64,000 nucleotides of DNA from Saccharicrinis fermentans DSM 9555 = JCM 21142. GTDB lineage: Bacteria > Bacteroidota > Bacteroidia > Bacteroidales > Marinilabiliaceae. A program made the position numbers and the translations under genes. Positions 1-64,000 of the stretch are shown piece by piece. The DNA is taken from NCBI RefSeq assembly GCF_000517085.1, contig NZ_KI912107.1, positions 4,461,980 to 4,525,979 of the forward strand, given 5' to 3'. Within the stretch, counting starts at the first letter, position 1, and each line of letters begins with the position of its first letter. The notes beneath the pieces were generated by a model. The model did not search any database. It worked only from the letters and a program-made list of their open reading frames with translations, and had not been told where the DNA came from.

Positions 1-783
1 GGTGGTAAATCAGTTCTTGAAAACCCTGATGAAGTGAAAAAAAACATTGGTTATTTGCCCGAGAACAACCCGCTTTATTTAGACATGCCTGTTATGGATT
101 ATCTTCAGTTTATTGGAGAATTGCAGGGAGTTGCTAAATCGAAGCTTAGAGATAGGGTTAGGGAAATGGTGGCTAAATGTGGTCTCAATGACGAGAAACA
201 CAAAAAAATTGGGGAGTTATCCAAGGGATACCGACAGCGTGTAGGTTTGGCTCAAGCGCTTATTCATGATCCAGAAGTGCTTATTTTAGATGAGCCTACT
301 ACTGGTTTAGATCCCAACCAAATTATTGAAATTCGTGAGTTGATTAAAGAAATTGGACGCGAAAAGACAGTTATATTGAGTTCTCATATTCTGGCTGAAG
401 TGGAAGCTACCTGTGACAGAGTTCTTATTATTAATAAGGGTAAAATTGTGGCTGATGGCAGTCCGTCAGAGCTTCGTCATAAGGCGCAGGGAAATGAAGT
501 ACTCAGAGTAGGTATTCAGGGAGGAACAAGTCAGGAGATTTATGATGCATTAAGTGCTTTAGCAGAAACTGCTGTGGTTTCTTTTGCTGATGATAGTAAA
601 ACCCTTTTTGAAGTTGAATCGCAGCAGGGACTCTCATCTTGTGAGTCAATATTCAAAGTTTGCGTTGATAAAGGTTGGTACTTAACCCAACTTACCCCGT
701 TAGAGAAGAATCTTGAAGATATCTTCCGTGAATTAACTGGCGGAAATATTAACGTAACAGCCGATATGATTCGAGCGAATTAG
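1..783 (+). CDS. gldA: Gliding-type ABC transporter ATP-binding subunit GldA (5' end cut by window)
   Basis: ATPase of an ABC-2 type exporter; in gliding Bacteroidota GldA works with the membrane proteins GldF and GldG. The reading frame is open from base 1, so the gene begins upstream and the Walker A loop is outside the window. Visible: YLPENNPLYLDM, typical of GldA; the signature LSKGYRQR; Walker B LILDEPTTGLDP; and the H-loop SSH. A C-terminal accessory domain of roughly 100 residues follows. GldF and GldG lie downstream, but a 555-bp gap with repeated elements separates gldA from gldF. Non-gliding relatives also keep this system, so gliding is not implied. Confidence 0.9.
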   Translation, partial: GGKSVLENPDEVKKNIGYLPENNPLYLDMPVMDYLQFIGELQGVAKSKLRDRVREMVAKCGLNDEKHKKIGELSKGYRQRVGLAQALIHDPEVLILDEPTTGLDPNQIIEIRELIKEIGREKTVILSSHILAEVEATCDRVLIINKGKIVADGSPSELRHKAQGNEVLRVGIQGGTSQEIYDALSALAETAVVSFADDSKTLFEVESQQGLSSCESIFKVCVDKGWYLTQLTPLEKNLEDIFRELTGGNINVTADMIRAN

Positions 784-1068
784 CATATTTCTATTACGGT
801 CATTACGTCAGGGAATTATTCATGGCATACCTAGAAAAGACTTTAGTATGGAGAAGTAACCAGGGATCAGGAGGATCATAAAGTGAGGTGTTCTCTTTTA
901 TCTATCTTTTGTAGAGCCAACGGACGATTCTCACGTATGCAATAAGCATAACTGACATGTTCTACCTGACCGTTTATGTGCTAGATATATAGAATTTATT
1001 TTACAATTATTAACCGGATAGATGGATCCCCGAACGAATGGGTTTATACTTCTTTGTGTTTATTTTTT

Positions 1069-1153
1069 ATGCCATATAAATAGCTTCTCACACACGAGCT
1101 TGATGGATATGGATTGATATAGATGGCATATGGAAGTATGTGAATTAATGAAT
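1069..1153 (+). repeat. Diverged copy of the leader-like element (unit A0)
   Basis: Diverged unit of the array. Complementary arms ATGCCAT (1069-1075) and ATGGCAT (1123-1129) would close it. Inside is CTCACACACGAGCTTGATGGAT, read here as two adjoining parts (CTCACACAC and GAGCTTGATGGAT), resembling the CACACAGGTGGATGAT block of better copies. The unit ends with an AATTAATGAATATGAAAC junction leading into the next unit. Membership rests on position, unit length and the arms more than on base identity. Confidence 0.45.
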
Positions 1154-1245
1154 ATGAAACGAGCCATGGGATTTATTTCACACACACAGGTGGATGATGA
1201 GTTATGGAGAGTTCCATCTGACCATTGGAAAATATAATTAAACAG
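1154..1245 (+). repeat. Well-conserved copy of the leader-like element (unit A1)
   Basis: Shares with the aqpZ copy three identical blocks in the same order: ATATGAAACGAGCCATG (1152-1168), CACACAGGTGGATGAT (1183-1198) and GAGTTCCAT (1209-1217), and both end in TTAAACA(g/t)ATGAAA. The arms ATGAAAC (1154-1160) and GTTCCAT (1211-1217) pair with one A-C mismatch. A small hairpin TGGGA/TTTCA (1167-1180) occupies the place where the aqpZ copy has TGAGAG/CTCTCA. A 27-codon reading frame (1154-1237, beginning MKRAM) also runs through it. Confidence 0.75.
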
Positions 1246-1338
1246 ATGAAACTGGTATGGCCAGGGCAAGTAATCGGGCACACAGGTGAATGATTGAAAT
1301 TTGCAGTGGCTAGTGAAGTTTCGCTAATTTTTTAACAG
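1246..1338 (+). repeat. Diverged copy of the leader-like element directly before gldF (unit A2)
   Basis: Begins ATGAAAC at 1246, carries GCACACAGGTGAATGATT (1278-1295), and ends TTTTTAACAG just before the gldF start ATGAAACAG. Arms GAAAC (1248-1252) and GTTTC (1318-1322) pair perfectly; the A-C mismatch of the other copies is a normal pair here. A 15-codon frame with stop (1246-1293, MKLVWPGQVIGHTGE) ends within the conserved block, as does the corresponding frame in the aqpZ copy. Confidence 0.6.
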
Positions 1339-2064
1339 ATGAAACAGATATGGATTATCACCAAAAAGGAACTGAAGGGATATTTTGATTCCCTGATGGC
1401 CTACATTCTTATTGTGGTTTTTCTGGGTTTGAGTGGATTTTTCACTTGGCTTTATGGAAACAACGATGTGTTTTTTATTAATCGTGCCACCATGCAGCCC
1501 TTTTTTGGCATTGCATATTGGACACTCTTTATTTTTATTCCTGCACTCACAATGAAGCAGATTGCCGAAGAATATAAAACCGGAACGATTGAGTTAATGC
1601 TTACTAAGCCAGTATCTGACTGGCAAATAGTTACAGGTAAGTTTCTATCTACCTTTTTGCTTATTGTAGTTTCGTTGATATTAACCTTACCTTATTATAT
1701 TTCAATCGCTTCCATTGGTCCTATTGATCATGGATCGGTCTGGACAGGTTATTTAGGATTGTTATTGATGAGTGCTGCTTATATCAGTCTGGGAATTTTT
1801 GCCAGTAGTATCACATCTAATCAAATAGTTGCCTTTTTGCTAGCTCTGATCATTGGTATATTCTTCCAGATTCTCTTTGGTATTATTGCTTCTGCATTTT
1901 CGGGTGTTGCAGGTGATTTTTTGTCGTATATGGATATGCGCTATCATTACCAGAGTATTACAAGAGGAGTAGTAGACAGCAAAAACCTGATATATTTTGC
2001 ATCCATTATAATGATGGGCTTGATGGCATCTGAACTATCATTGGTTAAACGAAACTTAAACTAA
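1339..2064 (+). CDS. gldF: Gliding-type ABC transporter permease GldF
   Basis: ABC-2 type inner-membrane permease, 241 residues, partner of GldA. It opens MKQIWIITKKELKGYFDSLMAY, shown here only as the typical start of GldF proteins, and has about six hydrophobic segments. The stretch EEYKTGTIELMLTKPVSDW after the second segment is the usual ABC-2 cytoplasmic loop. Five bases separate it from gldG. The start at 1339 directly follows the last repeat unit, so the mRNA leader would contain that unit. Substrate unknown. Confidence 0.9.
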   Translation: MKQIWIITKKELKGYFDSLMAYILIVVFLGLSGFFTWLYGNNDVFFINRATMQPFFGIAYWTLFIFIPALTMKQIAEEYKTGTIELMLTKPVSDWQIVTGKFLSTFLLIVVSLILTLPYYISIASIGPIDHGSVWTGYLGLLLMSAAYISLGIFASSITSNQIVAFLLALIIGIFFQILFGIIASAFSGVAGDFLSYMDMRYHYQSITRGVVDSKNLIYFASIIMMGLMASELSLVKRNLN

Positions 2065-2069
2065 GAACT

Positions 2070-3569
2070 ATGTTTAAAAAGAGTCAACTAAAATATTACA
2101 TACTGCTGGTGATTGGAATCATTGTGTTAATCAATATGCTGGCCAGCAGATTCTTTTTTCGCTTGGATTTCACCGAGGATCAGCGCTATACATTAAGTGA
2201 AACCACGAAGGATATCATGGAAGGAATCACAGAGCCGGTTACTGTTACGGCTTATTTTTCTGAAGGATTACAACCACAATTTGATCAATTGAGAAATGAT
2301 TTTAAAGACATACTGGCTGAATATGCTTCTCTTTCGAATCGACAAGTAGTATATGAATTTGTGAATCCAAATGAAGATCAACAATTGGAACAAAAAGCTG
2401 TAGAAGCAGGAATACAGACCGTAATGATTGAAGCTCGAGAAAAGGATCAATCGACCACCAAGAAAGCATATATGGGAGCAGTGATTCAAATTGGTGAGGC
2501 CTCTGAGACGATTCCTTTTATTCAGCCTGGTGCTCAGATGGAGTATGCCTTAACTACTGCTATAAAAAAAATGACAGTTCCGGAGAAAGCTGCTGTTGGT
2601 TTTATTAGTGGACATGGAGAGGCTCACTTGTCGGAAATGATGCAAGTGACTCAGGGCTTAGATGTTCTTTATGTTCCTGAAGAAGTAGAACTTTCTGATA
2701 GTGTTAATCTAAGTAAATATAAAACCATTGCATGGATTAATCCTCAGGATACTATACCCGAGGAACATCTGGCTATTGTAGATGCCTTTTTGGCACAAGG
2801 AGGCAATCTTTTTGTGGCATTAAACAAAGTGGATGCCCAACTCAATCAAGGTATGGGTTTCTCTAAATATACCGCATTAGGTAAGTGGTTGGAAGGGAAA
2901 GGTATTAAGGTGGAAGATAACTTTGTGATGGATGTTAATTGTGGCTCTGTAACAGTGCAGCAGCGTCAGGGCATATTTACTGTTAACCGTCCTATCAATT
3001 TTCCTTATCTGCCTATACTCTCTAATTTTGCCGAGCATCCCATTACCAGTGGCTTAGGCTCTATGGTTTTACAGTTTGCCAGTAGCTTAAGTTTTTCGGG
3101 AGATAGTACAATGAATTATACCCCTTTGGTGTTTACCTCCGATAAATCTACGACACAAGCTACTCCAGTGTATTTTAATATTCAAAAACAATGGGAAGAA
3201 AGTGATTTTCCAATGTCAAAATTAGCGGTTGCTGCTATGGTAGAATCGGATAATAGCAAAATAGTGGTGATTTCAGATGGAGATATGGCCATTAATGGTT
3301 CTGGTGATGAAATACGTCAGGTGCAACCTGATAATGCCAATTTTGTGGTGAATGCCATCGATTTTATGAGTGATGATACCGGTTTAATTCAATTGCGTTC
3401 TAAGCAGGTAAAAATGCGCCCGCTCGATCAAATAGATGATGCTGATAAGCAAATATTGAAATGGGTCAATTTTGCCCTCCCTATAATGATCATCCTGGGC
3501 ATAGGAATATATAGAAACCAAAAACGAAAATTGATTCGATTAAAAAGAAAGGGGGAAAGCTATGTTTAG
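2070..3569 (+). CDS. gldG: Gliding-type ABC transporter substrate-binding-like subunit GldG
   Basis: 499 residues: one N-terminal membrane helix (residues about 10-30), a large periplasmic ABC_transp_aux-type domain, and a C-terminal helix (about 468-485) followed by a basic tail. The motif LDFTEDQRYTLSETT after the first helix is characteristic of GldG and its relatives. It follows gldF by five bases and overlaps the next gene by eight, so the genes are probably translationally coupled. Known role in the family: partner of GldA/GldF in envelope assembly or gliding; the transported molecule is not established. Confidence 0.9.
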   Translation: MFKKSQLKYYILLVIGIIVLINMLASRFFFRLDFTEDQRYTLSETTKDIMEGITEPVTVTAYFSEGLQPQFDQLRNDFKDILAEYASLSNRQVVYEFVNPNEDQQLEQKAVEAGIQTVMIEAREKDQSTTKKAYMGAVIQIGEASETIPFIQPGAQMEYALTTAIKKMTVPEKAAVGFISGHGEAHLSEMMQVTQGLDVLYVPEEVELSDSVNLSKYKTIAWINPQDTIPEEHLAIVDAFLAQGGNLFVALNKVDAQLNQGMGFSKYTALGKWLEGKGIKVEDNFVMDVNCGSVTVQQRQGIFTVNRPINFPYLPILSNFAEHPITSGLGSMVLQFASSLSFSGDSTMNYTPLVFTSDKSTTQATPVYFNIQKQWEESDFPMSKLAVAAMVESDNSKIVVISDGDMAINGSGDEIRQVQPDNANFVVNAIDFMSDDTGLIQLRSKQVKMRPLDQIDDADKQILKWVNFALPIMIILGIGIYRNQKRKLIRLKRKGESYV

Positions 3570-4530
3570 AAAATTCAACCTTAAAACATTAAGCGTCACT
3601 TTTGGCGTGTTGTTGGCTATTGTGGTTATCACATATTTTGTAGATAGATCCAAGGGTGTAAATACCTTAAAAAGCGTACTCTTCCATATTCAAACAGAAG
3701 ACATAAATTCTGTGGTGGTATATCCTAAAGTATTGAATGGAGGAAAAATTGAATTGAAAAAAGAAGGAGATATATGGAAGGTTTGGGCTGATGGTAAAAG
3801 TTATAATGGTGATGCTGGAATCATTTCGGGATTGATTCATCAAGTAAATGACTTAAAACCTTTACGGTTGGCTTCTAAGAATAAGGATAGCTGGAAAAAA
3901 TATGAGCTAACAGATTCTCTTTCCTCAAAGATTGAGTTGCTCAAAGATGCTGAGGTGCTGGAAACCTTATATATTGGTAAATTCTCTTATGTTCAATCAA
4001 AACAAAACCCAATGATGATGCAGCAGTATCCTTACCAAAGAGGACCACAAGGTACGATGACCACCTATGTAAGAGCAGGTAAGGATCATGAAGTGTATGC
4101 TGTTGAAGGTTTCTTGGGTAGCACTGTTAATCGTAATGTGGATGCCTTTAGAAATAAGCAAATTTTAAAAGTGGATAAAAATAACTTGAGCAAGATATCC
4201 TTTACTTATCCTGCTGATAGTTCATTTACAATGATTAAAAATGAGGATACATGGATGAGTGATGGAGTGGCATTAGATTCAGCTAAAGTGGCTAATTACT
4301 TATCTAAAATTTCCTCTTTAAGAGGCTCTTCATTTACGGATGATGTTCCGGCTAATTACAACTATACTGTTCAATTTCAAGATCAACAGATGGTTATGTC
4401 TGAAGTGAAAGCATGGGTCGATGGTGAAGATGTAAAGTTGAACTCTTCGCAAAATACAGGAAGCATATTCTCTGAAAAAAGAGAGGTTAACTTTTCTACT
4501 TTGTTTGTTTCTAAAGCTGCCTTGAAATAG
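3562..4530 (+). CDS. DUF4340 domain membrane-anchored protein
   Basis: 322 residues with one N-terminal membrane helix (about 9-27) and an extracytoplasmic region containing DUF4340-type repeats of beta structure (VYAVEGFLGSTVNRNVDAFRNKQIL is typical, read in parts). DUF4340 genes commonly follow GldG-like genes. The start overlaps the end of gldG by eight bases and has a purine-rich GGGGGAAAGC just before it. Function is unknown; context suggests an accessory part of the same ABC system. Confidence 0.8.
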   Translation: MFRKFNLKTLSVTFGVLLAIVVITYFVDRSKGVNTLKSVLFHIQTEDINSVVVYPKVLNGGKIELKKEGDIWKVWADGKSYNGDAGIISGLIHQVNDLKPLRLASKNKDSWKKYELTDSLSSKIELLKDAEVLETLYIGKFSYVQSKQNPMMMQQYPYQRGPQGTMTTYVRAGKDHEVYAVEGFLGSTVNRNVDAFRNKQILKVDKNNLSKISFTYPADSSFTMIKNEDTWMSDGVALDSAKVANYLSKISSLRGSSFTDDVPANYNYTVQFQDQQMVMSEVKAWVDGEDVKLNSSQNTGSIFSEKREVNFSTLFVSKAALK

Positions 4531-4572
4531 AGGTGGGGCTCGATATTTTGTTAAATTTTAAGATAAGTGATC

Positions 4573-5712
4573 ATGAGAAGAAAATCTTATTTGATGTTGT
4601 TATCTGTTTTGGCTATGATAACAATGCTAAGTCAACCAGCGCATGCAGAAGGAGATGTAGAAGTGTATACGGCCAATACAAAAATCTCAGTGCCTCCGGG
4701 TGAATCTTTAAGTTATAAACTACAAATTATTAATAATTCCGAGCAAACAAAGCTTTGTAACTTATATATTACGGGTATACCTCGAAGTTGGGATTATAGT
4801 TTAAAATCAGGGGCTTATAGTGTAAAACAGATAGCAGTATTGCCGGGTGAAAAGCAATCTGTTGACTTGAAGGTAGAAGTGCCACTGAAAGTAAACAAAG
4901 GAAACTATCCAATTACTGTTAAAGCCGGAGAAGCGCAGCTACCTTTGGTTGTTAATATCACCCAACAAGGAAGCAATAAAACTGAGTTTACAACTGAGCA
5001 AGCCAATATGCAAGGTCATTCTAAGGCTGACTTTTCTTTTAAAGCCGATTTAAGAAACAGAACAGGCGAAAAGCAGCTTTATGCATTGCGCAGCAATGCC
5101 CCCAAAGGTTGGCGTGTTACCTTTAAACCAAATTATAAACAAGCAACATCGGTGGAAATAGAACCCAATGCTTCTAAAGATGTGACTATTGAAGTGAAAC
5201 CACCTCACAGTATTAGTGCCGGTACCTATCAGATACCCGTTAAAGCAGTGAATAACTTTAGTAGTGCTGAGCTGGAATTAGAGGTGGTAATAGAGGGTAC
5301 TTATGAAATGGAAGTAACAACGCCTACAGGTTTATTAAGTGCAGATATAACGGCAGGAAGTACAGAAACGATTGATTTGTTGGTGAAAAATACAGGTTCT
5401 AGTCCTTTGAATAAAGTTAAAATGAGCGCTTCGAAACCTTCGGGTTGGGAGGTGACTTTTAAGCCGGAAGAGATTGAAGAGATTGCTGCCGGAAAAAATG
5501 CGAGCGTTAAAGCTACCATTAAAGCAGCTAAAAAATCAATTGCTGGTGACTACCTGTGTAATATAACAGCTAAGGTGCCTGAAGTGACAGATAAAATTTC
5601 CTTTAGAATGGCGGTTAAAACGCCTGCTATTTGGGGATGGTTAGGTATAGTGGTTATTGTGGGAGCCATAGCTGGTGTGGCGTTTTTATTTCGTAAATAC
5701 GGAAGGAGGTAA
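4573..5712 (+). CDS. NEW3 domain protein, secreted with C-terminal membrane anchor
   Basis: 379 residues. I chose ATG 4573 over GTG 4567 because it gives a clean signal peptide (MRRKSYLMLLSVLAMI... ending AHA). Three consecutive Ig-like NEW3-type domains follow, with repeated phrases such as PRSWDYSLKSG, PKGWRVTFKP and PSGWEVTFKPEEI, then one C-terminal helix (about 351-372) and a basic tail. NEW3 proteins are often encoded beside ABC-2 ATPase/permease pairs, as here. Likely an extracytoplasmic accessory subunit; ligand unknown. Confidence 0.8.
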   Translation: MRRKSYLMLLSVLAMITMLSQPAHAEGDVEVYTANTKISVPPGESLSYKLQIINNSEQTKLCNLYITGIPRSWDYSLKSGAYSVKQIAVLPGEKQSVDLKVEVPLKVNKGNYPITVKAGEAQLPLVVNITQQGSNKTEFTTEQANMQGHSKADFSFKADLRNRTGEKQLYALRSNAPKGWRVTFKPNYKQATSVEIEPNASKDVTIEVKPPHSISAGTYQIPVKAVNNFSSAELELEVVIEGTYEMEVTTPTGLLSADITAGSTETIDLLVKNTGSSPLNKVKMSASKPSGWEVTFKPEEIEEIAAGKNASVKATIKAAKKSIAGDYLCNITAKVPEVTDKISFRMAVKTPAIWGWLGIVVIVGAIAGVAFLFRKYGRR

Positions 5713-5714
5713 GC
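5707..5714 (+). promoter_or_regulatory. Strong Shine-Dalgarno sequence before the second ABC ATPase
   Basis: GGAAGGAGGT ends four bases before the ATG at 5715. Such full anti-SD complementarity is uncommon in Bacteroidota, where most starts lack it. It also lies inside the end of the NEW3 gene, so it could also reflect its coding sequence. Confidence 0.6.
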
Positions 5715-6689
5715 ATGGGTAATCCTGTTATCAAAATAGAATCGCTGTCAAAAAAATACAATCAAACAACGGTAGTCGATGATCTGAATTTACAAATAGA
5801 AAAAGGAGAGATTTTTGGTTTGCTGGGACCTAATGGTGCCGGCAAATCCACTACTATACGTATGATACTGGGTCTGGCAGAACCGTCGCAAGGAAATGTT
5901 GAAGTGTGTGGTTATTCATCGCAATATGAGCCCATAAAAGTGAAGGAAAGGGTGGGCTTTTTGCCAGAGGATGTTGGTTTTTATCATCAAATGACGGGTT
6001 ATGAAAACCTAATGCTTACAGCACGACTTAATCAAATACCTTCGAACGAAGCTAAGTTAAGGGTCATAGAATTACTAAAATTGGTTGGCCTAGGACATGA
6101 AGCGGATAAAAAAACAGGCGCTTATTCAAAAGGGATGAAACAACGGCTGGGACTAGCCGATGTACTTATTAAAAAACCACAAGTTATTATTCTTGATGAG
6201 CCTACATTGGGACTGGATCCTAAAGGTATGAATGAGTTTTTAGAACAAATCAAAAACTTGAGCTTAAAAGAGGGTTTGACTGTACTGTTTTCTTCGCATC
6301 ATTTGCAGCAGGTCCAACACATATGTGATAGGGTAGGTCTCTTTGTGAAAGGGAAGTTGATTGCCTCTGGGGATATCGGTAGTTTATCTGCTGAGTTATT
6401 TTCAGATAGTCTGGTGCAAATCCAGGCAGGAATAGCCATAAATGAAAACAATGGCAGTTCCGGACAAGGTATCCAGCAACTGAAATCTTCTATTTTAAAT
6501 ATAGAAGGTGTAAGCCAAGTGAATTTGCAGGATGATATTTTAACGATGGCGTGTACCCGCGATGTTTGTTCTATGGTGGCAAAACAAATAGTAGCTGCGA
6601 ATATTGATTTAACTTTTTTGCAAAAAAAGGAATACGGCTTAAATGATATCTATAACAAATATTTTGAGGGAGGTGACCATGGAAAATAG
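5715..6689 (+). CDS. ABC transporter ATP-binding protein (second ABC module)
   Basis: 324 residues. Walker A GPNGAGKST (about 39-47), signature YSKGMKQRLGLA, Walker B VIILDEPTLGLDP and H-loop SSHH are all intact. A C-terminal extension of about 100 residues resembles the accessory domain of GldA/NatA-type ATPases. It starts two bases after the NEW3 gene behind a strong ribosome site, and overlaps the permease that follows. Powers export by the following ABC-2 permease; substrate unknown. Confidence 0.88.
   Translation: MGNPVIKIESLSKKYNQTTVVDDLNLQIEKGEIFGLLGPNGAGKSTTIRMILGLAEPSQGNVEVCGYSSQYEPIKVKERVGFLPEDVGFYHQMTGYENLMLTARLNQIPSNEAKLRVIELLKLVGLGHEADKKTGAYSKGMKQRLGLADVLIKKPQVIILDEPTLGLDPKGMNEFLEQIKNLSLKEGLTVLFSSHHLQQVQHICDRVGLFVKGKLIASGDIGSLSAELFSDSLVQIQAGIAINENNGSSGQGIQQLKSSILNIEGVSQVNLQDDILTMACTRDVCSMVAKQIVAANIDLTFLQKKEYGLNDIYNKYFEGGDHGK
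6669..6678 (+). promoter_or_regulatory. Strong Shine-Dalgarno sequence deciding the permease start
   Basis: GGGAGGTGACC directly precedes ATG 6679. It matches the complement of the 16S rRNA 3' end and favours 6679 over an in-frame ATG at 6643 that lies deep in the preceding gene. Confidence 0.6.
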
Positions 6690-7695
6690 TAATGTCTTAA
6701 AAAAGCAGTCGCTAAGCTGGTTCAAGAGACTTTTAGGTAAACAAGCAGCCGAAAGTGTTCCGGATCCTTTTAGGGTGTTGGTGCATAAGGAGATATCTGA
6801 CCATATTAAAAGTTGGCGGTTTATTATTCTCATAGCCCTTATTTCCTTAACCTGCATAGGTTCTATGTATACAGCTTTAGGTAATATTTCAGATGCGCTT
6901 AAAAACAATAATGCCAATGATATATTTGTTTTCTTGAAACTTTATACCGTGTCGGACGGAACATTGCCTTCATTTTTTGTTTTTGTGGGCTTTTTAGGAC
7001 CCTTATTGGGTATTGGAATGGGCTTTGATGCGGTTAATTCAGAGATGAATAAAGGAACGGTTAATAGGATATTATCCCAGCCTATTCCCCGGGATTATTT
7101 TATCAATGCCAAATTTACTGCTTCATTGGTTGTTATCAGTGTGTTATTTTTTTCACTGAGTTTTTTAGTGATGGGTATCGGTTTAATTGCCATTGGCATA
7201 CCACCTACTCCTGAAGAGTTTATTAGAATATTACTCTTCACCATTGCTGCCATTATTTATGTTTCTTTTTGGTTGAATTTATCTATTTTGTTTTCTATTA
7301 AATTTATTCAACCAGCAACTTCCGCCTTAACAGGAATATCTGTATGGTTGTTTTTTTCTATCTTCTATAATATGCTGGTAAATGTTATTTTCAGTATGTT
7401 GGTTCCGGCAGGAAGAAATTTGTCGCTAATGGGAGAGAGGATGAAGCTGAATATTTTGCAGTTGGCGCCTAATCAGCTTTTTAATGAAATAACCAATGTG
7501 CTTTTAACACCTACAGTAAGAAGTGTTGGCCCATTGACGATGGAACAGGTGAAGGGTGCTATTCCTGGTCCTATACCGGTTTTACAAAGTGTAATGCTTA
7601 TTTGGCCCCAGATAATAGGTATTATTGCTTTAACCGTTATTTGTTTTGTGGTTTCCTATTTACTATTCGTGAAGCGTGAAATAAGAAGTACATAG
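6679..7695 (+). CDS. ABC-2 type transporter permease (second ABC module)
   Basis: 338 residues from ATG 6679. The start overlaps the last 11 bases of the ATPase gene. An N-terminal cytoplasmic stretch is followed by about six membrane segments. The loop NSEMNKGTVNRILSQPIPRDYF after the second segment is the usual ABC-2 permease motif (compare GldF). It ends the operon; a bidirectional terminator lies 45 bases downstream. Likely the membrane half of the exporter with the preceding ATPase and NEW3 protein. Confidence 0.85.
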   Translation: MENSNVLKKQSLSWFKRLLGKQAAESVPDPFRVLVHKEISDHIKSWRFIILIALISLTCIGSMYTALGNISDALKNNNANDIFVFLKLYTVSDGTLPSFFVFVGFLGPLLGIGMGFDAVNSEMNKGTVNRILSQPIPRDYFINAKFTASLVVISVLFFSLSFLVMGIGLIAIGIPPTPEEFIRILLFTIAAIIYVSFWLNLSILFSIKFIQPATSALTGISVWLFFSIFYNMLVNVIFSMLVPAGRNLSLMGERMKLNILQLAPNQLFNEITNVLLTPTVRSVGPLTMEQVKGAIPGPIPVLQSVMLIWPQIIGIIALTVICFVVSYLLFVKREIRST

Positions 7696-7739
7696 TTATT
7701 TATGTTTTAAGTACTCTTGTGCTACGGATTAAAATAAAA

Positions 7740-7770
7740 AAAGAGGTCTTCAATTTATGAAGACCTCTTT
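7740..7770. terminator. Bidirectional terminator between ABC operon and hsp20
   Basis: Perfect 13-bp stem AAAGAGGTCTTCA / TGAAGACCTCTTT with loop ATTTA, A-rich before and T-rich after, between convergent genes. Works for either strand. Confidence 0.9.
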
Positions 7771-7786
7771 CTTTATTTTATGGGGT

Positions 7787-8239
7787 TTATGATATCGGAA
7801 TTGTTTTAACAGGCCGAGGTTTCAACGCTTCGCTTTTGGGTAGCGTAATATGAAGAATACCGTCGCTGTAGCTTGCTTTAATTTCATCTACCTTCACAGA
7901 ATTTTCACCTAGCTCAAATGATCTTTGAAATGCTTGATAACTGTATTCTTTTCTGGTTATTTTACCTCCTTGTTTATCTTCTTTTTCGTCTTTGTGTTCC
8001 GATGAAATAGTCAAGATACCATTGTTGTAGTTTAATTTAAAATCGTCCTTTTTCATTCCCGGTGCAGCTACTTCAATGTGGAATTCAATGTCGTTTTCTG
8101 CCACGTTAACAGCGGGTAGTGTACTTTGAGTGCCCAATAAGTTCGATTGACTCCAATCCATCAAATCATTATCGAAAAAACGATCAAAGAAGCTGGGAAA
8201 GGATGGAAACGCTTGGTTACTTAATCTTGCAAGTGTCAT
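7787..8239 (-). CDS. Small heat shock protein, Hsp20/alpha-crystallin family
   Basis: 150 residues. The N-terminal arm (SFFDRFFDNDL), the alpha-crystallin domain (about 45-140, with VAAPGMKKDDFKL and SYSDGILHITLPK) and a C-terminal IPI (I-x-I) motif are all present. It is an ATP-independent holdase that binds unfolding proteins. Monocistronic; a TATATTTG box on the same strand lies about 180 bases upstream (8421-8428), too far to assign firmly. No CIRCE-like repeat was seen. Confidence 0.92.
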   Translation of the reverse strand: MTLARLSNQAFPSFPSFFDRFFDNDLMDWSQSNLLGTQSTLPAVNVAENDIEFHIEVAAPGMKKDDFKLNYNNGILTISSEHKDEKEDKQGGKITRKEYSYQAFQRSFELGENSVKVDEIKASYSDGILHITLPKSEALKPRPVKTIPIS

Positions 8240-8460
8240 GATAAATCCTCCAATTATTTAGTTAGACATTTTGTTTTTAATTGAACAACGATACTTCTTC
8301 AAATTGAATGCTAATGAAGATAGATGTTACGAATAGGTAAATATGTCTGATAATTAAGAACTTAACCTGTCAAATGTGCAGTTTATACTGACTTAATTGC
8401 TGTGAATTGTAAGGTTTGGACAAATATATATGGAGGCTTTAGTAATGATATCATTCGATT

Positions 8461-9723
8461 TTAGATCAAATACGCAAATAAATCTTGTTTATTATTCACG
8501 TATTCGCCAAAGAAGTTTTTGGCCTTCATTCGCTCTAATAAGGGTTCAAAATCGGCTTTTTCTTTTAGTTCTATACCAACCAAAGCTGGACCCTTTTCTC
8601 GATTAATTTTTTTTGCGTATTCAAAAAGGACAATATTGTCTGTGGGTCCGAGGATTTGATTCACAAATTCTTTTAATGCACCCGGGCGCTGAGGAAAACG
8701 AACGATGAAATAGTGTTTTAAACCTTCGTAAAGCATGGATCGTTCTTTGATTTCTTCGGTACGTGTAATATCATTATTTCCACCACTAATAATGCAGACT
8801 ACCTTTTTACCTTTGATATGCTCTTTATATTGCTCTAGGGCAGCAACCGAAAGTACACCCGCAGGTTCTGCTACAATTGCTTCATTGTTGTATAACTCTA
8901 ATATTTTGGTACATACTCTGCCTTCGGGAACCAATAACATATCGTCTAAATATTTTTTACAGATAGGAAAAGTGAATTCACCAACCCTTTGTACGGCTGC
9001 ACCGTCCACAAATTTATCAATTTCAGGTAAGGTTACTATTTGATCTGCCTTTATTGATTTGTACATGGCAGGGGCTCCTTGTGGTTCCACACCAATCAGC
9101 TGTATATTGGTGCTGTTTTGTTTGATATAGGTACTTAAGCCTGCTGTTAGTCCGCCACCTCCTACCGGAATAAAAATAAAGTCGGTTTCGGGTAACTCTT
9201 CTAGTATTTCCATACCAATGGTTCCTTGTCCTTCAATGACTTTGGCATCATCAAAGGGAGGTATAAAAGGCATATTATTTTCGGCCGTAAATTTTAATGC
9301 TTCGGTGTTGGCATCGTCAAAGGTGTCGCCAAATAAAACAACTTCAACCCATTCTTTTCCTAAGGTTTTTACTCGTTTTATTTTTTGTTGTGGTGTTGTG
9401 GTAGGCATATAAATAACACCTCTGGCCTTTAGTAAAAAACAGGATAAAGCCACACCTTGTGCATGGTTGCCAGCACTGGCACACACGATTCCTTGTTTGA
9501 GTCTTTCTTGCGGGAGAGAGGCTATTTTATTGTATGCACCCCTGATTTTATAGGAACGAACGACTTGTTGGTCTTCTCGTTTAAAATATATATCTGCTTG
9601 GTATTTCTCTGAATAGGTTGGGTTGTATTCCAGGGGTGTTTTTTTGATAACACCTTGTAAACGCTTTGCTGCTTCCTGAATATCTTTTAACTGGGGGATG
9701 TATATTTTTTGTTGACTGTTCAT
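8461..9723 (-). CDS. ilvA: Threonine ammonia-lyase (threonine dehydratase)
   Basis: PLP enzyme converting threonine to 2-oxobutanoate and ammonia, the first step of isoleucine synthesis. 420 residues: catalytic lysine K59 in SYKIRGAYNK, the phosphate-binding glycine loop PVGGGGLTAG, and a C-terminal ACT-like regulatory region (about 335-420, FIVRFPQRPGALKEF). The length fits the shorter allosteric IlvA with one regulatory domain. It stands alone, away from other ilv genes. A TATCTTTG -7 box lies about 70 bases upstream. Confidence 0.92.
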   Translation of the reverse strand: MNSQQKIYIPQLKDIQEAAKRLQGVIKKTPLEYNPTYSEKYQADIYFKREDQQVVRSYKIRGAYNKIASLPQERLKQGIVCASAGNHAQGVALSCFLLKARGVIYMPTTTPQQKIKRVKTLGKEWVEVVLFGDTFDDANTEALKFTAENNMPFIPPFDDAKVIEGQGTIGMEILEELPETDFIFIPVGGGGLTAGLSTYIKQNSTNIQLIGVEPQGAPAMYKSIKADQIVTLPEIDKFVDGAAVQRVGEFTFPICKKYLDDMLLVPEGRVCTKILELYNNEAIVAEPAGVLSVAALEQYKEHIKGKKVVCIISGGNNDITRTEEIKERSMLYEGLKHYFIVRFPQRPGALKEFVNQILGPTDNIVLFEYAKKINREKGPALVGIELKEKADFEPLLERMKAKNFFGEYVNNKQDLFAYLI

Positions 9724-9791
9724 TCTTGTTTTTTATTAAATGGCTATGCTTTCATACTTCGTCGAAGATCCTCTGTTTGCTCTTTTTATAA

Positions 9792-9799
9792 CAAAGATA
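9792..9799 (-). promoter_or_regulatory. Putative -7 box for ilvA
   Basis: TATCTTTG on the minus strand, matching TAnnTTTG, about 68 bases before the ilvA start. No good -33 TTTG at the right spacing. Confidence 0.4.
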
Positions 9800-10105
9800 T
9801 CTTGGTAAAATCAATATAAAATTTGATCTGTTTAAGCTATCTGCAATATTAATGCTTTTAACTTATAGTTTTGTACAATATGAAAAGGCTTTTTTTTACT
9901 AAACATCCCCAAAGGTGATCCGCTTTTTATCCAAGTTTTTTTAGCTGATAAAGATGTCTTAGGAGAAATAAGTCCTAAAAACTATGATGTTTGCCTAAGA
10001 AGGATCACTGATATGAAAGAACAGCGAGATCATAAGCGCCTCATAATGTTTGTCAGCCACAATATTTTGAATCCGTATTTTGGTACTCATTTAATAGGTT
10101 TATTA
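9800..10105. other. Intergenic region downstream of the PepSY gene, no gene found
   Basis: No supported coding region. A 6-bp stem TTAGGA / TCCTAA (9959-9978) may act as a weak terminator. GTGATCC (9916-9922) and GGATCAC (10002-10008) could pair at long range. An ATG frame from 10013 mostly overlaps the PepSY gene antisense and looks accidental. Confidence 0.4.
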
Positions 10106-11269
10106 TTAAATATCAAATTCTTGTATAAATTTTTTCTTTTGTTTTCTTCGGGATATCCACATTATCATACCAGTTATAGGAAGCGAAGCGCAAAATAAGC
10201 TGATCAGAAAGGCACATATTTTTCCTGGAATACCCAGTATATTACCTGTATGGATATCATAATTCATACGTCGTATTTTTTCGGGCAGTCCGGCCATTTC
10301 ATATCTGCCATAAATATGTTTTGGTTTTAATTCTTGAAGTGTATATTGGTCATAAAAAATGTAATCCATTTTCCAGTGGGTCGAGGGCTCACGGTTTAGT
10401 TCTACCAATATAGATTCGTTGTCCTTTTGAGGGGGATGTATTTCAAGAAAAGGTATATTCTTATTTTCATTTTTCACTTTTTGATAAACCATATCAATAG
10501 CTTGTGTAGGGTAGTTATATTTCTCTTTTTGCGTGATATCGGATGGCAACATTGTATATTTTACTTCCATCTGACCACCAAAGGATGTGTATATAAGTTT
10601 GGCAAGGCTGCCAAATAACCAGGATGCTCCAGTGAGGGCAATAATAAGTGCAGGGATGAGTATATAAAATCCTACTACTTTATGAATAGATGCTGTTTTT
10701 ATATGTTTGGTTTTGTTACGTGAGAATGAAAATACTCCTTTGATACGGAAATTTCTAGGCCACCATAAAATGAGGCCAGTAATTAATAAAATGAGAAAAA
10801 TGAGGGTACCTATGGCAACGATCGGCATTCCTATATTTAAGGGTAACCATAGAGCCATATGGCCATGAAGTACAAGTCCCCAAAATGATTTTAGATAATC
10901 TATTGATTTAATATATTCACCTGAATATGGGTTTATGTATACTGCACTATAGTGCATGGGTTCAGCCTGATAATAAACAATTTCAAGGGCATCGTCCTTT
11001 TCTCGATAGATAGCGGCATGGATTTGGATCCCAGGATTTAGTTTTTTACCGATGGAGATAGCTTTTGAAGGAAGTATTCTATTTTTGTTTTCTGCTTGAA
11101 CTTTTTTATAATCGGCGTTTAGAGATTCAATCTCTTCTTTAAAGGCATATAATGCACCTGTAATAGAAATAATAAATACAATAATTCCTGAAATAATACC
11201 GAGATATAAATGAATATGTCTCATTAATTTTTTGAATAGCATTGTATTGGCTTTGAATTCGTATTTCAT
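10106..11269 (-). CDS. PepSY-associated transmembrane protein (siderophore-iron reductase type)
   Basis: About 388 residues from the start MKYEFKANTM; a later start at 11242 (MLFKKLMRHIHLYLG) is equally possible, and an earlier one at 11317 less so. Helix 1 (HLYLGIISGIIVFIISITG) begins the PepSY_TM fold; further helices lie near the middle and at the C-terminus, with PepSY regions outside the membrane. Conserved histidines (RHIHLYLG, LHGHMALW, IHKVVGFY, YDIHTG) fit heme or metal binding in this family. It is last in an operon with a TonB receptor and a DUF4374 lipoprotein, so it probably helps release or reduce siderophore iron. Confidence 0.8.
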   Translation of the reverse strand: MKYEFKANTMLFKKLMRHIHLYLGIISGIIVFIISITGALYAFKEEIESLNADYKKVQAENKNRILPSKAISIGKKLNPGIQIHAAIYREKDDALEIVYYQAEPMHYSAVYINPYSGEYIKSIDYLKSFWGLVLHGHMALWLPLNIGMPIVAIGTLIFLILLITGLILWWPRNFRIKGVFSFSRNKTKHIKTASIHKVVGFYILIPALIIALTGASWLFGSLAKLIYTSFGGQMEVKYTMLPSDITQKEKYNYPTQAIDMVYQKVKNENKNIPFLEIHPPQKDNESILVELNREPSTHWKMDYIFYDQYTLQELKPKHIYGRYEMAGLPEKIRRMNYDIHTGNILGIPGKICAFLISLFCASLPITGMIMWISRRKQKKKFIQEFDI

Positions 11270-11378
11270 ATTCTGTGTGAAATGAGGAAAAGCCCGGAAC
11301 TTGTGGATTCCAGGCAAATAGCAATAGAAAATAATACCCTATCCAATGTCAGATATGAATAGCAATATATTGTTTTGT

Positions 11379-12611
11379 CTACTGATAAAGCGCTAAAATA
11401 GCTTTGGCATAATTACCTTCCACGTCAGCGCCTTTTGTAGCTGTATTGGCTTGAGTGTCTATCACGTAAATAGAGGCAAATGTTTGACTGCTGACTCCCA
11501 AATATAATTTATCATCTTCAATGAGGTAAGCACTATTCCATCCGCCACCACCTTTAGGTATATTAGGTAGTAAAGTGAATGTTTGGTTATATAGATCTAT
11601 AATTCCTGTTTCAAGTATTGGATTTTCGGCATTAGGAGCATAAGCAGCCCACAAATAGGCTTGATCGTTTTCATCTTCTTTGAGTACTTTAACTACGGCC
11701 TTACCATTCTTCACATAGATCATATCGTTGATTTTATAACCTCCACTTAGGGTTTCAAAGTCGATATAAAATGTGTTATCAAATACTGTTTCTCCATTTT
11801 TGATGCGTAAGATAGCTGAGTTTTTTGAAGGAACAGGTGTATAGCCGCAGGCCAATGAAGAGGGAGAAAAAGTATAAATGTCGCCCAATTCATCTTTTTG
11901 TAAAGCATTCATAGTGAAATATCTACCTATGTTGGGAGCTCTATTGTCTGAAATGATTGTTTCAAATTCCAATTCCGGATAACTAAATACAGCAACATAA
12001 GCTTGGTTGGCATTGGGAGTAGAAAAATCACCACTTGAACTGATATGATAATAAGCTGCAAATAGTTTATTGTCGCGAACTTTCATATCTACCGGAAAAG
12101 CCATTAATTGCTCGTTTTCGATATTGCCAAAATCGATAGATACCGTTTTTGTAATGCTCATGGTATTGGTATTTATTAGATATATCTTTTTATCAGATAA
12201 ACCCGAACGTGCGGATCCCATTAATACCATAGAGGCTTCGTCAACTACATCTATGGCATAGATATTCAGATCGGTATAAAAGCCCTCTCCTTTGGTGAGT
12301 GTGCCATTTATCAATTCATAACTTGTGAATTCCGGTGCGCTGGTGTATCCCGTAGAAAAGATCTGATCTACTCCCTGTATAAAGACCATCCATGCAGGTT
12401 GTTCAAAACCATTATTGACAGGGGAAATAGTACCTGAATAGAGTGTCTCAGCATTACTTAATACATCAACCACCGGGTCTGTTGCTGATTCAATTCCAAC
12501 GTAATAACTGGTTTCTATTGGAGTTATTTCTTCACCATCTTCTGTGCAGCCGGTAAAGGTGAATAGGGCTGTCAATACTAATTGACTTACATTAAAAATA
12601 TGAAATTTCAT
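11379..12611 (-). CDS. DUF4374 family lipoprotein of siderophore uptake operon
   Basis: 410 residues with a lipoprotein signal (lipobox ending FTFTGC, cysteine about 22). The rest resembles DUF4374, a beta-propeller-like family in Bacteroidota usually encoded next to TonB siderophore receptors and PepSY proteins. Phrases such as YLWAAYAPNAENPILETG and GGGGWNSAYLIEDDKLYLG are typical. It begins five bases after the receptor gene. Probably an outer-membrane surface or periplasmic iron-complex binding partner; the exact role is not established. Confidence 0.8.
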   Translation of the reverse strand: MKFHIFNVSQLVLTALFTFTGCTEDGEEITPIETSYYVGIESATDPVVDVLSNAETLYSGTISPVNNGFEQPAWMVFIQGVDQIFSTGYTSAPEFTSYELINGTLTKGEGFYTDLNIYAIDVVDEASMVLMGSARSGLSDKKIYLINTNTMSITKTVSIDFGNIENEQLMAFPVDMKVRDNKLFAAYYHISSSGDFSTPNANQAYVAVFSYPELEFETIISDNRAPNIGRYFTMNALQKDELGDIYTFSPSSLACGYTPVPSKNSAILRIKNGETVFDNTFYIDFETLSGGYKINDMIYVKNGKAVVKVLKEDENDQAYLWAAYAPNAENPILETGIIDLYNQTFTLLPNIPKGGGGWNSAYLIEDDKLYLGVSSQTFASIYVIDTQANTATKGADVEGNYAKAILALYQ

Positions 12612-12616
12612 GGTTT

Positions 12617-15007
12617 TTATTTAAATGAATGTATAAAATATCTCATCTTAAAACTGAGTGTTCTTCCGGGTCGACGTTGCTCAAAATTGTCGTATCTGTC
12701 CTGATCTAAGAGGTTGATGATGCCTGCAGAAATGTTGTACCTTCCGTTTTTTAAACTGTATACGAAGTCAAGGTCGGTGGAGTATTGCGTAGGCACTTCT
12801 TCTTTATCTTTACTGGCTAGATATTCCCAGCGATAGGGAAAACTATGTACATAGTATTGGCTGGCTGTCATCGAAAAGCGATCTGCTTTACTGAACACTT
12901 CTTCGAACTGATAAGTAAACTGAAGATTGCCAAATAGATATGGTTCATTAGGTTTTCGTGCATTGTGGAAGTTTGTTTTATTATTGCCTGAATTATTGCG
13001 TATATCTACATAGGTGCCATTTAGTGTTATCTTAAGTGCTTTTTTATAATGATAAACACCAGATATGTCGATTCCTTTGGAGAGGGTACTGGCATCGTTG
13101 ATATGTCTGGCTTTAATACCGGTAACTTCTTGTCTAATAAAATCACTGGCATCGCGAATAAAGGCATTGAAGGATAGAATAGAATGACCATTAGGGTGTT
13201 TTTGGCTGAAAATAATGCCTACATTGTAGTTGTGACTTCTCTCTGGTTGAAGAGATGGGTTGGCCACATTGTTTAATCCATCGCCAAAAAGTTCAAATAG
13301 TTCAGGGAAGCGAGTTGCATATTCATAGGAGCTCTTAAATTGAAATTTGCCCCGATGTAAGGTTCCCGAAAATCCATATCCTACAAAGTCTTTATCAATA
13401 TTAACCGGAATGGATTCATTACCTTGATAATCGGTTTCTATAGATTCTAGCTTGTAGTTGTACCATTTAATGAATAAAGAGCTTCGTAATAAATCGTTGA
13501 AAAATCGATTGGTGTATGAAAGTCCTGTTGCGTTTTTTATTACGGTGTTGGGATCTTTAAATTGGGTGTTGTTTTGGTTTTTGAGCTGGTCTGATCCTTT
13601 TAGATTAAGGTAGTTAAGACTTATATTTGCTGCTAAACCATGTTTTTCGTTCAGCTGATATTCGAGATAGGTATTGCCTAAAATATTGGTGACATCTAAT
13701 GTTAGCAGTGTTTTTCGGTTTTCTATTTCACCTACGTTTTCATGAAAGAATGTTTTGTTGGCGAACCAATCGTAGCGATAACTGCTGGTATCACTATTGA
13801 TATTATCTGAGAACACTCCTACAAAATAGGATCGTAACCCAAGTTTATGTTTCCATATATTGTTGTTCTCGTATTGAGCGTTCACAATCCATTTATCTTC
13901 GGCCGTAGATACTTCACCATAGGGTATTTTGGCTTGTCCAACCGCATGTGTGGGTTGTTGAATTTCATTGTAGTTATCTGAATACATAAGACCAAACATT
14001 AGGTTATCGGCCCATCTTGTCTGTGTGAAGCCTGTTTGCAACCAAAACATTTTTGACTCGTAGGCATCGTGGAAGCGTTCAACCCAAGTAGCTTGTTCGC
14101 TTTCTTTCCCTGTTGTAAAGTCAACCAAATATATGGGGACTTTATAGTTATTGTCTGCTTTGTTATAAAAAGACATCAATTGAAGTGTATAGCCAGAACT
14201 AGTATCTCTGTATTGAGAATTTACGGAAGCAACGTGGGTTCCAAAAGAACCTAGGGAATAGGAAGCATCCAAAAAAGATTCTTTCTTTTTCAATGTCACT
14301 ACGTTGATGGCACCTCCAAGCGCATCGGCAGATAGATGAATAGGAACTACTCCTTTGTAAACTTCTATACGTTCTATCAGATTGGCAGAGAAGTTATTAA
14401 GACTCAAAGAGCTGCCAAAGTAGTCCATGGGTATTCCATCAATAAATATGCGAATTTGGTTGTTAGATAGACCGTTTAATGAAAGTGTATAGTTAGAACC
14501 TAAGCCGCCTGACTGCCGGATATTAACACCTGATAATTTTCCAAGTATGTCATTACCATTGGTAGATAAGTTTTTGAATTGCTTTGACTCAATTACCTCT
14601 ATCGCATATGATTTTTCGCGTAGGATCGTAGCCTCCGATTTGCCTGTTATCATGATTTCGTCAATGGTGGTGTTTGACTCAAAGAGAAATTCATTAAATG
14701 TCAGTCGCTTCGCTTTATTCAAGTCTGCTTCCAGGTATTTGGTTTGATAACCCAGACAACTCATCACCAATTGGTATCTTCCTGGTTTATTGACCTGTAA
14801 TTTAAAATGCCCATTTTCATCGCTTACCGTGCCATATGGTGTGCCTTTTAAACTAATGTTTACCAATGGTATTATTTTACCTTTGCTGTCTGTGATACGT
14901 CCGGTTATTTCTGAAATATCATGGTTTTGTGCACTTACTATACTGACTGTTAGTGCTGTGAATAGATATAATAAGCCCTTTGAGAGGGGTCTGATTTTTA
15001 TTGTCAT
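12617..15007 (-). CDS. TonB-dependent siderophore receptor
   Basis: 796 residues: signal peptide (to about 26), a carboxypeptidase-regulatory-like domain (about 32-115, ITGRITDSKGKIIPLVNISLKG), a plug (about 140-235, GNDILGKLSGVNIRQSGGLG) and a 22-strand-type barrel ending in the aromatic terminus LSFKMRYFIHSFK. First gene of an operon with the DUF4374 and PepSY genes. By context it imports ferric siderophores across the outer membrane using TonB energy. Confidence 0.88.
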   Translation of the reverse strand: MTIKIRPLSKGLLYLFTALTVSIVSAQNHDISEITGRITDSKGKIIPLVNISLKGTPYGTVSDENGHFKLQVNKPGRYQLVMSCLGYQTKYLEADLNKAKRLTFNEFLFESNTTIDEIMITGKSEATILREKSYAIEVIESKQFKNLSTNGNDILGKLSGVNIRQSGGLGSNYTLSLNGLSNNQIRIFIDGIPMDYFGSSLSLNNFSANLIERIEVYKGVVPIHLSADALGGAINVVTLKKKESFLDASYSLGSFGTHVASVNSQYRDTSSGYTLQLMSFYNKADNNYKVPIYLVDFTTGKESEQATWVERFHDAYESKMFWLQTGFTQTRWADNLMFGLMYSDNYNEIQQPTHAVGQAKIPYGEVSTAEDKWIVNAQYENNNIWKHKLGLRSYFVGVFSDNINSDTSSYRYDWFANKTFFHENVGEIENRKTLLTLDVTNILGNTYLEYQLNEKHGLAANISLNYLNLKGSDQLKNQNNTQFKDPNTVIKNATGLSYTNRFFNDLLRSSLFIKWYNYKLESIETDYQGNESIPVNIDKDFVGYGFSGTLHRGKFQFKSSYEYATRFPELFELFGDGLNNVANPSLQPERSHNYNVGIIFSQKHPNGHSILSFNAFIRDASDFIRQEVTGIKARHINDASTLSKGIDISGVYHYKKALKITLNGTYVDIRNNSGNNKTNFHNARKPNEPYLFGNLQFTYQFEEVFSKADRFSMTASQYYVHSFPYRWEYLASKDKEEVPTQYSTDLDFVYSLKNGRYNISAGIINLLDQDRYDNFEQRRPGRTLSFKMRYFIHSFK

Positions 15008-15049
15008 ATAGTTTAATTGCTATGTTTATTTATTCTAAATAAATACAAG

Positions 15050-15057
15050 CAAAATTA
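15050..15057 (-). promoter_or_regulatory. Putative -7 box for the siderophore receptor operon
   Basis: TAATTTTG on the minus strand, 43 bases before the receptor start. No Fur-like palindrome was recognised nearby. Confidence 0.35.
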
Positions 15058-15260
15058 TGTGATTCTAATAACACCTCATATCCTTATTATTAGGTATTTT
15101 GAAGTTAGTAATACAGAATATTATACCCAGTATTTATGATTATGTATTGATATTATTACTACAATGCATAGCTACGGTTAAGATGACAGCTGTAGGTGTT
15201 TAATTTTTTAGGGGAGGAGATATGCCTGTTATAGCATTTGTTGGTGTCAATTTGAATGAT

Positions 15261-15298
15261 AAAAAATGATGAATATACAAGATATATCATCATTTTTT
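15261..15298 (-). terminator. Terminator of the hemolysin-III-type gene
   Basis: Stem AAAAAATGATGA pairs with TCATCATTTTTT, with a bulge and AT pairs extending it, directly past the gene's stop on the minus strand. The rest of the 15008-15307 gap holds only the receptor promoter region and nothing else recognisable. Confidence 0.75.
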
Positions 15299-15307
15299 AG
15301 GTTTGAC

Positions 15308-15967
15308 TTAGAGTAGTATAAAATAGTAAATAGAAATAAAGTGGCTGATAGCAGCTATCAGCACAAATATGTGAAATATGGCATGGTTGTATGGGATTTT
15401 TTTAATGGCATAAAGAACTGCGCCCAAAGTATAAGCGATACCTCCAAAAATAAGCCATGCAAAGCCGTTACTATGCATGTTTTGGTACAGGGGTTTGAAG
15501 GCAAAGACAGCAGCCCAGCCCATGAGTACATAAATAACGGTTGATAAAATACGGTATTTACCGGTAAAGAAAAGTTTTAAAAGAATACCGATTAAAGCGA
15601 TGCACCAGATGGCTGAAAATAATATCCAACCTGTTTTTCCTGACAATACAATTAAAGTATAGGGAGTGTATGTGCCTGCTATTAAAAAGAAAATTGCACA
15701 ATGATCCAGTATGTTTAATTTGTATCTAATTTTGGGCGTTTTAGCGCTATGAAAGAGGGTAGAGGCTCCGAATAGAGTGATTATACTTATACCATAAATC
15801 AAAAATGCGAATATATATATAGTGTTGTTAAATGGGATTACCTTGATAAGCATCATATATATTGCAATAATACCAAATATAACTCCGAGTGCATGTGAAA
15901 GAATATTTAGTTTTTCCTCTCTGGCAGGGTATGTTTTGAGCGGGTATTGTGCTTTGGTAGTAGTCAT
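15308..15967 (-). CDS. Hemolysin III / TrhA family membrane protein (PAQR superfamily)
   Basis: 219 residues, seven predicted helices. The N-terminal EEKLNILSHALG, the middle STLFHS and DHCAIFFLIAGTYTP, and the C-terminal NHAIFHIFVLIAAISHF carry the conserved Ser, His and Asp residues of the PAQR/CREST metal site. Family members affect membrane fluidity and lipid balance; haemolysis is a historical name. Single gene with its own promoter box 20 bases upstream and a terminator downstream. Confidence 0.88.
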   Translation of the reverse strand: MTTTKAQYPLKTYPAREEKLNILSHALGVIFGIIAIYMMLIKVIPFNNTIYIFAFLIYGISIITLFGASTLFHSAKTPKIRYKLNILDHCAIFFLIAGTYTPYTLIVLSGKTGWILFSAIWCIALIGILLKLFFTGKYRILSTVIYVLMGWAAVFAFKPLYQNMHSNGFAWLIFGGIAYTLGAVLYAIKKIPYNHAIFHIFVLIAAISHFISIYYFILL

Positions 15968-15987
15968 CTCTTTTGTTTTGATAGAGA

Positions 15988-15995
15988 CAAATGTA
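15988..15995 (-). promoter_or_regulatory. Putative -7 box for the hemolysin-III-type gene
   Basis: TACATTTG on the minus strand, 20 bases before the start codon. Confidence 0.45.
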
Positions 15996-16100
15996 AATAA
16001 TATTTTAGCTTGACACTCTGTTTTTTAAAACTTAACTTGAACAAAGTTAGTGAATAATTATTCTGGTTTAATCATCCGTTCTATATAAAACATATCAATT

Positions 16101-16547
16101 ATGAAAATTATTTTAGGGTTTATTTTCTATATGATGTTCGCGCTTACAATAAATGCGCAGGATTCATATTATTTTAATAAAATGGTGGAGCTGTCGTTTG
16201 AGGAAGCCACTACAAAAGCAAAAGCGTCGTTAAAAACACAAGGTTTTGGCATTGTTGCGGAGTCTAATATGGATAAGATGCTTAAGGAAAAAATAGGTGT
16301 TGATTTAATGCCTTATCGGGTATTGGGAGCCTGTAATCCAAAAATTGCTTATCGGGCCATACAAGTGGAAGATAATATAGCTATTTTTTTACCTTGTAAA
16401 GTGATTATCAAGTATGTTGCTGAAAATAAAACTGAAGTGGTGATGGTGAATCCGGTAGTGGCTATGAAAGCTATTGATAATACCAAAGCTCATAAATTAC
16501 TGATGGAGGTTTCTGTATTAATGAAAAAGGCATTGGATGATATATAG
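16101..16547 (+). CDS. DUF302 domain protein, exported
   Basis: 148 residues with a signal peptide (about 1-19, ending INA) and one DUF302 domain (about 25-145): SFEEATTKAKASLKTQGFGIV, shown in part, then ACNPKIAYRAIQVEDNIAIFLPC, with the usual conserved N-P and the two cysteines. DUF302 is an alpha/beta fold of unknown function, often near redox or stress genes. Single gene in this window. Confidence 0.8.
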   Translation: MKIILGFIFYMMFALTINAQDSYYFNKMVELSFEEATTKAKASLKTQGFGIVAESNMDKMLKEKIGVDLMPYRVLGACNPKIAYRAIQVEDNIAIFLPCKVIIKYVAENKTEVVMVNPVVAMKAIDNTKAHKLLMEVSVLMKKALDDI

Positions 16548-16761
16548 TGGCTGCAAGAAAACGACTGTTTTTTCTGTCTTAGAGCATTGAGATAAGCCAG
16601 TGGTGAGTGAAATGGCCAAACTATGTTCCAGAGCTATTGACAGGTATTGCCGGAATTAGTATGTTATAAACTTTGCATTTGTTATTGATTTTGTTATATC
16701 GCAGCATCGTATGTTTAGAGCTTTTATTGGATAGGTTCTGACAGGATGTATTTAAAACCGT

Positions 16762-19434
16762 ATGAACAGAATTACATTAACTATTGTATTGTTATTGAGT
16801 GTGTTAACCTCGTTGTCGCAAAGCAAAGTAACAATTGTGGGGATGGTCATTGATAAGCAACAGCGACTTCCTTTACCCGGGGCTGCTGTTGTGCTAACAA
16901 TGGCCAACGATACTTCTTTTTTGAATGGAACTATCTCTGGTGCAGATGGCACATTTTCTCTTGATGTGGAAAATCAAAAATATTTCATGACTGTTTCTTT
17001 TTTGGGATATAATGAGCTAAGAGATACCATCACCGTTCATAATAGAGGTATTGATATGGGTATGATTGAGTTAAGTGAGCAAAAATCTTTACTCAAGGAG
17101 GTAAAGGTGTTGGGAAGGATGACTACAACGCTTCAGAAGGGTGATACAACCTCTTATAATCCGGATGCTTTTAAGGTGAATATGGATGCTACTACCAATG
17201 ATTTGTTGTTAAAGATGCCTGGTTTTTACTCAGTAGATGGTAAACTGATGGCTATGGGGGATACCATCAGGGAAGTGTTGGTTGATGGTAAGGATTTTTT
17301 TGAAGATGATTTAGCGAGTGCGTTGGAATTAATACCTCCTAAAATTATTCGTAATATTGAGGTGTACCCCTATCAAAGTAAGGAGGCTAAACATGGTGGT
17401 TTTGAGGAAAATGAAGATGGAAAAACAATAAATATAGTGACCAATCTTGATTCCAAGGCCTTTGTGAAAAGTGAGCTTGCTCTAGGATTGGGTAAGGAGG
17501 ATAGGTATTCTGCCAAGGGGTATTATAGTAGGTTTATGCAAAGTAACCGAATAAATGCTTATGCCGATCGGAATAATGTGCAGGTACCATTGCGTATTAA
17601 CAGGGGAAATTCTCAACTTTCTATATCAGGTAATGACTCGGAAAATAATAGTTTGGGTGCTAATTTTGGTCTAAGCGGTAAAATGGTTTTGAATGCCAAT
17701 TATGCTTTACGTGATACAAAATCAGATATGTATAGTAGTAGTAATCGTGAATATGTGGCTGGAGCTCTACTAGGTCAAACATCTCAACAGGATAATAATT
17801 CTAATAAAGAATCCAATAGTCAACAGTTTGGATTAAGGATAGGAAGTAAGAAAAATAAAAAAAATGACTATGATATTCATTTGAAGTTTGGTAAGAGCTC
17901 ATCTAATAATGAAAGTGCATTAGCGTCAGATACGCGAATGTTGGAGGAGATAATTAACACCAGCTCTAATTACCAGTTGTCGGATAATGATATGGTTAAC
18001 GTTAATAGTGAGTTGCGTTATACACGTAAACTTAATGATAAAGGTAGTTCTGTATCGTTGCAGTTTGAATATGCTTACCGAAATAATGAAGGAAATAGAA
18101 AACAGGTTTCAGAAACACGTAATGAGGACGGGGATATTAGTCAGCTCATTGATCAACTATCTGACATACAAAGTAGCCAAACAGATATAAAAGCAGGTAT
18201 TTCGTTTAGTGAAAAATTAGGTGAATATGGAAGGTTATCTCTAGGCTATAAATACCGTAATTATGCGCAACAATCAGAGAAGAAAACGTTGGATTACGAT
18301 GCGGATCATGAAGATTATTCATCATTGGATTCATTGACTTCTAATACCTTCGATAATTTTTCGGATGTGCATTATGTAAAGATGGGTTATAGGTTTGATA
18401 AAGGGAAGTTGAAAACATATGCAGGTATTAAATTTAAAAACACTCAGATGAAGAGCGAAGAGGTATTCCCTGATTTACAAAAATTTAAAGAGTCGTTCGT
18501 TTCTGTGGAACCCAATACAAAGTTATCCTACACCACAAAGTCTAAACGTAATTATGTATTCAATTATGGTTTTAAACAGCGCATTCCATCCTTGGGTAGT
18601 TTACAAGATATTGTAAATAATACTAACCCATTGAGTATTTCAACGGGTAATCCAAACCTGAAGTTATCTTCCAGTCATAAGTTTACATTTTCAATGTCGC
18701 AGCCTGATATGAAAAAGTCATCGTTTTTTACCTTGCAGCTTAAGGGGGATATAACCAATCATATGGTAGCCCAGGACAGGGTGGTGGCTCAGAATGATAC
18801 GCTGATTTTAGGGGCTTATTTTTTGCCGGCAGGAGGACAGTTTATGCGACCAGTTAACTTGAATGGGAAATACTATTTGGGAATAAATGGTGTTTACAGT
18901 ATGCCTCTTAAAAAGCTAAAATCTAAACTTAATACCAGATCAGAGTTATCTTTTAACCGTACGCCCTATATTTTAAATGGCTTAAAAAATAAAGCCGATA
19001 GAATACGAGTATCGCAAAATTTTACTGTAGCATCTAATATCAATGAAAAAATTGATTTTACCTTTCATTCGCAAAGTAGTTATTCAATGATTGATAATAA
19101 GCTTAATACAGGTAATCAATTGGGTACTTTTTCGCAGCGTACTGGCATTAATCTATATTATAATTTTTATAAAAAATTCATCTTTAAGTCTAATACGAGT
19201 CAATATTTTACCGGCGGGTATGGTAGTTTAAAGCGTTCCAACAGGTGGTTTGTTAACTTAGGGCTCAGTAAAAAATTATTTGCTGATAATCAGGGCGAAA
19301 TTAGTTTTTCATTGTATGATTTAGCAAATAATCAAAGTGATCAGAGCCGCCAGGTAAGTGACCTTTATATCTCAGAATCTTTTCGTCCTACCATAAATAG
19401 ATTTTATATGTTGAGTTTTTCCTATAGTCTATAA
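16762..19434 (+). CDS. TonB-dependent receptor-like outer-membrane beta-barrel protein
   Basis: 890 residues: signal peptide (1-19), a carboxypeptidase-regulatory-like domain (about 24-105), a plug-like region (TTNDLLLKMPGFYSVDGKL, VLVDGKDFFEDD, IIRNIEVYPY) and a long OMP_b-brl_3-type barrel ending FYMLSFSYSL. The plug has the usual short form of this Bacteroidota family. The substrate cannot be read from the sequence; no SusD partner or transporter is adjacent, so it may be a structural or peptide-linked barrel rather than a glycan importer. Confidence 0.8.
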   Translation: MNRITLTIVLLLSVLTSLSQSKVTIVGMVIDKQQRLPLPGAAVVLTMANDTSFLNGTISGADGTFSLDVENQKYFMTVSFLGYNELRDTITVHNRGIDMGMIELSEQKSLLKEVKVLGRMTTTLQKGDTTSYNPDAFKVNMDATTNDLLLKMPGFYSVDGKLMAMGDTIREVLVDGKDFFEDDLASALELIPPKIIRNIEVYPYQSKEAKHGGFEENEDGKTINIVTNLDSKAFVKSELALGLGKEDRYSAKGYYSRFMQSNRINAYADRNNVQVPLRINRGNSQLSISGNDSENNSLGANFGLSGKMVLNANYALRDTKSDMYSSSNREYVAGALLGQTSQQDNNSNKESNSQQFGLRIGSKKNKKNDYDIHLKFGKSSSNNESALASDTRMLEEIINTSSNYQLSDNDMVNVNSELRYTRKLNDKGSSVSLQFEYAYRNNEGNRKQVSETRNEDGDISQLIDQLSDIQSSQTDIKAGISFSEKLGEYGRLSLGYKYRNYAQQSEKKTLDYDADHEDYSSLDSLTSNTFDNFSDVHYVKMGYRFDKGKLKTYAGIKFKNTQMKSEEVFPDLQKFKESFVSVEPNTKLSYTTKSKRNYVFNYGFKQRIPSLGSLQDIVNNTNPLSISTGNPNLKLSSSHKFTFSMSQPDMKKSSFFTLQLKGDITNHMVAQDRVVAQNDTLILGAYFLPAGGQFMRPVNLNGKYYLGINGVYSMPLKKLKSKLNTRSELSFNRTPYILNGLKNKADRIRVSQNFTVASNINEKIDFTFHSQSSYSMIDNKLNTGNQLGTFSQRTGINLYYNFYKKFIFKSNTSQYFTGGYGSLKRSNRWFVNLGLSKKLFADNQGEISFSLYDLANNQSDQSRQVSDLYISESFRPTINRFYMLSFSYSL

Positions 19435-19502
19435 GAGGGTTGTTAAATCTTAAAAAAATCTAATTCTTAGGTGTTGCGGTAAAATAAGCCTTCCTTTGTT
19501 TT

Positions 19503-20264
19503 ATGATTGAATCTGTTATAAACCCTTTAAATACCGATTGGACTACTTGGGTAATAACTGCCTTCTGTGCATTGGTTGCAGGTATGAGTAAGAGTGGATT
19601 GAAGGGCTTTGCCATGATTAACATTCCTCTTTTAGCCAATTTGTACGGGGGCATGGCTTCGGTAGGTATTCTTTTACCATTTCTTATTTTTGGAGATATT
19701 TTTGCATTGGTTTATTATCGAAGAAGTGCAGAATGGAAATATATAAAAATACTTTTTCCTTGGGCATTAGCCGGAGTGTTGATAGCGACTTTTTTTGGGC
19801 GATATATCAATGATGAGCAATTTAGAATCAGTATTGGAATTGCCATAATAATATGTTTGGCACTCATTGTTTATAAGGATATATATGGGGGCAAACAAGT
19901 ATTATCTGATAAAAAATGGTTTTCTTCTTCCTTAGGTCTTTCTGGTGGTTTTGCTACGATGATAGGAAATGCAGCTGGTCCTATATTTAATCTTTACTTG
20001 ATGAGCATGCGGTTACCTAAAAATGTGTTTATCGGTACTGGTGCTATCTTTTATTTGATACTCAATTTGTTAAAGTTTCCCATCCAAATGTTTTATTGGG
20101 ACTCCATATCTCTTAAGTCATTGCAGCTAAATTTTGTATTACTTCCTGTTCTTTTGACCGGTGCATTTATTGGTAAGCGTATAGTTAAATATATACCAGA
20201 AAAAGCCTATCGTTATTTTGTGATAGGCGTGATATCTGTTTCGGCTATTATGTTGTTTTTCTAA
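19503..20264 (+). CDS. TauE/SafE family membrane permease
   Basis: 253 residues with about eight helices. Duplicated glycine-rich motifs (VAGMSKSGLKGFAMINIP; GGFATMIGNAAGPIFNLYLM) mark the TauE/SafE (DUF81) family, which exports sulfite or sulfonates, though substrates vary widely. Preceded by only 68 bases after the barrel protein and convergent with the exonuclease gene. No sulfur genes adjoin, so the substrate is unknown. Confidence 0.85.
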   Translation: MIESVINPLNTDWTTWVITAFCALVAGMSKSGLKGFAMINIPLLANLYGGMASVGILLPFLIFGDIFALVYYRRSAEWKYIKILFPWALAGVLIATFFGRYINDEQFRISIGIAIIICLALIVYKDIYGGKQVLSDKKWFSSSLGLSGGFATMIGNAAGPIFNLYLMSMRLPKNVFIGTGAIFYLILNLLKFPIQMFYWDSISLKSLQLNFVLLPVLLTGAFIGKRIVKYIPEKAYRYFVIGVISVSAIMLFF

Positions 20265-20269
20265 CAAAC

Positions 20270-20289
20270 TAACTTATTGGTATAAGTTA
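20270..20289. terminator. Small inverted repeat between convergent genes
   Basis: Perfect 8-bp stem TAACTTAT / ATAAGTTA with loop TGGT at the convergence of the permease and exonuclease genes. Low GC and no long T-run, so only a possible terminator. Confidence 0.35.
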
Positions 20290-21009
20290 TATTACGCGTT
20301 CAAAATAGTCTTGTTCTATCAGTGGTTTACCCATAAAACGTAGTAAAAGCTGGGCGGTAGCCAATACATCTTTTTCGCAATATATAGCTATTCGGTCCAG
20401 GTCATTTTCCCGGTAGTAAACATCGGCCACTTGGCTTCCGTCGATATCATCCTTGGGGGAAGGGATTCCAAAGATAGTAGTTAGTAAGTTAAGGGAGGTA
20501 TAATGTTTATAGTCACCAAATTTCCATAAGTCGAGTGTATCAATAAATTTTATTTCCCACGGTTTTTTGCCGGCTATATTTAAAGCCTGGGGTAGTTTGA
20601 TTCCGTTGATAAGCATTCTTCGGGCAATATAGGGAAAGTCAAATTCTTTGGCGTTATGGCCACATAGATTTCGGTCGGGACTTTTACTCATGAAATGATC
20701 CAGCATATCAGCAAATTCCATCAGTAATTTTTTTTCATCATCATTGGCAAAGCTCTTCACTTTAAAGTGCATTTCGCCTTTCACATAATGGATTACGCCA
20801 GCCGAGATGCACACTATTTTTCCGAACTCTGCATATATACCGGCTCTCTGATATACATCAGCAGGTGTTTGGTCATCTTTTAAAAAGAAAGCCGCTTTTT
20901 TGTCCCAAAGTTTTTGTATGTTTTCCTCCACTTCATTGTAAACCGGATGTTGAGGAACTGTTTCGATATCGATGAAAAGAATATTTTCGGGTTGTAATCT
21001 ATCTAACAT
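20287..21009 (-). CDS. DEDDy-type 3'-5' exonuclease, PolB-exo-like
   Basis: 240 residues. Exo I FIDIETVP (about 12-19), Exo II LCGHNAKEFDFPYIARR and Exo III YCEKDVLATAQLL are all intact, giving the four acidic residues and tyrosine of the DEDDy RNase-H-like fold. It matches the free-standing PolB-like 3'-5' exonuclease family; no polymerase domain is present. The six-base gap to the upstream uridine kinase gene suggests an operon. Substrate likely single-stranded nucleic acid ends. Confidence 0.85.
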   Translation of the reverse strand: MLDRLQPENILFIDIETVPQHPVYNEVEENIQKLWDKKAAFFLKDDQTPADVYQRAGIYAEFGKIVCISAGVIHYVKGEMHFKVKSFANDDEKKLLMEFADMLDHFMSKSPDRNLCGHNAKEFDFPYIARRMLINGIKLPQALNIAGKKPWEIKFIDTLDLWKFGDYKHYTSLNLLTTIFGIPSPKDDIDGSQVADVYYRENDLDRIAIYCEKDVLATAQLLLRFMGKPLIEQDYFERVI

Positions 21010-21015
21010 GATAAT

Positions 21016-21627
21016 TTAGCTATTTAGATTTTGTTCTATATATTGTTTTAGTAGGTTGATGGCTACCTTATTGTTTCCTCCTTGCGGAACGATTAGGTTA
21101 GCATAGCGCTTGGTGGGTTCAATAAATTGTAAATGGCTTGGTTTCACCGTTTCTTTATATCTGTCTAATACTTGAGATACGTCTCTTCCACGTTCTATAA
21201 TATCTCTGGAGATTACTCTTGAAAGGCGGTCATTAGCATCAGCATCTACAAAAATTCTCAGATCCATGAGTTCTCGCAGTTCTTTGTGTCCGAGTATTAA
21301 AATTCCTTCTATAATTACCACCTGGGTTGGATGGATAGAGATGGTTTTTTCACCTCTGGTACATGTTAAGTATGAATAGGTGGGTAGTTCAATGGTTTTG
21401 CCTTGTTTTAAACGCTTGAGGTGTTCAACCAGTAATTCGAATTCCAGACTATCTGGATGGTCGAAGTTTATTTTCTGGCGTTCTTCCAATGGTATATCCG
21501 CATTGTCTCGATAATAGGAATCTTGTGGAAGTACGGTTACTTCCCCTTGTGGTAGTTGTTCAATTATTCTTCTGACTACCGTTGTTTTTCCCGAGCCTGT
21601 TCCTCCCGCAATTTCAATTATTAGCAT
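21016..21627 (-). CDS. udk: Uridine kinase
   Basis: 203 residues. P-loop GGTGSGKTTV (about 8-17), LPQDSYYRD, the INFDHPDSL substrate motif and IIEGILIL are typical of bacterial Udk. It phosphorylates uridine and cytidine with ATP or GTP for pyrimidine salvage. Upstream of the exonuclease in the same direction; divergent from the Dabb gene. Confidence 0.93.
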   Translation of the reverse strand: MLIIEIAGGTGSGKTTVVRRIIEQLPQGEVTVLPQDSYYRDNADIPLEERQKINFDHPDSLEFELLVEHLKRLKQGKTIELPTYSYLTCTRGEKTISIHPTQVVIIEGILILGHKELRELMDLRIFVDADANDRLSRVISRDIIERGRDVSQVLDRYKETVKPSHLQFIEPTKRYANLIVPQGGNNKVAINLLKQYIEQNLNS

Positions 21628-21667
21628 GCTTTTTTCTTTATCACTGATACAAAATATTTGTTTATCC

Positions 21668-21675
21668 TATCTTTG
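21668..21675 (+). promoter_or_regulatory. Putative -7 box for the Dabb gene
   Basis: TATCTTTG, 43 bases before the start at 21719. Confidence 0.4.
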
Positions 21676-21718
21676 TAAAGATAATTACAACAAAAATAAT
21701 CTTTAAAATAGAATTTCG

Positions 21719-22018
21719 ATGATAAGACACACTGTTTTATTTAAGTTGCAGGATTTTGATACTGAGGAAGCAAAATTGAATAAGTTGAACGAGCTTAAAT
21801 CTGCTTTAGAGTCCTTACCTGCCAAAATTGATGTGGTGAAAGGTTTAGTAGTGGGTTTAAATGTAAATCCAGCAGAGAAGTTTGACCTGGCTTTGGTGGT
21901 TGATGTGGACTCTTTAGAGGCATTGGCTCTGTATAATACGCATCCTGATCATGTGGCCGTAGGTAAGTTATTGCGACCTGTTTTAGAGTCACGATCATGC
22001 GTCGACTACGAGATATAA
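21719..22018 (+). CDS. Dabb (stress-responsive alpha/beta-barrel) protein
   Basis: 99 residues: MIRHTVLFKLQ, then FDLALVVDVDSLEALALYNTHPDHVAV, read in parts, matches the Dabb fold, a small dimeric ferredoxin-like barrel. Some relatives are cyclases or decarboxylases; most have no known activity. Single domain, no signal peptide. It lies 63 bases before the patatin gene and might be co-transcribed with it. Confidence 0.85.
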   Translation: MIRHTVLFKLQDFDTEEAKLNKLNELKSALESLPAKIDVVKGLVVGLNVNPAEKFDLALVVDVDSLEALALYNTHPDHVAVGKLLRPVLESRSCVDYEI

Positions 22019-22081
22019 ACACCAGTACTTTAAAATATAGAGCAAAGCAAATGGACTAGCTAAGTCTTTTCTTAATATAAT

Positions 22082-22930
22082 ATGAATAATAAAACAGCCT
22101 TAGTATTAGAGGGGGGAGGATTTCGTGGTTTGTATACCGCAGGAATTCTTCACCGTTTCTCTGAAAATAATTTAGAATTTCCTTTTATCATTGCCGTTTC
22201 GATGGGAGCCAGTAATGCTACTAATTATCTGGCCAAACAAACCCAAAGAAACCTTGATGTTCCTTATACTTTTGTGAATGATAAGCGGTATATGAGTTAT
22301 GCACGCTTATTAACTGGAGGTGCTTTGTTTGGGATAGATTTTATTTTTGTGGATATACCAAAGAAATTGATTCCATTCGATTTTAAGACTTTTACGGAGT
22401 CTAAGCAAAAGCTTATTTATGTAACGACTGATTGTTGTCTGGGAAAACCTTATTATGTGCTTAATACCAGTATGAATGAATCATTTAAAGCATTGGAAGC
22501 TTCTACAAGTTTACCTTTTGTTTCTAAGATGGTTCCTTTACACAATCGTTTGTTGTTGGATGGAGGAATTACAGATCCTATTCCGGTGGAAAAAGCAATG
22601 GAGGAAGGCTATGAAAAATTGGTGGTAATCTTAACTCAGCCAAAGGAATTTCGCAAAAAGGCCATTAAAGCTAAACGGCTTACACATATGATATATAAGA
22701 AGTATCCGCAATTAGCGGAGGCTATACTCAAACGTCACATAAAGTATAATAAGCAATTAGATCTTGTGGAACAGCTGGAAGCCGAGGGTAAGGCTTTTGT
22801 GTTTAGACCCAATTTTACTCTTCCAGTGAGTAGAACAGAACAGAAAAAGGAAAAGTTGAAAGAAACTTTTGATATTGGATGCAGGCAAGGGGATGTTTTG
22901 ATGAATAAATTGTTGTCTTTTTTAGATTGA
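22082..22930 (+). CDS. Patatin-like phospholipase
   Basis: 282 residues. Oxyanion-hole motif EGGGFRGLYTAG (about 10-21), nucleophile region AVSMGAS (serine about 42) and catalytic aspartate motif DGGITDP give the Ser-Asp dyad of patatins. The nucleophile elbow is A-x-S-x-G rather than the common G-x-S-x-G. It resembles the YjjU-like bacterial group. No signal peptide, so presumably a cytoplasmic or membrane-associated lipid acyl hydrolase. Confidence 0.85.
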   Translation: MNNKTALVLEGGGFRGLYTAGILHRFSENNLEFPFIIAVSMGASNATNYLAKQTQRNLDVPYTFVNDKRYMSYARLLTGGALFGIDFIFVDIPKKLIPFDFKTFTESKQKLIYVTTDCCLGKPYYVLNTSMNESFKALEASTSLPFVSKMVPLHNRLLLDGGITDPIPVEKAMEEGYEKLVVILTQPKEFRKKAIKAKRLTHMIYKKYPQLAEAILKRHIKYNKQLDLVEQLEAEGKAFVFRPNFTLPVSRTEQKKEKLKETFDIGCRQGDVLMNKLLSFLD

Positions 22931-22945
22931 CTTTGCTGCGTGAGC

Positions 22946-23833
22946 TTATTTTAAATAGGGATTTTTCGCCAACTCAATGAATTTGTAACCTTGTTTTTTC
23001 ATGCTTGTTTTTACTTGTGATGTTGGTGTAGTTTTAAAAATAATGCAGGTCTTTAATTGATAGGGTACGATACCTAGTTGGCATAGTAAATTCTTAAATT
23101 TTATTTTTGACTTTACTTTATTTAAAATTTTTTGCTTGCTGGTGGACAGAGAAAGATCTAAAGAAGTACTGTAGTAGTCGTTGATTCCTTTAAAGGCAAT
23201 GCATGGAAGGTTGATTCCCATAGCTACTTTTTCAAGTTCTCGTTCTGATACTTTATATACATAATTACCCACCTCCTCAAATGAAAACCGATTTTTCCAT
23301 ACTTTGTTGATCATGGTAGGTGAAATTTTGTCTAGTATGTTTTTGATAAATATCATTAATGGCATCTGAATGCCTATATCTTCTGGTTCAATAAGTATCA
23401 CAGCCTTGGATGAAACACGTATCATTTCGTATAAAGCCATGTAAGGGCGGGGAAAGTGATGATATGCCTCCTTGCAAAATACATAGTCAAAAGAGCAGTC
23501 ATCGAAACTTAAATGTTCTGCATTTTCTTTGCTGAATTCTTTTACATATCCTTTTTCGTGGGCTTTTGTTAGAATCACATCAGAAATATCTGAGGCTACC
23601 ACAGCAAGTGATTGGTCTTGTAGCCAATTGGCATCTGTACCTACACCGTCACCAACCGTTAGCCACCTGTCCTTCTTATCCTGAATAAAAGGACTAAGCG
23701 TATTGTACATCCTCTCATGTCGCCAAAAGTCAATGCTTTCTTTATTCTCCAAACGACGGAAAACTTTTTGGCTGCTCTTGTAGTGTTGTTCGTGAGCTGC
23801 ATAGCTCTGTGCTTTGAAATCCTGGTTTACCAT
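22946..23833 (-). CDS. Class I SAM-dependent methyltransferase
   Basis: 295 residues. SAM site WLTVGDGVGTDANWL (about 57-71), acidic ASDISDVI after strand 2, and FDYVFCKEAYHHFPRPYMALYEM with the motif-IV position typical of Methyltransf_11. The C-terminal third is basic and not typical of the core fold. Convergent with the patatin gene. A well-spaced TTTG/TATATTTG promoter precedes it. Substrate unknown. Confidence 0.8.
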   Translation of the reverse strand: MVNQDFKAQSYAAHEQHYKSSQKVFRRLENKESIDFWRHERMYNTLSPFIQDKKDRWLTVGDGVGTDANWLQDQSLAVVASDISDVILTKAHEKGYVKEFSKENAEHLSFDDCSFDYVFCKEAYHHFPRPYMALYEMIRVSSKAVILIEPEDIGIQMPLMIFIKNILDKISPTMINKVWKNRFSFEEVGNYVYKVSERELEKVAMGINLPCIAFKGINDYYSTSLDLSLSTSKQKILNKVKSKIKFKNLLCQLGIVPYQLKTCIIFKTTPTSQVKTSMKKQGYKFIELAKNPYLK

Positions 23834-23852
23834 CCTTTATTTTTCTTGAGTT

Positions 23853-23884
23853 CAAATATATGTAATCGCATAAAGAGCACCAAA
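23853..23884 (-). promoter_or_regulatory. Promoter of the methyltransferase gene
   Basis: On the minus strand TTTG (23884-23881), a 20-base spacer, then TATATTTG (23860-23853), close to the Bacteroidota consensus. The start codon is 20 bases beyond. Confidence 0.6.
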
Positions 23885-23943
23885 CAGAAATAACAACGCA
23901 GGCCTGCATTTATGGTAAGTATATTAAAACGCATCTAAATATG

Positions 23944-23985
23944 TAAATATTGTCGATATGTTAAGGTTGTTAGGCGACATATTTA
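23944..23985 (+). promoter_or_regulatory. Inverted repeat, possible ArsR operator
   Basis: TAAATATTGTCG (23944-23955) and CGACATATTTA (23975-23985) are complementary apart from one extra T. The right arm abuts the -7 box TATATTTG (23986-23993) of the arsR-type gene, where a repressor would block transcription. Confidence 0.4.
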
Positions 23986-23993
23986 TATATTTG
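23986..23993 (+). promoter_or_regulatory. Putative -7 box for the arsR-type gene
   Basis: TATATTTG, 43 bases before ATG 24037; a TTG at 23967-23969 is slightly close (16 bases) for a -33 box. Confidence 0.45.
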
Positions 23994-24036
23994 TATTTGT
24001 AATTGTTTGCTGATTATACTTATAAGAGTACCAGCT

Positions 24037-24360
24037 ATGAAAGAATATGCTAAAGAAATGAAGATACAGGATTTGGATACGGCGCAGCTGGAGCGAGCCG
24101 CCAGTATGCTCAAGGCTATTGCGCATCCAATGCGGATTGCTATTTTGAGTCATTTAGAAGAAGGAACCCGACTCACGGTGACAGAGATACATAAACTACT
24201 GAATATTGAACAGTCTACCACCTCACACCATTTGGGGATATTGAAGGATAAAGGAGTGCTGGTGTCGCAGAGAGAAGGTAAAAATACCTACTATTCTTTA
24301 AAACATGAAAGCTTACAGAATATTGTTAACTGTGTAAGTAAATGTACGGTTAATTTATAG
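24037..24360 (+). CDS. ArsR-family winged-helix repressor
   Basis: 107 residues from ATG 24037; a TTG start at 24007 would add a poorly fitting leader. The winged helix includes KAIAHPMRIAILSHL, the recognition helix region STTSHHLGILKDKG and the wing QREGKNTYYSL. The classical ELCVCDL metal site is absent. Two cysteines close together at the C-terminus (NCVSKC) could sense a metal, thiol or redox state; this is inference. An inverted repeat overlaps its promoter, consistent with autoregulation. Confidence 0.85.
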   Translation: MKEYAKEMKIQDLDTAQLERAASMLKAIAHPMRIAILSHLEEGTRLTVTEIHKLLNIEQSTTSHHLGILKDKGVLVSQREGKNTYYSLKHESLQNIVNCVSKCTVNL

Positions 24361-24629
24361 CTGTACTGTACATTGAGAGGATTGTAAGATTTTAAAAGGG
24401 AGAAACGGCAAAGGTATTTATCACCTATTTGTTTGGGCAAGTCTATGCCAATGAAAGGCTTGGCTTGCCCAAGTTAAGTTAAAATTATGATGACTCTGAT
24501 GGAGTTATCAGTAAAATGAATCGATTAAAAATTACATTTAAGAGGATAATTTTAATGAACATTCCTTTGGAATTTTTAAAGAATAAGATGATACATAGGT
24601 GGGTATCTGGTATTTAATAATTAGGATGA
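24361..24629. other. Structured intergenic region between arsR-type gene and queD
   Basis: Two hairpins: TTGGGCAAG / CTTGCCCAA (24433-24472; 9 bp, with GCC/GGC stacked inside) and TGATGACTC / GAGTTATCA (24488-24510; 9 bp with one G-T). Neither has a clear T-run. No preQ1 riboswitch signature was found before queD. Confidence 0.5.
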
Positions 24630-25082
24630 ATGGGGAGAAAAATTAGATTGACCAAAGAGTTCAGATTTGAGATGGCACATGCATTGTGGAAGTATGATGG
24701 ATTGTGCAAGCATTTTCATGGGCATTCGTACATTTTAAGGGTTACTGTGATGGGTGAACCTATTGAGGATAAAAAAAGTCCTAAATATGGCATGGTAATG
24801 GATTTTGGATTGCTCAAACAAATTGTGCATGAGGAGGTGGTTGATAGAATGGATCATGCTTTGGTGCTGAATAACGATTCGGAGCACCAAGCTTTGTTGT
24901 CTTTGCCTGAAATGGGTGAAAGGGTGATATTGACCCAATACCAACCTACCTGCGAAAATATGCTTCTGGAAATGGCCGAACGCATTAAACCACGCTTGCC
25001 CAAAGGTGTATTGTTGCATAGTTTGCGTCTAAATGAGACAGCAAATTCCTTTGCTGAGTGGTATGCTGAAGATAATAAATAG
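24630..25082 (+). CDS. queD: 6-carboxy-5,6,7,8-tetrahydropterin synthase
   Basis: 150 residues. Zinc histidines are visible in FEMAHALW and KHFHGHSY, with the active-site Cys in GLCKHFHGH and the C-terminal motif LRLNETANSFAEW including the conserved glutamate. It converts dihydroneopterin triphosphate to 6-carboxytetrahydropterin in queuosine/7-deazaguanine synthesis. No other que genes are adjacent. A pyruvoyl-tetrahydropterin synthase role is less likely. Confidence 0.88.
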   Translation: MGRKIRLTKEFRFEMAHALWKYDGLCKHFHGHSYILRVTVMGEPIEDKKSPKYGMVMDFGLLKQIVHEEVVDRMDHALVLNNDSEHQALLSLPEMGERVILTQYQPTCENMLLEMAERIKPRLPKGVLLHSLRLNETANSFAEWYAEDNK

Positions 25083-25136
25083 TTTTTAAACGTCCAATAG
25101 GTTCTTGAATTATAGGTTTATACAGTTAAAATTTTA

Positions 25137-25144
25137 TATATTTG
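25137..25144 (+). promoter_or_regulatory. Putative -7 box for the hybrid kinase gene
   Basis: TATATTTG, 17 bases before ATG 25162, giving a very short 5' leader. Confidence 0.45.
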
Positions 25145-25161
25145 AGAAAACCTAAATTGTG

Positions 25162-28100
25162 ATGAAAGAGAAAACTTTTTTTATTGTTGGTATTGGCGCA
25201 TCTGCAGGAGGTCTTGATGCCATACAGCAATTGTTTGATAATATCCCTGCCGAAACAGGTATGGCATATGTAATAGTGCAGCATCTTTCTCCTAATTTTA
25301 ATAGTTTAATGCCTGAATTGCTTGCTAAGCATACAGGTATGGAAATTTTTACCGCTAAGGATAAACAAAAGATAGTACCTAATTGCATATATCTCAATCA
25401 AAAAAATAAAAATATTACCATTAAAGGGAATCAGCTTTTTTTAACTGAGAAAAGCCCGAGGCCTAATTTAAACTTGCCCATTGATATCTTCTTTCATACC
25501 TTAGGTGAAGAGCATAGAGATAAATCCATTGGTGTAATTTTATCAGGAACTGGATCTGATGGTTCTAGAGGTATTAAAACAATAAAAGAAGCTGGAGGTA
25601 CTTTGTTTGTTCAGGATCCAGAAAGTGCTCAATTCGATGGAATGCCGAATAGTTCTATTGCTACTAGTTTGATCGATTTTATTTTAAGTCCTCCTAAAAT
25701 TGCTGAGATTTTAATAAGAATACCAAATCACACCATATCATTGACTGAAGAAGAGGAAGCGACAAAATCAAATGAAGTTATTTATTTTCAAATTCTTGAT
25801 TTGGTACATAAGCATTCAACCATTGATTTTAAGCAATATAAAAAGAAGACTTTATTGCGACGTTTGGAAAAGAGGATGAACATCAATAACTTTTCATGTT
25901 TATACGATTACTTTTTATTATTAAAAAGTAATGTTCAAGAAGTTCTTGTTTTAAAGCAGGACTTCTTAATTGGTGTAACGAGTTTTTTTAGAGATGTTGA
26001 AGTTTTTGAGTTGATCAAAACAACAATAATCCCGAATTTATGCTCCTATCAATCTAATGATAATGGGTTAGTCAGGATTTGGGTACCAGGGTGTTCTACG
26101 GGAGAAGAAGCCTATTCTATTGCTATTTTGTTAGATGATCATATAAAAGAAAATAAATTACATGTTGATTTTAAGATATTTGCCACAGATATAGATGAGG
26201 AGGCGCTGGAAATAGCCGGAAATGGTGTTTATTCACCTAATACAGTAAGCGAAATAAACAGAGAATATATAGAACCTTATTTTGTGAATGATGCGGGTAA
26301 TATGAAGGTTATTAAACGCATCAGGGAACGTATTGTATTCTCCAAGCATAATTTATTGAAAGATCCACCTTTTATCCGTATGGATTTGATCTCATGTCGT
26401 AACCTGCTCATTTATCTTGAGGCAAGGATACAGGCTAAAGTATTAATGAACTTTCAATTTGCATTACGTAAAGAAGGATATTTATTGTTGGGTAACAGTG
26501 AATCATTAGGTCATCAATCTAAGTTTTTTGACACCGTGAATTCTAAATGGAAGATTTATAAATGTGTGGTGGATAGTAAGCGATTCCCTGTGCAGGAAAT
26601 GCCGGAAGAACGTGTTCGTACCATCAATTTTCATAATGCACCAACTGTATCTCAGCCAAAGTTTGAGTATAAATTTAAACATAACCCAGAAAATGTATTT
26701 TATAAATACATGAGTCAGCAGTATAGTCCTGCAATGGTTTTTACGGATGTTGACTTTAATATTCTCTTTGTTAATGGAGATATTACCACCAGGTTATCTA
26801 TTAGAGGGGGACTTTTTCAGAGTAATTTGTTGCAATTAGTGAGTAGTCAAGTAGCACCCATTATACGAAGTGCAATACGTAAATTAGATGGAGATGGCAC
26901 TGAAGTGATGGTGACTGATGTGGTTAATGTAATTGGAGATCAAGAGTATTGTTTTGATCTAGGGTTTCGTAAAGTTAAAAATTTTGAAGGTTTTGGTACT
27001 GTATACATTATTCATTTTAGTGAGGATAAACAGCATAATTCAGAAAAAACAATCACAATAAACAATAAATTAGGCGATGAGGTTAGTAAACAGCGAGTTT
27101 CAGAATTAGAAGATGAATTAAAGGACAATAGACTACAGCTTCAAAATGTAGTGGAGCAACTTGAAACGAGTAACGAAGAGTTGCAATCAAGTAATGAAGA
27201 ATTGATGGCCTCCAATGAGGAGTTACAAAGTACGAATGAGGAACTTCAATCGGTTAATGAGGAATTATATACTGTTAATGCCGAGTTGCAAGAGAAAAAT
27301 AGAGAGTTATCGTATTTGAATAACGATGTTAATAATTTATTAAATTCAACAGAGATAGGTACCCTATTTTTGGATGTGGATTTACGGATAAGAAAATTTA
27401 CGCCATCAATGCAGAAGCATTTTAATTTGCAGGATGAGGATGTTGGGCGTTCTATTACTAGTTTTGCTTCTAACTTTGAGGAAAGTGATCGTAAATCTAT
27501 TATATACGATAGTAAGAAAACCTTGCAGACCTTGAAGGGAATGGAGGCGGAGATTTATGATACTAATGGAAGTTGTTACTTGCGTCGTACGAGCCCTTTC
27601 ATTACTAATGATAAAAAAATAGATGGAGTAGTAATTGCATTTGTTGAAATTACAGCATTAAAACGAGCAGAGGAACAAGTCATAAAGTCAGAAGAGAAAT
27701 TCAGAAATCTATTTGACAATATGACCGAAGGTTTTGCTCATGCAAAAATAATTGTTGATGAAAAAGGTGTACCTGTTGATTGGCGATATATAACTGTAAA
27801 TTCTGCGTTTGAAAGCTTAACCGGGTTAAAAGCAAAGGATGTTATTGGAAAAAGAATTACGAAAGTGTTACCTGCAATCAGTGAAGACCCAACTGATTGG
27901 ATTGGTTTATATGGCGATACCGCTCTAAATGGAACAGAACATTATATAGAGGCCGAATCTACACCTATTGGATTACATTTTGCTGTGCATACCTTTCAAC
28001 CTAGAGAAGGAGAGTGGGCCGCCACGTTTTGGGATATTACGGAGCGTTTAAATGCCGTTAATAAGGTAAGACAAAGTGAAAATCTATTTAAATCTATTTT

Positions 28101-29982
28101 TTTAAATGCTGGCCTAGGTATTGCAACTGTGTCTTTGGATGAAAAACCTATGTCTGTAAACCCTGAATTAGAGAAAATTTTGGGATATTCTGTTAAAGAA
28201 TTGTCCGAAATGACCTTTACTATGTTTACCCATCCTGATGATCGACACAAAGATATGGAGCAATATGGTTTGCTTCTACGAGGAAAAATAAGTTCTTATA
28301 GATTAGAGAAAAGATATCTTCATAAAGATGGTCGTATTATATGGGGACAGTTAACTGTTTCTTCGGTATGTGATGCAAAAGGGGAAATGATGTATGCCGT
28401 TGCATTGGTGAAAGATATTACCAAACGCAAAGAAGGAGTATTGGCTTTAACAGATGAGTTTAAGCTGCTTAATGAAGAAGAAAATATGTATAAACAAATG
28501 CTCCAGTTTTCTCTTATACCAATCATCATTCATGATACAGAAATGAATATTATTGATGCCAATGAAAAGGCTTTAGAAGAGCTTGGTTATACAAAGGATG
28601 AGTTGTTAAGCATTAAGATTTATCATTTGTATTCAAGTGATGAATCAGATTATTCGAATGATGTTTTGCATAGCATTGAAAATGACCAAGAAGAAACAAT
28701 TGAAACTATTTTTAAACGTAAAAATAATACTACTTTTTATGCAGAAGTAAGGCCTTGTAAATTTATTATCAACAATAGATTGCTAATTCATGTATATATT
28801 CAAAATATTAATGAAAGAAAAGAGTATGAAACAAAATTAATAGAAGCTAAAAAGAAAGCAGAAATTGCAAATGTCTATAAAAATCAGTTTTTAGCCAATA
28901 TGAGTCATGAGATACGTACACCTATGAATGGAGTTGTGGGGTTTGCAGATTTGCTTGATGATGATGAAATAAATGCTTTAACAAGAAAAAGGTATATTGA
29001 TATTATAAAAACGAGTTCGAACCAATTACTTAATCTTATAAATGATATTATTGATGTTTCTAAGATAGAAGCTAATGAACTTAGTCTGGAGTTTAAGGAG
29101 TGCAGGTTGAATGATATATTAAAAAGTTTAGAAACATCGTTTAATGAAATAAAAAAGCATAAAAATAAAGATCATATTGTCTTAAAGTGTACTATTCCAA
29201 AAGGTTATTCTAGAATGTTAATTAAGACAGATCCAATGCGTGTACAGCAGGTGTTATCTAATTTAATTGGTAATGCTTTGAAGTATACAGAGGAGGGTAC
29301 TGTTGAGTTTGGTTATTTTCTTTTACCTAAAAACGAAATTCAATTTTTCGTTAAGGATACGGGTATGGGTATACCGCCTGAAAAATTAGATATTATATTT
29401 GATCGTTTTGAACAGCTTGGAACGGGAAGACACATTCCTAATGAAGGTACGGGTTTGGGGTTGTCTATTTCAAAGGGAATAGTCAAATTGCTTAATGGTA
29501 AATTCGAAGTAGACTCAAAGGTTGGGCAAGGTACAACCTTTTCTTTTGTTATTCCGTTAATTAGAATTGATTTATTGAAAGGAGTTAAGAGTAGTATCTC
29601 TAATAGTGTAAGTGTTGTTAATAAAATTACTCTTTTGGTTGTGGATGATGAATCGGTAAACGTGGAATTTTTTAAAGCTTTATTTAGTTCAACGCCGATA
29701 GATGTTTTATATGCAAATAATGGTAAAGAAGCTCTTCATATTTATAAAAATAATTCTTCAATTGATGTTGTTTTAATGGATATTAGAATGCCTGTAATGA
29801 ATGGCGTTGAAACGGCACAGGAGATTTTAAGAGTTAATCCTAAAGCTAAAATTATTGCACAAACGGCTTATGCTATGAGCTCTGATCGTGATAAGTATTT
29901 GGAATTAGGATTCGCAGGTTATATTTCTAAACCTATTGAGCAGGAAAAATTGATATGTATGATTAATTTGTTGACTGAATAA
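25162..29982 (+). CDS. CheB-CheR-PAS hybrid histidine kinase with receiver domain
   Basis: 1606 residues from ATG 25162. Order: CheB methylesterase (1-190; GIGASAGG, QHLSP and SGTGSDG carry Ser, His, Asp); CheR methyltransferase (about 210-470; WVPGCSTGEEAYS SAM site, SCRNLLIYL); a PAS-like segment; a coiled coil (about 640-720) with repeated SNEELQS heptads; several PAS domains (about 720-1230); HisKA (NMSHEIRTPMNG, His about 1249); HATPase (about 1350-1466; DTGMGIPPEKL, GTGLGLSIS); and a receiver (about 1488-1604; VVDDE, LMDIRMPVMNG). No membrane helices, so cytoplasmic. No chemotaxis genes adjoin; a role in sensing rather than motility is likely. Confidence 0.92.
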   Translation: MKEKTFFIVGIGASAGGLDAIQQLFDNIPAETGMAYVIVQHLSPNFNSLMPELLAKHTGMEIFTAKDKQKIVPNCIYLNQKNKNITIKGNQLFLTEKSPRPNLNLPIDIFFHTLGEEHRDKSIGVILSGTGSDGSRGIKTIKEAGGTLFVQDPESAQFDGMPNSSIATSLIDFILSPPKIAEILIRIPNHTISLTEEEEATKSNEVIYFQILDLVHKHSTIDFKQYKKKTLLRRLEKRMNINNFSCLYDYFLLLKSNVQEVLVLKQDFLIGVTSFFRDVEVFELIKTTIIPNLCSYQSNDNGLVRIWVPGCSTGEEAYSIAILLDDHIKENKLHVDFKIFATDIDEEALEIAGNGVYSPNTVSEINREYIEPYFVNDAGNMKVIKRIRERIVFSKHNLLKDPPFIRMDLISCRNLLIYLEARIQAKVLMNFQFALRKEGYLLLGNSESLGHQSKFFDTVNSKWKIYKCVVDSKRFPVQEMPEERVRTINFHNAPTVSQPKFEYKFKHNPENVFYKYMSQQYSPAMVFTDVDFNILFVNGDITTRLSIRGGLFQSNLLQLVSSQVAPIIRSAIRKLDGDGTEVMVTDVVNVIGDQEYCFDLGFRKVKNFEGFGTVYIIHFSEDKQHNSEKTITINNKLGDEVSKQRVSELEDELKDNRLQLQNVVEQLETSNEELQSSNEELMASNEELQSTNEELQSVNEELYTVNAELQEKNRELSYLNNDVNNLLNSTEIGTLFLDVDLRIRKFTPSMQKHFNLQDEDVGRSITSFASNFEESDRKSIIYDSKKTLQTLKGMEAEIYDTNGSCYLRRTSPFITNDKKIDGVVIAFVEITALKRAEEQVIKSEEKFRNLFDNMTEGFAHAKIIVDEKGVPVDWRYITVNSAFESLTGLKAKDVIGKRITKVLPAISEDPTDWIGLYGDTALNGTEHYIEAESTPIGLHFAVHTFQPREGEWAATFWDITERLNAVNKVRQSENLFKSIFLNAGLGIATVSLDEKPMSVNPELEKILGYSVKELSEMTFTMFTHPDDRHKDMEQYGLLLRGKISSYRLEKRYLHKDGRIIWGQLTVSSVCDAKGEMMYAVALVKDITKRKEGVLALTDEFKLLNEEENMYKQMLQFSLIPIIIHDTEMNIIDANEKALEELGYTKDELLSIKIYHLYSSDESDYSNDVLHSIENDQEETIETIFKRKNNTTFYAEVRPCKFIINNRLLIHVYIQNINERKEYETKLIEAKKKAEIANVYKNQFLANMSHEIRTPMNGVVGFADLLDDDEINALTRKRYIDIIKTSSNQLLNLINDIIDVSKIEANELSLEFKECRLNDILKSLETSFNEIKKHKNKDHIVLKCTIPKGYSRMLIKTDPMRVQQVLSNLIGNALKYTEEGTVEFGYFLLPKNEIQFFVKDTGMGIPPEKLDIIFDRFEQLGTGRHIPNEGTGLGLSISKGIVKLLNGKFEVDSKVGQGTTFSFVIPLIRIDLLKGVKSSISNSVSVVNKITLLVVDDESVNVEFFKALFSSTPIDVLYANNGKEALHIYKNNSSIDVVLMDIRMPVMNGVETAQEILRVNPKAKIIAQTAYAMSSDRDKYLELGFAGYISKPIEQEKLICMINLLTE

Positions 29983-30188
29983 TTTTCCGCTAAGTTGTTT
30001 GCAAACAATATTGTCAATTCGCCCCTTCTTTTAAGTCTTGTTTATCGAGCTAGGTTCTCCTGAATTTAAGTTACCATCGTTGTTAAAATTTCTTTTAAAA
30101 GTGTATATTCGAAAATTAAAGTTTCTATTAAGAAATAGGTGTAGAGGGTAATTTATTGAAATAAAGCAATATATATGATTGAATTGTG

Positions 30189-31127
30189 ATGAATAAAGTA
30201 TATTCTACTTTTTACGGTAAAATATTACGTTTTTTATCTCGGCCATATACCTACAACTACCATGGAAGGAACCTATGGAGAATGGCTGCTTTGTTGTTTA
30301 TACTGGCTAGTCTTTTTAATTATCTTTTTCAACCTTTTACCGTATATCTGCCAGAGCACAAAATCAACTATCTTTGGATTTCTTTGATCCATGCTTGTGT
30401 CCCTTTTTGTGTGATAAGCTTCTTGCCTTTTTGTATTTTAAGATTTAAAGCTCAAAATAACTGGAATGTTCGAAAAGAATTATTGCTGATCACTCTGTTT
30501 TTGTTGTTAGTGGGTGTGTTTCAGTTTTTAATTCGAGATATGATTTATGACAATGCGAATAATTGGTCCTGGAGATATTTATATGAGGAAATACGAAATA
30601 CTTTTTTAACAGGTGTATTGTTGACCTTATTATTAGCTGCTATCAACTACAATATATTCCATCACAAATCATGCTTTAATCATGAAGTTTTAGATATATC
30701 TGGTAATGCAATTGATATTACTAATAATAAGCATGTTTTTATTAAGACACGTGTTAAGAGTGAGGCTTTTAAGCTTGATTTGGATCGTTTTCTTTTTGCT
30801 AAAGCGGATGGCAATTATGTTGAGTTGTATTTGAATGAACAAGAGGGTAAAAAAATAGTAAAGCGTATTTCCTTAACAGAGCTGTCCACCACATTGGTGC
30901 AATATCCCAATATAATGCGCACCCATCGTTCCTATCTTGTTAATCTGTGTTATTTAAAAAGTAGGGAAGGGAATGCCCAAGGCTATAAAATAAAGTTGCA
31001 TCATTACCCAAAAAAAATACCTGTATCCAGAAAAATGATGCAAGAATTTAACCAAAGAATAAAGGATGTTGAAGTGCTTTGTCATTCATCACAAAAGCTT
31101 GCCATTGGAACCAAAATAGACGGTTAA
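30189..31127 (+). CDS. Membrane-bound LytTR-family transcription regulator
   Basis: 312 residues from ATG 30189. Four hydrophobic segments (about 30-165) precede a C-terminal LytTR DNA-binding domain (about 205-300: FLFAKADGNYVELYL, MRTHRSYLVNL, KIPVSRKMM). There is no receiver domain, so the membrane part is probably the sensor. The acyltransferase gene begins 36 bases after its stop, suggesting co-transcription. It follows the hybrid kinase by about 200 bases, but a link is only positional. Confidence 0.85.
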   Translation: MNKVYSTFYGKILRFLSRPYTYNYHGRNLWRMAALLFILASLFNYLFQPFTVYLPEHKINYLWISLIHACVPFCVISFLPFCILRFKAQNNWNVRKELLLITLFLLLVGVFQFLIRDMIYDNANNWSWRYLYEEIRNTFLTGVLLTLLLAAINYNIFHHKSCFNHEVLDISGNAIDITNNKHVFIKTRVKSEAFKLDLDRFLFAKADGNYVELYLNEQEGKKIVKRISLTELSTTLVQYPNIMRTHRSYLVNLCYLKSREGNAQGYKIKLHHYPKKIPVSRKMMQEFNQRIKDVEVLCHSSQKLAIGTKIDG

Positions 31128-31162
31128 GCCAATTCTCTTTTTACTTTTGATAGCAAAAAAGT

Positions 31163-32278
31163 ATGCGTCGATATGATTTAGATTGGTTGAGAGTATTGGT
31201 ATTTGTGTTGCTGATTTTTTATCATGTGGGAATGTTTTTTGTTCCTTGGGAATTTCATATTAAAAACCAGCAGGTATATCCTTGGCTCAAATATCCGATG
31301 TGGTTTTTAAATCAATGGAGATTACCCATCTTATTTGTTATTTCGGGTATGGGTACCTATTATGCTTTGCAAAAAAGAACGGGTAAACAATTTGTATGGG
31401 AACGTATTAAAAGGCTTTATATCCCATTAAATGTAGGCTTGTTTTTTATTGTTCCACCCCAAGTGTATATTGAAAGGCTGGTTAAAAATCAATTTGTAGG
31501 AACTTATTTTGAGTTTTGGCCCGCTCAAGCTTTTAAAGGCATTTATCCTAATGGAAATATGAGTTGGCATCATCTGTGGTTTTTACCCTATTTATTGTTA
31601 TTTTCATTGATGCTGGTTCCTGTTTTTTTATATCTAAAAAACCATATAGGGCTTGTGTTTTATCAATGGATGAATCGATGTGTGAGTAGTTTTGGAGGCT
31701 TGGTTATTTTTGTAATACCACTATTTTTTATCGAATTCTTTATGGAGCCATTATTTCCTGTGACACACGCTTTGGTGGGTGATTGGTTTACGATTATCAA
31801 AGGTATCACTCTCTTCTTGTATGGTTTTTTACTGATGACAGTTAAAGAATCTTTTTGGTCGGGTGTTGCACATTACCGAAGGGTTTTCTTCTTGATGGCT
31901 ATCTTTACTTTTGTAGCTTTATTGCTTGCTATTTCATTGGAAGCATCCAGTATCCGGCTTTTTATATTGTCTTTTCTGAAGGCCTTCAACTTGTGGTTCT
32001 GGATTTTAGCATTGTTTGGATTTGCTGCCAGATATTTAAATAAGGAAAATAAAGTACTCCGTTATTGCAATGAGGCTGTTTATCCATTTTATATTTTGCA
32101 TCAAACGTTTATGCTAGTGATTGCATATTTTTTGATTGATATAAATTGTTCTGCAGGATTAAAAGCAATTGTTATGATTATTGGAACCATGGGCTTGTCG
32201 TGGCTGTTTTATGAATTCCTTATTCGAAGATGGAAATACATAAGGCCTTTGTTTGGGTTAAAGAGGAGTGCTAAGTGA
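31163..32278 (+). CDS. Acyltransferase family 3 membrane protein
   Basis: 371 residues, about ten helices. The N-terminal YDLDWLRVLVFVLLIFYHVGM, read in part, has the conserved Arg-His pair of Acyl_transf_3, and MSWHHLWFLPYLL matches the OpgC/MdoC-like glucan succinyl/acetyltransferase group. It moves acyl groups onto extracytoplasmic glycans or lipids; the acceptor is unknown. Likely in one transcript with the LytTR regulator. Confidence 0.85.
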   Translation: MRRYDLDWLRVLVFVLLIFYHVGMFFVPWEFHIKNQQVYPWLKYPMWFLNQWRLPILFVISGMGTYYALQKRTGKQFVWERIKRLYIPLNVGLFFIVPPQVYIERLVKNQFVGTYFEFWPAQAFKGIYPNGNMSWHHLWFLPYLLLFSLMLVPVFLYLKNHIGLVFYQWMNRCVSSFGGLVIFVIPLFFIEFFMEPLFPVTHALVGDWFTIIKGITLFLYGFLLMTVKESFWSGVAHYRRVFFLMAIFTFVALLLAISLEASSIRLFILSFLKAFNLWFWILALFGFAARYLNKENKVLRYCNEAVYPFYILHQTFMLVIAYFLIDINCSAGLKAIVMIIGTMGLSWLFYEFLIRRWKYIRPLFGLKRSAK

Positions 32279-32361
32279 ATAGCAAGGACATGTAAAATAA
32301 ATGATGCATTGAAGTGTAAAATATTTTTGTATGTTGTGTAAGTGTATGGTAATGAGTAGTG

Positions 32362-33930
32362 TTACATGCTCATTTCAATAGCTTTTAAGGTTTGGTAATC
32401 GGTTAGAAAGTCGGAGAATTTATTTTTTATTCCAACTTTTTTTAATAATTCTTTTATTACTCTGGTGGTAGTAAGCTGATAGTTTAGTTTGGATGTAAAG
32501 TTAATATTTCCCAGATAGTTATTGATTTCATTTTTGCGGTCATTTGTAAGGTAGGGTATATTGAAGTCATCGGATAAAGGTTGAAAAGAGTAATTGTTAT
32601 GTAAGTGAAAATTAAGTCTGTTTTTAGTGTCTTGAAAGAACATATTTTTGTGAGGCAGCATATTTTTTGATGCAAAAAAATCCTTCACCCAAGTACGATC
32701 TCGTCTTCTTTCAGCAGGTAGGTTTAACATCTTCATTACAATTTCGAAATTCAAGAAAGGTGTCCATCCGGGAAAGCCCATGATGGAAGGAATATTAATG
32801 GAATAGCTCAAGAGTGATAGTTTTAATCGCATGGTTATTATGGGATATAAGCGTATATCATTAAACATATAGCAGTATCTATCCATAAACTCTTTTTCGA
32901 GTTTTAAATGCTCGGTTTGCGTGTTTATTTGATAATTTAGTCCATGGGTAAAAGCTAATTTATATAGTTCATGAGGATCCGTGCATTTTTTATATTGGTT
33001 ACTTCCGCTAAATACCCCTCCGCAAATTCCACTCACCATTGATACTGGTGTATCACCTAGAATGTGTTTTATTTTATGATAGAATTCGATATGGTACATT
33101 CCGTGTAAATGTGTACTGAATGCGTATAGGTCATGCCATTCTTCATAATATTCAAATGCCTTTTGTAGATAGATTTGCTCCCAGTGATGACCTAGTTTTC
33201 TCGAATAAATTTTGGCTTGTTGTACCTCAAAACTTTTTTCCTGATTAGAAGAGATCCCGTAGGTGTAGTTTTTTACCCTATCTCTATCGTTTATAAAATA
33301 ATTGGCAATTCTTGAGTCAAAACCAGCAGATGTTGGGATTACAATATCTCCATTTACGTATTTTTCTTTCTTACTACAGTATTGTGAAATACTATCCCAA
33401 ATATCTGCTTCTGAGCTTCCTTTAAAATTATTTACTTGCAGAAGAGGATCTTCTTTGCTTTGTGTGTTGATGCCTTCGGTATTAAAAATTATCTTAGAAT
33501 AAAATGGAAGAAATTTTACTCTTTTAAATATTGTTTTTTCGAATACGCTAAATCCATACTTTAAGTAATAATAAAGGCCTTCTTCGTCAATACTTTTATC
33601 TTCTTGTAAACATACTTTCGGAAAATTTGAAACAATAGAATCTTTGGTGTTATAAAATAATGGAATACTTCCAAGCCAGTCATTCTCAATGATAACTCTA
33701 TCTTTGTTTATTGTTATTAAAAGATTATGGTCTAATAGATCAGCAGAGGCTGGGAAGCCCATTGAATATGAATTTTTTCCAATCATACATTGAGCTAAAT
33801 CACCATAATAAAATATGGTCAGTCGTCCTTTGGGTATGGCAATATCTATGTTTTTAATGTTATGATTGATCTTTGGGGTATAATTTATCGTGGTTTTTGA
33901 CAAGATAAACCCTACTATTTTTGAATTCAT
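32362..33930 (-). CDS. Asparagine-synthase-like protein of polysaccharide cluster
   Basis: 522 residues. ATP-pyrophosphatase loop PTSAGFDSR (about 199-207) marks the asparagine synthase C-domain. The N-terminal region resembles the glutaminase fold (NDWLGSIPLFY) but the catalytic Cys2 is missing (it starts MNSK), so glutamine hydrolysis is unlikely. Such proteins occur in surface-glycan and lasso-peptide clusters as amide- or cyclisation-type ligases. Followed on the same strand, 42 bases upstream, by a flippase gene; the glycan context is favoured. Confidence 0.75.
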   Translation of the reverse strand: MNSKIVGFILSKTTINYTPKINHNIKNIDIAIPKGRLTIFYYGDLAQCMIGKNSYSMGFPASADLLDHNLLITINKDRVIIENDWLGSIPLFYNTKDSIVSNFPKVCLQEDKSIDEEGLYYYLKYGFSVFEKTIFKRVKFLPFYSKIIFNTEGINTQSKEDPLLQVNNFKGSSEADIWDSISQYCSKKEKYVNGDIVIPTSAGFDSRIANYFINDRDRVKNYTYGISSNQEKSFEVQQAKIYSRKLGHHWEQIYLQKAFEYYEEWHDLYAFSTHLHGMYHIEFYHKIKHILGDTPVSMVSGICGGVFSGSNQYKKCTDPHELYKLAFTHGLNYQINTQTEHLKLEKEFMDRYCYMFNDIRLYPIITMRLKLSLLSYSINIPSIMGFPGWTPFLNFEIVMKMLNLPAERRRDRTWVKDFFASKNMLPHKNMFFQDTKNRLNFHLHNNYSFQPLSDDFNIPYLTNDRKNEINNYLGNINFTSKLNYQLTTTRVIKELLKKVGIKNKFSDFLTDYQTLKAIEMSM

Positions 33931-33972
33931 ATAATGACAATTTTATATTTTTACACTTATGTTTAATGTGTT

Positions 33973-35454
33973 TTAAATCAATTCTTTAAGTTGTTTTGTG
34001 TTTTTGATGAACCTTGTAATTCTCAAGAACATTACAAAAAGTATAGTTACACTACTTGATTTTATTCCTAGGTTTATTAAGAGATTACCATATTCGTGAA
34101 AATTAAAATAAACTATTGGAACCTGTTGAGTCAGGATGAGGGCAATAGTACCACTGATAATAATTTTTAAGGAATCGAAATAGATAACGCTGATTTTAAA
34201 TTTCTTTGCAATAAAAAATAATATAATAACTACATAAATAAATTTGGCTATTGCAGTTGATATAGCTGCTCCGTTTATCCCCCATTTAGGAATGAGCATG
34301 AGGTTAAGAATCACAACCATAATTCCTAATATAATAGTAAAAAAAGTAGCTATTTTATAGTATTTGGATACTTTTAATGTAGCACCTCCAAGACCCATAA
34401 AACAATAAAATATATGCGACAGGGAGATAAAAAACACCACCCATTTACCTTCAGCATATGACTGACTTAAAAATCCTAATATCAAATCGATGTTTACCCA
34501 TATATTAATAAAGATGAAGATACCCATTAGAATTTGAGAAACACTGCTTTTTTTCAATAGAGCAGCTAATTCTTTGTGATTTTCTTCACTTAATAATTTG
34601 GCAATAACAGGTGTACCGATTTTTCCCATCGCACTGCGAGGAATACGGGTTAATGTACCAAAATAATTGGTGATGGAATATATCCCGGTGGCTCTTAATC
34701 CCAGATAGTAGCTAATCATATATTTGTCTATATAACTCGCTAGAATATCACTCAATCCTGAGAGTATATAGAAAAAACCGACGCTGATTATTTTTTTTAA
34801 ATGTGGTTTATAGTTTGAGAGACGAGGTAATGTAAAGTTGATATCTCCTTTTTTTACCATATATATTAATAGAGCTACTACTGGTGTTCCCAAGTTTATT
34901 GTGTAAAGTAGCATAAATGTACTAAAAGAGAGATATTTAAAGAAATATAGAATGGTTAATACTAGTACAACAATTCTTACTACAATATCTTTATATAAAT
35001 TGCCTATTGTAGAATTAAATGTTGAAGAGCTAAACATATCCACAATTATAAAGGCAACTGTGAAAAATGTTAATGGGTAAAGTAGTGGGTAATATTGTTG
35101 TTGTAATAGTGTATTAACATCTCTGGTTGAAAGAAATATATCTCCAAAGAAGTAAAAGACAATGGTGTATAATAGAAAACCAATACTGGCGAATAGTGTT
35201 ATGAAAAGGAAGAAGGAATTGTGTGCATTTTCTTTGTTGCGGAATTTAGGGAAGAAGTAATTAATGATACCGGCCGACCCTAAAGAACCAAATTGCGCAG
35301 AAACAGCTGACACAGTAATAAGAATGTTGATAAGACCAATTTCTGATTCAGAGAATATCTTTGGAAACAGGATACCAACGTTAATTCCACCCAAAATTAC
35401 ACCTATATAAGCGTAAAGAGATCCTTTTATAGTTTGTTTAACGACTACGCCCAA
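33973..35454 (-). CDS. Polysaccharide flippase (Wzx/MATE-like, MOP superfamily)
   Basis: 493 residues with about 12-14 helices. The N-terminal LYAYIGVILGGINVGILFPK and the central YKPHLKKIISVGFFYILSGLSDILASYIDKYMISYYLGL, read in parts, match oligosaccharide flippases. It moves lipid-linked glycan repeats across the inner membrane. First gene of a two-gene unit with the asparagine-synthase-like gene, divergent from a glycosyltransferase. No polymerase or chain-length gene is in the window, so the cluster looks small. Confidence 0.85.
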   Translation of the reverse strand: MGVVVKQTIKGSLYAYIGVILGGINVGILFPKIFSESEIGLINILITVSAVSAQFGSLGSAGIINYFFPKFRNKENAHNSFFLFITLFASIGFLLYTIVFYFFGDIFLSTRDVNTLLQQQYYPLLYPLTFFTVAFIIVDMFSSSTFNSTIGNLYKDIVVRIVVLVLTILYFFKYLSFSTFMLLYTINLGTPVVALLIYMVKKGDINFTLPRLSNYKPHLKKIISVGFFYILSGLSDILASYIDKYMISYYLGLRATGIYSITNYFGTLTRIPRSAMGKIGTPVIAKLLSEENHKELAALLKKSSVSQILMGIFIFINIWVNIDLILGFLSQSYAEGKWVVFFISLSHIFYCFMGLGGATLKVSKYYKIATFFTIILGIMVVILNLMLIPKWGINGAAISTAIAKFIYVVIILFFIAKKFKISVIYFDSLKIIISGTIALILTQQVPIVYFNFHEYGNLLINLGIKSSSVTILFVMFLRITRFIKNTKQLKELI

Positions 35455-35557
35455 GAGAAAAAGTTTTAATGGTCATGCACAAAATTAAAGCAAAGAAAGT
35501 AAATTTAGCGTTTGGTTATATAGACTTTTATAATATTAAAAACCACAAACAACGATA

Positions 35558-36484
35558 ATGATAAATATTGCTCCAATAATTCTTTTTGCTTATAACAGAC
35601 CTGCCCATACCAAGCGTACAGTGGAGGCTTTGCAAAAAAATGATTTGGCTATACAAAGCGACTTGTATATTTATTCTGATCAAGCAATTGACAGTAAGGA
35701 TGTTACGGCTGTGGAAGCGGTCAGGAAGTATGTAAAAACGATACGTGGATTTAATCGTATTACCTACGTATATCATGCGTATAATAAGGGTTTAGCTAAG
35801 TCTATTATTGATGGGGTTTCTGAAGTATTGCAGAATTATGAAAAGGTGATTGTTTTAGAGGATGATCTGGAAACTTCGCCTACTTTTCTGCGTTATATGA
35901 ATCAGGCATTAGAATTTTATTCGCCTGAGCAGGTTTGGAGTATTGGAGGATATTCGCCCAGGATTCAAATACCCCAAGATTATAAATATGATACCTATCT
36001 GGCCTATAGAAATTGTAGTTGGGGGTGGGCTACCTGGAAACAAAATTGGGAAAAAACAGATTGGGAAGTCAGTGATTTTAATGATTTTTTTAAAGACCAG
36101 AACCAAAGAACCAATTTTGAAAGGGGAGGGAACGACCTTTCAATGATGTTATTAAAACAACAAAAGAGGATTATTCAATCTTGGTCCATACGTTTTAACT
36201 ATGCCGCCTACAAAAATAATTTGCCAAGTGTGTATCCTACGCAGTCGTATATTAAGAACTTAGGGGTTGATGGTAGTGGTACAAATATGAAAAAAAGTAG
36301 CAAGTACGATTCTGTGTTGAATGTATCTAAGCACGTTGACTTTTTGTTTGTTCCTGACCATAAATTTGAATCAAGTATCACAGATAGGTTTAAAAAATTT
36401 TATAACACTTCTTTGTATCGAAGTGTTATAAATTGGTTTAAAACCCAACAAGCAGTAAGAATTATTCAAAGGAATCTTCATTAA
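35558..36484 (+). CDS. Glycosyltransferase, GNT-I-like / GT-A fold
   Basis: 308 residues. It begins APIILFAYNRPAHTKRTVEAL; the acidic metal motif VLEDDLETSP (about 105) and the following SIGGYSPR and CSWGWATWKQNW fit GT-A enzymes similar to the GNT-I family found in bacterial surface-glycan loci. Soluble, no helices. Divergent from the flippase and probably part of the same surface-polysaccharide group. Donor and acceptor unknown. Confidence 0.8.
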   Translation: MINIAPIILFAYNRPAHTKRTVEALQKNDLAIQSDLYIYSDQAIDSKDVTAVEAVRKYVKTIRGFNRITYVYHAYNKGLAKSIIDGVSEVLQNYEKVIVLEDDLETSPTFLRYMNQALEFYSPEQVWSIGGYSPRIQIPQDYKYDTYLAYRNCSWGWATWKQNWEKTDWEVSDFNDFFKDQNQRTNFERGGNDLSMMLLKQQKRIIQSWSIRFNYAAYKNNLPSVYPTQSYIKNLGVDGSGTNMKKSSKYDSVLNVSKHVDFLFVPDHKFESSITDRFKKFYNTSLYRSVINWFKTQQAVRIIQRNLH

Positions 36485-36536
36485 GTACTGTATTGTTGTA
36501 ATTTAATTCGTAATAGAATTTTTAATGCATTTCAAG

Positions 36537-37436
36537 TTAAAAGAATACCACATCTTCTGTACTTTTGTTTTCTATTTTTAGAATATCCGATAAAAGGTTA
36601 TTGGCCAACCTACTGGCACCGATTCTAAAAAGCTTGTTGTTCAACCATTCTTGGCCCAAAATATCTTTTACCACGGCATAAAAGTCAATGGCTTCTGATG
36701 AGGTAGATATACCCCCAGCTGGTTTAAAACCTATTTTCTTACCTGTTTTAGCATGGTAGGCTTTAATGGCATGGCACATGACATACGCTGCTTCCAGAGT
36801 GGCGGCTGTGGGAATCTTCCCAGTGCTAGTTTTTATAAAATTGGCACCGGCATCCATGGCAATAATAGATGCATTCCAAATGAGCTGTGGTTCTTTGATA
36901 GCACCTGTTTCTAAAATTACTTTAAGGTGGGCTTCACCGCAAGCTTCTTTTAGTTGCCTGATTTCTTCATAAACAAATTCGTAATTGCCTTCTAAAAATT
37001 CACCAATCGATATAACTACATCAATTTCATTCGCACCAAAATCAACTGCTTTTTTGGTTTCTAGTACTTTTAAATCTAGAAATGTCTGTGAAGAAGGAAA
37101 TCCAGCAGCGACAACGGCACGTTGAACACCCTCTACTTTTAAATATTGTTTGGTGATGGGCGCAAATACAGGAAATACACAAACGGCACCAACAGAAGGA
37201 AAACTTGGATACTTCTCTTTGAATTGATTAACTTTTTCAACAAAGGCAGTTACTGAATCGGCAGAATCTGTTTCTTTTAATGTTGTTAAGTCAATACAAT
37301 TAAATATGTTTTTTAGAATTCCAGTATTCTCTTTTAATTCCTTAGAAAGAGGGGTAATGCGCTCTATTTCAGTATTTATATTTTCAATGTTGAAATTGAG
37401 TTTATAGTCATCCAGTATGTTTTCTGATTGCATCAT
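36537..37436 (-). CDS. deoC: Deoxyribose-phosphate aldolase
   Basis: 299 residues, longer than the roughly 220-260 usual for DeoC because of an N-terminal extension (about 50 residues). The Schiff-base lysine lies in FIKTSTGK, the proton-relay aspartate in NEIDVVISIG, and GFKPAGGIST carries the second lysine. It cleaves 2-deoxyribose-5-phosphate to acetaldehyde and glyceraldehyde-3-phosphate. Its start overlaps the stop of mazG by four bases (ATGA), so the two are coupled. Confidence 0.92.
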   Translation of the reverse strand: MMQSENILDDYKLNFNIENINTEIERITPLSKELKENTGILKNIFNCIDLTTLKETDSADSVTAFVEKVNQFKEKYPSFPSVGAVCVFPVFAPITKQYLKVEGVQRAVVAAGFPSSQTFLDLKVLETKKAVDFGANEIDVVISIGEFLEGNYEFVYEEIRQLKEACGEAHLKVILETGAIKEPQLIWNASIIAMDAGANFIKTSTGKIPTAATLEAAYVMCHAIKAYHAKTGKKIGFKPAGGISTSSEAIDFYAVVKDILGQEWLNNKLFRIGASRLANNLLSDILKIENKSTEDVVFF

Positions 37437-37759
37437 GATTGTATTTTTTTATTATTGGCGTGTCTTTGGCTATCTCTGAGGGTTTTTTTTTCTATGTTTT
37501 TTTCAAGCGCTTGGGTTAGATTTACGCCCGTTTGATTGGCCAAACATATTAGTATCCATAATACATCAGCCATTTCGTCAGCTAAGTTATCTTTTTCACC
37601 TTCTTTAAACGATTGTTCGCCATATTTCCGGGCCATTATGCGCGCCAATTCTCCTACTTCCTCGGTTAAAATGGTCATATTGGTGAGTTCGTTAAAATAG
37701 CGGACTCCAATGGTTTTAATCCATTGGTCTACTTTGTTCTGTGCCTCTTCGATTGTCAT
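37433..37759 (-). CDS. MazG-type nucleotide pyrophosphohydrolase
   Basis: 108 residues, single domain. Metal-binding acidic residues are seen in LTEEVGELARIMARKYG and in DEMADVLWILICLAN (ExxE...ExxD pattern). Hydrolyses (d)NTPs to monophosphates, a house-cleaning role. Coupled to deoC downstream, which suggests shared control of nucleotide turnover. A TATATTTG box lies 40 bases upstream. Confidence 0.88.
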   Translation of the reverse strand: MTIEEAQNKVDQWIKTIGVRYFNELTNMTILTEEVGELARIMARKYGEQSFKEGEKDNLADEMADVLWILICLANQTGVNLTQALEKNIEKKTLRDSQRHANNKKIQS

Positions 37760-37799
37760 AACGGAGCCATTTTTGATTTTATATGCTGATATGCTGGGA

Positions 37800-37807
37800 C
37801 AAATATA
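37800..37807 (-). promoter_or_regulatory. Putative -7 box for mazG-deoC
   Basis: TATATTTG on the minus strand, 40 bases before the mazG start; no clear -33 box. Confidence 0.4.
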
Positions 37808-37838
37808 AAAATAATACCGTGTTTAAAAGAGGCTATTA

Positions 37839-37869
37839 TTGTTTTGCTCCTCTACTGTGGTTACATTTG
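37839..37869 (+). promoter_or_regulatory. Promoter of nadK
   Basis: TTG (37839-37841), a 20-base spacer and TACATTTG (37862-37869), 23 bases before the start codon. Confidence 0.5.
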
Positions 37870-37892
37870 CTCTGCAATAAATATATAAATAA

Positions 37893-38774
37893 ATGAGAAT
37901 AGCTATTTTTGGAAAGCAGTTTTCGGATCTTTTTAGGGAGAGTTGTAGTAACTTATTCCGTAAGCTGCATCAGCATGATACCGAAATTATTATATATAAG
38001 CCATTTTATGAATTTCTGTTAGGTAATATTGATGTTAAACCTGTGGTGAACGGATATTTTGAAGGTAGGAGTGAACTGATTGATGTTGATCTTTTTGTGT
38101 GTATTGGTGGTGATGGAACGATGTTGGAAGCGGTTACCTTCGTACGCGATTCAGGTATTCCTATCGTAGGTATTAATAGTGGTCGACTTGGTTTTTTAGC
38201 CGATATTGGACAAGAAGAGATAGAGAGTGCTATTGAACATATATTTGAGGGGGATTATAAATCTAACTCACTTAACTTGTTGGAGTTAAAAACCGAGAAT
38301 AATTTGTTTGGCGATATGAATTTTGCCTTGAATGAGCTGGCGGTTCACCGACGCGATAGTGCCTCCATGATTACGATCCATACTTATTTGAATGGAGAAT
38401 TTTTGAATTCATATTGGGCTGATGGTCTAATTGTCTCTACTTCTATTGGTTCAACGGCTTATTCGTTGAGTGTGGGTGGACCTATCATTCATCCTAAATC
38501 ACAGAGCTTTGTGATTACACCTATTGCTCCGCATAATCTTACAGTACGTCCCATTGTTGTTCCTAATGATATGAATATTACTTTAAAAGTTGAAGGAAGA
38601 GCCGATAAATATTGGGCTACATTAGATTCAAGAAGTCATATCTTTGAAGAGGGATTGGAGTTAAATATTAGAAAAGCAGATTTCAATATCAATGTGATAG
38701 ACCTGCCAGGAATTAATTTTAATTCAACCCTCCGTAATAAACTAATGTGGGGTGCTGATAAAAGAAATTATTAG
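37893..38774 (+). CDS. nadK: NAD kinase
   Basis: 293 residues. The GGDGTMLEA motif (about 71-79), NSGRLGFLAD and the glycine-rich DGLIVSTSIGSTAYSLSVGGP, read in part, are diagnostic. It phosphorylates NAD to NADP with ATP. Single gene, convergent with the emfourin-like gene 17 bases away. Confidence 0.95.
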   Translation: MRIAIFGKQFSDLFRESCSNLFRKLHQHDTEIIIYKPFYEFLLGNIDVKPVVNGYFEGRSELIDVDLFVCIGGDGTMLEAVTFVRDSGIPIVGINSGRLGFLADIGQEEIESAIEHIFEGDYKSNSLNLLELKTENNLFGDMNFALNELAVHRRDSASMITIHTYLNGEFLNSYWADGLIVSTSIGSTAYSLSVGGPIIHPKSQSFVITPIAPHNLTVRPIVVPNDMNITLKVEGRADKYWATLDSRSHIFEEGLELNIRKADFNINVIDLPGINFNSTLRNKLMWGADKRNY

Positions 38775-38791
38775 AGAATAGAAAATTAAAT

Positions 38792-39115
38792 TTACCTTCT
38801 ACGCTTTTTTTGTTTTTGTCTGGTATGTAGATTTAGAAAATTAAATAAGGGGATTAGTTTTTTGGGTAGATCGGATTCTGAGAAAGTGAACTCCTGCATA
38901 TTGTGACCATTGATTTTTAATACATATTTAAAGTGATCGGGATAGGGATCTGATGCTGGTGTTTGCTCCAAATTAGTTGAGGGTGTATGTTGTAACCACT
39001 CCGAAAGATGATTGCGCAGATCATGAGGAAGTTCATCGCTATTGACTTCGCAACTAATGGTTTGTCCCATAAAGCCACCTGAACGTTCATAAGAAATATT
39101 GAATTTGTTTGTCAT
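38792..39115 (-). CDS. Emfourin-like (protealysin inhibitor family) protein
   Basis: 107 residues. It opens with a beta strand and SGGFMGQ, and later has PDHFKYVLKINGH, both features I associate with emfourin, the inhibitor of the M4 protease protealysin; it ends in a basic tail KQKKRRR. It lies 45 bases downstream of a protealysin-type M4 protease gene on the same strand, as in known inhibitor-protease pairs. No signal peptide. Inference: it controls the neighbouring protease inside the cell. Confidence 0.75.
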   Translation of the reverse strand: MTNKFNISYERSGGFMGQTISCEVNSDELPHDLRNHLSEWLQHTPSTNLEQTPASDPYPDHFKYVLKINGHNMQEFTFSESDLPKKLIPLFNFLNLHTRQKQKKRRR

Positions 39116-39160
39116 TAGCTGGGTTTAAAAATCATTAAAGTATTATTATCTTACGTGAGT

Positions 39161-40246
39161 TTATTCTTGTTTTTTGTCTAGTTGGATGGGCAGTCCTACG
39201 GCTTTCCAGGCTTTTGCTACGGCTACTTGTTCCAGACTATTTTGGCCGTATAAATCACCCGCTACCTGATAGGTTATGTTGGCAGCTTGTTCAAAATTGG
39301 CAGTTTGAGAAAGCTTTTCTTTTAAAGTCATGTACCATATTTTTCCGGCTTTTTCCCAAGCATAGCCACCTATTTCTAAGGCTGTTAAATAGAAGGCTTT
39401 ATTGGGGATTCCTGAATTAATATGGACGCCACCATTGTCGCGGGTAGTCTCCACATATTCATTCATATGTCCCGGTTGAGGATCTGTGCCAAGAGTGGGG
39501 TCGTTGTACGCACTTCCGGGTTGTTTCATTGACCGTATACCTACTCCGTTTACGTTGGAAGTGAATAGTCCTTCTCCGATGATCCAATCGGCATTGACTG
39601 CGGTTTGTTTTTTTACCCGTTGTTTAACGAGTGAGCCAAAAACATCAGAAAAAGATTCATTTAGAGCTCCTGACTGGCCTTGATAAACTAAATTGGCTTC
39701 GTATTGGGTTATTCCGTGTGTTAACTCGTGTCCAATGATATCAATAGCAATGGTGAATCGGTTGAATAAACGTTCTTCTTCGGGTAGATCTTCATCACCT
39801 TCGCCATATACCATCTGTTCCCCATTCCAAAAGGCGTTGTCATATCCCTTCATGTATCTTATGGTTGATATTAGATCCATTCCATTGTTATCTATAGAGT
39901 TGCGTCCAAATATCTGATCGTATAAATCGTAGGTTGCACCAGCTCCTTCGTAAGCTTCGTCCACTTGAGGATCGCCCGTAGCTGAATCTCCTTCTTTGCG
40001 GGCTAGTACACCGGGTAGGGTATTGGTGTTTTGGGCAGTGTAAACCAGTCGGTTTTTATGGTTTTGGGTGGCTTGTGGTTTTAGTATAATATCTGTAAAC
40101 GCCTGGCGTTGTCCCCTCATTTGACCAGCCAACCCAATGGCATACTGGGCTTTTTCTTTTTGCCTTGAAGAGCCTTTTTGTAAAATATTTTCCAGTACAT
40201 ATGGTGGTATGATACAATGCAAGGGGCGATAGTTCAGCTGACACAT
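39161..40246 (-). CDS. M4-family metallopeptidase, protealysin-like
   Basis: 361 residues, thermolysin family. Zinc motif HELTHGITQYE (about 179) with the third ligand in GALNESFSDVFG; catalytic His in NGGVHINSGIPNKAFY. It has no signal peptide but a short N-terminal propeptide with the protealysin hallmark IIPPYVLENIL, which distinguishes it from secreted thermolysins. Upstream of and probably co-transcribed with the emfourin-like inhibitor. Substrates unknown; some relatives cleave cytoskeletal proteins. Confidence 0.88.
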   Translation of the reverse strand: MCQLNYRPLHCIIPPYVLENILQKGSSRQKEKAQYAIGLAGQMRGQRQAFTDIILKPQATQNHKNRLVYTAQNTNTLPGVLARKEGDSATGDPQVDEAYEGAGATYDLYDQIFGRNSIDNNGMDLISTIRYMKGYDNAFWNGEQMVYGEGDEDLPEEERLFNRFTIAIDIIGHELTHGITQYEANLVYQGQSGALNESFSDVFGSLVKQRVKKQTAVNADWIIGEGLFTSNVNGVGIRSMKQPGSAYNDPTLGTDPQPGHMNEYVETTRDNGGVHINSGIPNKAFYLTALEIGGYAWEKAGKIWYMTLKEKLSQTANFEQAANITYQVAGDLYGQNSLEQVAVAKAWKAVGLPIQLDKKQE

Positions 40247-40435
40247 ACTGTTTTTGTTTAAAAGTTCATGGTTAATATAATAAACTATCGCGAATAGATC
40301 AATAGTGTGAGTATATTATTAATTTATAGGTAATTAAATTTAGTATGGTATTCAGAAATGTATTAAATTGTACGGAGTTCATGATTTATTGTGAGGAAAT
40401 CCGCCGAGATAAAGTGTTAAAAATTTAATTATAAT

Positions 40436-40527
40436 CATATGAAACGAGCCATGAGAGTGATCTCTCACACAGGTGGATGATTATCCTGACGAGTTCCATA
40501 TGACAACTGAAAGATAAATTTAAACAT
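40436..40527 (+). repeat. Leader-like element before aqpZ (copy B)
   Basis: Runs from CATATG at 40436 to the aqpZ start. Closing arms CATATGAAAC (40436-40445) and GTTCCATATG (40493-40502) pair over ten positions with one A-C mismatch; inside is a perfect hairpin TGAGAG-TGAT-CTCTCA (40452-40467), then CACACAGGTGGATGAT (40466-40481) and GGAT-GATT-ATCC (40475-40486). It ends TTTAAACATATGAAA, so CATATGAAA flanks it as a direct repeat. The gldF array contains a closely similar copy at 1154-1245. A 13-codon frame (40439-40480) ends inside the conserved block. Confidence 0.8.
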
Positions 40528-41214
40528 ATGAAAAAAGTAATAGCAGAATTTATAGGTACGCTTTGGCTTGTTTTGGGTGGATGTGGTAGTGCTGTTATTG
40601 CAGCTGGCTATCCAGAACTGGGCATTGGTTTTGTCGGTGTGGCCATTGCGTTTGGACTGACAGTTGTTACCATGGCATATGCCATTGGACATATATCTGG
40701 CTGTCATTTAAATCCAGCGGTTTCCATTGGATTATGGGTAGGAGGGCGCTTTAGTGCTAAAGAACTACTGCCCTATATCGGAGCGCAGGTGTTGGGAGGT
40801 TTGGCAGGTGCTACCATTATTTATCTTATAGCTTCTGGAAAGCCTGGTTTTGAACTGGGCGGGTTTGCGTCTAATGGCTATGGAGCTCATTCGCCGGGTG
40901 GTTATAGCATGTTCGCAGCTTTTGTGTGCGAGGTGGTGATGACTTTTTTATTTTTGATCATTATTTTAGGCGCTACACATTCAAAGGCACCAACCGGATT
41001 TGCCGGGATTGCTATTGGCTTGGGTTTAACTTTGATCCACCTGATTAGTATTCCCGTTACCAATACTTCTGTGAACCCGGCGAGAAGCACAAGTCAAGCT
41101 ATTTTTGCCGGAGGAGCTGCTATGGATCAACTGTGGTTGTTTTGGCTGGCGCCCATCATTGGTGCTATATTGGCCGGTATAGCTTATAAGTTTTTAAGCC
41201 CGGAAGAAAAGTGA
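40528..41214 (+). CDS. aqpZ: Aquaporin Z
   Basis: 228 residues, six helices and two NPA loops: HLNPAVS (about 62-68) and SVNPARS (about 184-190), the second with the arginine of the selectivity filter. The histidine in the helix-5 region ([16 protein letters not shown]) and small residues match water-selective AqpZ rather than glycerol channels. It follows directly on the leader-like element, which would lie in its 5' untranslated region. Divergent from the M4 protease gene. Confidence 0.95.
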
Positions 41215-41221
41215 TTAACAT

Positions 41222-41243
41222 GATCTTAGGCCAAAAGATCTTT
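41222..41243 (+). terminator. Weak terminator after aqpZ
   Basis: GATCTT / AAGATC stem (41222-41240) followed by TTTG; short and weak. Confidence 0.35.
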
Positions 41244-41325
41244 GTTTCCGTCATTGCATTTTACTTTCTAATGTAAAAAATGTAACCTTTCATAAAAGGG
41301 AAAAATTATTCTGTGTTATTAGTTA

Positions 41326-41333
41326 TAGATTTG
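41326..41333 (+). promoter_or_regulatory. Putative -7 box for the OmpA pair
   Basis: TAGATTTG, 32 bases before the start at 41366. Confidence 0.4.
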
Positions 41334-41365
41334 TGTATGTTTTTGCCAACCATATAATTTGATTT

Positions 41366-42688
41366 ATGCAATTATTTAAATGTACCATTGCTTTTGCTGT
41401 ATTGTATATTGTAAGCATGGGTATTTCCTATGCTCAAATTGATTTTAGTAATCTTACCGACGAGCAGATTTACCGAAAACAAAACAAGTATAATACTTGG
41501 TCTGTTACTATAGGTTACGGACCCGTATTTTATTACACAGATGTGATTGATTACACCGTTTTCCCGAAAAGTGATTATCGCTTTGCTCCATCTGTTATTG
41601 TGTCAAAACAATGGGGGAGAGCCTGGGGAATAGATGCACAGTTTATTGGAGGAGATATGTACGGAGAAAAGAATAACCGTTACTTTAAAGGTAGTTTTCG
41701 TGATTATTCTCTAAATCTTCGTTTTAGTATAAATCAATTGGTCGCTTTTGGTCCCTTAGCTGATAAGTGGGACTTGTACGGTAAGGTGGGATTGGGTATT
41801 AATGCCTTTAGAAGTAGGTTGCAACGCTTAGATGATGACAGCTTTATGCTGGTGAACGATGTACATAAAAATTTGGGAGGGTATCCAAATCCCCCGGGTT
41901 GGGCAGATGATGATTATTTGGTGGTAGGCTATGACCGACAGGATCCAACCAACAAAAAAGGTAGAGAAACAGAATTAGTGGTGCCTATAGGTATTGGAGC
42001 TCGTTATAGAATTAATAAGAATTTTGATTTGGGCATGGAAATGAGCATGCGGAATTTAACAGCCGACAACTTCGATGTCAATTTAACAGGAGCCGATAAT
42101 GATACTTATATGCATACCTCATTTTCGCTTACCTATAAAATAGGTAAGAAAAATAAGCGTCATGCAAGATGGACCTACAAAGATTTTAATCTGGCTTATG
42201 AGGCACAACGTGCTTCTGATCCTCTGGCTATTCGATTAGATTCCTTAAAAAGTGAACTGGACAGGTTAGCAGGTCTTGATTCAATTATTACGACTAAGTC
42301 GTATCAGAAATTTGAAAAAGTCATCTATGAAGAAGGCGTTTCTGCTTCTGTATTCTTTGATTTTGATAAAGCGGATATTAAAAAAAGCGAGCACAGGCAA
42401 CTGGCTAGAGTCGCGAGAGCCCTGAAAAGAGATGCGTCTATAACGATGGTGATAGCCGGTTATTGTGACGATAGAGGAAGTTATGAATATAATTTGAAGT
42501 TAAGTCAGCGTAGGTGTAATGCTGTTTTAAATGCGATGGTTACAGATTTTGGTATTGATGCCTCACGTTTTAGCCTGGATCCCAAAGGTGAATCTGAATT
42601 GCTTTCTGATACCCAGAATATGAATATTCAAGGACTCCACATGGCCAATAGAAGGGTGGATTTATTGATGATTGTTAACGAAGAATAA
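41366..42688 (+). CDS. OmpA family outer-membrane protein (first of tandem pair)
   Basis: 440 residues: signal peptide (1-23, ending SYA), an eight-strand-type barrel region (about 45-260), a helical linker, and an OmpA peptidoglycan-binding domain (about 325-438: VFFDFDKADIKKSEHRQL, AGYCDDRGSYEYNLKLSQRR). The NxxLSxxRA-type pattern is present as NLKLSQRRC. Likely anchors the outer membrane to the cell wall. A paralogue follows ten bases later. Confidence 0.87.
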   Translation: MQLFKCTIAFAVLYIVSMGISYAQIDFSNLTDEQIYRKQNKYNTWSVTIGYGPVFYYTDVIDYTVFPKSDYRFAPSVIVSKQWGRAWGIDAQFIGGDMYGEKNNRYFKGSFRDYSLNLRFSINQLVAFGPLADKWDLYGKVGLGINAFRSRLQRLDDDSFMLVNDVHKNLGGYPNPPGWADDDYLVVGYDRQDPTNKKGRETELVVPIGIGARYRINKNFDLGMEMSMRNLTADNFDVNLTGADNDTYMHTSFSLTYKIGKKNKRHARWTYKDFNLAYEAQRASDPLAIRLDSLKSELDRLAGLDSIITTKSYQKFEKVIYEEGVSASVFFDFDKADIKKSEHRQLARVARALKRDASITMVIAGYCDDRGSYEYNLKLSQRRCNAVLNAMVTDFGIDASRFSLDPKGESELLSDTQNMNIQGLHMANRRVDLLMIVNEE

Positions 42689-42698
42689 AGTGAACCCA

Positions 42699-44009
42699 AT
42701 GATAAGATTACCGAAAGGCATAGTGTTAAGTATCCTAGGGTGGCTTTGTTTGTCCATTGCCACTGCTCAGTTTACTACCGATGGTCGAATGATCGAGGAA
42801 CATATGCGATATTCCAGCGAAAAATCCTTTAATAAATGGGATGTGATGGTTGGATATGGGCCTAATATTTTATTTACTGACTTTACGGAGTATGCGCTCT
42901 TTCCAGATAATAATTGGCAGTTTAGTCCTATGGTTGCTTTGAGTTATCAGTTGGTGCCAGCTATGGCATTCGATTTGAGATATATGCAAGGCGACCTCGA
43001 AGGTAAGGGAGTAAGCCATTATTTTAAAGGTGATTTTAGGGAGTATGTGGCTACTGCGCGTTTTTATGTAAATCAAATGTTAACTAATCCAGGTCCTGTT
43101 AATGACAAATGGAATTTTTATTTTAATGTAGGTCTGGGTGTTCAGGCATTCAGGAACCGGGTCTACAAAAATGAGGATGACCAGGTCTTGCATGCTGATG
43201 ATGTGGAAGGGAATACCTATGATGGTTATTTTGTGTTGGGGTATGATGTGAATAATCCCAATAGGAAGCGGAGCCGAGCAACAGAGCTTGTGCTGCCAGC
43301 CGGTGTAGGTGTGCTTTATCGTTTAAACCGTAGCTTTGATATTGGAGTCGAAAGCACTGTACATTTTGGACTGGAGGATAACCTGGATGGTATTTTGTCT
43401 GGTGCTACCAATGATAATTATTGGAATACAACCTTTAATTTGAGTTATAAAATAGGTAAAAAAAATAAGCGTCATAGCAAATGGACTTATCGAACCTATG
43501 GTTTTAATATTTTCGGAAAGAAAAGAAAAGACCCTCTTGAGGATGAGGTTAATAGGTTTGAGCGAATGGTTCAACAACAAGCCGGCATATTACGTCTACA
43601 AATTGATTCCGTCATTACGGAAGAAAGAGATACCAAAATTTATGCGGCTGATAATATTTTTCCTATTTATTTTATGCCTGGCGGTGCTACATTTAAGGAT
43701 TATGAAAATCAAATAACCATGGCTCAAATAGCCGTATTGTTGCGCAAACATAGTGACTGGAAATTAGAGGTGAATGGATATGCTGATTCCGCTGAAGATA
43801 ACCCTATGTTTCTTAGTCAGAAAAGAGCAGAGACTGTTAAGCGTTATCTGATGGATCATTATGGTGTAGACGATGCACTAATAAAAGTGATTGCCAAAGG
43901 TAATAGTGAGCAGTTGGGTACTGATGAGGAAAATAAAACAGGGCTCATTCATGTGGACCGAAGGGTGGATATTGTGCTAATAAAGCCGAAATTAGACTTG
44001 AATAAATAG
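42699..44009 (+). CDS. OmpA family outer-membrane protein (second of tandem pair)
   Basis: 436 residues from ATG 42699, which gives a signal peptide (MIRLPKGIVLSILGWLC...TAQ). The barrel matches the first protein closely in places (YKIGKKNKRHSKWTYR versus YKIGKKNKRHARWTYK). Its C-terminal OmpA domain is less typical: the phenylalanine-aspartate strand is replaced by IYFMPGGATFKDYENQ, while VNGYADSAEDNPMFLSQKRAETV keeps the peptidoglycan-binding pattern in part. Tandem duplication with divergence is the likely origin. Confidence 0.82.
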   Translation: MIRLPKGIVLSILGWLCLSIATAQFTTDGRMIEEHMRYSSEKSFNKWDVMVGYGPNILFTDFTEYALFPDNNWQFSPMVALSYQLVPAMAFDLRYMQGDLEGKGVSHYFKGDFREYVATARFYVNQMLTNPGPVNDKWNFYFNVGLGVQAFRNRVYKNEDDQVLHADDVEGNTYDGYFVLGYDVNNPNRKRSRATELVLPAGVGVLYRLNRSFDIGVESTVHFGLEDNLDGILSGATNDNYWNTTFNLSYKIGKKNKRHSKWTYRTYGFNIFGKKRKDPLEDEVNRFERMVQQQAGILRLQIDSVITEERDTKIYAADNIFPIYFMPGGATFKDYENQITMAQIAVLLRKHSDWKLEVNGYADSAEDNPMFLSQKRAETVKRYLMDHYGVDDALIKVIAKGNSEQLGTDEENKTGLIHVDRRVDIVLIKPKLDLNK

Positions 44010-44474
44010 TAGGTAGGCAACTGAGTATAGAGGTAAGATGAGCTTTGAAATACTTGCCTCTTTCATTAAAATGTACGAATCATATTTTTTTAGGGTGGAT
44101 TTGCCATTGGTCGTTGATATAGGATTGATGACCAATGGCTGTTTTATGGGATCTTATTCAATAGTTGGATCCTGTGAAATGTGTTTTTGCTGTTAAACTC
44201 ACATGGTGGATTAGAACTTCGCAATAGATTTCTTAATGTATTTTTCCGGTTAAATACAGTATCGTAAAAATATTGGAAAAAGGGCTACCGCATTATTGCT
44301 CGCTTTATTGTATCAGAAGGGCTATTGTTTAGTCTCATGGTTTAGTTTAGTATTGTTTTTGCGTGCTCATAAAATTCAATTGCCTAGAAAATCTTATTAT
44401 GTTTAAAAATAATATACATAATAGTATTCTAATAATTATATTTACCTGACTAATTATGTAAGGAAAATAGAATT
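44010..44474. other. 465-bp intergenic region with two terminator-like hairpins
   Basis: No gene seen. AGAGGTAAG / CTTGCCTCT (44029-44061) and the perfect 10-bp stem GCCATTGGTC / GACCAATGGC (44103-44139) lie within 130 bases of the OmpA stop. The remaining 330 bases before the AraC gene hold nothing recognisable. Confidence 0.5.
44103..44145 (+). terminator. Terminator after the OmpA pair
   Basis: Perfect 10-bp stem GCCATTGGTC / GACCAATGGC with a 17-base loop, then TGTTTT. Confidence 0.6.
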
Positions 44475-45587
44475 ATGATAGAAGCGTTCACACATATTAA
44501 TTTAGCACAATCTCTATTTGCAATGATATTAATACTTACCAAGCGTCCTCTCAATATAATAGATAAGATTCTGGCTGGGTGGTTAATATTATTGTTTCTG
44601 TTATTCTTATGGAATCTAGTCAGGCTCCAGTTGACTAATGATTTAATCAACAATTGGATGTTTAGAGCACTTGTTTTGCAATTATTTCCAACATTATTAT
44701 TCTTATATATTAGGTATTTAACATCCGGAAAGAATAAGTTTCAAACACAGGACCTTTGGCATTTTTCTATTTTTGGAGCATTATTTATAGCAATGCTTTT
44801 TTTGGTTGTTAAGCAGCCTATTTATATTGATACGACTGATTTTATTCGATCCTTTAAAGTTTTCCCCATAATTTTTGGATGCGTTTTTATTTTGACATTT
44901 ATTTTTTATGGATATCGAACCATAAAATTAATGAACTTATATATTAGTAAACGTGATGAGTATTTCTCTTTTCATAGTAGTAATGTCAATCTAGAATGGA
45001 TACGAAAATTAGTGTACGCTTTTTATATTTATTTCGGCGTTTTAATTCTGGTAGGGGTTACCATCCAATTTGTTTCGTTGTTCATTGACTTGAGTATCAT
45101 TTTCACCTTCTGCAATACAATATTTATCTACATATTGTCTTTTCATGGATATAAACAAAGGTACTTGTTGGAAATGCCAAAATTGGAGAAAGGATCTAGT
45201 GTTCCCTATAAAAAGTCCGGTCTCAAAGAAAAAGATGCTAGGCAGCTTGAAAAGTCTATTCTTTTTTTAATGGATAGGCAAAAAATTTGGCTTAATCCAG
45301 AGGTGGCCGTTAGTGATATCTCGTCCGAGTTGAAAGTACCACAACATCATATTACACAAGTTTTGAACAAAGGATTAAAAAAGAATTTTTATACTCTGAT
45401 TAATGAATATAGAACTAATGAGGTAATTAGATTATTTCAAGAAGAGAAATATGAGAAATGGGATTTAATCTCCATTGCGTTTGAGGCGGGCTTTAATTCG
45501 AAGTCTTCATTTAATTCCTTTTTTAAAAAATACACAGGAAAAACTCCTTCAGAGTATAGAAAAAATTTGATGGGCAAGCAAAAGTAG
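44475..45587 (+). CDS. Membrane-bound AraC-family regulator
   Basis: 370 residues. About seven hydrophobic segments (residues 10-235) precede a C-terminal AraC HTH domain (about 265-365: LNPEVAVSDISSELKVPQHHITQVLN, read in parts; ISIAFEAGFNSKSSFNSFFKKYTGKTPSEYR). No receiver or sugar-binding domain. This layout is common in Bacteroidota. Located before the giant secreted protein, separated by 364 bases, so it may regulate it; that is positional inference. Confidence 0.87.
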   Translation: MIEAFTHINLAQSLFAMILILTKRPLNIIDKILAGWLILLFLLFLWNLVRLQLTNDLINNWMFRALVLQLFPTLLFLYIRYLTSGKNKFQTQDLWHFSIFGALFIAMLFLVVKQPIYIDTTDFIRSFKVFPIIFGCVFILTFIFYGYRTIKLMNLYISKRDEYFSFHSSNVNLEWIRKLVYAFYIYFGVLILVGVTIQFVSLFIDLSIIFTFCNTIFIYILSFHGYKQRYLLEMPKLEKGSSVPYKKSGLKEKDARQLEKSILFLMDRQKIWLNPEVAVSDISSELKVPQHHITQVLNKGLKKNFYTLINEYRTNEVIRLFQEEKYEKWDLISIAFEAGFNSKSSFNSFFKKYTGKTPSEYRKNLMGKQK

Positions 45588-45951
45588 TTAGTGTTTCCAT
45601 ATAACTAAATTTTCAATGGTCGTATGGGAAGCTCCAAGATGGTCCAGCTAACTGGGTGTTCTATTATTGACGCTGGCTATGCTGGTTTAAATCCTAATGC
45701 GCAGTTCTTTAGGGTTTTATGTGTCTTTCTTTTAAAGTCGAGACAATAAACTTGCCCTTCCCTAAAAAGTAAAACATATAATATGTATTAAATCAATTTA
45801 TTTGGACTGCAAATCTTAGCCATTTACACGGAACCTATCCGTATTTTATGTCATGACTTAGGTAATTAAATTATGAGATACGTCCTTATTGTATAAGGTG
45901 AAAATTTAAAAGTCACAAATTTAACATTGTTTAATTACATATTTTTCTATT
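45588..45951. other. 364-bp intergenic region before the giant secreted protein
   Basis: No gene supported. A frame of 41 codons (ATG near 45624, MGSSKMVQLTGC) has no family resemblance. The last 60 bases are very AT-rich and probably hold the downstream gene's promoter, though no clean TAnnTTTG box is present. Confidence 0.4.
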
Positions 45952-48900
45952 ATGAAGAGAACCGTTTTCTTGGGCCATCATTTGCACAATTATGCAAAAT
46001 GGTGGAAACTTATATTTTTAATGTTTTTGGTTGGAATAAGTTATGTTCCAAATGTTTATGCCCAGACCAAAGTCAAAATTTTCCTTATGGCGGGCCAATC
46101 TAATATGCAAGGCCATGGAGATAGTGAGAATTTGGAACGTATACTTTGTGCCAAAAAAGAAATCACATTAGCAGATGATTCTGAAGGATGTTACTATTCT
46201 TTAGAGAGTCAGGAAGACAGATTATTTGAGGTTGTTAGCGATTTTTATGGAACATCTGCTACTTATGATTCAGTAAACGCAAGAACAGTTGCCCAACACA
46301 TTGATCAAAATGAATTGATTGATGCACGACTTCTATTTCCCTATAATCCTGTTCAGGAAATTAATTTTAATTATAGCCGTAGTGATGGTGTTAGAAGCAA
46401 TCCTGGTATTTGGTCCGGTTCTTTAAATGTAGGGTATGGTTATAGTAATAACGGTACTAGTTATGGCCCTGAGTTGACTTTTGGTCATTACATGTCACAA
46501 TACACAGAGGACGATATTGTACTTATTAAAGTGGCAGAAGGAGGTTCTGATTTGCACGTAATGTGGAGGAGTCCGAGTATGGAAGCCCGCCTTGGGACAG
46601 ATGATGAGCCCAGTAATTACCCCTTACTTACTCAACACCTCAATGAAGTATTAGCGGACATAGGGAGCTTCTTACCTAAATATGAGGGTGTAGATGTAGA
46701 GGCCGAAGTTGCCGGTTTTGTCTGGTTTCAGGGGTTCAATGACGCAGGAAATAGTACCTATGCTAATGGGTATGAGCAAAACCTTACCGACTTGATTACC
46801 GATTTAAGAAGTGATCTTAAGCTACCTGATTTACCGGTAATGATAGGACAATCTCATCGTGGAGGAGACAATGGTTTGGTTGTGCAAGCTGCACAGAAAG
46901 CTGTAGCAGAGAACATCGGAAATGCCGATTGGGTGGTAACCAATGACCTTTCCAATTACTATCATTTTGATGCGGGTGCTTATCTTGTAATCGGCAATCG
47001 CTTGGCGGAAGGCATGAAAGACCTTCTGAATCTTCATGAAGTACAGGAAACTATTCCCAATGCACCTTCAAGTCTTTCAGCTGTTTCTTCACCTGTACTT
47101 CAGGTTCAGCTTAGCTGGTCAGATAATTCTAATAATGAAGATGCATTTTGGATCGAACGTTCAACGAACCAAGAATCAGGTTTTGGAAGCATTGCAAAAA
47201 TTTCACCTGACTCGGCTGCTTTTATAGATCGTGATTTGTTACATGCTACTACTTATTATTATAGGGTACGTGCTTCAAATAAAGCTGGATATACATCCTA
47301 TAGTGAGATTGTCTCTGCTACAACTGATACATTGAACGATGGTTTTCCACAAGGATGGTCAAGTATGGATATAGGGACGCCCTACTCACCAGGAATTACA
47401 ACCTATGCTGATGGTACGTTTAAAGTTGAAGGCAATGGAGATATGTTGGAAAATTCTGATAATTTTCATTTTGCTTATCAGAAAATATCAGGGGATGGTG
47501 AAATTGTTGCTCGTTTAAATTCAATGCAAAAGGCATGGTGGGACAATGTAGGTTTGATGATGCGAGAAACATTAGAACCCGATTCCAAATATGCAATGAC
47601 CCTCCTTAATAATAACACCACTATTTTTTATCAATACCGTAACGAATTGGGCGAGTATGAGCGTATTAATAATGATACTGCCACTACTGCCTTGTGGTTA
47701 AAATTGACAAGAATAGGATCTTCCTTTACCGCATATATGTCCACAGATGGTGTGAGCTGGCAAGAAACCTATCAGACGTCTATTACTATGGATCAGGAAA
47801 TTTATCTTGGCATGGTATCTTTTGTTCCTAGAGATGGTAAAAGTACCACAGCCGTTTGGAGTGATGTTGCTGTAGTATCCTTAGAACCTCAAGAGCCCTC
47901 TGGATTAACTGCTACAGCAGCTTCTTCAACCACTGTAAGTTTGAGTTGGACAGATAACTCCAATAATGAAACTGGTTTTACGATTGAAAGATCTGTGGAT
48001 AGTGAAAACTATGAAGAAATCGCGACTGTTTCAGACAGCACGGTACTTTTTCTGGATGAAGGTCTTTTAGCGAACACTACTTACTACTATAGAGTTGCGG
48101 CTTTTAATAGCAGTGGTTCCTCTGATTATTCTGAAGTAGTCAGTGTGACTACGGATGAAGATGCCAGCTTGCCATCACCATGGGAAACAGTTGATGTAGG
48201 GACGCCCTACTCACCAGGAATTACAACCTATACTAATGGTAAGTTTAAAGTTGAAGGCAATGGAGATATGTTGGAAAATTCTGATAATTTTCATTTTGCT
48301 TACCAGAAAATATCAGGGGATGGTGAAATTGTTGCTCGTTTAAATTCAATGCAAAAGGCATGGTGGGACAATGTAGGTTTGATGATGCGGGAAACATTAG
48401 AGCCCAATTCTAAATATGCAATGACTCTCCTTAATAATAATGACTCTATTTTTTATCAGTACCGTAATGAATGGGGCGAGTACGCACGTATTAATAATGG
48501 TTCTGCGACTACTGCTTTGTGGTTAAAATTGACAAGAACAGGAACTTCTTTTAGTGCATATATGTCTACAGATAGTGTGAGTTGGCAAGAAACCTATCAG
48601 ACATCTATCCTCATGAATCAGGAAATATATGTAGGCATGGTATCTTTTGTTCCTCGGGATGGTAAAAGTACCACTGGTGTTTGGAGTGATGTTACTGTTT
48701 CATCATTGGATCAGGTAATACCTCAGGCTCCATCAAATTTAACAGCACAAGCTACTCTCTCCAATACAGTTGTACTTGAATGGGCAGATAATTCTGACAT
48801 TGAGCGTGGTTTTAGAATAGAAATGGCTATTGACAGTGTAGGTGTTTTTGAAGAATATGCCAGTGTTGAAGCCAATACTACCCATTTAGAAGTACACAGT

Positions 48901-51849
48901 TTATCTGCGGCTACTACTTTTCTTTATCAAGTGCAGGCATATAATGACAATGGTTACTCTGAATACAGCAATGTAGCCTCAACCACTACAGATAGTTTAG
49001 ATTCGGAATCATTGCCAGCACCATGGAGCAATACGGATATAGGAACACCTTACTCATCAGGAATTACAACTTATGCTGATGGTACGTTTAAAGTTGAAGG
49101 CAATGGAGATATGTTGGAAAATTTTGATAGTTTTCATTTTGCTTATCAGAAAATATCAGGGGATGGTGAAATTGTTGCTCGTTTAAATTCAATGCAAAAG
49201 GCATGGTGGGACAATGTAGGTTTGATGATGCGAGAAACATTAGAACCCGATTCCAAATATGCAATGACCCTCCTTAATAATAACACCACTATTTTTTATC
49301 AATACCGTAACGAATTGGGCGAGTATGAGCGTATTAATAATGATACTGCCACTACTGCCTTGTGGTTAAAATTGACAAGAATAGGATCTTCCTTTACCGC
49401 ATATATGTCCACAGATGGTGTGAGCTGGCAAGAAACCTATCAGACGTCCATCACCATGGATCAGGAAATTTATCTAGGCATGGTAGCTTTTGTTCCTCGA
49501 GATGGTAAAAGTACTACTGCTGTATGGAGTTCCGTAGAAGTTTCTGTTTTGCCTTCGGTGTTAATGCCTCCTTCGGATCTTCTGGTCGAAGCCAACCTTG
49601 CCAATGGACTAGAATTACGCTGGGTTGACAATTCGGACAATGAGGCCGGGTTTGTCATAGAGAGAGCAAGCAGTGCTGAAGGTGTATTTGAAGCCATCGC
49701 TACCCTAGCTGCCAATACTACCTATTATCAGGATCAGGGATTGAGTGCGGGCAATTATTATTATCGGGTAAAAGCTGTAAAAGACCAAGGAGGCTCATGG
49801 TATAGCAATCGGGCATATGCCGAAGTGCTGGAATTTAAAAATACCATACTTTATATGCCTAGGTTAGCCGGAGACTACGATAAGGCAATCCTTCAAAATG
49901 AAATTTCTGTGAGTACAAGCTCATATTTTTCTACCGAAGAGTATATGTATACCAATATGAAAGGTAAGGTGATCGATGTCAATCTAGAGCAGTCCCTATC
50001 ATCGGGTGGAGGAAGTATTTCCTTCAAAGTAACACCATATGCGCTTAATCAGACGACTGAGCTATTTCATTCAGAAAACCTCTCTGTCAGTCAAGTCGGC
50101 GATCAGATAGCGTTGACTATCCAAGGGACCGAATGGGTAAGTAATTCGGTTTTAGATACCATCACATGTAATCACGTAGTTATTCAACTTTCTGATCAAA
50201 TGATAGACCTCTATGTAAATGGAGAGTGGACATCCTTTGAGAATAGTCAGCAGTTTGAAATTAATGAGTTTACGTTGGAATCGTACAATGGACAGTTGTG
50301 GGATGTCAGGATGCATAACAGAGTACTAACCGAAGAAGAAGTAGCAAAAATAAGCGAGCGTTGTGGAACAGGAATTTCCTTAGAAGCACCTAACCCTTTG
50401 AGACCTCAATTTATCGGTGGAGCTTATTATTGCCTTTGGGCAAAAGAGGATGTGGATCTAAGTCAAAGTAAGTATTTATACCATCTATTTATATCGGAGT
50501 ATGTTTATCAACACTTTGTAATGGAAGCAGGTATGTACAACCATGAAGAAGGGCTTGAGAAAACATTACTACGCGGGAGAGATTTCATTGTGGATGATAA
50601 TGACAGTTGGATAGAATGGTCATTTTCTAATCCAATTACTAAAGACGACCACAATGTTGCCTATGTTTGGCATGAGAATTTTCATAGTTATCAGTCGAAA
50701 AACCCTTCAGCTCCCTACAATGGAGGAAAGTGGCTTAATGAGGCTTCAGCCAACTGGGGAGCTTCCTATGTAGTCGATAATTATCCCAATAAAGGTGCGA
50801 CAGGTATTACTTTATATCCACATTGGCCAATTGGTTTCTATAATAAGACTTACAATATTCCTGGGGGCAATCGTGATTATCATGCTTATATATTCCTTAG
50901 TTATATCACTCGCTTTGTTTCAGATCCATCATTCATAGGCAAAGTATATAACGATAAGGACTTATTAAATGGGGCATATATAATTAATGTTTTCAAGAAA
51001 GTTCTCAATGCAGAGGGGCATGATTTTGTGAAAGTGTTTAATGATTTTGCTGCACGTACTACGGTGTGGGATTATCAGGATGGAAGTGGCCCGGATTGGG
51101 AAAGGTCAGAACAGGTTGGTATTCAAAATTATGAAAATAAAGGGTATACCGATTTTAATCACAAATTTACTCATATTATGTCTTCTGACGGAACAAATGG
51201 GGTGATGACAGAGATTCCTGAGGATTTACGTCCATGTGCTTATTCCTGGAATGCGTACAAAATTGATTCTACAGCTGCCGGATCATATACAATCAAATTT
51301 CAAGGAATAAGCGATAATCCTACTGATACAAAATTTCAGGCTATGATTGTTAAGGGGAATGATATTGCTTATGAGTACATTGAAATGCCTATCAGCAATT
51401 CTGCAGCATTTGGAGAATCCGTTGACGAATTTCAGGTGAGTACGCAGGCAGGTGAGGAACTCTATTGGGTTGTCACTTCCATTCCCGATGCGTATCACCA
51501 GGATACTACTATTAGGTATGATTATACTTATAGTTTTGAGGTGAATACGACCGAGTTTGGTTTAAAAAACGCTATGGGTAGTGATCTGTCTCAAACATAT
51601 AGTTTAAACAATGGAGCCCTGAATGTTTATCCTACAATTACGGATGGCCATCTTACGATCGAAATGGAATTTGACACTGAAGAGCCGGCAAAGGTAACAC
51701 TCTATAATGCCGTTGGGCGTAAGGAGCCTTTAAGTGTTAATTATGAAGAACATAAGATAGAGGTTGGATTTGATGGTTCTGCGGGACTTTATTTACTTCA
51801 TGTTCAGACTGGACAGGTAAATAGGGTTGTTAAGATTATTAAAAAGTAA
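45952..51849 (+). CDS. Giant secreted multidomain protein: SGNH esterase, Fn3/DUF1349 repeats, HExxH domain, T9SS tail
   Basis: 1965 residues. Signal peptide (to about 38); SGNH domain of the sialate O-acetylesterase type (about 43-360; FLMAGQSNMQGHG nucleophile block, GFVWFQGFND); then three Fn3 + DUF1349-like (concanavalin-type) pairs between about 363 and 1200; a fourth Fn3 (1203-1293); a LamG-like segment (1296-1475); a domain with HENFH (1574-1578) and a downstream WLNEASANW, fitting a zinc-peptidase-like fold; and a C-terminal type IX sorting domain (about 1887-1965). Probably a surface or secreted glycan-active enzyme; substrate unknown. Preceded by an AraC regulator and followed by a strong terminator. 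Confidence 0.85.
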   Translation: MKRTVFLGHHLHNYAKWWKLIFLMFLVGISYVPNVYAQTKVKIFLMAGQSNMQGHGDSENLERILCAKKEITLADDSEGCYYSLESQEDRLFEVVSDFYGTSATYDSVNARTVAQHIDQNELIDARLLFPYNPVQEINFNYSRSDGVRSNPGIWSGSLNVGYGYSNNGTSYGPELTFGHYMSQYTEDDIVLIKVAEGGSDLHVMWRSPSMEARLGTDDEPSNYPLLTQHLNEVLADIGSFLPKYEGVDVEAEVAGFVWFQGFNDAGNSTYANGYEQNLTDLITDLRSDLKLPDLPVMIGQSHRGGDNGLVVQAAQKAVAENIGNADWVVTNDLSNYYHFDAGAYLVIGNRLAEGMKDLLNLHEVQETIPNAPSSLSAVSSPVLQVQLSWSDNSNNEDAFWIERSTNQESGFGSIAKISPDSAAFIDRDLLHATTYYYRVRASNKAGYTSYSEIVSATTDTLNDGFPQGWSSMDIGTPYSPGITTYADGTFKVEGNGDMLENSDNFHFAYQKISGDGEIVARLNSMQKAWWDNVGLMMRETLEPDSKYAMTLLNNNTTIFYQYRNELGEYERINNDTATTALWLKLTRIGSSFTAYMSTDGVSWQETYQTSITMDQEIYLGMVSFVPRDGKSTTAVWSDVAVVSLEPQEPSGLTATAASSTTVSLSWTDNSNNETGFTIERSVDSENYEEIATVSDSTVLFLDEGLLANTTYYYRVAAFNSSGSSDYSEVVSVTTDEDASLPSPWETVDVGTPYSPGITTYTNGKFKVEGNGDMLENSDNFHFAYQKISGDGEIVARLNSMQKAWWDNVGLMMRETLEPNSKYAMTLLNNNDSIFYQYRNEWGEYARINNGSATTALWLKLTRTGTSFSAYMSTDSVSWQETYQTSILMNQEIYVGMVSFVPRDGKSTTGVWSDVTVSSLDQVIPQAPSNLTAQATLSNTVVLEWADNSDIERGFRIEMAIDSVGVFEEYASVEANTTHLEVHSLSAATTFLYQVQAYNDNGYSEYSNVASTTTDSLDSESLPAPWSNTDIGTPYSSGITTYADGTFKVEGNGDMLENFDSFHFAYQKISGDGEIVARLNSMQKAWWDNVGLMMRETLEPDSKYAMTLLNNNTTIFYQYRNELGEYERINNDTATTALWLKLTRIGSSFTAYMSTDGVSWQETYQTSITMDQEIYLGMVAFVPRDGKSTTAVWSSVEVSVLPSVLMPPSDLLVEANLANGLELRWVDNSDNEAGFVIERASSAEGVFEAIATLAANTTYYQDQGLSAGNYYYRVKAVKDQGGSWYSNRAYAEVLEFKNTILYMPRLAGDYDKAILQNEISVSTSSYFSTEEYMYTNMKGKVIDVNLEQSLSSGGGSISFKVTPYALNQTTELFHSENLSVSQVGDQIALTIQGTEWVSNSVLDTITCNHVVIQLSDQMIDLYVNGEWTSFENSQQFEINEFTLESYNGQLWDVRMHNRVLTEEEVAKISERCGTGISLEAPNPLRPQFIGGAYYCLWAKEDVDLSQSKYLYHLFISEYVYQHFVMEAGMYNHEEGLEKTLLRGRDFIVDDNDSWIEWSFSNPITKDDHNVAYVWHENFHSYQSKNPSAPYNGGKWLNEASANWGASYVVDNYPNKGATGITLYPHWPIGFYNKTYNIPGGNRDYHAYIFLSYITRFVSDPSFIGKVYNDKDLLNGAYIINVFKKVLNAEGHDFVKVFNDFAARTTVWDYQDGSGPDWERSEQVGIQNYENKGYTDFNHKFTHIMSSDGTNGVMTEIPEDLRPCAYSWNAYKIDSTAAGSYTIKFQGISDNPTDTKFQAMIVKGNDIAYEYIEMPISNSAAFGESVDEFQVSTQAGEELYWVVTSIPDAYHQDTTIRYDYTYSFEVNTTEFGLKNAMGSDLSQTYSLNNGALNVYPTITDGHLTIEMEFDTEEPAKVTLYNAVGRKEPLSVNYEEHKIEVGFDGSAGLYLLHVQTGQVNRVVKIIKK
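47343..47885 (+). repeat. Internal DUF1349-like repeat, copy 1
   Basis: First of three in-frame repeats in the giant gene. Bases 47413-47780 match 49081-49448 with only two differences that I could see. Confidence 0.85.
48166..48710 (+). repeat. Internal DUF1349-like repeat, copy 2
   Basis: Middle copy; similar throughout but with many more base changes than copies 1 and 3 show against each other (for example ACCACT to GACTCT, GAATTG to GAATGG). Confidence 0.85.
49010..49550 (+). repeat. Internal DUF1349-like repeat, copy 3
   Basis: Almost identical to copy 1 over 368 bases, offset by 1668 bases (556 codons). Confidence 0.85.
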
Positions 51850-51866
51850 AATCCTATAGCAAATTG

Positions 51867-51899
51867 AATAGATGGGCAGAAATCTTCTGCCCATCTATT
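51867..51899 (+). terminator. Terminator after the giant secreted protein
   Basis: Perfect 15-bp stem AATAGATGGGCAGAA / TTCTGCCCATCTATT with a 3-base loop, 18 bases past the stop. Confidence 0.85.
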
Positions 51900-52018
51900 T
51901 ATTTATGTATTGCTAGTAGCAAAGTAATTGCGATTCAAATATACGTGCTTTGTCAGTCGCTATGCGATTGTAGTCGTAGTGTTAAGTGGGGTTATGAACA
52001 ATCAAATTATCGGAACTT

Positions 52019-52570
52019 TTATTCCGGGCTTTGCGTTCTTTCTTTTTCTTGTTCTTCGTGATATTTGCCTCCTAAAAAGGCTAAAAATCTACTAAAGGCC
52101 TTTATTGCTTCTTCTGTACCTTTGGAAACCTCTTTTCCTTGTAATTTAAGCAAGAATTTACTGTAAATGCCAGTAAGGCATAGTTCTATCTCATTGCTTA
52201 GTTTTTTGCCTGTTTTTTGGTCGAATTCGTTAATGAATGGTAAAGTTGCATTGTAAATATGCCCATAGGCGATTTCTTGGGGGTCGTTGAGTAGCTGGCG
52301 ATGCAATCTGTCTAAGTCGTTCACTAAATTATTTATCACCTGTAAATGCCCTTTTTCTTTGATATGTTCCAATGTCATCATTTCAGCTAGATTATCATAC
52401 CAGTCAATACATTCTTGAAGGATGTCGCCGCTCAAATTGTATTGCGGTATAATTCCTTTTTTAATGTCTTCCATATTAAACTGATATGCACGAATCAAAT
52501 CTTCAATCTGCCACATGTACAATATGTACTCAACGATATTGGTTTGGCGTTTTTCTTTAGCTACAATCAT
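52019..52570 (-). CDS. DUF4924 family protein
   Basis: 183 residues, mostly helical and cytoplasmic. The start MIVAKEKRQTNIVEYILYMWQIEDLIRA, read in part, and IPQYNLSGDILQECIDWYDNL are typical of DUF4924, found only in Bacteroidota as far as I know. Function unknown. The C-terminus (QEKERTQSPE) is charged. Upstream are housekeeping genes on the same strand, but a 198-base gap separates it from the S4 gene. Confidence 0.8.
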   Translation of the reverse strand: MIVAKEKRQTNIVEYILYMWQIEDLIRAYQFNMEDIKKGIIPQYNLSGDILQECIDWYDNLAEMMTLEHIKEKGHLQVINNLVNDLDRLHRQLLNDPQEIAYGHIYNATLPFINEFDQKTGKKLSNEIELCLTGIYSKFLLKLQGKEVSKGTEEAIKAFSRFLAFLGGKYHEEQEKERTQSPE

Positions 52571-52768
52571 TTTTATTTATCTGTTGACGTAAATGTAATT
52601 GTTTATATACAGTAAAAGAATTTTGATTTACTGGTGTTGTATGTATTTGAAATTTAAAAAAACGGATGTATGTGATGCTTTTTTTATTATTTCATCATGT
52701 AGATTCTTTGTTTGTTATGGTTGCTTCGTTTTATTGCATCCGCGCTGCTATGCTTAGATGAGTGTTCA
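52571..52768. other. 198-bp gap between DUF4924 and S4 genes
   Basis: AT-rich, no gene or strong hairpin recognised. Confidence 0.3.
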
Positions 52769-53161
52769 TTAAAAGTCCCAGTCGTCCACTTCGTCCATTT
52801 TTTCCAAGTCGCGTCGGTCTTTTTTTGTGGGTCTTCCCAGTCCTTTTCTTCGGCCCATGGAATTTGCTAAACGAGTGAGTTCCAGTAGTTCAATTTGGTC
52901 ATCTGTGGTTACCTCTTCCATAAACTCAGGAACAAGTTTTGCGCCCATTCTTTTGCCACTAATAGCCAATACTTTAAATGAGCGTGTGATCGGGGGGAAT
53001 TTGACATCGATAGTAGCACCAACTTTCACCAAACGTGCGTTTTTTACAGGCTGTCCACCAATGAGTACTCGTCCTTTTTTTATGGCTTCAGATGCTATGC
53101 TTCGGGTTTTAAATACCCTTACTGCCCATAAGTATTTATCCAGTCTAACACTTTCGTCCAT
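52769..53161 (-). CDS. S4-domain RNA-binding protein (Hsp15-like)
   Basis: 130 residues. The S4 domain is at the N-terminus (about 5-65: RLDKYLWAVRVFKTRSIASEAIKKGRVLIGG, read in parts), followed by a basic tail RRKGLGRPTKKDRRDLEKM. It resembles Hsp15 (HslR), which binds stalled 50S-peptidyl-tRNA complexes. It starts four bases after pth, which releases peptidyl-tRNA, so the two fit a shared ribosome-rescue theme. Confidence 0.88.
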   Translation of the reverse strand: MDESVRLDKYLWAVRVFKTRSIASEAIKKGRVLIGGQPVKNARLVKVGATIDVKFPPITRSFKVLAISGKRMGAKLVPEFMEEVTTDDQIELLELTRLANSMGRRKGLGRPTKKDRRDLEKMDEVDDWDF

Positions 53162-53165
53162 GCTT

Positions 53166-53729
53166 TTATTTTTTATTATATTGGTTCATGGTTCTGGCCG
53201 GGCCAATGGTAGCAAATCCTTTAATCATATGGATGGATATATCTATACCTTCGTGCAGGCCGGCCAGTTCTTCACTGCTCCATTTCCCCAACACGTAGTC
53301 AATTTGTTTTCCACGGCTAAAATTGTCGCCTATTCCAAAACGTATTCTGCTATAGTTGTTATGTCCTAATATTTCCTGGATGTTTTTAAGGCCATTATGC
53401 CCTGCATCACTTCCTTTTTGTCGCATGCGTATGGAATTAAATGGTAGGGCAAGATCGTCCACAACAACCAGCAGGTTTTCCAGTTTTATTTTTTCCTGTT
53501 GCATCCAGTATCTAACCGCTTTGCCACTTAGGTTCATATAGGTGCTTGGTTTGAGAAGTATGAAGGTCTTTCCTTTGAATTTATATTCGCACACGGCACC
53601 ATAACGTAAATTCTCAAACTGTAGTTTTTCTTGTTTTGCGAATTCATCCAACACCTTAAATCCTATATTGTGGCGGGTGTCTTCGTATTCGGAACCAATA
53701 TTTCCCAACCCAACTATTAAATATTTCAT
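53166..53729 (-). CDS. pth: Peptidyl-tRNA hydrolase
   Basis: 187 residues from MKYLIVGLGNIG. An upstream in-frame ATG (53816) would add 29 residues with no family match, so I chose 53729. Conserved: YEDTRHNIGFKVLD with the catalytic His, KPSTYMNLSGKAV, VVVDDLALPFNSIRMR and SDAGHNGLKNI. It frees tRNA from prematurely released peptidyl-tRNA. Followed closely by the S4 gene, preceded by rplY on the same strand with a terminator between. Confidence 0.94.
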   Translation of the reverse strand: MKYLIVGLGNIGSEYEDTRHNIGFKVLDEFAKQEKLQFENLRYGAVCEYKFKGKTFILLKPSTYMNLSGKAVRYWMQQEKIKLENLLVVVDDLALPFNSIRMRQKGSDAGHNGLKNIQEILGHNNYSRIRFGIGDNFSRGKQIDYVLGKWSSEELAGLHEGIDISIHMIKGFATIGPARTMNQYNKK

Positions 53730-53819
53730 GGGATCTATTTTCGAGGGTTTGTTATTAAAAAATATTTTTTTTAATCGAGGCCACATTATATTTGATTTTA
53801 TGTGACAATAATACAAAAA

Positions 53820-53846
53820 GCCTCCATATTAATGTAATATGGAGGC
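53820..53846 (-). terminator. Terminator of rplY
   Basis: Perfect 12-bp stem GCCTCCATATTA / TAATATGGAGGC with loop ATG; on the minus strand it is followed by TTTTTG. It separates rplY from pth. Confidence 0.9.
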
Positions 53847-53870
53847 CAATTATATGCGTTGTAATATTAT

Positions 53871-54458
53871 TTACTCAGCTGCGTCTCCGTCGCCAGATTT
53901 TTGTGCGGCACGAGCGGCACGTGTAAGTTTAACGGCGGCAACTACTGAATTTTTAGCATTTAATAACTCAAGGTTTTCAAATGACAAAGAACCAACCTGT
54001 ACAGAATCGCCTAATTTAAGGTGATCGATATTAATATCTAAGGTATCGGGCAAGTTTACGGGTAAAGCTTTAACGCGTAGTTTGCGTTGTTCAAGCGACA
54101 GTTGACCCCCTGCTTTCACACCCTCTGCAAAACCGTTAAGTTTTACTGGAATTTCAATAATAACAGGTTTGTCTTTGAAGATCTGCAATAAGTCAATATG
54201 CATAATCCTGTCACTCACAGGGTGGTATTGGATGTCTTGAAGAATAGCTTCCACTTTTTCGCCATCAATATCTAAACTAATGGTATAAACATTAGGTGTG
54301 TAAACCAATGCTTTCAGTTGTTTTTCTTCAATAATGAAGTGCTTTACTTCTTCTCCTCCATAAAGTACGCCTGGTACTTTACCTGCTTTGCGAAGCTCTT
54401 TGGTTGCTTTTTTTCCAATTACTTCCCTTTTTGAACCTTTTAATTCAATTTGTTTCAT
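53871..54458 (-). CDS. rplY: 50S ribosomal protein L25/Ctc
   Basis: 195 residues, the long CTC/TL5 form with the 5S rRNA-binding N-domain (GSKREVIGKKATKELRKAGKVPGVLYGG, read in part) and a C-terminal beta domain (VIIEIPVKLNGFAEGVKAGG). The C-terminal tail is acidic-alanine rich. Placed between prs and pth, an arrangement seen in many bacteria. Confidence 0.95.
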   Translation of the reverse strand: MKQIELKGSKREVIGKKATKELRKAGKVPGVLYGGEEVKHFIIEEKQLKALVYTPNVYTISLDIDGEKVEAILQDIQYHPVSDRIMHIDLLQIFKDKPVIIEIPVKLNGFAEGVKAGGQLSLEQRKLRVKALPVNLPDTLDINIDHLKLGDSVQVGSLSFENLELLNAKNSVVAAVKLTRAARAAQKSGDGDAAE

Positions 54459-54544
54459 CTTTCTAAATTTTTTGTGCTACTCAAAATAAATCACTGGTAA
54501 TGAACAGGTTTACTCCCCATCACACTTTTTGCCATAGGCGGCTG

Positions 54545-54552
54545 CAAAGGTA
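54545..54552 (-). promoter_or_regulatory. Putative -7 box for rplY
   Basis: TACCTTTG on the minus strand, about 87 bases before the rplY start and just past the prs terminator. Confidence 0.45.
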
Positions 54553-54562
54553 GAAAAATAAA

Positions 54563-54607
54563 CCCACATTCTTTCATAATCCATAAGATTTAATGAATGA
54601 ATGCGGG
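54563..54607 (-). terminator. Terminator of prs
   Basis: Arms 54563-54577 and 54593-54607 pair in 13 of 15 positions (CCC/GGG, CATTC/GAATG, TTCAT/ATGAA). T-rich on both sides. Confidence 0.75.
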
Positions 54608-54667
54608 AGTTTTTTTGTATTACGATAAAATCAATAATATTGGTTTCTATCTATGTTGTTCAGACTA

Positions 54668-55606
54668 TTATATCAAAAACTGATTACTGATTGATTTATA
54701 ATAGTACACTTTTTCAATAGTATCAGCTAAAAGTTCAGCGATAGATAGCACTTTTATTTTTTCAGATTCCTGACCCAAAGGAATAGAATCAGTTACAAAT
54801 AACTCTTCCAGTGCGGAATTGGCAATGTTTTCGTAGGCTGCTCCGGATAGGACAGGGTGCGTTGCAAAAGCGCGTACACTCAAAGCACCTTGTTCTCTCA
54901 TCATGTAGGCTGCCTTTGTTAGGGTACCGGCTGTGTCTATCATGTCATCCACAATAACCACATTTTTACCTTTTACATCACCAATGATTCTCATGTCGCT
55001 AATCACATTGGCTTTAGCTCTGGATTTATGGCAAATAACCATGGGTGTACCTAAGAATTTAGCATAGGTGTTGGCCCTCTTACTACCACCTACATCAGGA
55101 GAGGCTATAACCAAGTTGTCTAAGTTCATGCTTTTAATATGCGGCAAGAAGATAGATGAGGCATACAGGTGATCTACCGGAAGGTTGAAGAATCCTTGAA
55201 TCTGGTCGGCATGTAAATCTATTGTGATCAGGCGGTCGATACCCGCTGCAGTAAGCATATCAGCAGCTAATTTAGCACCGATAGAAACGCGAGGTTGATC
55301 TTTCCTGTCCTGGCGAGCTAAGCCAAAATAAGGAATTACTGCTACCACTTTGTAGGCAGAGGCTCTTTTGGCTGCATCAATCATCATCAATAGTTCCAGC
55401 AAGTTGTCTGCAGGTGGAAAGGTTGATTGAATCAGGAATACGTGCGATCCTCGAATTGTTTCTTGAAAAGCCACAGCAAATTCGCCGTCGCTAAAATTTA
55501 ATTTTTTAATGTTCCCAAGATCCCTCCCGGAATAATGACTAATCTTTTCGGTTAGGTAACGGGACGATGATCCCGAAAAAATCTTAATGGGCGCTTTTGG
55601 TGGCAT
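54668..55606 (-). CDS. prs: Ribose-phosphate pyrophosphokinase (PRPP synthase)
   Basis: 312 residues, class I. ATP and ribose-phosphate sites: FSDGEFAVAFQETIRG, RQDRKDQPR, DLHADQIQGFF, SPDVGGSKRA and the PRPP loop VVIVDDMIDTAGTL. It makes PRPP for nucleotide, histidine and tryptophan synthesis. Upstream of rplY but with its own terminator. Confidence 0.95.
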   Translation of the reverse strand: MPPKAPIKIFSGSSSRYLTEKISHYSGRDLGNIKKLNFSDGEFAVAFQETIRGSHVFLIQSTFPPADNLLELLMMIDAAKRASAYKVVAVIPYFGLARQDRKDQPRVSIGAKLAADMLTAAGIDRLITIDLHADQIQGFFNLPVDHLYASSIFLPHIKSMNLDNLVIASPDVGGSKRANTYAKFLGTPMVICHKSRAKANVISDMRIIGDVKGKNVVIVDDMIDTAGTLTKAAYMMREQGALSVRAFATHPVLSGAAYENIANSALEELFVTDSIPLGQESEKIKVLSIAELLADTIEKVYYYKSISNQFLI

Positions 55607-55646
55607 CGAAATAGTTGTTTTTCTGTTTATTATTTATAAGACGGTG

Positions 55647-55654
55647 CAAAGATA
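55647..55654 (-). promoter_or_regulatory. Putative -7 box for prs
   Basis: TATCTTTG on the minus strand, 40 bases before the start. Confidence 0.45.
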
Positions 55655-55750
55655 AAAAATCATGACTTAAATTATCCTTGACGGCCATAATTTAAAATGT
55701 TTCCTTATTGTTACGATATCATTATTTTTTATATTGCGCATGTATAGTCC

Positions 55751-56347
55751 TTACCATTGTTCATTTACTTGCTCAATAAAATTCAAAATTTCATCTCTAC
55801 CCTCTGCTTTTTCGGCTGAGGTGACAAATATTTCGGGTAATTCTTCCCAGTCTTCTAATAAGGCTTTTTTATAGTTTTCTATGTTGGATTCCTTTTCTGA
55901 GGCTTTTAATTTGTCCATTTTGGTAAAAACGATAACAAATGGAATTCCCCAAACTCCCATTTGGTGCATAAACTCCAAATCAACTTTCTGGGGCTTGTGT
56001 CTGCTGTCTACCAATATAAATAGACACATCAGGTTGGAACGGTGACGAAGGTAATTGTCAATTAAAAGTTTAAATTCTTTACGTTGTGTTTTGGAGGCCT
56101 TGGCATAGCCATAGCCAGGCAAGTCTACCAAATACCATTGGTTGTCTATAGTAAAGTGATTGATTAATTGTGTTTTACCTGGTGTTGATGAGGTTTTGGC
56201 CAGTGTGCTATTGTTGCACAGCATGTTAATCAACGATGACTTGCCTACGTTGGATCTGCCAATAAAAGCATATTCGGGCCTATCAGCATCGGGACACTGG
56301 TTAGGCTTGGAACTGGAAGTAAGAAACGCAGCTTTTGTAATTCGCAT
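55751..56347 (-). CDS. engB: Ribosome-biogenesis GTPase YsxC/EngB
   Basis: 198 residues. G1 GRSNVGKSSL, G2 region SSTPGKTQ, G3 DLPGYGYAK, G4 TKMDK and G5 TSAEK are intact. It assists late 50S subunit assembly. Preceded by a near-perfect promoter that leaves only about ten bases between the -7 box and the start codon, suggesting a very short or absent leader. Confidence 0.95.
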   Translation of the reverse strand: MRITKAAFLTSSSKPNQCPDADRPEYAFIGRSNVGKSSLINMLCNNSTLAKTSSTPGKTQLINHFTIDNQWYLVDLPGYGYAKASKTQRKEFKLLIDNYLRHRSNLMCLFILVDSRHKPQKVDLEFMHQMGVWGIPFVIVFTKMDKLKASEKESNIENYKKALLEDWEELPEIFVTSAEKAEGRDEILNFIEQVNEQW

Positions 56348-56356
56348 TTTTGTTTA

Positions 56357-56386
56357 CAAAGGTAAGGGACAATATCTAAAAACAAA
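56357..56386 (-). promoter_or_regulatory. Promoter of engB
   Basis: Minus strand TTTG (56386-56383), 18-base spacer, TACCTTTG (56364-56357). Best consensus match seen in the window; 9 bases then the ATG. Confidence 0.65.
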
Positions 56387-56390
56387 ATGT

Positions 56391-57977
56391 TTATAATTCA
56401 AATTGAATCCCTTGGGCCAGCGGCAAGTCCTTACTCCAGTTGATGGTGTTTGTTTGTTGACGCATATAAGCTTTCCAAGCATCTGAACCGGATTCTCGTC
56501 CGCCACCTGTTTCTTTTTCGCCTCCAAAGGCGCCACCTATCTCGGCTCCTGATGTTCCAATATTAACATTGGCTATTCCGCAATCGCTACCTATGCCTGA
56601 AATAAATGTTTCACATTCTTGCATGTCTCTGCTGAAAATAGATGAAGATAGGCCTTGAGGAACATCGTTGTGCATGCTAATGGCTTCTTCAAATTGTTGG
56701 TATTTCATAAGGTACAAAACAGGTACAAAGGATTCGTGTTGAACAATAGGTAAGTGGTTTTGTGCTTCAATGATGGTGGGTAAAACATAGTGTCCCTTAT
56801 CTGGAATGCCGGATGTGATGACCTTGTTTCCAAATAATATGGAACAACCTTGTTCTTGTGCTGTGCGTATGGTGTCTTTATATAGTTCTGTAGCTTCATC
56901 ATCAATCAGTGGACCTACTATTGTCTTGGGGTCTAGGGGATGTCCTATTTTAAGTTTTATTTGCTGGTAGGCCTTTTTTAACATATCTATTACTTCGGAA
57001 TAGATACTATCGTGAATGATGAGGCGGCGGGTGGAGGTGCAGCGTTGACCTGTTGTTCCCACAGCTCCAAATACGATGGCCGGAATAGCTAGTTGAAGGT
57101 CGGCTGTTTGTGTCACTATAATGGCGTTGTTGCCTCCTAGTTCAGCTATCGTTCTTCCTAAGCGAGCTCCTACTTTTTGACTTACTTTTTTGCCTACTTG
57201 CGTAGACCCGGTGATAGATATTAGAGAAATTCTTTTGTCCTCAGCCATTAAATCGCCAATCTCCGATGAGGGAGCAACGATTAGATTAACGACTCCTTCG
57301 GTCACCTTATTATCTTTTAGTACTTTTTCTATTGCATGATGGACGGCGATGGCACAAAGGGGTACTTTGGAACTGGGTTTCCAAACACATACGTCGCCAC
57401 ATACCAAGGCAATCATGGTATTCCAGGCCCAAACCGCCATGGGGAAGTTGAAGGCTGATATGATACCTACTACGCCTAAGGGATGATACTGGTCAAGTAG
57501 ACGATGGCCTGGACGTTCGCTTTGCATAGTGTAGCCGTAGAGCTGACGAGATAAACCTACTGCAAAATCACATATGTCTATCATCTCTTGAACTTCACCC
57601 AGACTTTCTTGGTATATTTTGCCCATTTCTAGTGAAATGAGTTTGGCTAAATTTTCTTTTTCTTCGCGTAAGGCATTTCCTATTTTGCGTACTATGTCAC
57701 CCCGTTTGGGCGCAGGTGTGCGGCGCCAATCATGAAAGGCTTGTAAGGCCTTGTCTACCATGTGAATGTAGTCTGATGAGCTGGCCTGGTGGATCTTAGC
57801 GATGGGGTGTCCGTCAATGGGGGAGCTGGAGGTGAGGATAGTGCCTTGGGTTTCAAACCATTGGGTGCCAGTGCATAATCCCATATTTTCAGACTTAATC
57901 CCCAGTTGGTTGAGCATTTCGGGTATACCAAAATCTTGTTGGTGGTGCGAACGGTATTTTAAATAAAATTGTGACAT
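56391..57977 (-). CDS. Aldehyde dehydrogenase, ALDH7-like (aminoadipate-semialdehyde type)
   Basis: 528 residues. Catalytic cysteine in TTGQRCTSTRRL, general-base glutamate in AELGGNNAI, NAD site GSTQVGKKVSQKVG. The phrases SAFNFPMAVWAWN, NIGTSGAEIGGAFGGEKETGGGRESGSDAWK, read in parts, are typical of ALDH7 (antiquitin), which oxidises alpha-aminoadipic semialdehyde/piperideine-6-carboxylate in lysine breakdown. No other lysine genes adjoin, so the substrate is inferred from family only. Divergent from the POT transporter. Confidence 0.88.
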   Translation of the reverse strand: MSQFYLKYRSHHQQDFGIPEMLNQLGIKSENMGLCTGTQWFETQGTILTSSSPIDGHPIAKIHQASSSDYIHMVDKALQAFHDWRRTPAPKRGDIVRKIGNALREEKENLAKLISLEMGKIYQESLGEVQEMIDICDFAVGLSRQLYGYTMQSERPGHRLLDQYHPLGVVGIISAFNFPMAVWAWNTMIALVCGDVCVWKPSSKVPLCAIAVHHAIEKVLKDNKVTEGVVNLIVAPSSEIGDLMAEDKRISLISITGSTQVGKKVSQKVGARLGRTIAELGGNNAIIVTQTADLQLAIPAIVFGAVGTTGQRCTSTRRLIIHDSIYSEVIDMLKKAYQQIKLKIGHPLDPKTIVGPLIDDEATELYKDTIRTAQEQGCSILFGNKVITSGIPDKGHYVLPTIIEAQNHLPIVQHESFVPVLYLMKYQQFEEAISMHNDVPQGLSSSIFSRDMQECETFISGIGSDCGIANVNIGTSGAEIGGAFGGEKETGGGRESGSDAWKAYMRQQTNTINWSKDLPLAQGIQFEL

Positions 57978-58037
57978 AGCGTTTTTTTTGATTGATAGAG
58001 ATACTTCAATTTACAGCTTTTTTAAATCACAGAAGAA

Positions 58038-58073
58038 AAAAAGACAAGGTTATTTTATGATTTTTGTCTTTTT
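58038..58073. other. Inverted repeat in the ALDH-POT divergent region
   Basis: AAAAAGACAA / TTGTCTTTTT, 10-bp stem with a 16-base loop, 54 bases before the POT start. Possible attenuator or regulator site. Confidence 0.4.
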
Positions 58074-58126
58074 GTTTGTCCACTTCAATTTGTATCTATG
58101 CGCTTTTAAAGAAAATATTTTACTAT

Positions 58127-59488
58127 ATGGGCAATAGCAAAAGAAAATTTTCGCCAGCGTTTTGGACGGCGAACTTCGCCGAATTATTGGAACGAGCGGC
58201 GTATTATGGTGTATTTATAGTTATTACACTTTACTTGTCAAGAATATTGGCATTTAATGATATTGAGGCAGCTGCCATTGCAGGAACTTTTTCTGCTTTA
58301 CTTTATTTTTTACCCACCTTTGCCGGTGCTTATGCTGATAAAATCGGGTTTAAGAAATCCTTGTTATTTGCTTTTAGCTTTTTAACGTTGGGCTATCTGG
58401 GGTTGGGTTTGTTACCTACTTTTATACAACACGCAGGACTGGCTGAATATGGTACAGAAACGACTTTTCATGGTCTAGCTGAAAGTAGCTTCCGATATGC
58501 TATCTTACCTGTGATGGCTTTAATTATTATTGGAGGTAGTTTTATTAAGTCGGTGATTACCGGAACCGTTTCGCTTGAAACAAGTGAGGATAACAGAGCT
58601 ACCGGATTTTCTATTTTTTATACCATTGTTAATATAGGTGCCTTTTCTGGTAAAACCATTGTAAAACCATTGCGTGATGCCATGGGTAATGTGGGTTTAA
58701 TTAATATTAGTTACTTCTCCGCTGGAATGACTTTATTGGCTTTGTTGGCGGTGTTCTTCTTCTTTAAACCATCTGTACAAAAGCGTGAAGGAAAAACCTT
58801 TGGCGAAATTTGGACTGCTTTTATAAAAGTGCTCTTTAATGTGCGATTGATCGTTTTGATATTTATTATCACAGGTTTTTGGTTAGTACAGCATCAATTG
58901 TATGCCACCATGCCCAAATATGTATTAAGAATGGCTGGTGAAAGTGCCTCCCCAAGCTGGTATGCCAATGTTAATCCTTTGGTGGTGTTTTCTACGGTGG
59001 CACTGATAACTTCGCTGATGAAGCGAAGAACTGCCTTGTTTTCCATGACCGTGGGTATGTTTATCATGCCTGTTTCGGCATTTTGTATGGCGGCTGGAAA
59101 TTTATTTGATGGTGGATCAACGATTATTGGAATGCACCCGGTGGCTTTTATGATGATTGTGGGTATTGCCTTTCAAGGGTTGGCAGAGTCGTTTATCTCA
59201 CCGCGTTTTCTGGAGTATTTTTCCTTTCAGGCTCCTAAAGGTGAAGAGGGTCTCTATTTGGGGTTTAGTCACCTGCACTCCTTTTTGTCGAGTATTGTTG
59301 GTTTTTTGATGTCCGGTGTATTATTGGATAAGTATTGTCCTGACCCTTTAAAGTTTGGTGGAAGAACCGCTGAATGGCACGCTGCTAGTGCAAATGCGCA
59401 TTATATCTGGTATTATTTTGGAGGTATTGCTATGGTTTCGGCGCTCGCCTTAATCATTTATGGTCGTATATTCAGAGATAAAAAATAA
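58127..59488 (+). CDS. Proton-dependent oligopeptide transporter (POT/PTR2 family, MFS)
   Basis: 453 residues from ATG 58127 (MGNSKRKFSPAFW); an upstream in-frame ATG at 58064 lies in AT-rich leader. The first helix holds ELLERAAYYG, the POT ExxERxxYYG motif for proton coupling, and helix 5 has FSIFYTIVNIGAF. About 12 helices. It is more divergent than typical di-/tripeptide carriers, so the substrate is uncertain. Confidence 0.82.
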   Translation: MGNSKRKFSPAFWTANFAELLERAAYYGVFIVITLYLSRILAFNDIEAAAIAGTFSALLYFLPTFAGAYADKIGFKKSLLFAFSFLTLGYLGLGLLPTFIQHAGLAEYGTETTFHGLAESSFRYAILPVMALIIIGGSFIKSVITGTVSLETSEDNRATGFSIFYTIVNIGAFSGKTIVKPLRDAMGNVGLINISYFSAGMTLLALLAVFFFFKPSVQKREGKTFGEIWTAFIKVLFNVRLIVLIFIITGFWLVQHQLYATMPKYVLRMAGESASPSWYANVNPLVVFSTVALITSLMKRRTALFSMTVGMFIMPVSAFCMAAGNLFDGGSTIIGMHPVAFMMIVGIAFQGLAESFISPRFLEYFSFQAPKGEEGLYLGFSHLHSFLSSIVGFLMSGVLLDKYCPDPLKFGGRTAEWHAASANAHYIWYYFGGIAMVSALALIIYGRIFRDKK

Positions 59489-59511
59489 TAACAAAAGCTC
59501 ACACAACTTTC

Positions 59512-59550
59512 AGAGCCGGCAAACTTCCCACCGTTTGTCGGCTCTTTTTG
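59512..59550 (+). terminator. Terminator after the POT transporter
   Basis: 13-bp stem AGAGCCGGCAAAC / GTTTGTCGGCTCT (one G-T), 8-base loop, then TTTTTG. Confidence 0.9.
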
Positions 59551-59552
59551 TT

Positions 59553-61742
59553 TTATTTGATTGATACCACTACGCGATAGCCGGGTTTCTTTAAATCTTG
59601 TGGCATATTGTTAAAATCTACATTCTGTAAGATGATGGAAGTGGCATCGCAGGACTTTTGTGTGAGTAAATAATCACGTAATAGTTGATTCCTTTTTTTG
59701 TACAGTGCTTTAAAAGTAACTGCCAGATCTGTTTTAGAAACAAGTTTAAGACAGCGTTGTGGTATTGTTTGTGCAGTTGTTTCGGGTGACAACTGATTTA
59801 GATAGGCCAAAAAGAGAGGGTCTTGATCTTTTATCTGTTTCCAATGCTCTATTTTTTGAGGTTTTGTGTCTTGTATGTATTTGTTCTTTATCGTTTTTGA
59901 TGCTAGAATGCTCATTTCTTCATCAACAGCCAATTCTTGACGAAAAGTAAAGATCAGGTCTTTTTTCTTGCTCAATATCTCAGCTATTTTGTCTAAGGTA
60001 TTGATTTGTTCGTCCCTTAATGAATCTTGTGTATACTCAAAGGGTATGTGTTTCAATTGCTCTGGATTGGTACCCACCAGTTTGCCCAGTGATGAAAAAG
60101 GTTGCGTGGCAGTTTTAGCAATGAATTTCCCAAAGGTTTTCCATATTAACGGACCTAGTTTAAAGCCTGGTTCCGATGGATTTCCGGTGACAGGTAGGTC
60201 AAAATCAACATTATCTTTGGCATCTTTAATCAAGTAAAGGGCTAGTTTTAGCGGAAGCTTATGGGCTGTGCTGTCATTGGTTTTTCTGCCAAATTCCGGC
60301 TCTTTCACCAATAGGTGGTTGTCGTTTTTAAGATGCCTGGGGGTCATTTCCAGGGAGCATTCGTAGTTAAACAGACCTGAAATAATTGGGTAGCCCAGGT
60401 AATATTCGGTATATGGTGAAAAGCTGTGCATATCCAAATTGTTGATTTGGGCTTGGTAAAATAAATTTAAAGGCGTGCGTAGACTAAAATGTGTTTCGCC
60501 TTTGTATGTTCCGTTGTTATTAAAACGCATTGCCCATTTTAAAGGAATGGCATCGTTTAATTCAGTCAGGGTGTTCATCTCCATGTTGATGTCACTAATT
60601 TTGTATGAAAAGGGCCTGTTTAATGTATGGTCGGCAAATTGCACCTGACCATTGTTCACCACCAACGTATCAATGCGGTAATATAGATTTTCTTTTCCCT
60701 TAGAATTAATTAGGCTGTCTTGTTTCGTAGCTTGAACAGAGTTGGCAAAATAGGGGGTAAGAAAGTACTCCCAGTTGCTCATATCCTTTTCTAAAACAGC
60801 AGATATGTATGGTTGATTGATGTAGATTTTATTTATCGTATAGCGCATATTACCTAGGTCGAGGGTGTCCATTTTTGCCTGGGCTGTGCGGGCTGAAGCC
60901 AATATTGATCCTTTGTTATCGCGTATTTGAAGACTGTCTATTCGGGCAACTCCATTTATCACGATATTATCAAGACTTTCTATACTTCCTTTTACATGTA
61001 TGTCTGACTGTAATAAACCATTTAGTGTAGATATATATAAGTAATCTTTTAAATAGTTGGTAAAGGAGTTTAGTTGTATATTTTCTGTTCCAAAATGTAT
61101 ATTGTATGCTGCCAGTTGTTGGTCTATTTCGGCTTCAATTTTTACGATTCCTCGTTCCCCGATAGAAAATTCAACACCCATTTCGCTACTACGACTATCC
61201 CAAGCTATTAGCGGAAGCTTTAAGTTGAGCTTGTCGAATTCAAGTAAGTTATTTACCGCCCGGTCGTGGTACAAAAATTTGCCCTTTACCAGTTCGATAT
61301 TATGTATTGAAAATTTAACGCTGTCATTTCCATCAGGTAGTTCATCTTTTGTTGTAGCAAGGGAATCTGAGGAGGGAATCAGGCTGTCAAAGTTAAAAGC
61401 TTTTCCTTGGTTTTCTATATAAATGTAGGGTTCAATTAAGCGTATTTGAGCTACAGCATATTCACTGGATAGCATTTTCCAGGGATCGTAATTTATCAGG
61501 AGTTCCTTGAAATATACAAAGGTATCTTTTTTGTTTTCCTCAAAAAGGGTGAAGTTGTGTGCGTTCAGCTGAACTTTAAAATAGTTGATATGTAGTTCTT
61601 CGAGTGTTAGCTTACGGCCAATCAATTGTTGGCTATTGTTAACGAGGTAGTTTTTAATAACTGTTGATAGAAAAAATAAAATGATAAATAGAAGGAGGGT
61701 TATGATTCCTGGTATCAGATAGCGTTTTTTTACGTTGGCCAT
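59553..61742 (-). CDS. DUF748 domain protein (AsmA-like, envelope)
   Basis: 729 residues. One N-terminal helix (about 8-30) and a long beta-rich extracytoplasmic region. The phrases LTLEELHINYFKVQLNAHNFTL, LFNYECSLEMTPRHLKNDNHLLV and KLPLKLALYLIKDAKDNVDFDLPVTG, read in parts, are typical of DUF748, related to AsmA-type proteins thought to shuttle lipids between membranes. Single gene convergent with the POT gene; a TATCTTTG box lies about 45 bases upstream. Confidence 0.8.
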   Translation of the reverse strand: MANVKKRYLIPGIITLLLFIILFFLSTVIKNYLVNNSQQLIGRKLTLEELHINYFKVQLNAHNFTLFEENKKDTFVYFKELLINYDPWKMLSSEYAVAQIRLIEPYIYIENQGKAFNFDSLIPSSDSLATTKDELPDGNDSVKFSIHNIELVKGKFLYHDRAVNNLLEFDKLNLKLPLIAWDSRSSEMGVEFSIGERGIVKIEAEIDQQLAAYNIHFGTENIQLNSFTNYLKDYLYISTLNGLLQSDIHVKGSIESLDNIVINGVARIDSLQIRDNKGSILASARTAQAKMDTLDLGNMRYTINKIYINQPYISAVLEKDMSNWEYFLTPYFANSVQATKQDSLINSKGKENLYYRIDTLVVNNGQVQFADHTLNRPFSYKISDINMEMNTLTELNDAIPLKWAMRFNNNGTYKGETHFSLRTPLNLFYQAQINNLDMHSFSPYTEYYLGYPIISGLFNYECSLEMTPRHLKNDNHLLVKEPEFGRKTNDSTAHKLPLKLALYLIKDAKDNVDFDLPVTGNPSEPGFKLGPLIWKTFGKFIAKTATQPFSSLGKLVGTNPEQLKHIPFEYTQDSLRDEQINTLDKIAEILSKKKDLIFTFRQELAVDEEMSILASKTIKNKYIQDTKPQKIEHWKQIKDQDPLFLAYLNQLSPETTAQTIPQRCLKLVSKTDLAVTFKALYKKRNQLLRDYLLTQKSCDATSIILQNVDFNNMPQDLKKPGYRVVVSIK

Positions 61743-61787
61743 TAAAATGTATTATTTTTAGTGATGGTTAATCTTTTGTTGATGAAG

Positions 61788-61795
61788 CAAAGATA
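61788..61795 (-). promoter_or_regulatory. Putative -7 box for the DUF748 gene
   Basis: TATCTTTG on the minus strand, 45 bases before the start. Confidence 0.4.
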
Positions 61796-61989
61796 CAGAA
61801 TACTCATTGGGTAGTCATCTCAAAAAACGTAATTTTTTGTATGCTTTTAGTTTGTGAGTGATTGTCTTCGTCTTTTCTCTTTCTACGATTAGGTATACAT
61901 TTGCTCCAAATAATTATATAAGATTATTTTTTTGTCGAGAATTATAGACAATTTTAGGTAAATTGTATGGCTAAAATTAACATAACACC

Positions 61990-64000
61990 ATGACCAATAA
62001 AATATTGCCGGAAAAATGGATTCAGACAAAGGTGGCTATCGGTTTTATCATTATCGTGGCTATTGCTGTGCTTATATTTTCCATTACTTATTTCTCTGTT
62101 ATTTCTATTATAAAGGTACAGAATGAGGAGTATAGTCACGAACATGAGTTCACCTATTTGAATCAACTGATATTTGAGATAATTGAAACGGAAGGCTTAA
62201 ATCGTGTATACGGAATAACGGGTATCCGAGAATATAGAAAACAATATTTGCAACATCATGATTCGGTTCAAGCAGCCATTAATTATCTGAATGTATTATT
62301 TCCGGATTCTGTTTCCCAAGGAGGTATTAAGGAGATTGAGCGATTGTATTTTCAAAAGAAAGCATTGATGGATCAACTTACTCAAATGAACCTCAAGAAA
62401 CTATATGCCGAGTCGGCTGAAAATATACTGGCATCTATACCTGATTCATTAAACTACGAGGTTACGCAGTATACATATAGTAGCTTAAAAGTAGATTCTG
62501 CGCAACAAGGTGTGATAGTGGAGGATACTGTGTTGTTGATTCAGCAGCAAGCAGAGGAAGAGAAAAAGGGTTTTTTTAATCGTTTGGGTGATTTGTTTGG
62601 CGGTAGTAAAAAGAGACAGGATTCTGTGGTTGAAGTGGAGGCTGTAGTGAGTAGAAAGGTAGATTCAACAGTAGTGCAGGAAATTAGGCCCAACGAGAAT
62701 ATTGGAGAGATAAAATCCAGGATAGAACAGGCCGAAAAGCAGGAAGCAAATATTAATATGCGGGTTCAACGACATGAAAATGAGTTGATAGAGCTTGACA
62801 GGCGCTTGACCGATCAGATTAAAAATATAGTAAGTAACTTGCACGATGCCACCATAAAACGAAATGAAAATAAACGGTTGGAATTAGAGCTGTTGCGAAG
62901 TAAAATGATAGATCGTATTTTGCTGTTGGTGGCCATTGCAGTGTTTATGATGTTATTTTTTATTTTCTGGATAAGTAGAGATATATCCCGAAGTCAGAAG
63001 CTTAAAAATGATATTATTTGTGCCAAGGAGAGGGTCGATCGGCTTTTGAAGGTGAAGGAGCAGTTTGTGGCGCATATGAGCCATGAGATACGAACACCAT
63101 TAACGTCTATCATCGGTTTTTCAGAACAACTGTCGGCCATGGTCAAAGAAAAGGAGGAGCTACAGGTTTCTGAAAGAATACTCTTATCGGCCGAGCATTT
63201 GAATGGACTGATCAATAATGTGTTGGATTCATCCATGCTGGAATCGGGAAATATTGCCTTTTATAAAGATACCATTGATGCCAAGGTGTTGATGGAAGAG
63301 ATATTTCAGTTGTTTGAGCTCAAGGCTAGAAAAATAAATCTGTCCTTATCTTATCAAATAGATCCTGATTTGCTTGCTTTTGAGTCTGATCATCTGCGTT
63401 TAAAACAAGTGCTAATCAATCTCATAGGGAATGCACTGAAATTTACGCCCCAAGGGTCTATATTTTATGATATTCATATTAAAAAGGATAAACTTGTTTT
63501 TACCGTGAAAGATACCGGTATTGGTATTCCCAAGGATAAGCAGAAGTCCATCTTTAAAATGTTTAACCAGGTAAATATCAGCTTGTCGCGTAAGTATTCA
63601 GGAACCGGACTGGGACTTTCCATCAGCAGGCAGATTATTGAAGCCATGGGTGGTAGCATTCAAGTGGAGAGCAAGCAGCATGAAGGTAGTACTTTTAAGT
63701 TTGATATTCCCTATGTAAAATGTGATGCAGTTCCGGTAAATACGATGGTGGCTGTAGAATATCTGTTTAGGGATAAAAAAATAATGGCGGTCGATGATGA
63801 TGAGATGATTTGTCAATTGATAGACCGTATTTTGCATGATAGGGTTGGGCATTTGGATGTTATTTCTTCTTCTGAGCCTGCAATGAAGGCCATTGAACAA
63901 AACGACTATGATTTGTTTATGATTGATTTACATATGCCAAAGGTGGACGGATTGCAGCTTTTAAAACTCATAAGGGATGAAAAAAAGATGGATACTCCTG
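61990..64000 (+). CDS. Hybrid sensor histidine kinase with receiver (3' end cut by window)
   Basis: 670 codons visible from ATG 61990, open to the window end. N-terminal helix (about 15-40), a long extracytoplasmic coiled region (about 41-305), a second helix (about 310-330), HisKA (HMSHEIRTPLTS, His near 363), HATPase (NALKFT, DTGIGIPKDK, GTGLGLSIS) and a receiver (IMAVDDDEM, MIDLHMPKVDG with the phospho-Asp). The sensor part has a low-complexity Asp/Ser/Val-rich stretch near residues 180-235. Anything after the receiver (for example an HPt domain) is outside the window. Confidence 0.9.
   Translation, partial: MTNKILPEKWIQTKVAIGFIIIVAIAVLIFSITYFSVISIIKVQNEEYSHEHEFTYLNQLIFEIIETEGLNRVYGITGIREYRKQYLQHHDSVQAAINYLNVLFPDSVSQGGIKEIERLYFQKKALMDQLTQMNLKKLYAESAENILASIPDSLNYEVTQYTYSSLKVDSAQQGVIVEDTVLLIQQQAEEEKKGFFNRLGDLFGGSKKRQDSVVEVEAVVSRKVDSTVVQEIRPNENIGEIKSRIEQAEKQEANINMRVQRHENELIELDRRLTDQIKNIVSNLHDATIKRNENKRLELELLRSKMIDRILLLVAIAVFMMLFFIFWISRDISRSQKLKNDIICAKERVDRLLKVKEQFVAHMSHEIRTPLTSIIGFSEQLSAMVKEKEELQVSERILLSAEHLNGLINNVLDSSMLESGNIAFYKDTIDAKVLMEEIFQLFELKARKINLSLSYQIDPDLLAFESDHLRLKQVLINLIGNALKFTPQGSIFYDIHIKKDKLVFTVKDTGIGIPKDKQKSIFKMFNQVNISLSRKYSGTGLGLSISRQIIEAMGGSIQVESKQHEGSTFKFDIPYVKCDAVPVNTMVAVEYLFRDKKIMAVDDDEMICQLIDRILHDRVGHLDVISSSEPAMKAIEQNDYDLFMIDLHMPKVDGLQLLKLIRDEKKMDTP

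Follow-up and report, generated by a model that had tools for sequence, protein, structure and literature searches.

A widespread family of ~90-nt repeats sited at start codons in Bacteroidota, with a candidate single-strand mode of movement

Introduction

In the genome of Saccharicrinis fermentans DSM 9555 = JCM 21142, and in those of many other Bacteroidota, a repeat of ~90 nt stands directly in front of genes and ends at their start codons. The family is real and widespread, and it is larger than a preliminary description of one 64,000-nucleotide stretch had reported (hereafter the window, G000:C3:4461980-4525979 of the 5.98-Mb genome). The repeat is very probably mobile. In the reading that fits best, to which we give a probability of roughly one half, it is a non-autonomous element that would move as a single strand with the help of an HUH enzyme, in the manner of IS200/IS605. 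Two possibilities had been raised in the preliminary description, an RNA of a new kind that acts in cis and a mobile repeat of small size: mobility is borne out by the large number of copies, a burst of near-identical ones, a filled/empty comparison and lineage-specific presence, whereas a role as cis-acting RNA keeps a minor share of the probability, the pairing of the start codon being real.

Units in the window and their relatives

The two loci that drew attention to the family lie before genes named aqpZ and gldF in the preliminary description (Table 1). The shared blocks noted there are identical as claimed, namely ATATGAAACGAGCCATG at 1152-1168 and 40437-40453, and CACACAGGTGGATGAT at 1183-1198 and 40466-40481, followed at both loci by GAGTTCCAT; block order and spacing agree as well, with 92 and 89 bases, respectively, from the first ATG to the next start. 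The aqpZ copy adjoins its gene as described, whereas the gldF-like copy is separated from its gene by a second unit of another subtype. The look-alikes are thus a genuine pair that is far from unique, given 139 core-word sites in the genome, and the link to membrane-protein genes remarked on there is not borne out, since other unit-bearing genes resemble leuB, ksgA, ridA, hemH, glycosyltransferases and lipoproteins (first codons read by eye). In the aqpZ copy, pairing of the internal guide with ATGAAAC (P1) includes one conserved mismatch; the type A copy at the gldF-like locus has a 2-base insertion before the core, and its guide CCATCTG pairs with the 3' end CAGATG. Type B units share the core word and the ATGAAAC start with type A and lack the GTTCCATNTG guide and the pairing of the guide with the 3' end (P3). 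The "gldF" gene itself (1339-2064) may be a paralog: proteins of relatives are 35-44% identical, some of them starting with MWSLYRKE, as GldF proteins typically do, and a further such protein (38%) is encoded in the window's genome itself at G000:C3:2883817.

Table 1. Units and unit parts in the window (positions are those of the window)
Feature	Position	Strand	Basis
Type A unit before aqpZ (ATG convention)	40439-40527	+	R2 101.6 bits, E 2e-20
Element proper of the aqpZ copy if cut at AT^GAAA	40441-40529	+	
P2 hairpin GAGAG-TGAT-CTCTC, aqpZ copy	40453-40466	+	sequence; A3 P2 columns 87% paired
Core word CACACAGGTGGATGAT, most conserved, mostly unpaired in the model	40466-40481	+	
Internal guide GAGTTCCATATG, aqpZ copy	40491-40502	+	complements 5'-end ATGAAAC (P1) and 3'-end CATATG (P3)
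3' junction CATATG, element end plus aqpZ start codon (40528-40530)	40525-40530	+	P3 partner is 40497-40502
Possible tail of a decayed older unit upstream of the aqpZ copy (weak)	40382-40438	+	E 0.25
Outer unit of the gldF-like locus, type A	1154-1245	+	R2 78.4 bits, E 3e-15
Inner unit of the gldF-like locus, type B, in contact with the start codon (1339)	1246-1338	+	A2 profile E 4e-32
Possible decayed older unit further upstream of the gldF-like gene (weak)	1071-1132	+	E 0.006
Possible decayed unit (weak)	45598-45688	-	E 0.003

With at most 2 mismatches, CACACAGGTGRATGAT occurs at 65 sites on the plus and 74 on the minus strand of the genome, as compared to 2 sites for a reversed-pattern control, and a number of these sites are arranged in tandem at a spacing of 85-96 bases. 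A near-identical burst of 29 copies, which differ from one core at no more than 2 positions, is confined to the window's genome. The sequence-only model R1 finds matches in 24 of 41 genomes, including all nine of the genus with the window's genome among them (at least 102 matches in the latter), counts that are lower bounds because a limited number of candidates was scored per genome. The structured model R2, applied to 20 candidates per genome in a sample of the order and to 10 in a sample of the phylum, finds the unit in 63 of 198 and 34 of 395 genomes, respectively; inner P1 and P3 were part of this search, so the loci found lean towards pairing. Among the 80 listed of at least 116 stretches that matched in a pattern scan are Natronoflexus, Breznakibacter, Saccharicrinis, Carboxylicivirga, Labilibacter, Plebeiobacterium and Prolixibacteraceae MAGs, and the matches listed also include a few MAGs with other labels. 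Most of the distant loci examined retain the layout ATGAAA-Y-GAGC...GCGARTT..CATNTG...CANATGAAA (L408 was shown off its match in this comparison). In viral contigs, one pattern match was found, which does not continue as a unit.

Copies thus abound in genome, genus, order and phylum, and the comparison with Rfam that the preliminary description had advised gave no accepted match: none in the window at the gathering score, and at loose E values in the window only far sub-threshold ones, including two snoRNA models over the gldF units (15.1 and 11.7 bits, against 45 and 38). At 3 + 20 further loci, likewise none was accepted. The titles and abstract openings of the papers found in open-licence PubMed Central do not mention the element.

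Position at the start codon

From 400 profile matches (356 without duplicates), 286 copies were parsed. Each element spans ~90 nt and lies directly before ATGAAA in at least 254 of these 286, a lower bound because 11 right ends among the other 32 were mis-parsed; the left flank beyond AT is variable. The units keep one orientation relative to the ATGAAA that follows, which is mostly the start of a gene. GAAAC recurs at the far (left) end in 257 of 286 copies; on the bottom strand, TTTC is therefore found in both places. At the proximal junctions, 172 of 207 (218 before removal of the 11 mis-parsed ones) lead into a frame that is open for at least 60 codons or up to the end of the fetched DNA. 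A crude expectation comes from the window, where 8 of 22 non-genic ATGAAA sites fall in start regions (p 7e-6 against the parsed junctions); resting on a rough gene call, and with element ends making up three of its intergenic sites, it serves as a hint only. An older unit-like tail ends at the left junction of 19 of the 29 units with near-identical cores, and arrays therefore seem to grow at the gene-proximal end. Selection of the host base before ATG by a guide base was considered and rejected, since the two do not match in the parsed units.

Mobility and the cut point

The gain of exactly one unit can be followed within the window's genome. At ~640 kb (L048), a repeat carries one unit before ATGAAAGCTTCAAAG; at ~711 kb (L007) and ~2743 kb (L019), the same unit is accompanied by one further 90-nt unit, and the flanks are near-identical. 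The comparison is ambiguous over CATATGAAA, as the boundary is in perfect sites generally. The repeat common to these three loci begins TAGTGGCTGCAAGAAA, ends near GCAAAGACTA and carries one or two units; part of it adjoins a broken RAYT gene elsewhere (L319). Presence is also lineage-specific at both loci tested in six relatives: by eye, the 330 bases before the start are free of units in aqpZ orthologs of G004, G029 and G001 (79, 83 and 85% identical) and in gldF-like orthologs of G008, G003 and G006 (86, 89 and 91% identical), and all these unit-free orthologs start with ATGAAA or ATGAAG.

Several junctions bear on where the element ends. In 35 non-genic junctions (38 counted, 3 mis-parsed ones removed), AT is present on the left in 24 and on the right in 34 (Fisher p 0.003), the lone right-hand exception, L226, being a mis-parse. 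Among 15 units before genes that start with ATG but not with ATGAAA, 12 retain the left GAAAC, and a recent copy (L055) has GTG on the left and ATG on the right, as would result from the replacement of a GTG start. IS200/IS605-type elements make no target-site duplication; the retained GAAAC would fit this, but the filled/empty comparison is ambiguous on the point over CATATGAAA. The cut is thus probably located inside the start codon, AT^GAAA; the alternative boundary ATGAAAC...CAN is disfavoured by the non-genic junctions and by L055. In L324 (genome G009), a diverged unit interrupts each of two related RAYT genes and lies between TTTC and AAGTGG, with a guide that fits its own changed junction (both by eye).

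Two side observations concern repeats of other kinds. Beside the split RAYT genes, a RAYT gene of another kind, accompanied by its own repeat (GATTGCAAATCCGCGCCAGCG), is found in L324 at 3900-4700. Small nested palindromes (CCCGA...TCGGG; CTGAG...GTCGAAG) sit at recurring places in units, within the guide in L226, L239, L265, L293, L310 and L316 and in the post-core loop in L262 and L313, and form a second layer of tiny repeats.

Folding and covariation

Three pairings were followed. P3 joins the internal CCATNTG to the 3' end CANATG, which includes the start codon of the gene. Its variable base is paired in 242 of 286 units as compared to 103.5 expected under independence. In A3, an alignment of 62 out of 106 diverse units that was picked by hand and favours structure because the 44 omitted ones include many own-genome units and the most decayed ones, it is paired in 60 of 62, by three Watson-Crick types (GC 29, AU 18, CG 12) and one GU. 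Distant units change both partners more extensively, to CATCAG/CTGATG and CATCTTTT/AAAAGATG (L395, L398) and to CATCCG/CGGATG (L387). The hairpin P2 (GAGAA/TTCTC) is 87% paired in A3 and has changes on both sides at 3 of its 5 pairs, whereas P1 never changes on both sides in A3.

For P1, covariation appears at greater distance. In 27 distant loci (without L403, which is too short, and L387, which is misplaced in A4), 151 of 216 positions form standard pairs, against a shuffled mean of 120.9 and a maximum of 134 in 5000 shuffles that ignore relatedness. The position of the guide had been chosen to maximise P3, so the corresponding shuffle for P3 is biased; P1 played no part in this choice. CGAGC/GCGAG is swapped in such loci for CATCC/GGATG, CCTGC/GCAGG, CACCT/AGGTG, TGCCC/GGGCA or TCGCC/GGCGA. 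Within A3, pairs with changes on both sides are no more numerous than in shuffles (3 vs 2.2; 4 vs 3.3), and the number of cells with such changes is above them (40 vs 11.2).

The type A structure became visible once diverse taxa were compared: for 43 own-genome type A units, RNAalifold returned no consensus pair. Consensus folding of 17 type B units gave 24 pairs, 4 of them with changes on both sides. Compared with shuffles, three typed units fold better (z -3.1 to -3.5), as does the type B copy in the window (z -4.1), and the type A copy at the gldF-like locus does not (z -0.53). Wobble pairs do not single out one strand. The balance of G-U over A-C favours the top strand for P2 (16 vs 4) and for the inner GCC/GGC (53 vs 28), is even for P1 in A3 (7 vs 7) and favours the bottom strand for P3 (7 vs 19 and 26 vs 40); a guide-target mismatch conserved in 261 of 286 units, A-C on the top strand, is a T-G wobble on the bottom strand. 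P1 and P3 use common guide bases and are mutually exclusive. Pairing decays with age: among the 257 of 286 units taken into this comparison, the N pair is present in 60 of 64 in the best-score quarter and in 52 of 65 in the worst.

Candidate mechanism and known systems

Movement of the IS200/IS605 type leaves recognisable signs: a fixed word beside one end that is repeated at the other, hairpins, and a guide that pairs with both cut sites. The guide and a tetranucleotide rule of such transposition are described in PMC6006769. From the architecture of the units we infer an HUH mechanism that could operate in the following manner. The target would be cut within the start codon, AT^GAAA, and the element, GAAACGAGCC...CANAT on the top strand, would re-supply AT, so that the gene still begins with ATGAAA. 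On the bottom strand, the target would be 5'-TTTC, with TTTC again at the far end of the element, and the whole would read TTTC^AT-N-TG...CANATGGAAC...hairpin...GGCTCGTTTC^. A single internal guide, GGAAC, extended to CANATGGAAC, may pair with both cleavage sites through P1 and P3; hairpins would take the place of inverted repeats, the element would travel as single-stranded DNA as IS200/IS605 elements do, and a putative transposase would be supplied in trans. We propose that survivors are found at start codons because insertion there spares the protein and brings its own A/T-rich leader.

The closest likeness is to non-autonomous derivatives of IS200/IS605 (PATE-like; IS608 and ISDra2 serve as models), with which the element shares a short fixed target flanking one end only, a recurrence of the target word at the opposite end, hairpins replacing inverted repeats, and an internal guide, which in the element is borne out by P1/P3 pairing and covariation. 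It differs from them in its length of only ~90 nt, in the use of one guide for both ends, in its survivors at start codons and in that no linked transposase was found. REP/BIME sequences, the partners of TnpA_REP (RAYT), are likewise short, multi-copy, hairpin-bearing and mostly outside coding sequence; two copies of the element inside the RAYT genes of L324 are REP-like in this respect, REPs inside RAYT genes being reported for subclass 2.4 in PMC6006769. In contrast to REPs, the element lacks the GT[AG]G word that marks the hairpin foot (the A3 consensus has GCCAT before the hairpin, by eye), keeps one orientation before ATGAAA, and was not found flanking RAYT genes in the loci searched. Classical MITEs are also small, non-autonomous and multi-copy, but the element is devoid of terminal inverted repeats: the inverted partner of its 5' end is internal and is followed by a tail of ~25-30 nt.

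Among the co-occurrence comparisons for Y1, RAYT and subclass 1.2 enzymes, none yields an enzyme that fits cleanly; the p values of these comparisons ignore shared ancestry and genome size. Y1/HUH domains (PF01797, E<=1e-5) are present in 20 of 24 element-bearing relatives and in 14 of 17 element-free ones, and one genome, G014, has 35 element matches and zero matches to PF01797 or to NF047646 (RAYT). TnpA_Y1 subclass 1.2, according to PMC6006769, is a class of orphan HuH proteins in Bacteroidetes and Cyanobacteria that generally lack IS ends. It is a possible partner, with an uneven association: searched with a profile made of three proteins (L199-L201) assigned by their Y---Q--HH motif, it was found in the order sample in 43 of 63 genomes with the element and 55 of the 135 others (p 0.0004); in the phylum sample, where the association is not clear, the counts are 19 of 34 and 147 of 361 (p 0.10). 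The window's genome has no match. RAYT as partner was rejected because the element is not linked to RAYT genes. In 50 loci of the RAYT search (49 of them, some overlapping, plus L340, chosen for its element), there are three element matches, one in L340 and two inside the RAYT genes of L324, and none flanks a RAYT gene; in five own-genome RAYT regions, four element matches occur in two regions, at least 0.7 kb from the RAYT match. The half-elements of the loci examined include no autonomous copy with an ORF between its ends.

Alternative explanations

The covariation and the place of the start codon could also be accounted for by a cis-regulatory RNA, in which the P1 fold frees the start codon, P3 pairs it and thereby controls translation, and copies are kept because they are useful. 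The mutually exclusive use of the guide by P1 and P3, with AUG inside P3, would suit such a switch, as would the better-than-shuffled folding of the three typed units and the window's type B unit (not of the gldF type A unit), the layout kept from Marinilabiliaceae to distant Bacteroidota, and a share of start codons at proximal junctions above the crude expectation. We nevertheless regard it as rather unlikely as the main explanation: the downstream genes have no obvious common pathway (by reading), both loci tested show lineage-specific presence, pairing decays with age, tandem units stack, and copies split two RAYT genes. With the start codon in P3 and P1 competing with P3 for the guide, translation may plausibly be affected; the spread over unrelated genes, the stacking and the decay point to a by-product in the case of any regulatory effect. 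That the units encode tiny leader peptides (MKRAMRVISHTGE* and the like), for which it can be said that the frame from the left ATG has 13 codons in 118 of 286 parsed units and that the core's variable base is the third base of a glycine codon, is very improbable, because the core word lies in another frame in 55 of 178 distinct cores and other subtypes meet early stops; in the gldF type A copy of the window, the 2-base insertion also shifts the frame.

The insertion itself could have been brought about by other machineries. If the unit were a minimal cassette and a tyrosine or integron-like recombinase acted on a short common core (GAAA or ATGAAA), this would leave the identical core on both sides that is seen after insertion, and tandem arrays and a folded site are in keeping with it, but no paired recombinase arms are seen in the consensus and closing 90 bp of double-stranded DNA into a circle would cause strain, which makes this route less likely still than the regulatory RNA. 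Insertion via an RNA copy, by reverse splicing or target-primed reverse transcription, would make sense of a folded gene-sense strand with sequence complementary to both ends and of the preference of P2 for G-U; we know of no intron ends that fit the element, and we consider this route improbable. Transposition as single-stranded DNA by an HUH enzyme remains the preferred reading.

Implications

As a rule, mobile elements either disrupt genes or lie in the intervals between genes. Here, the start codon appears to serve as the landing site, with the protein spared and its leader replaced, on the order of a hundred times in one genome. Tentatively, and at rather long odds, the family may represent phylum-wide, guide-bearing single-strand mobile elements that target the translation start, selfish elements that double as portable translational switches. 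One guide would read both ends, the element would rebuild the start codon that it cuts, and each insertion would give the gene a ready-made leader, in which P3 could close the start codon. Start codons and 5' leaders annotated in these genomes should be treated with caution, as they may be derived from the element. If landing at start codons holds true, it would account for many unusual 5' leaders across Bacteroidota and provide a test case for ~90 nt of DNA that carry all of their own targeting information; for orphan HUH enzymes, TnpA_Y1 subclass 1.2 among them, the element could be a candidate substrate.
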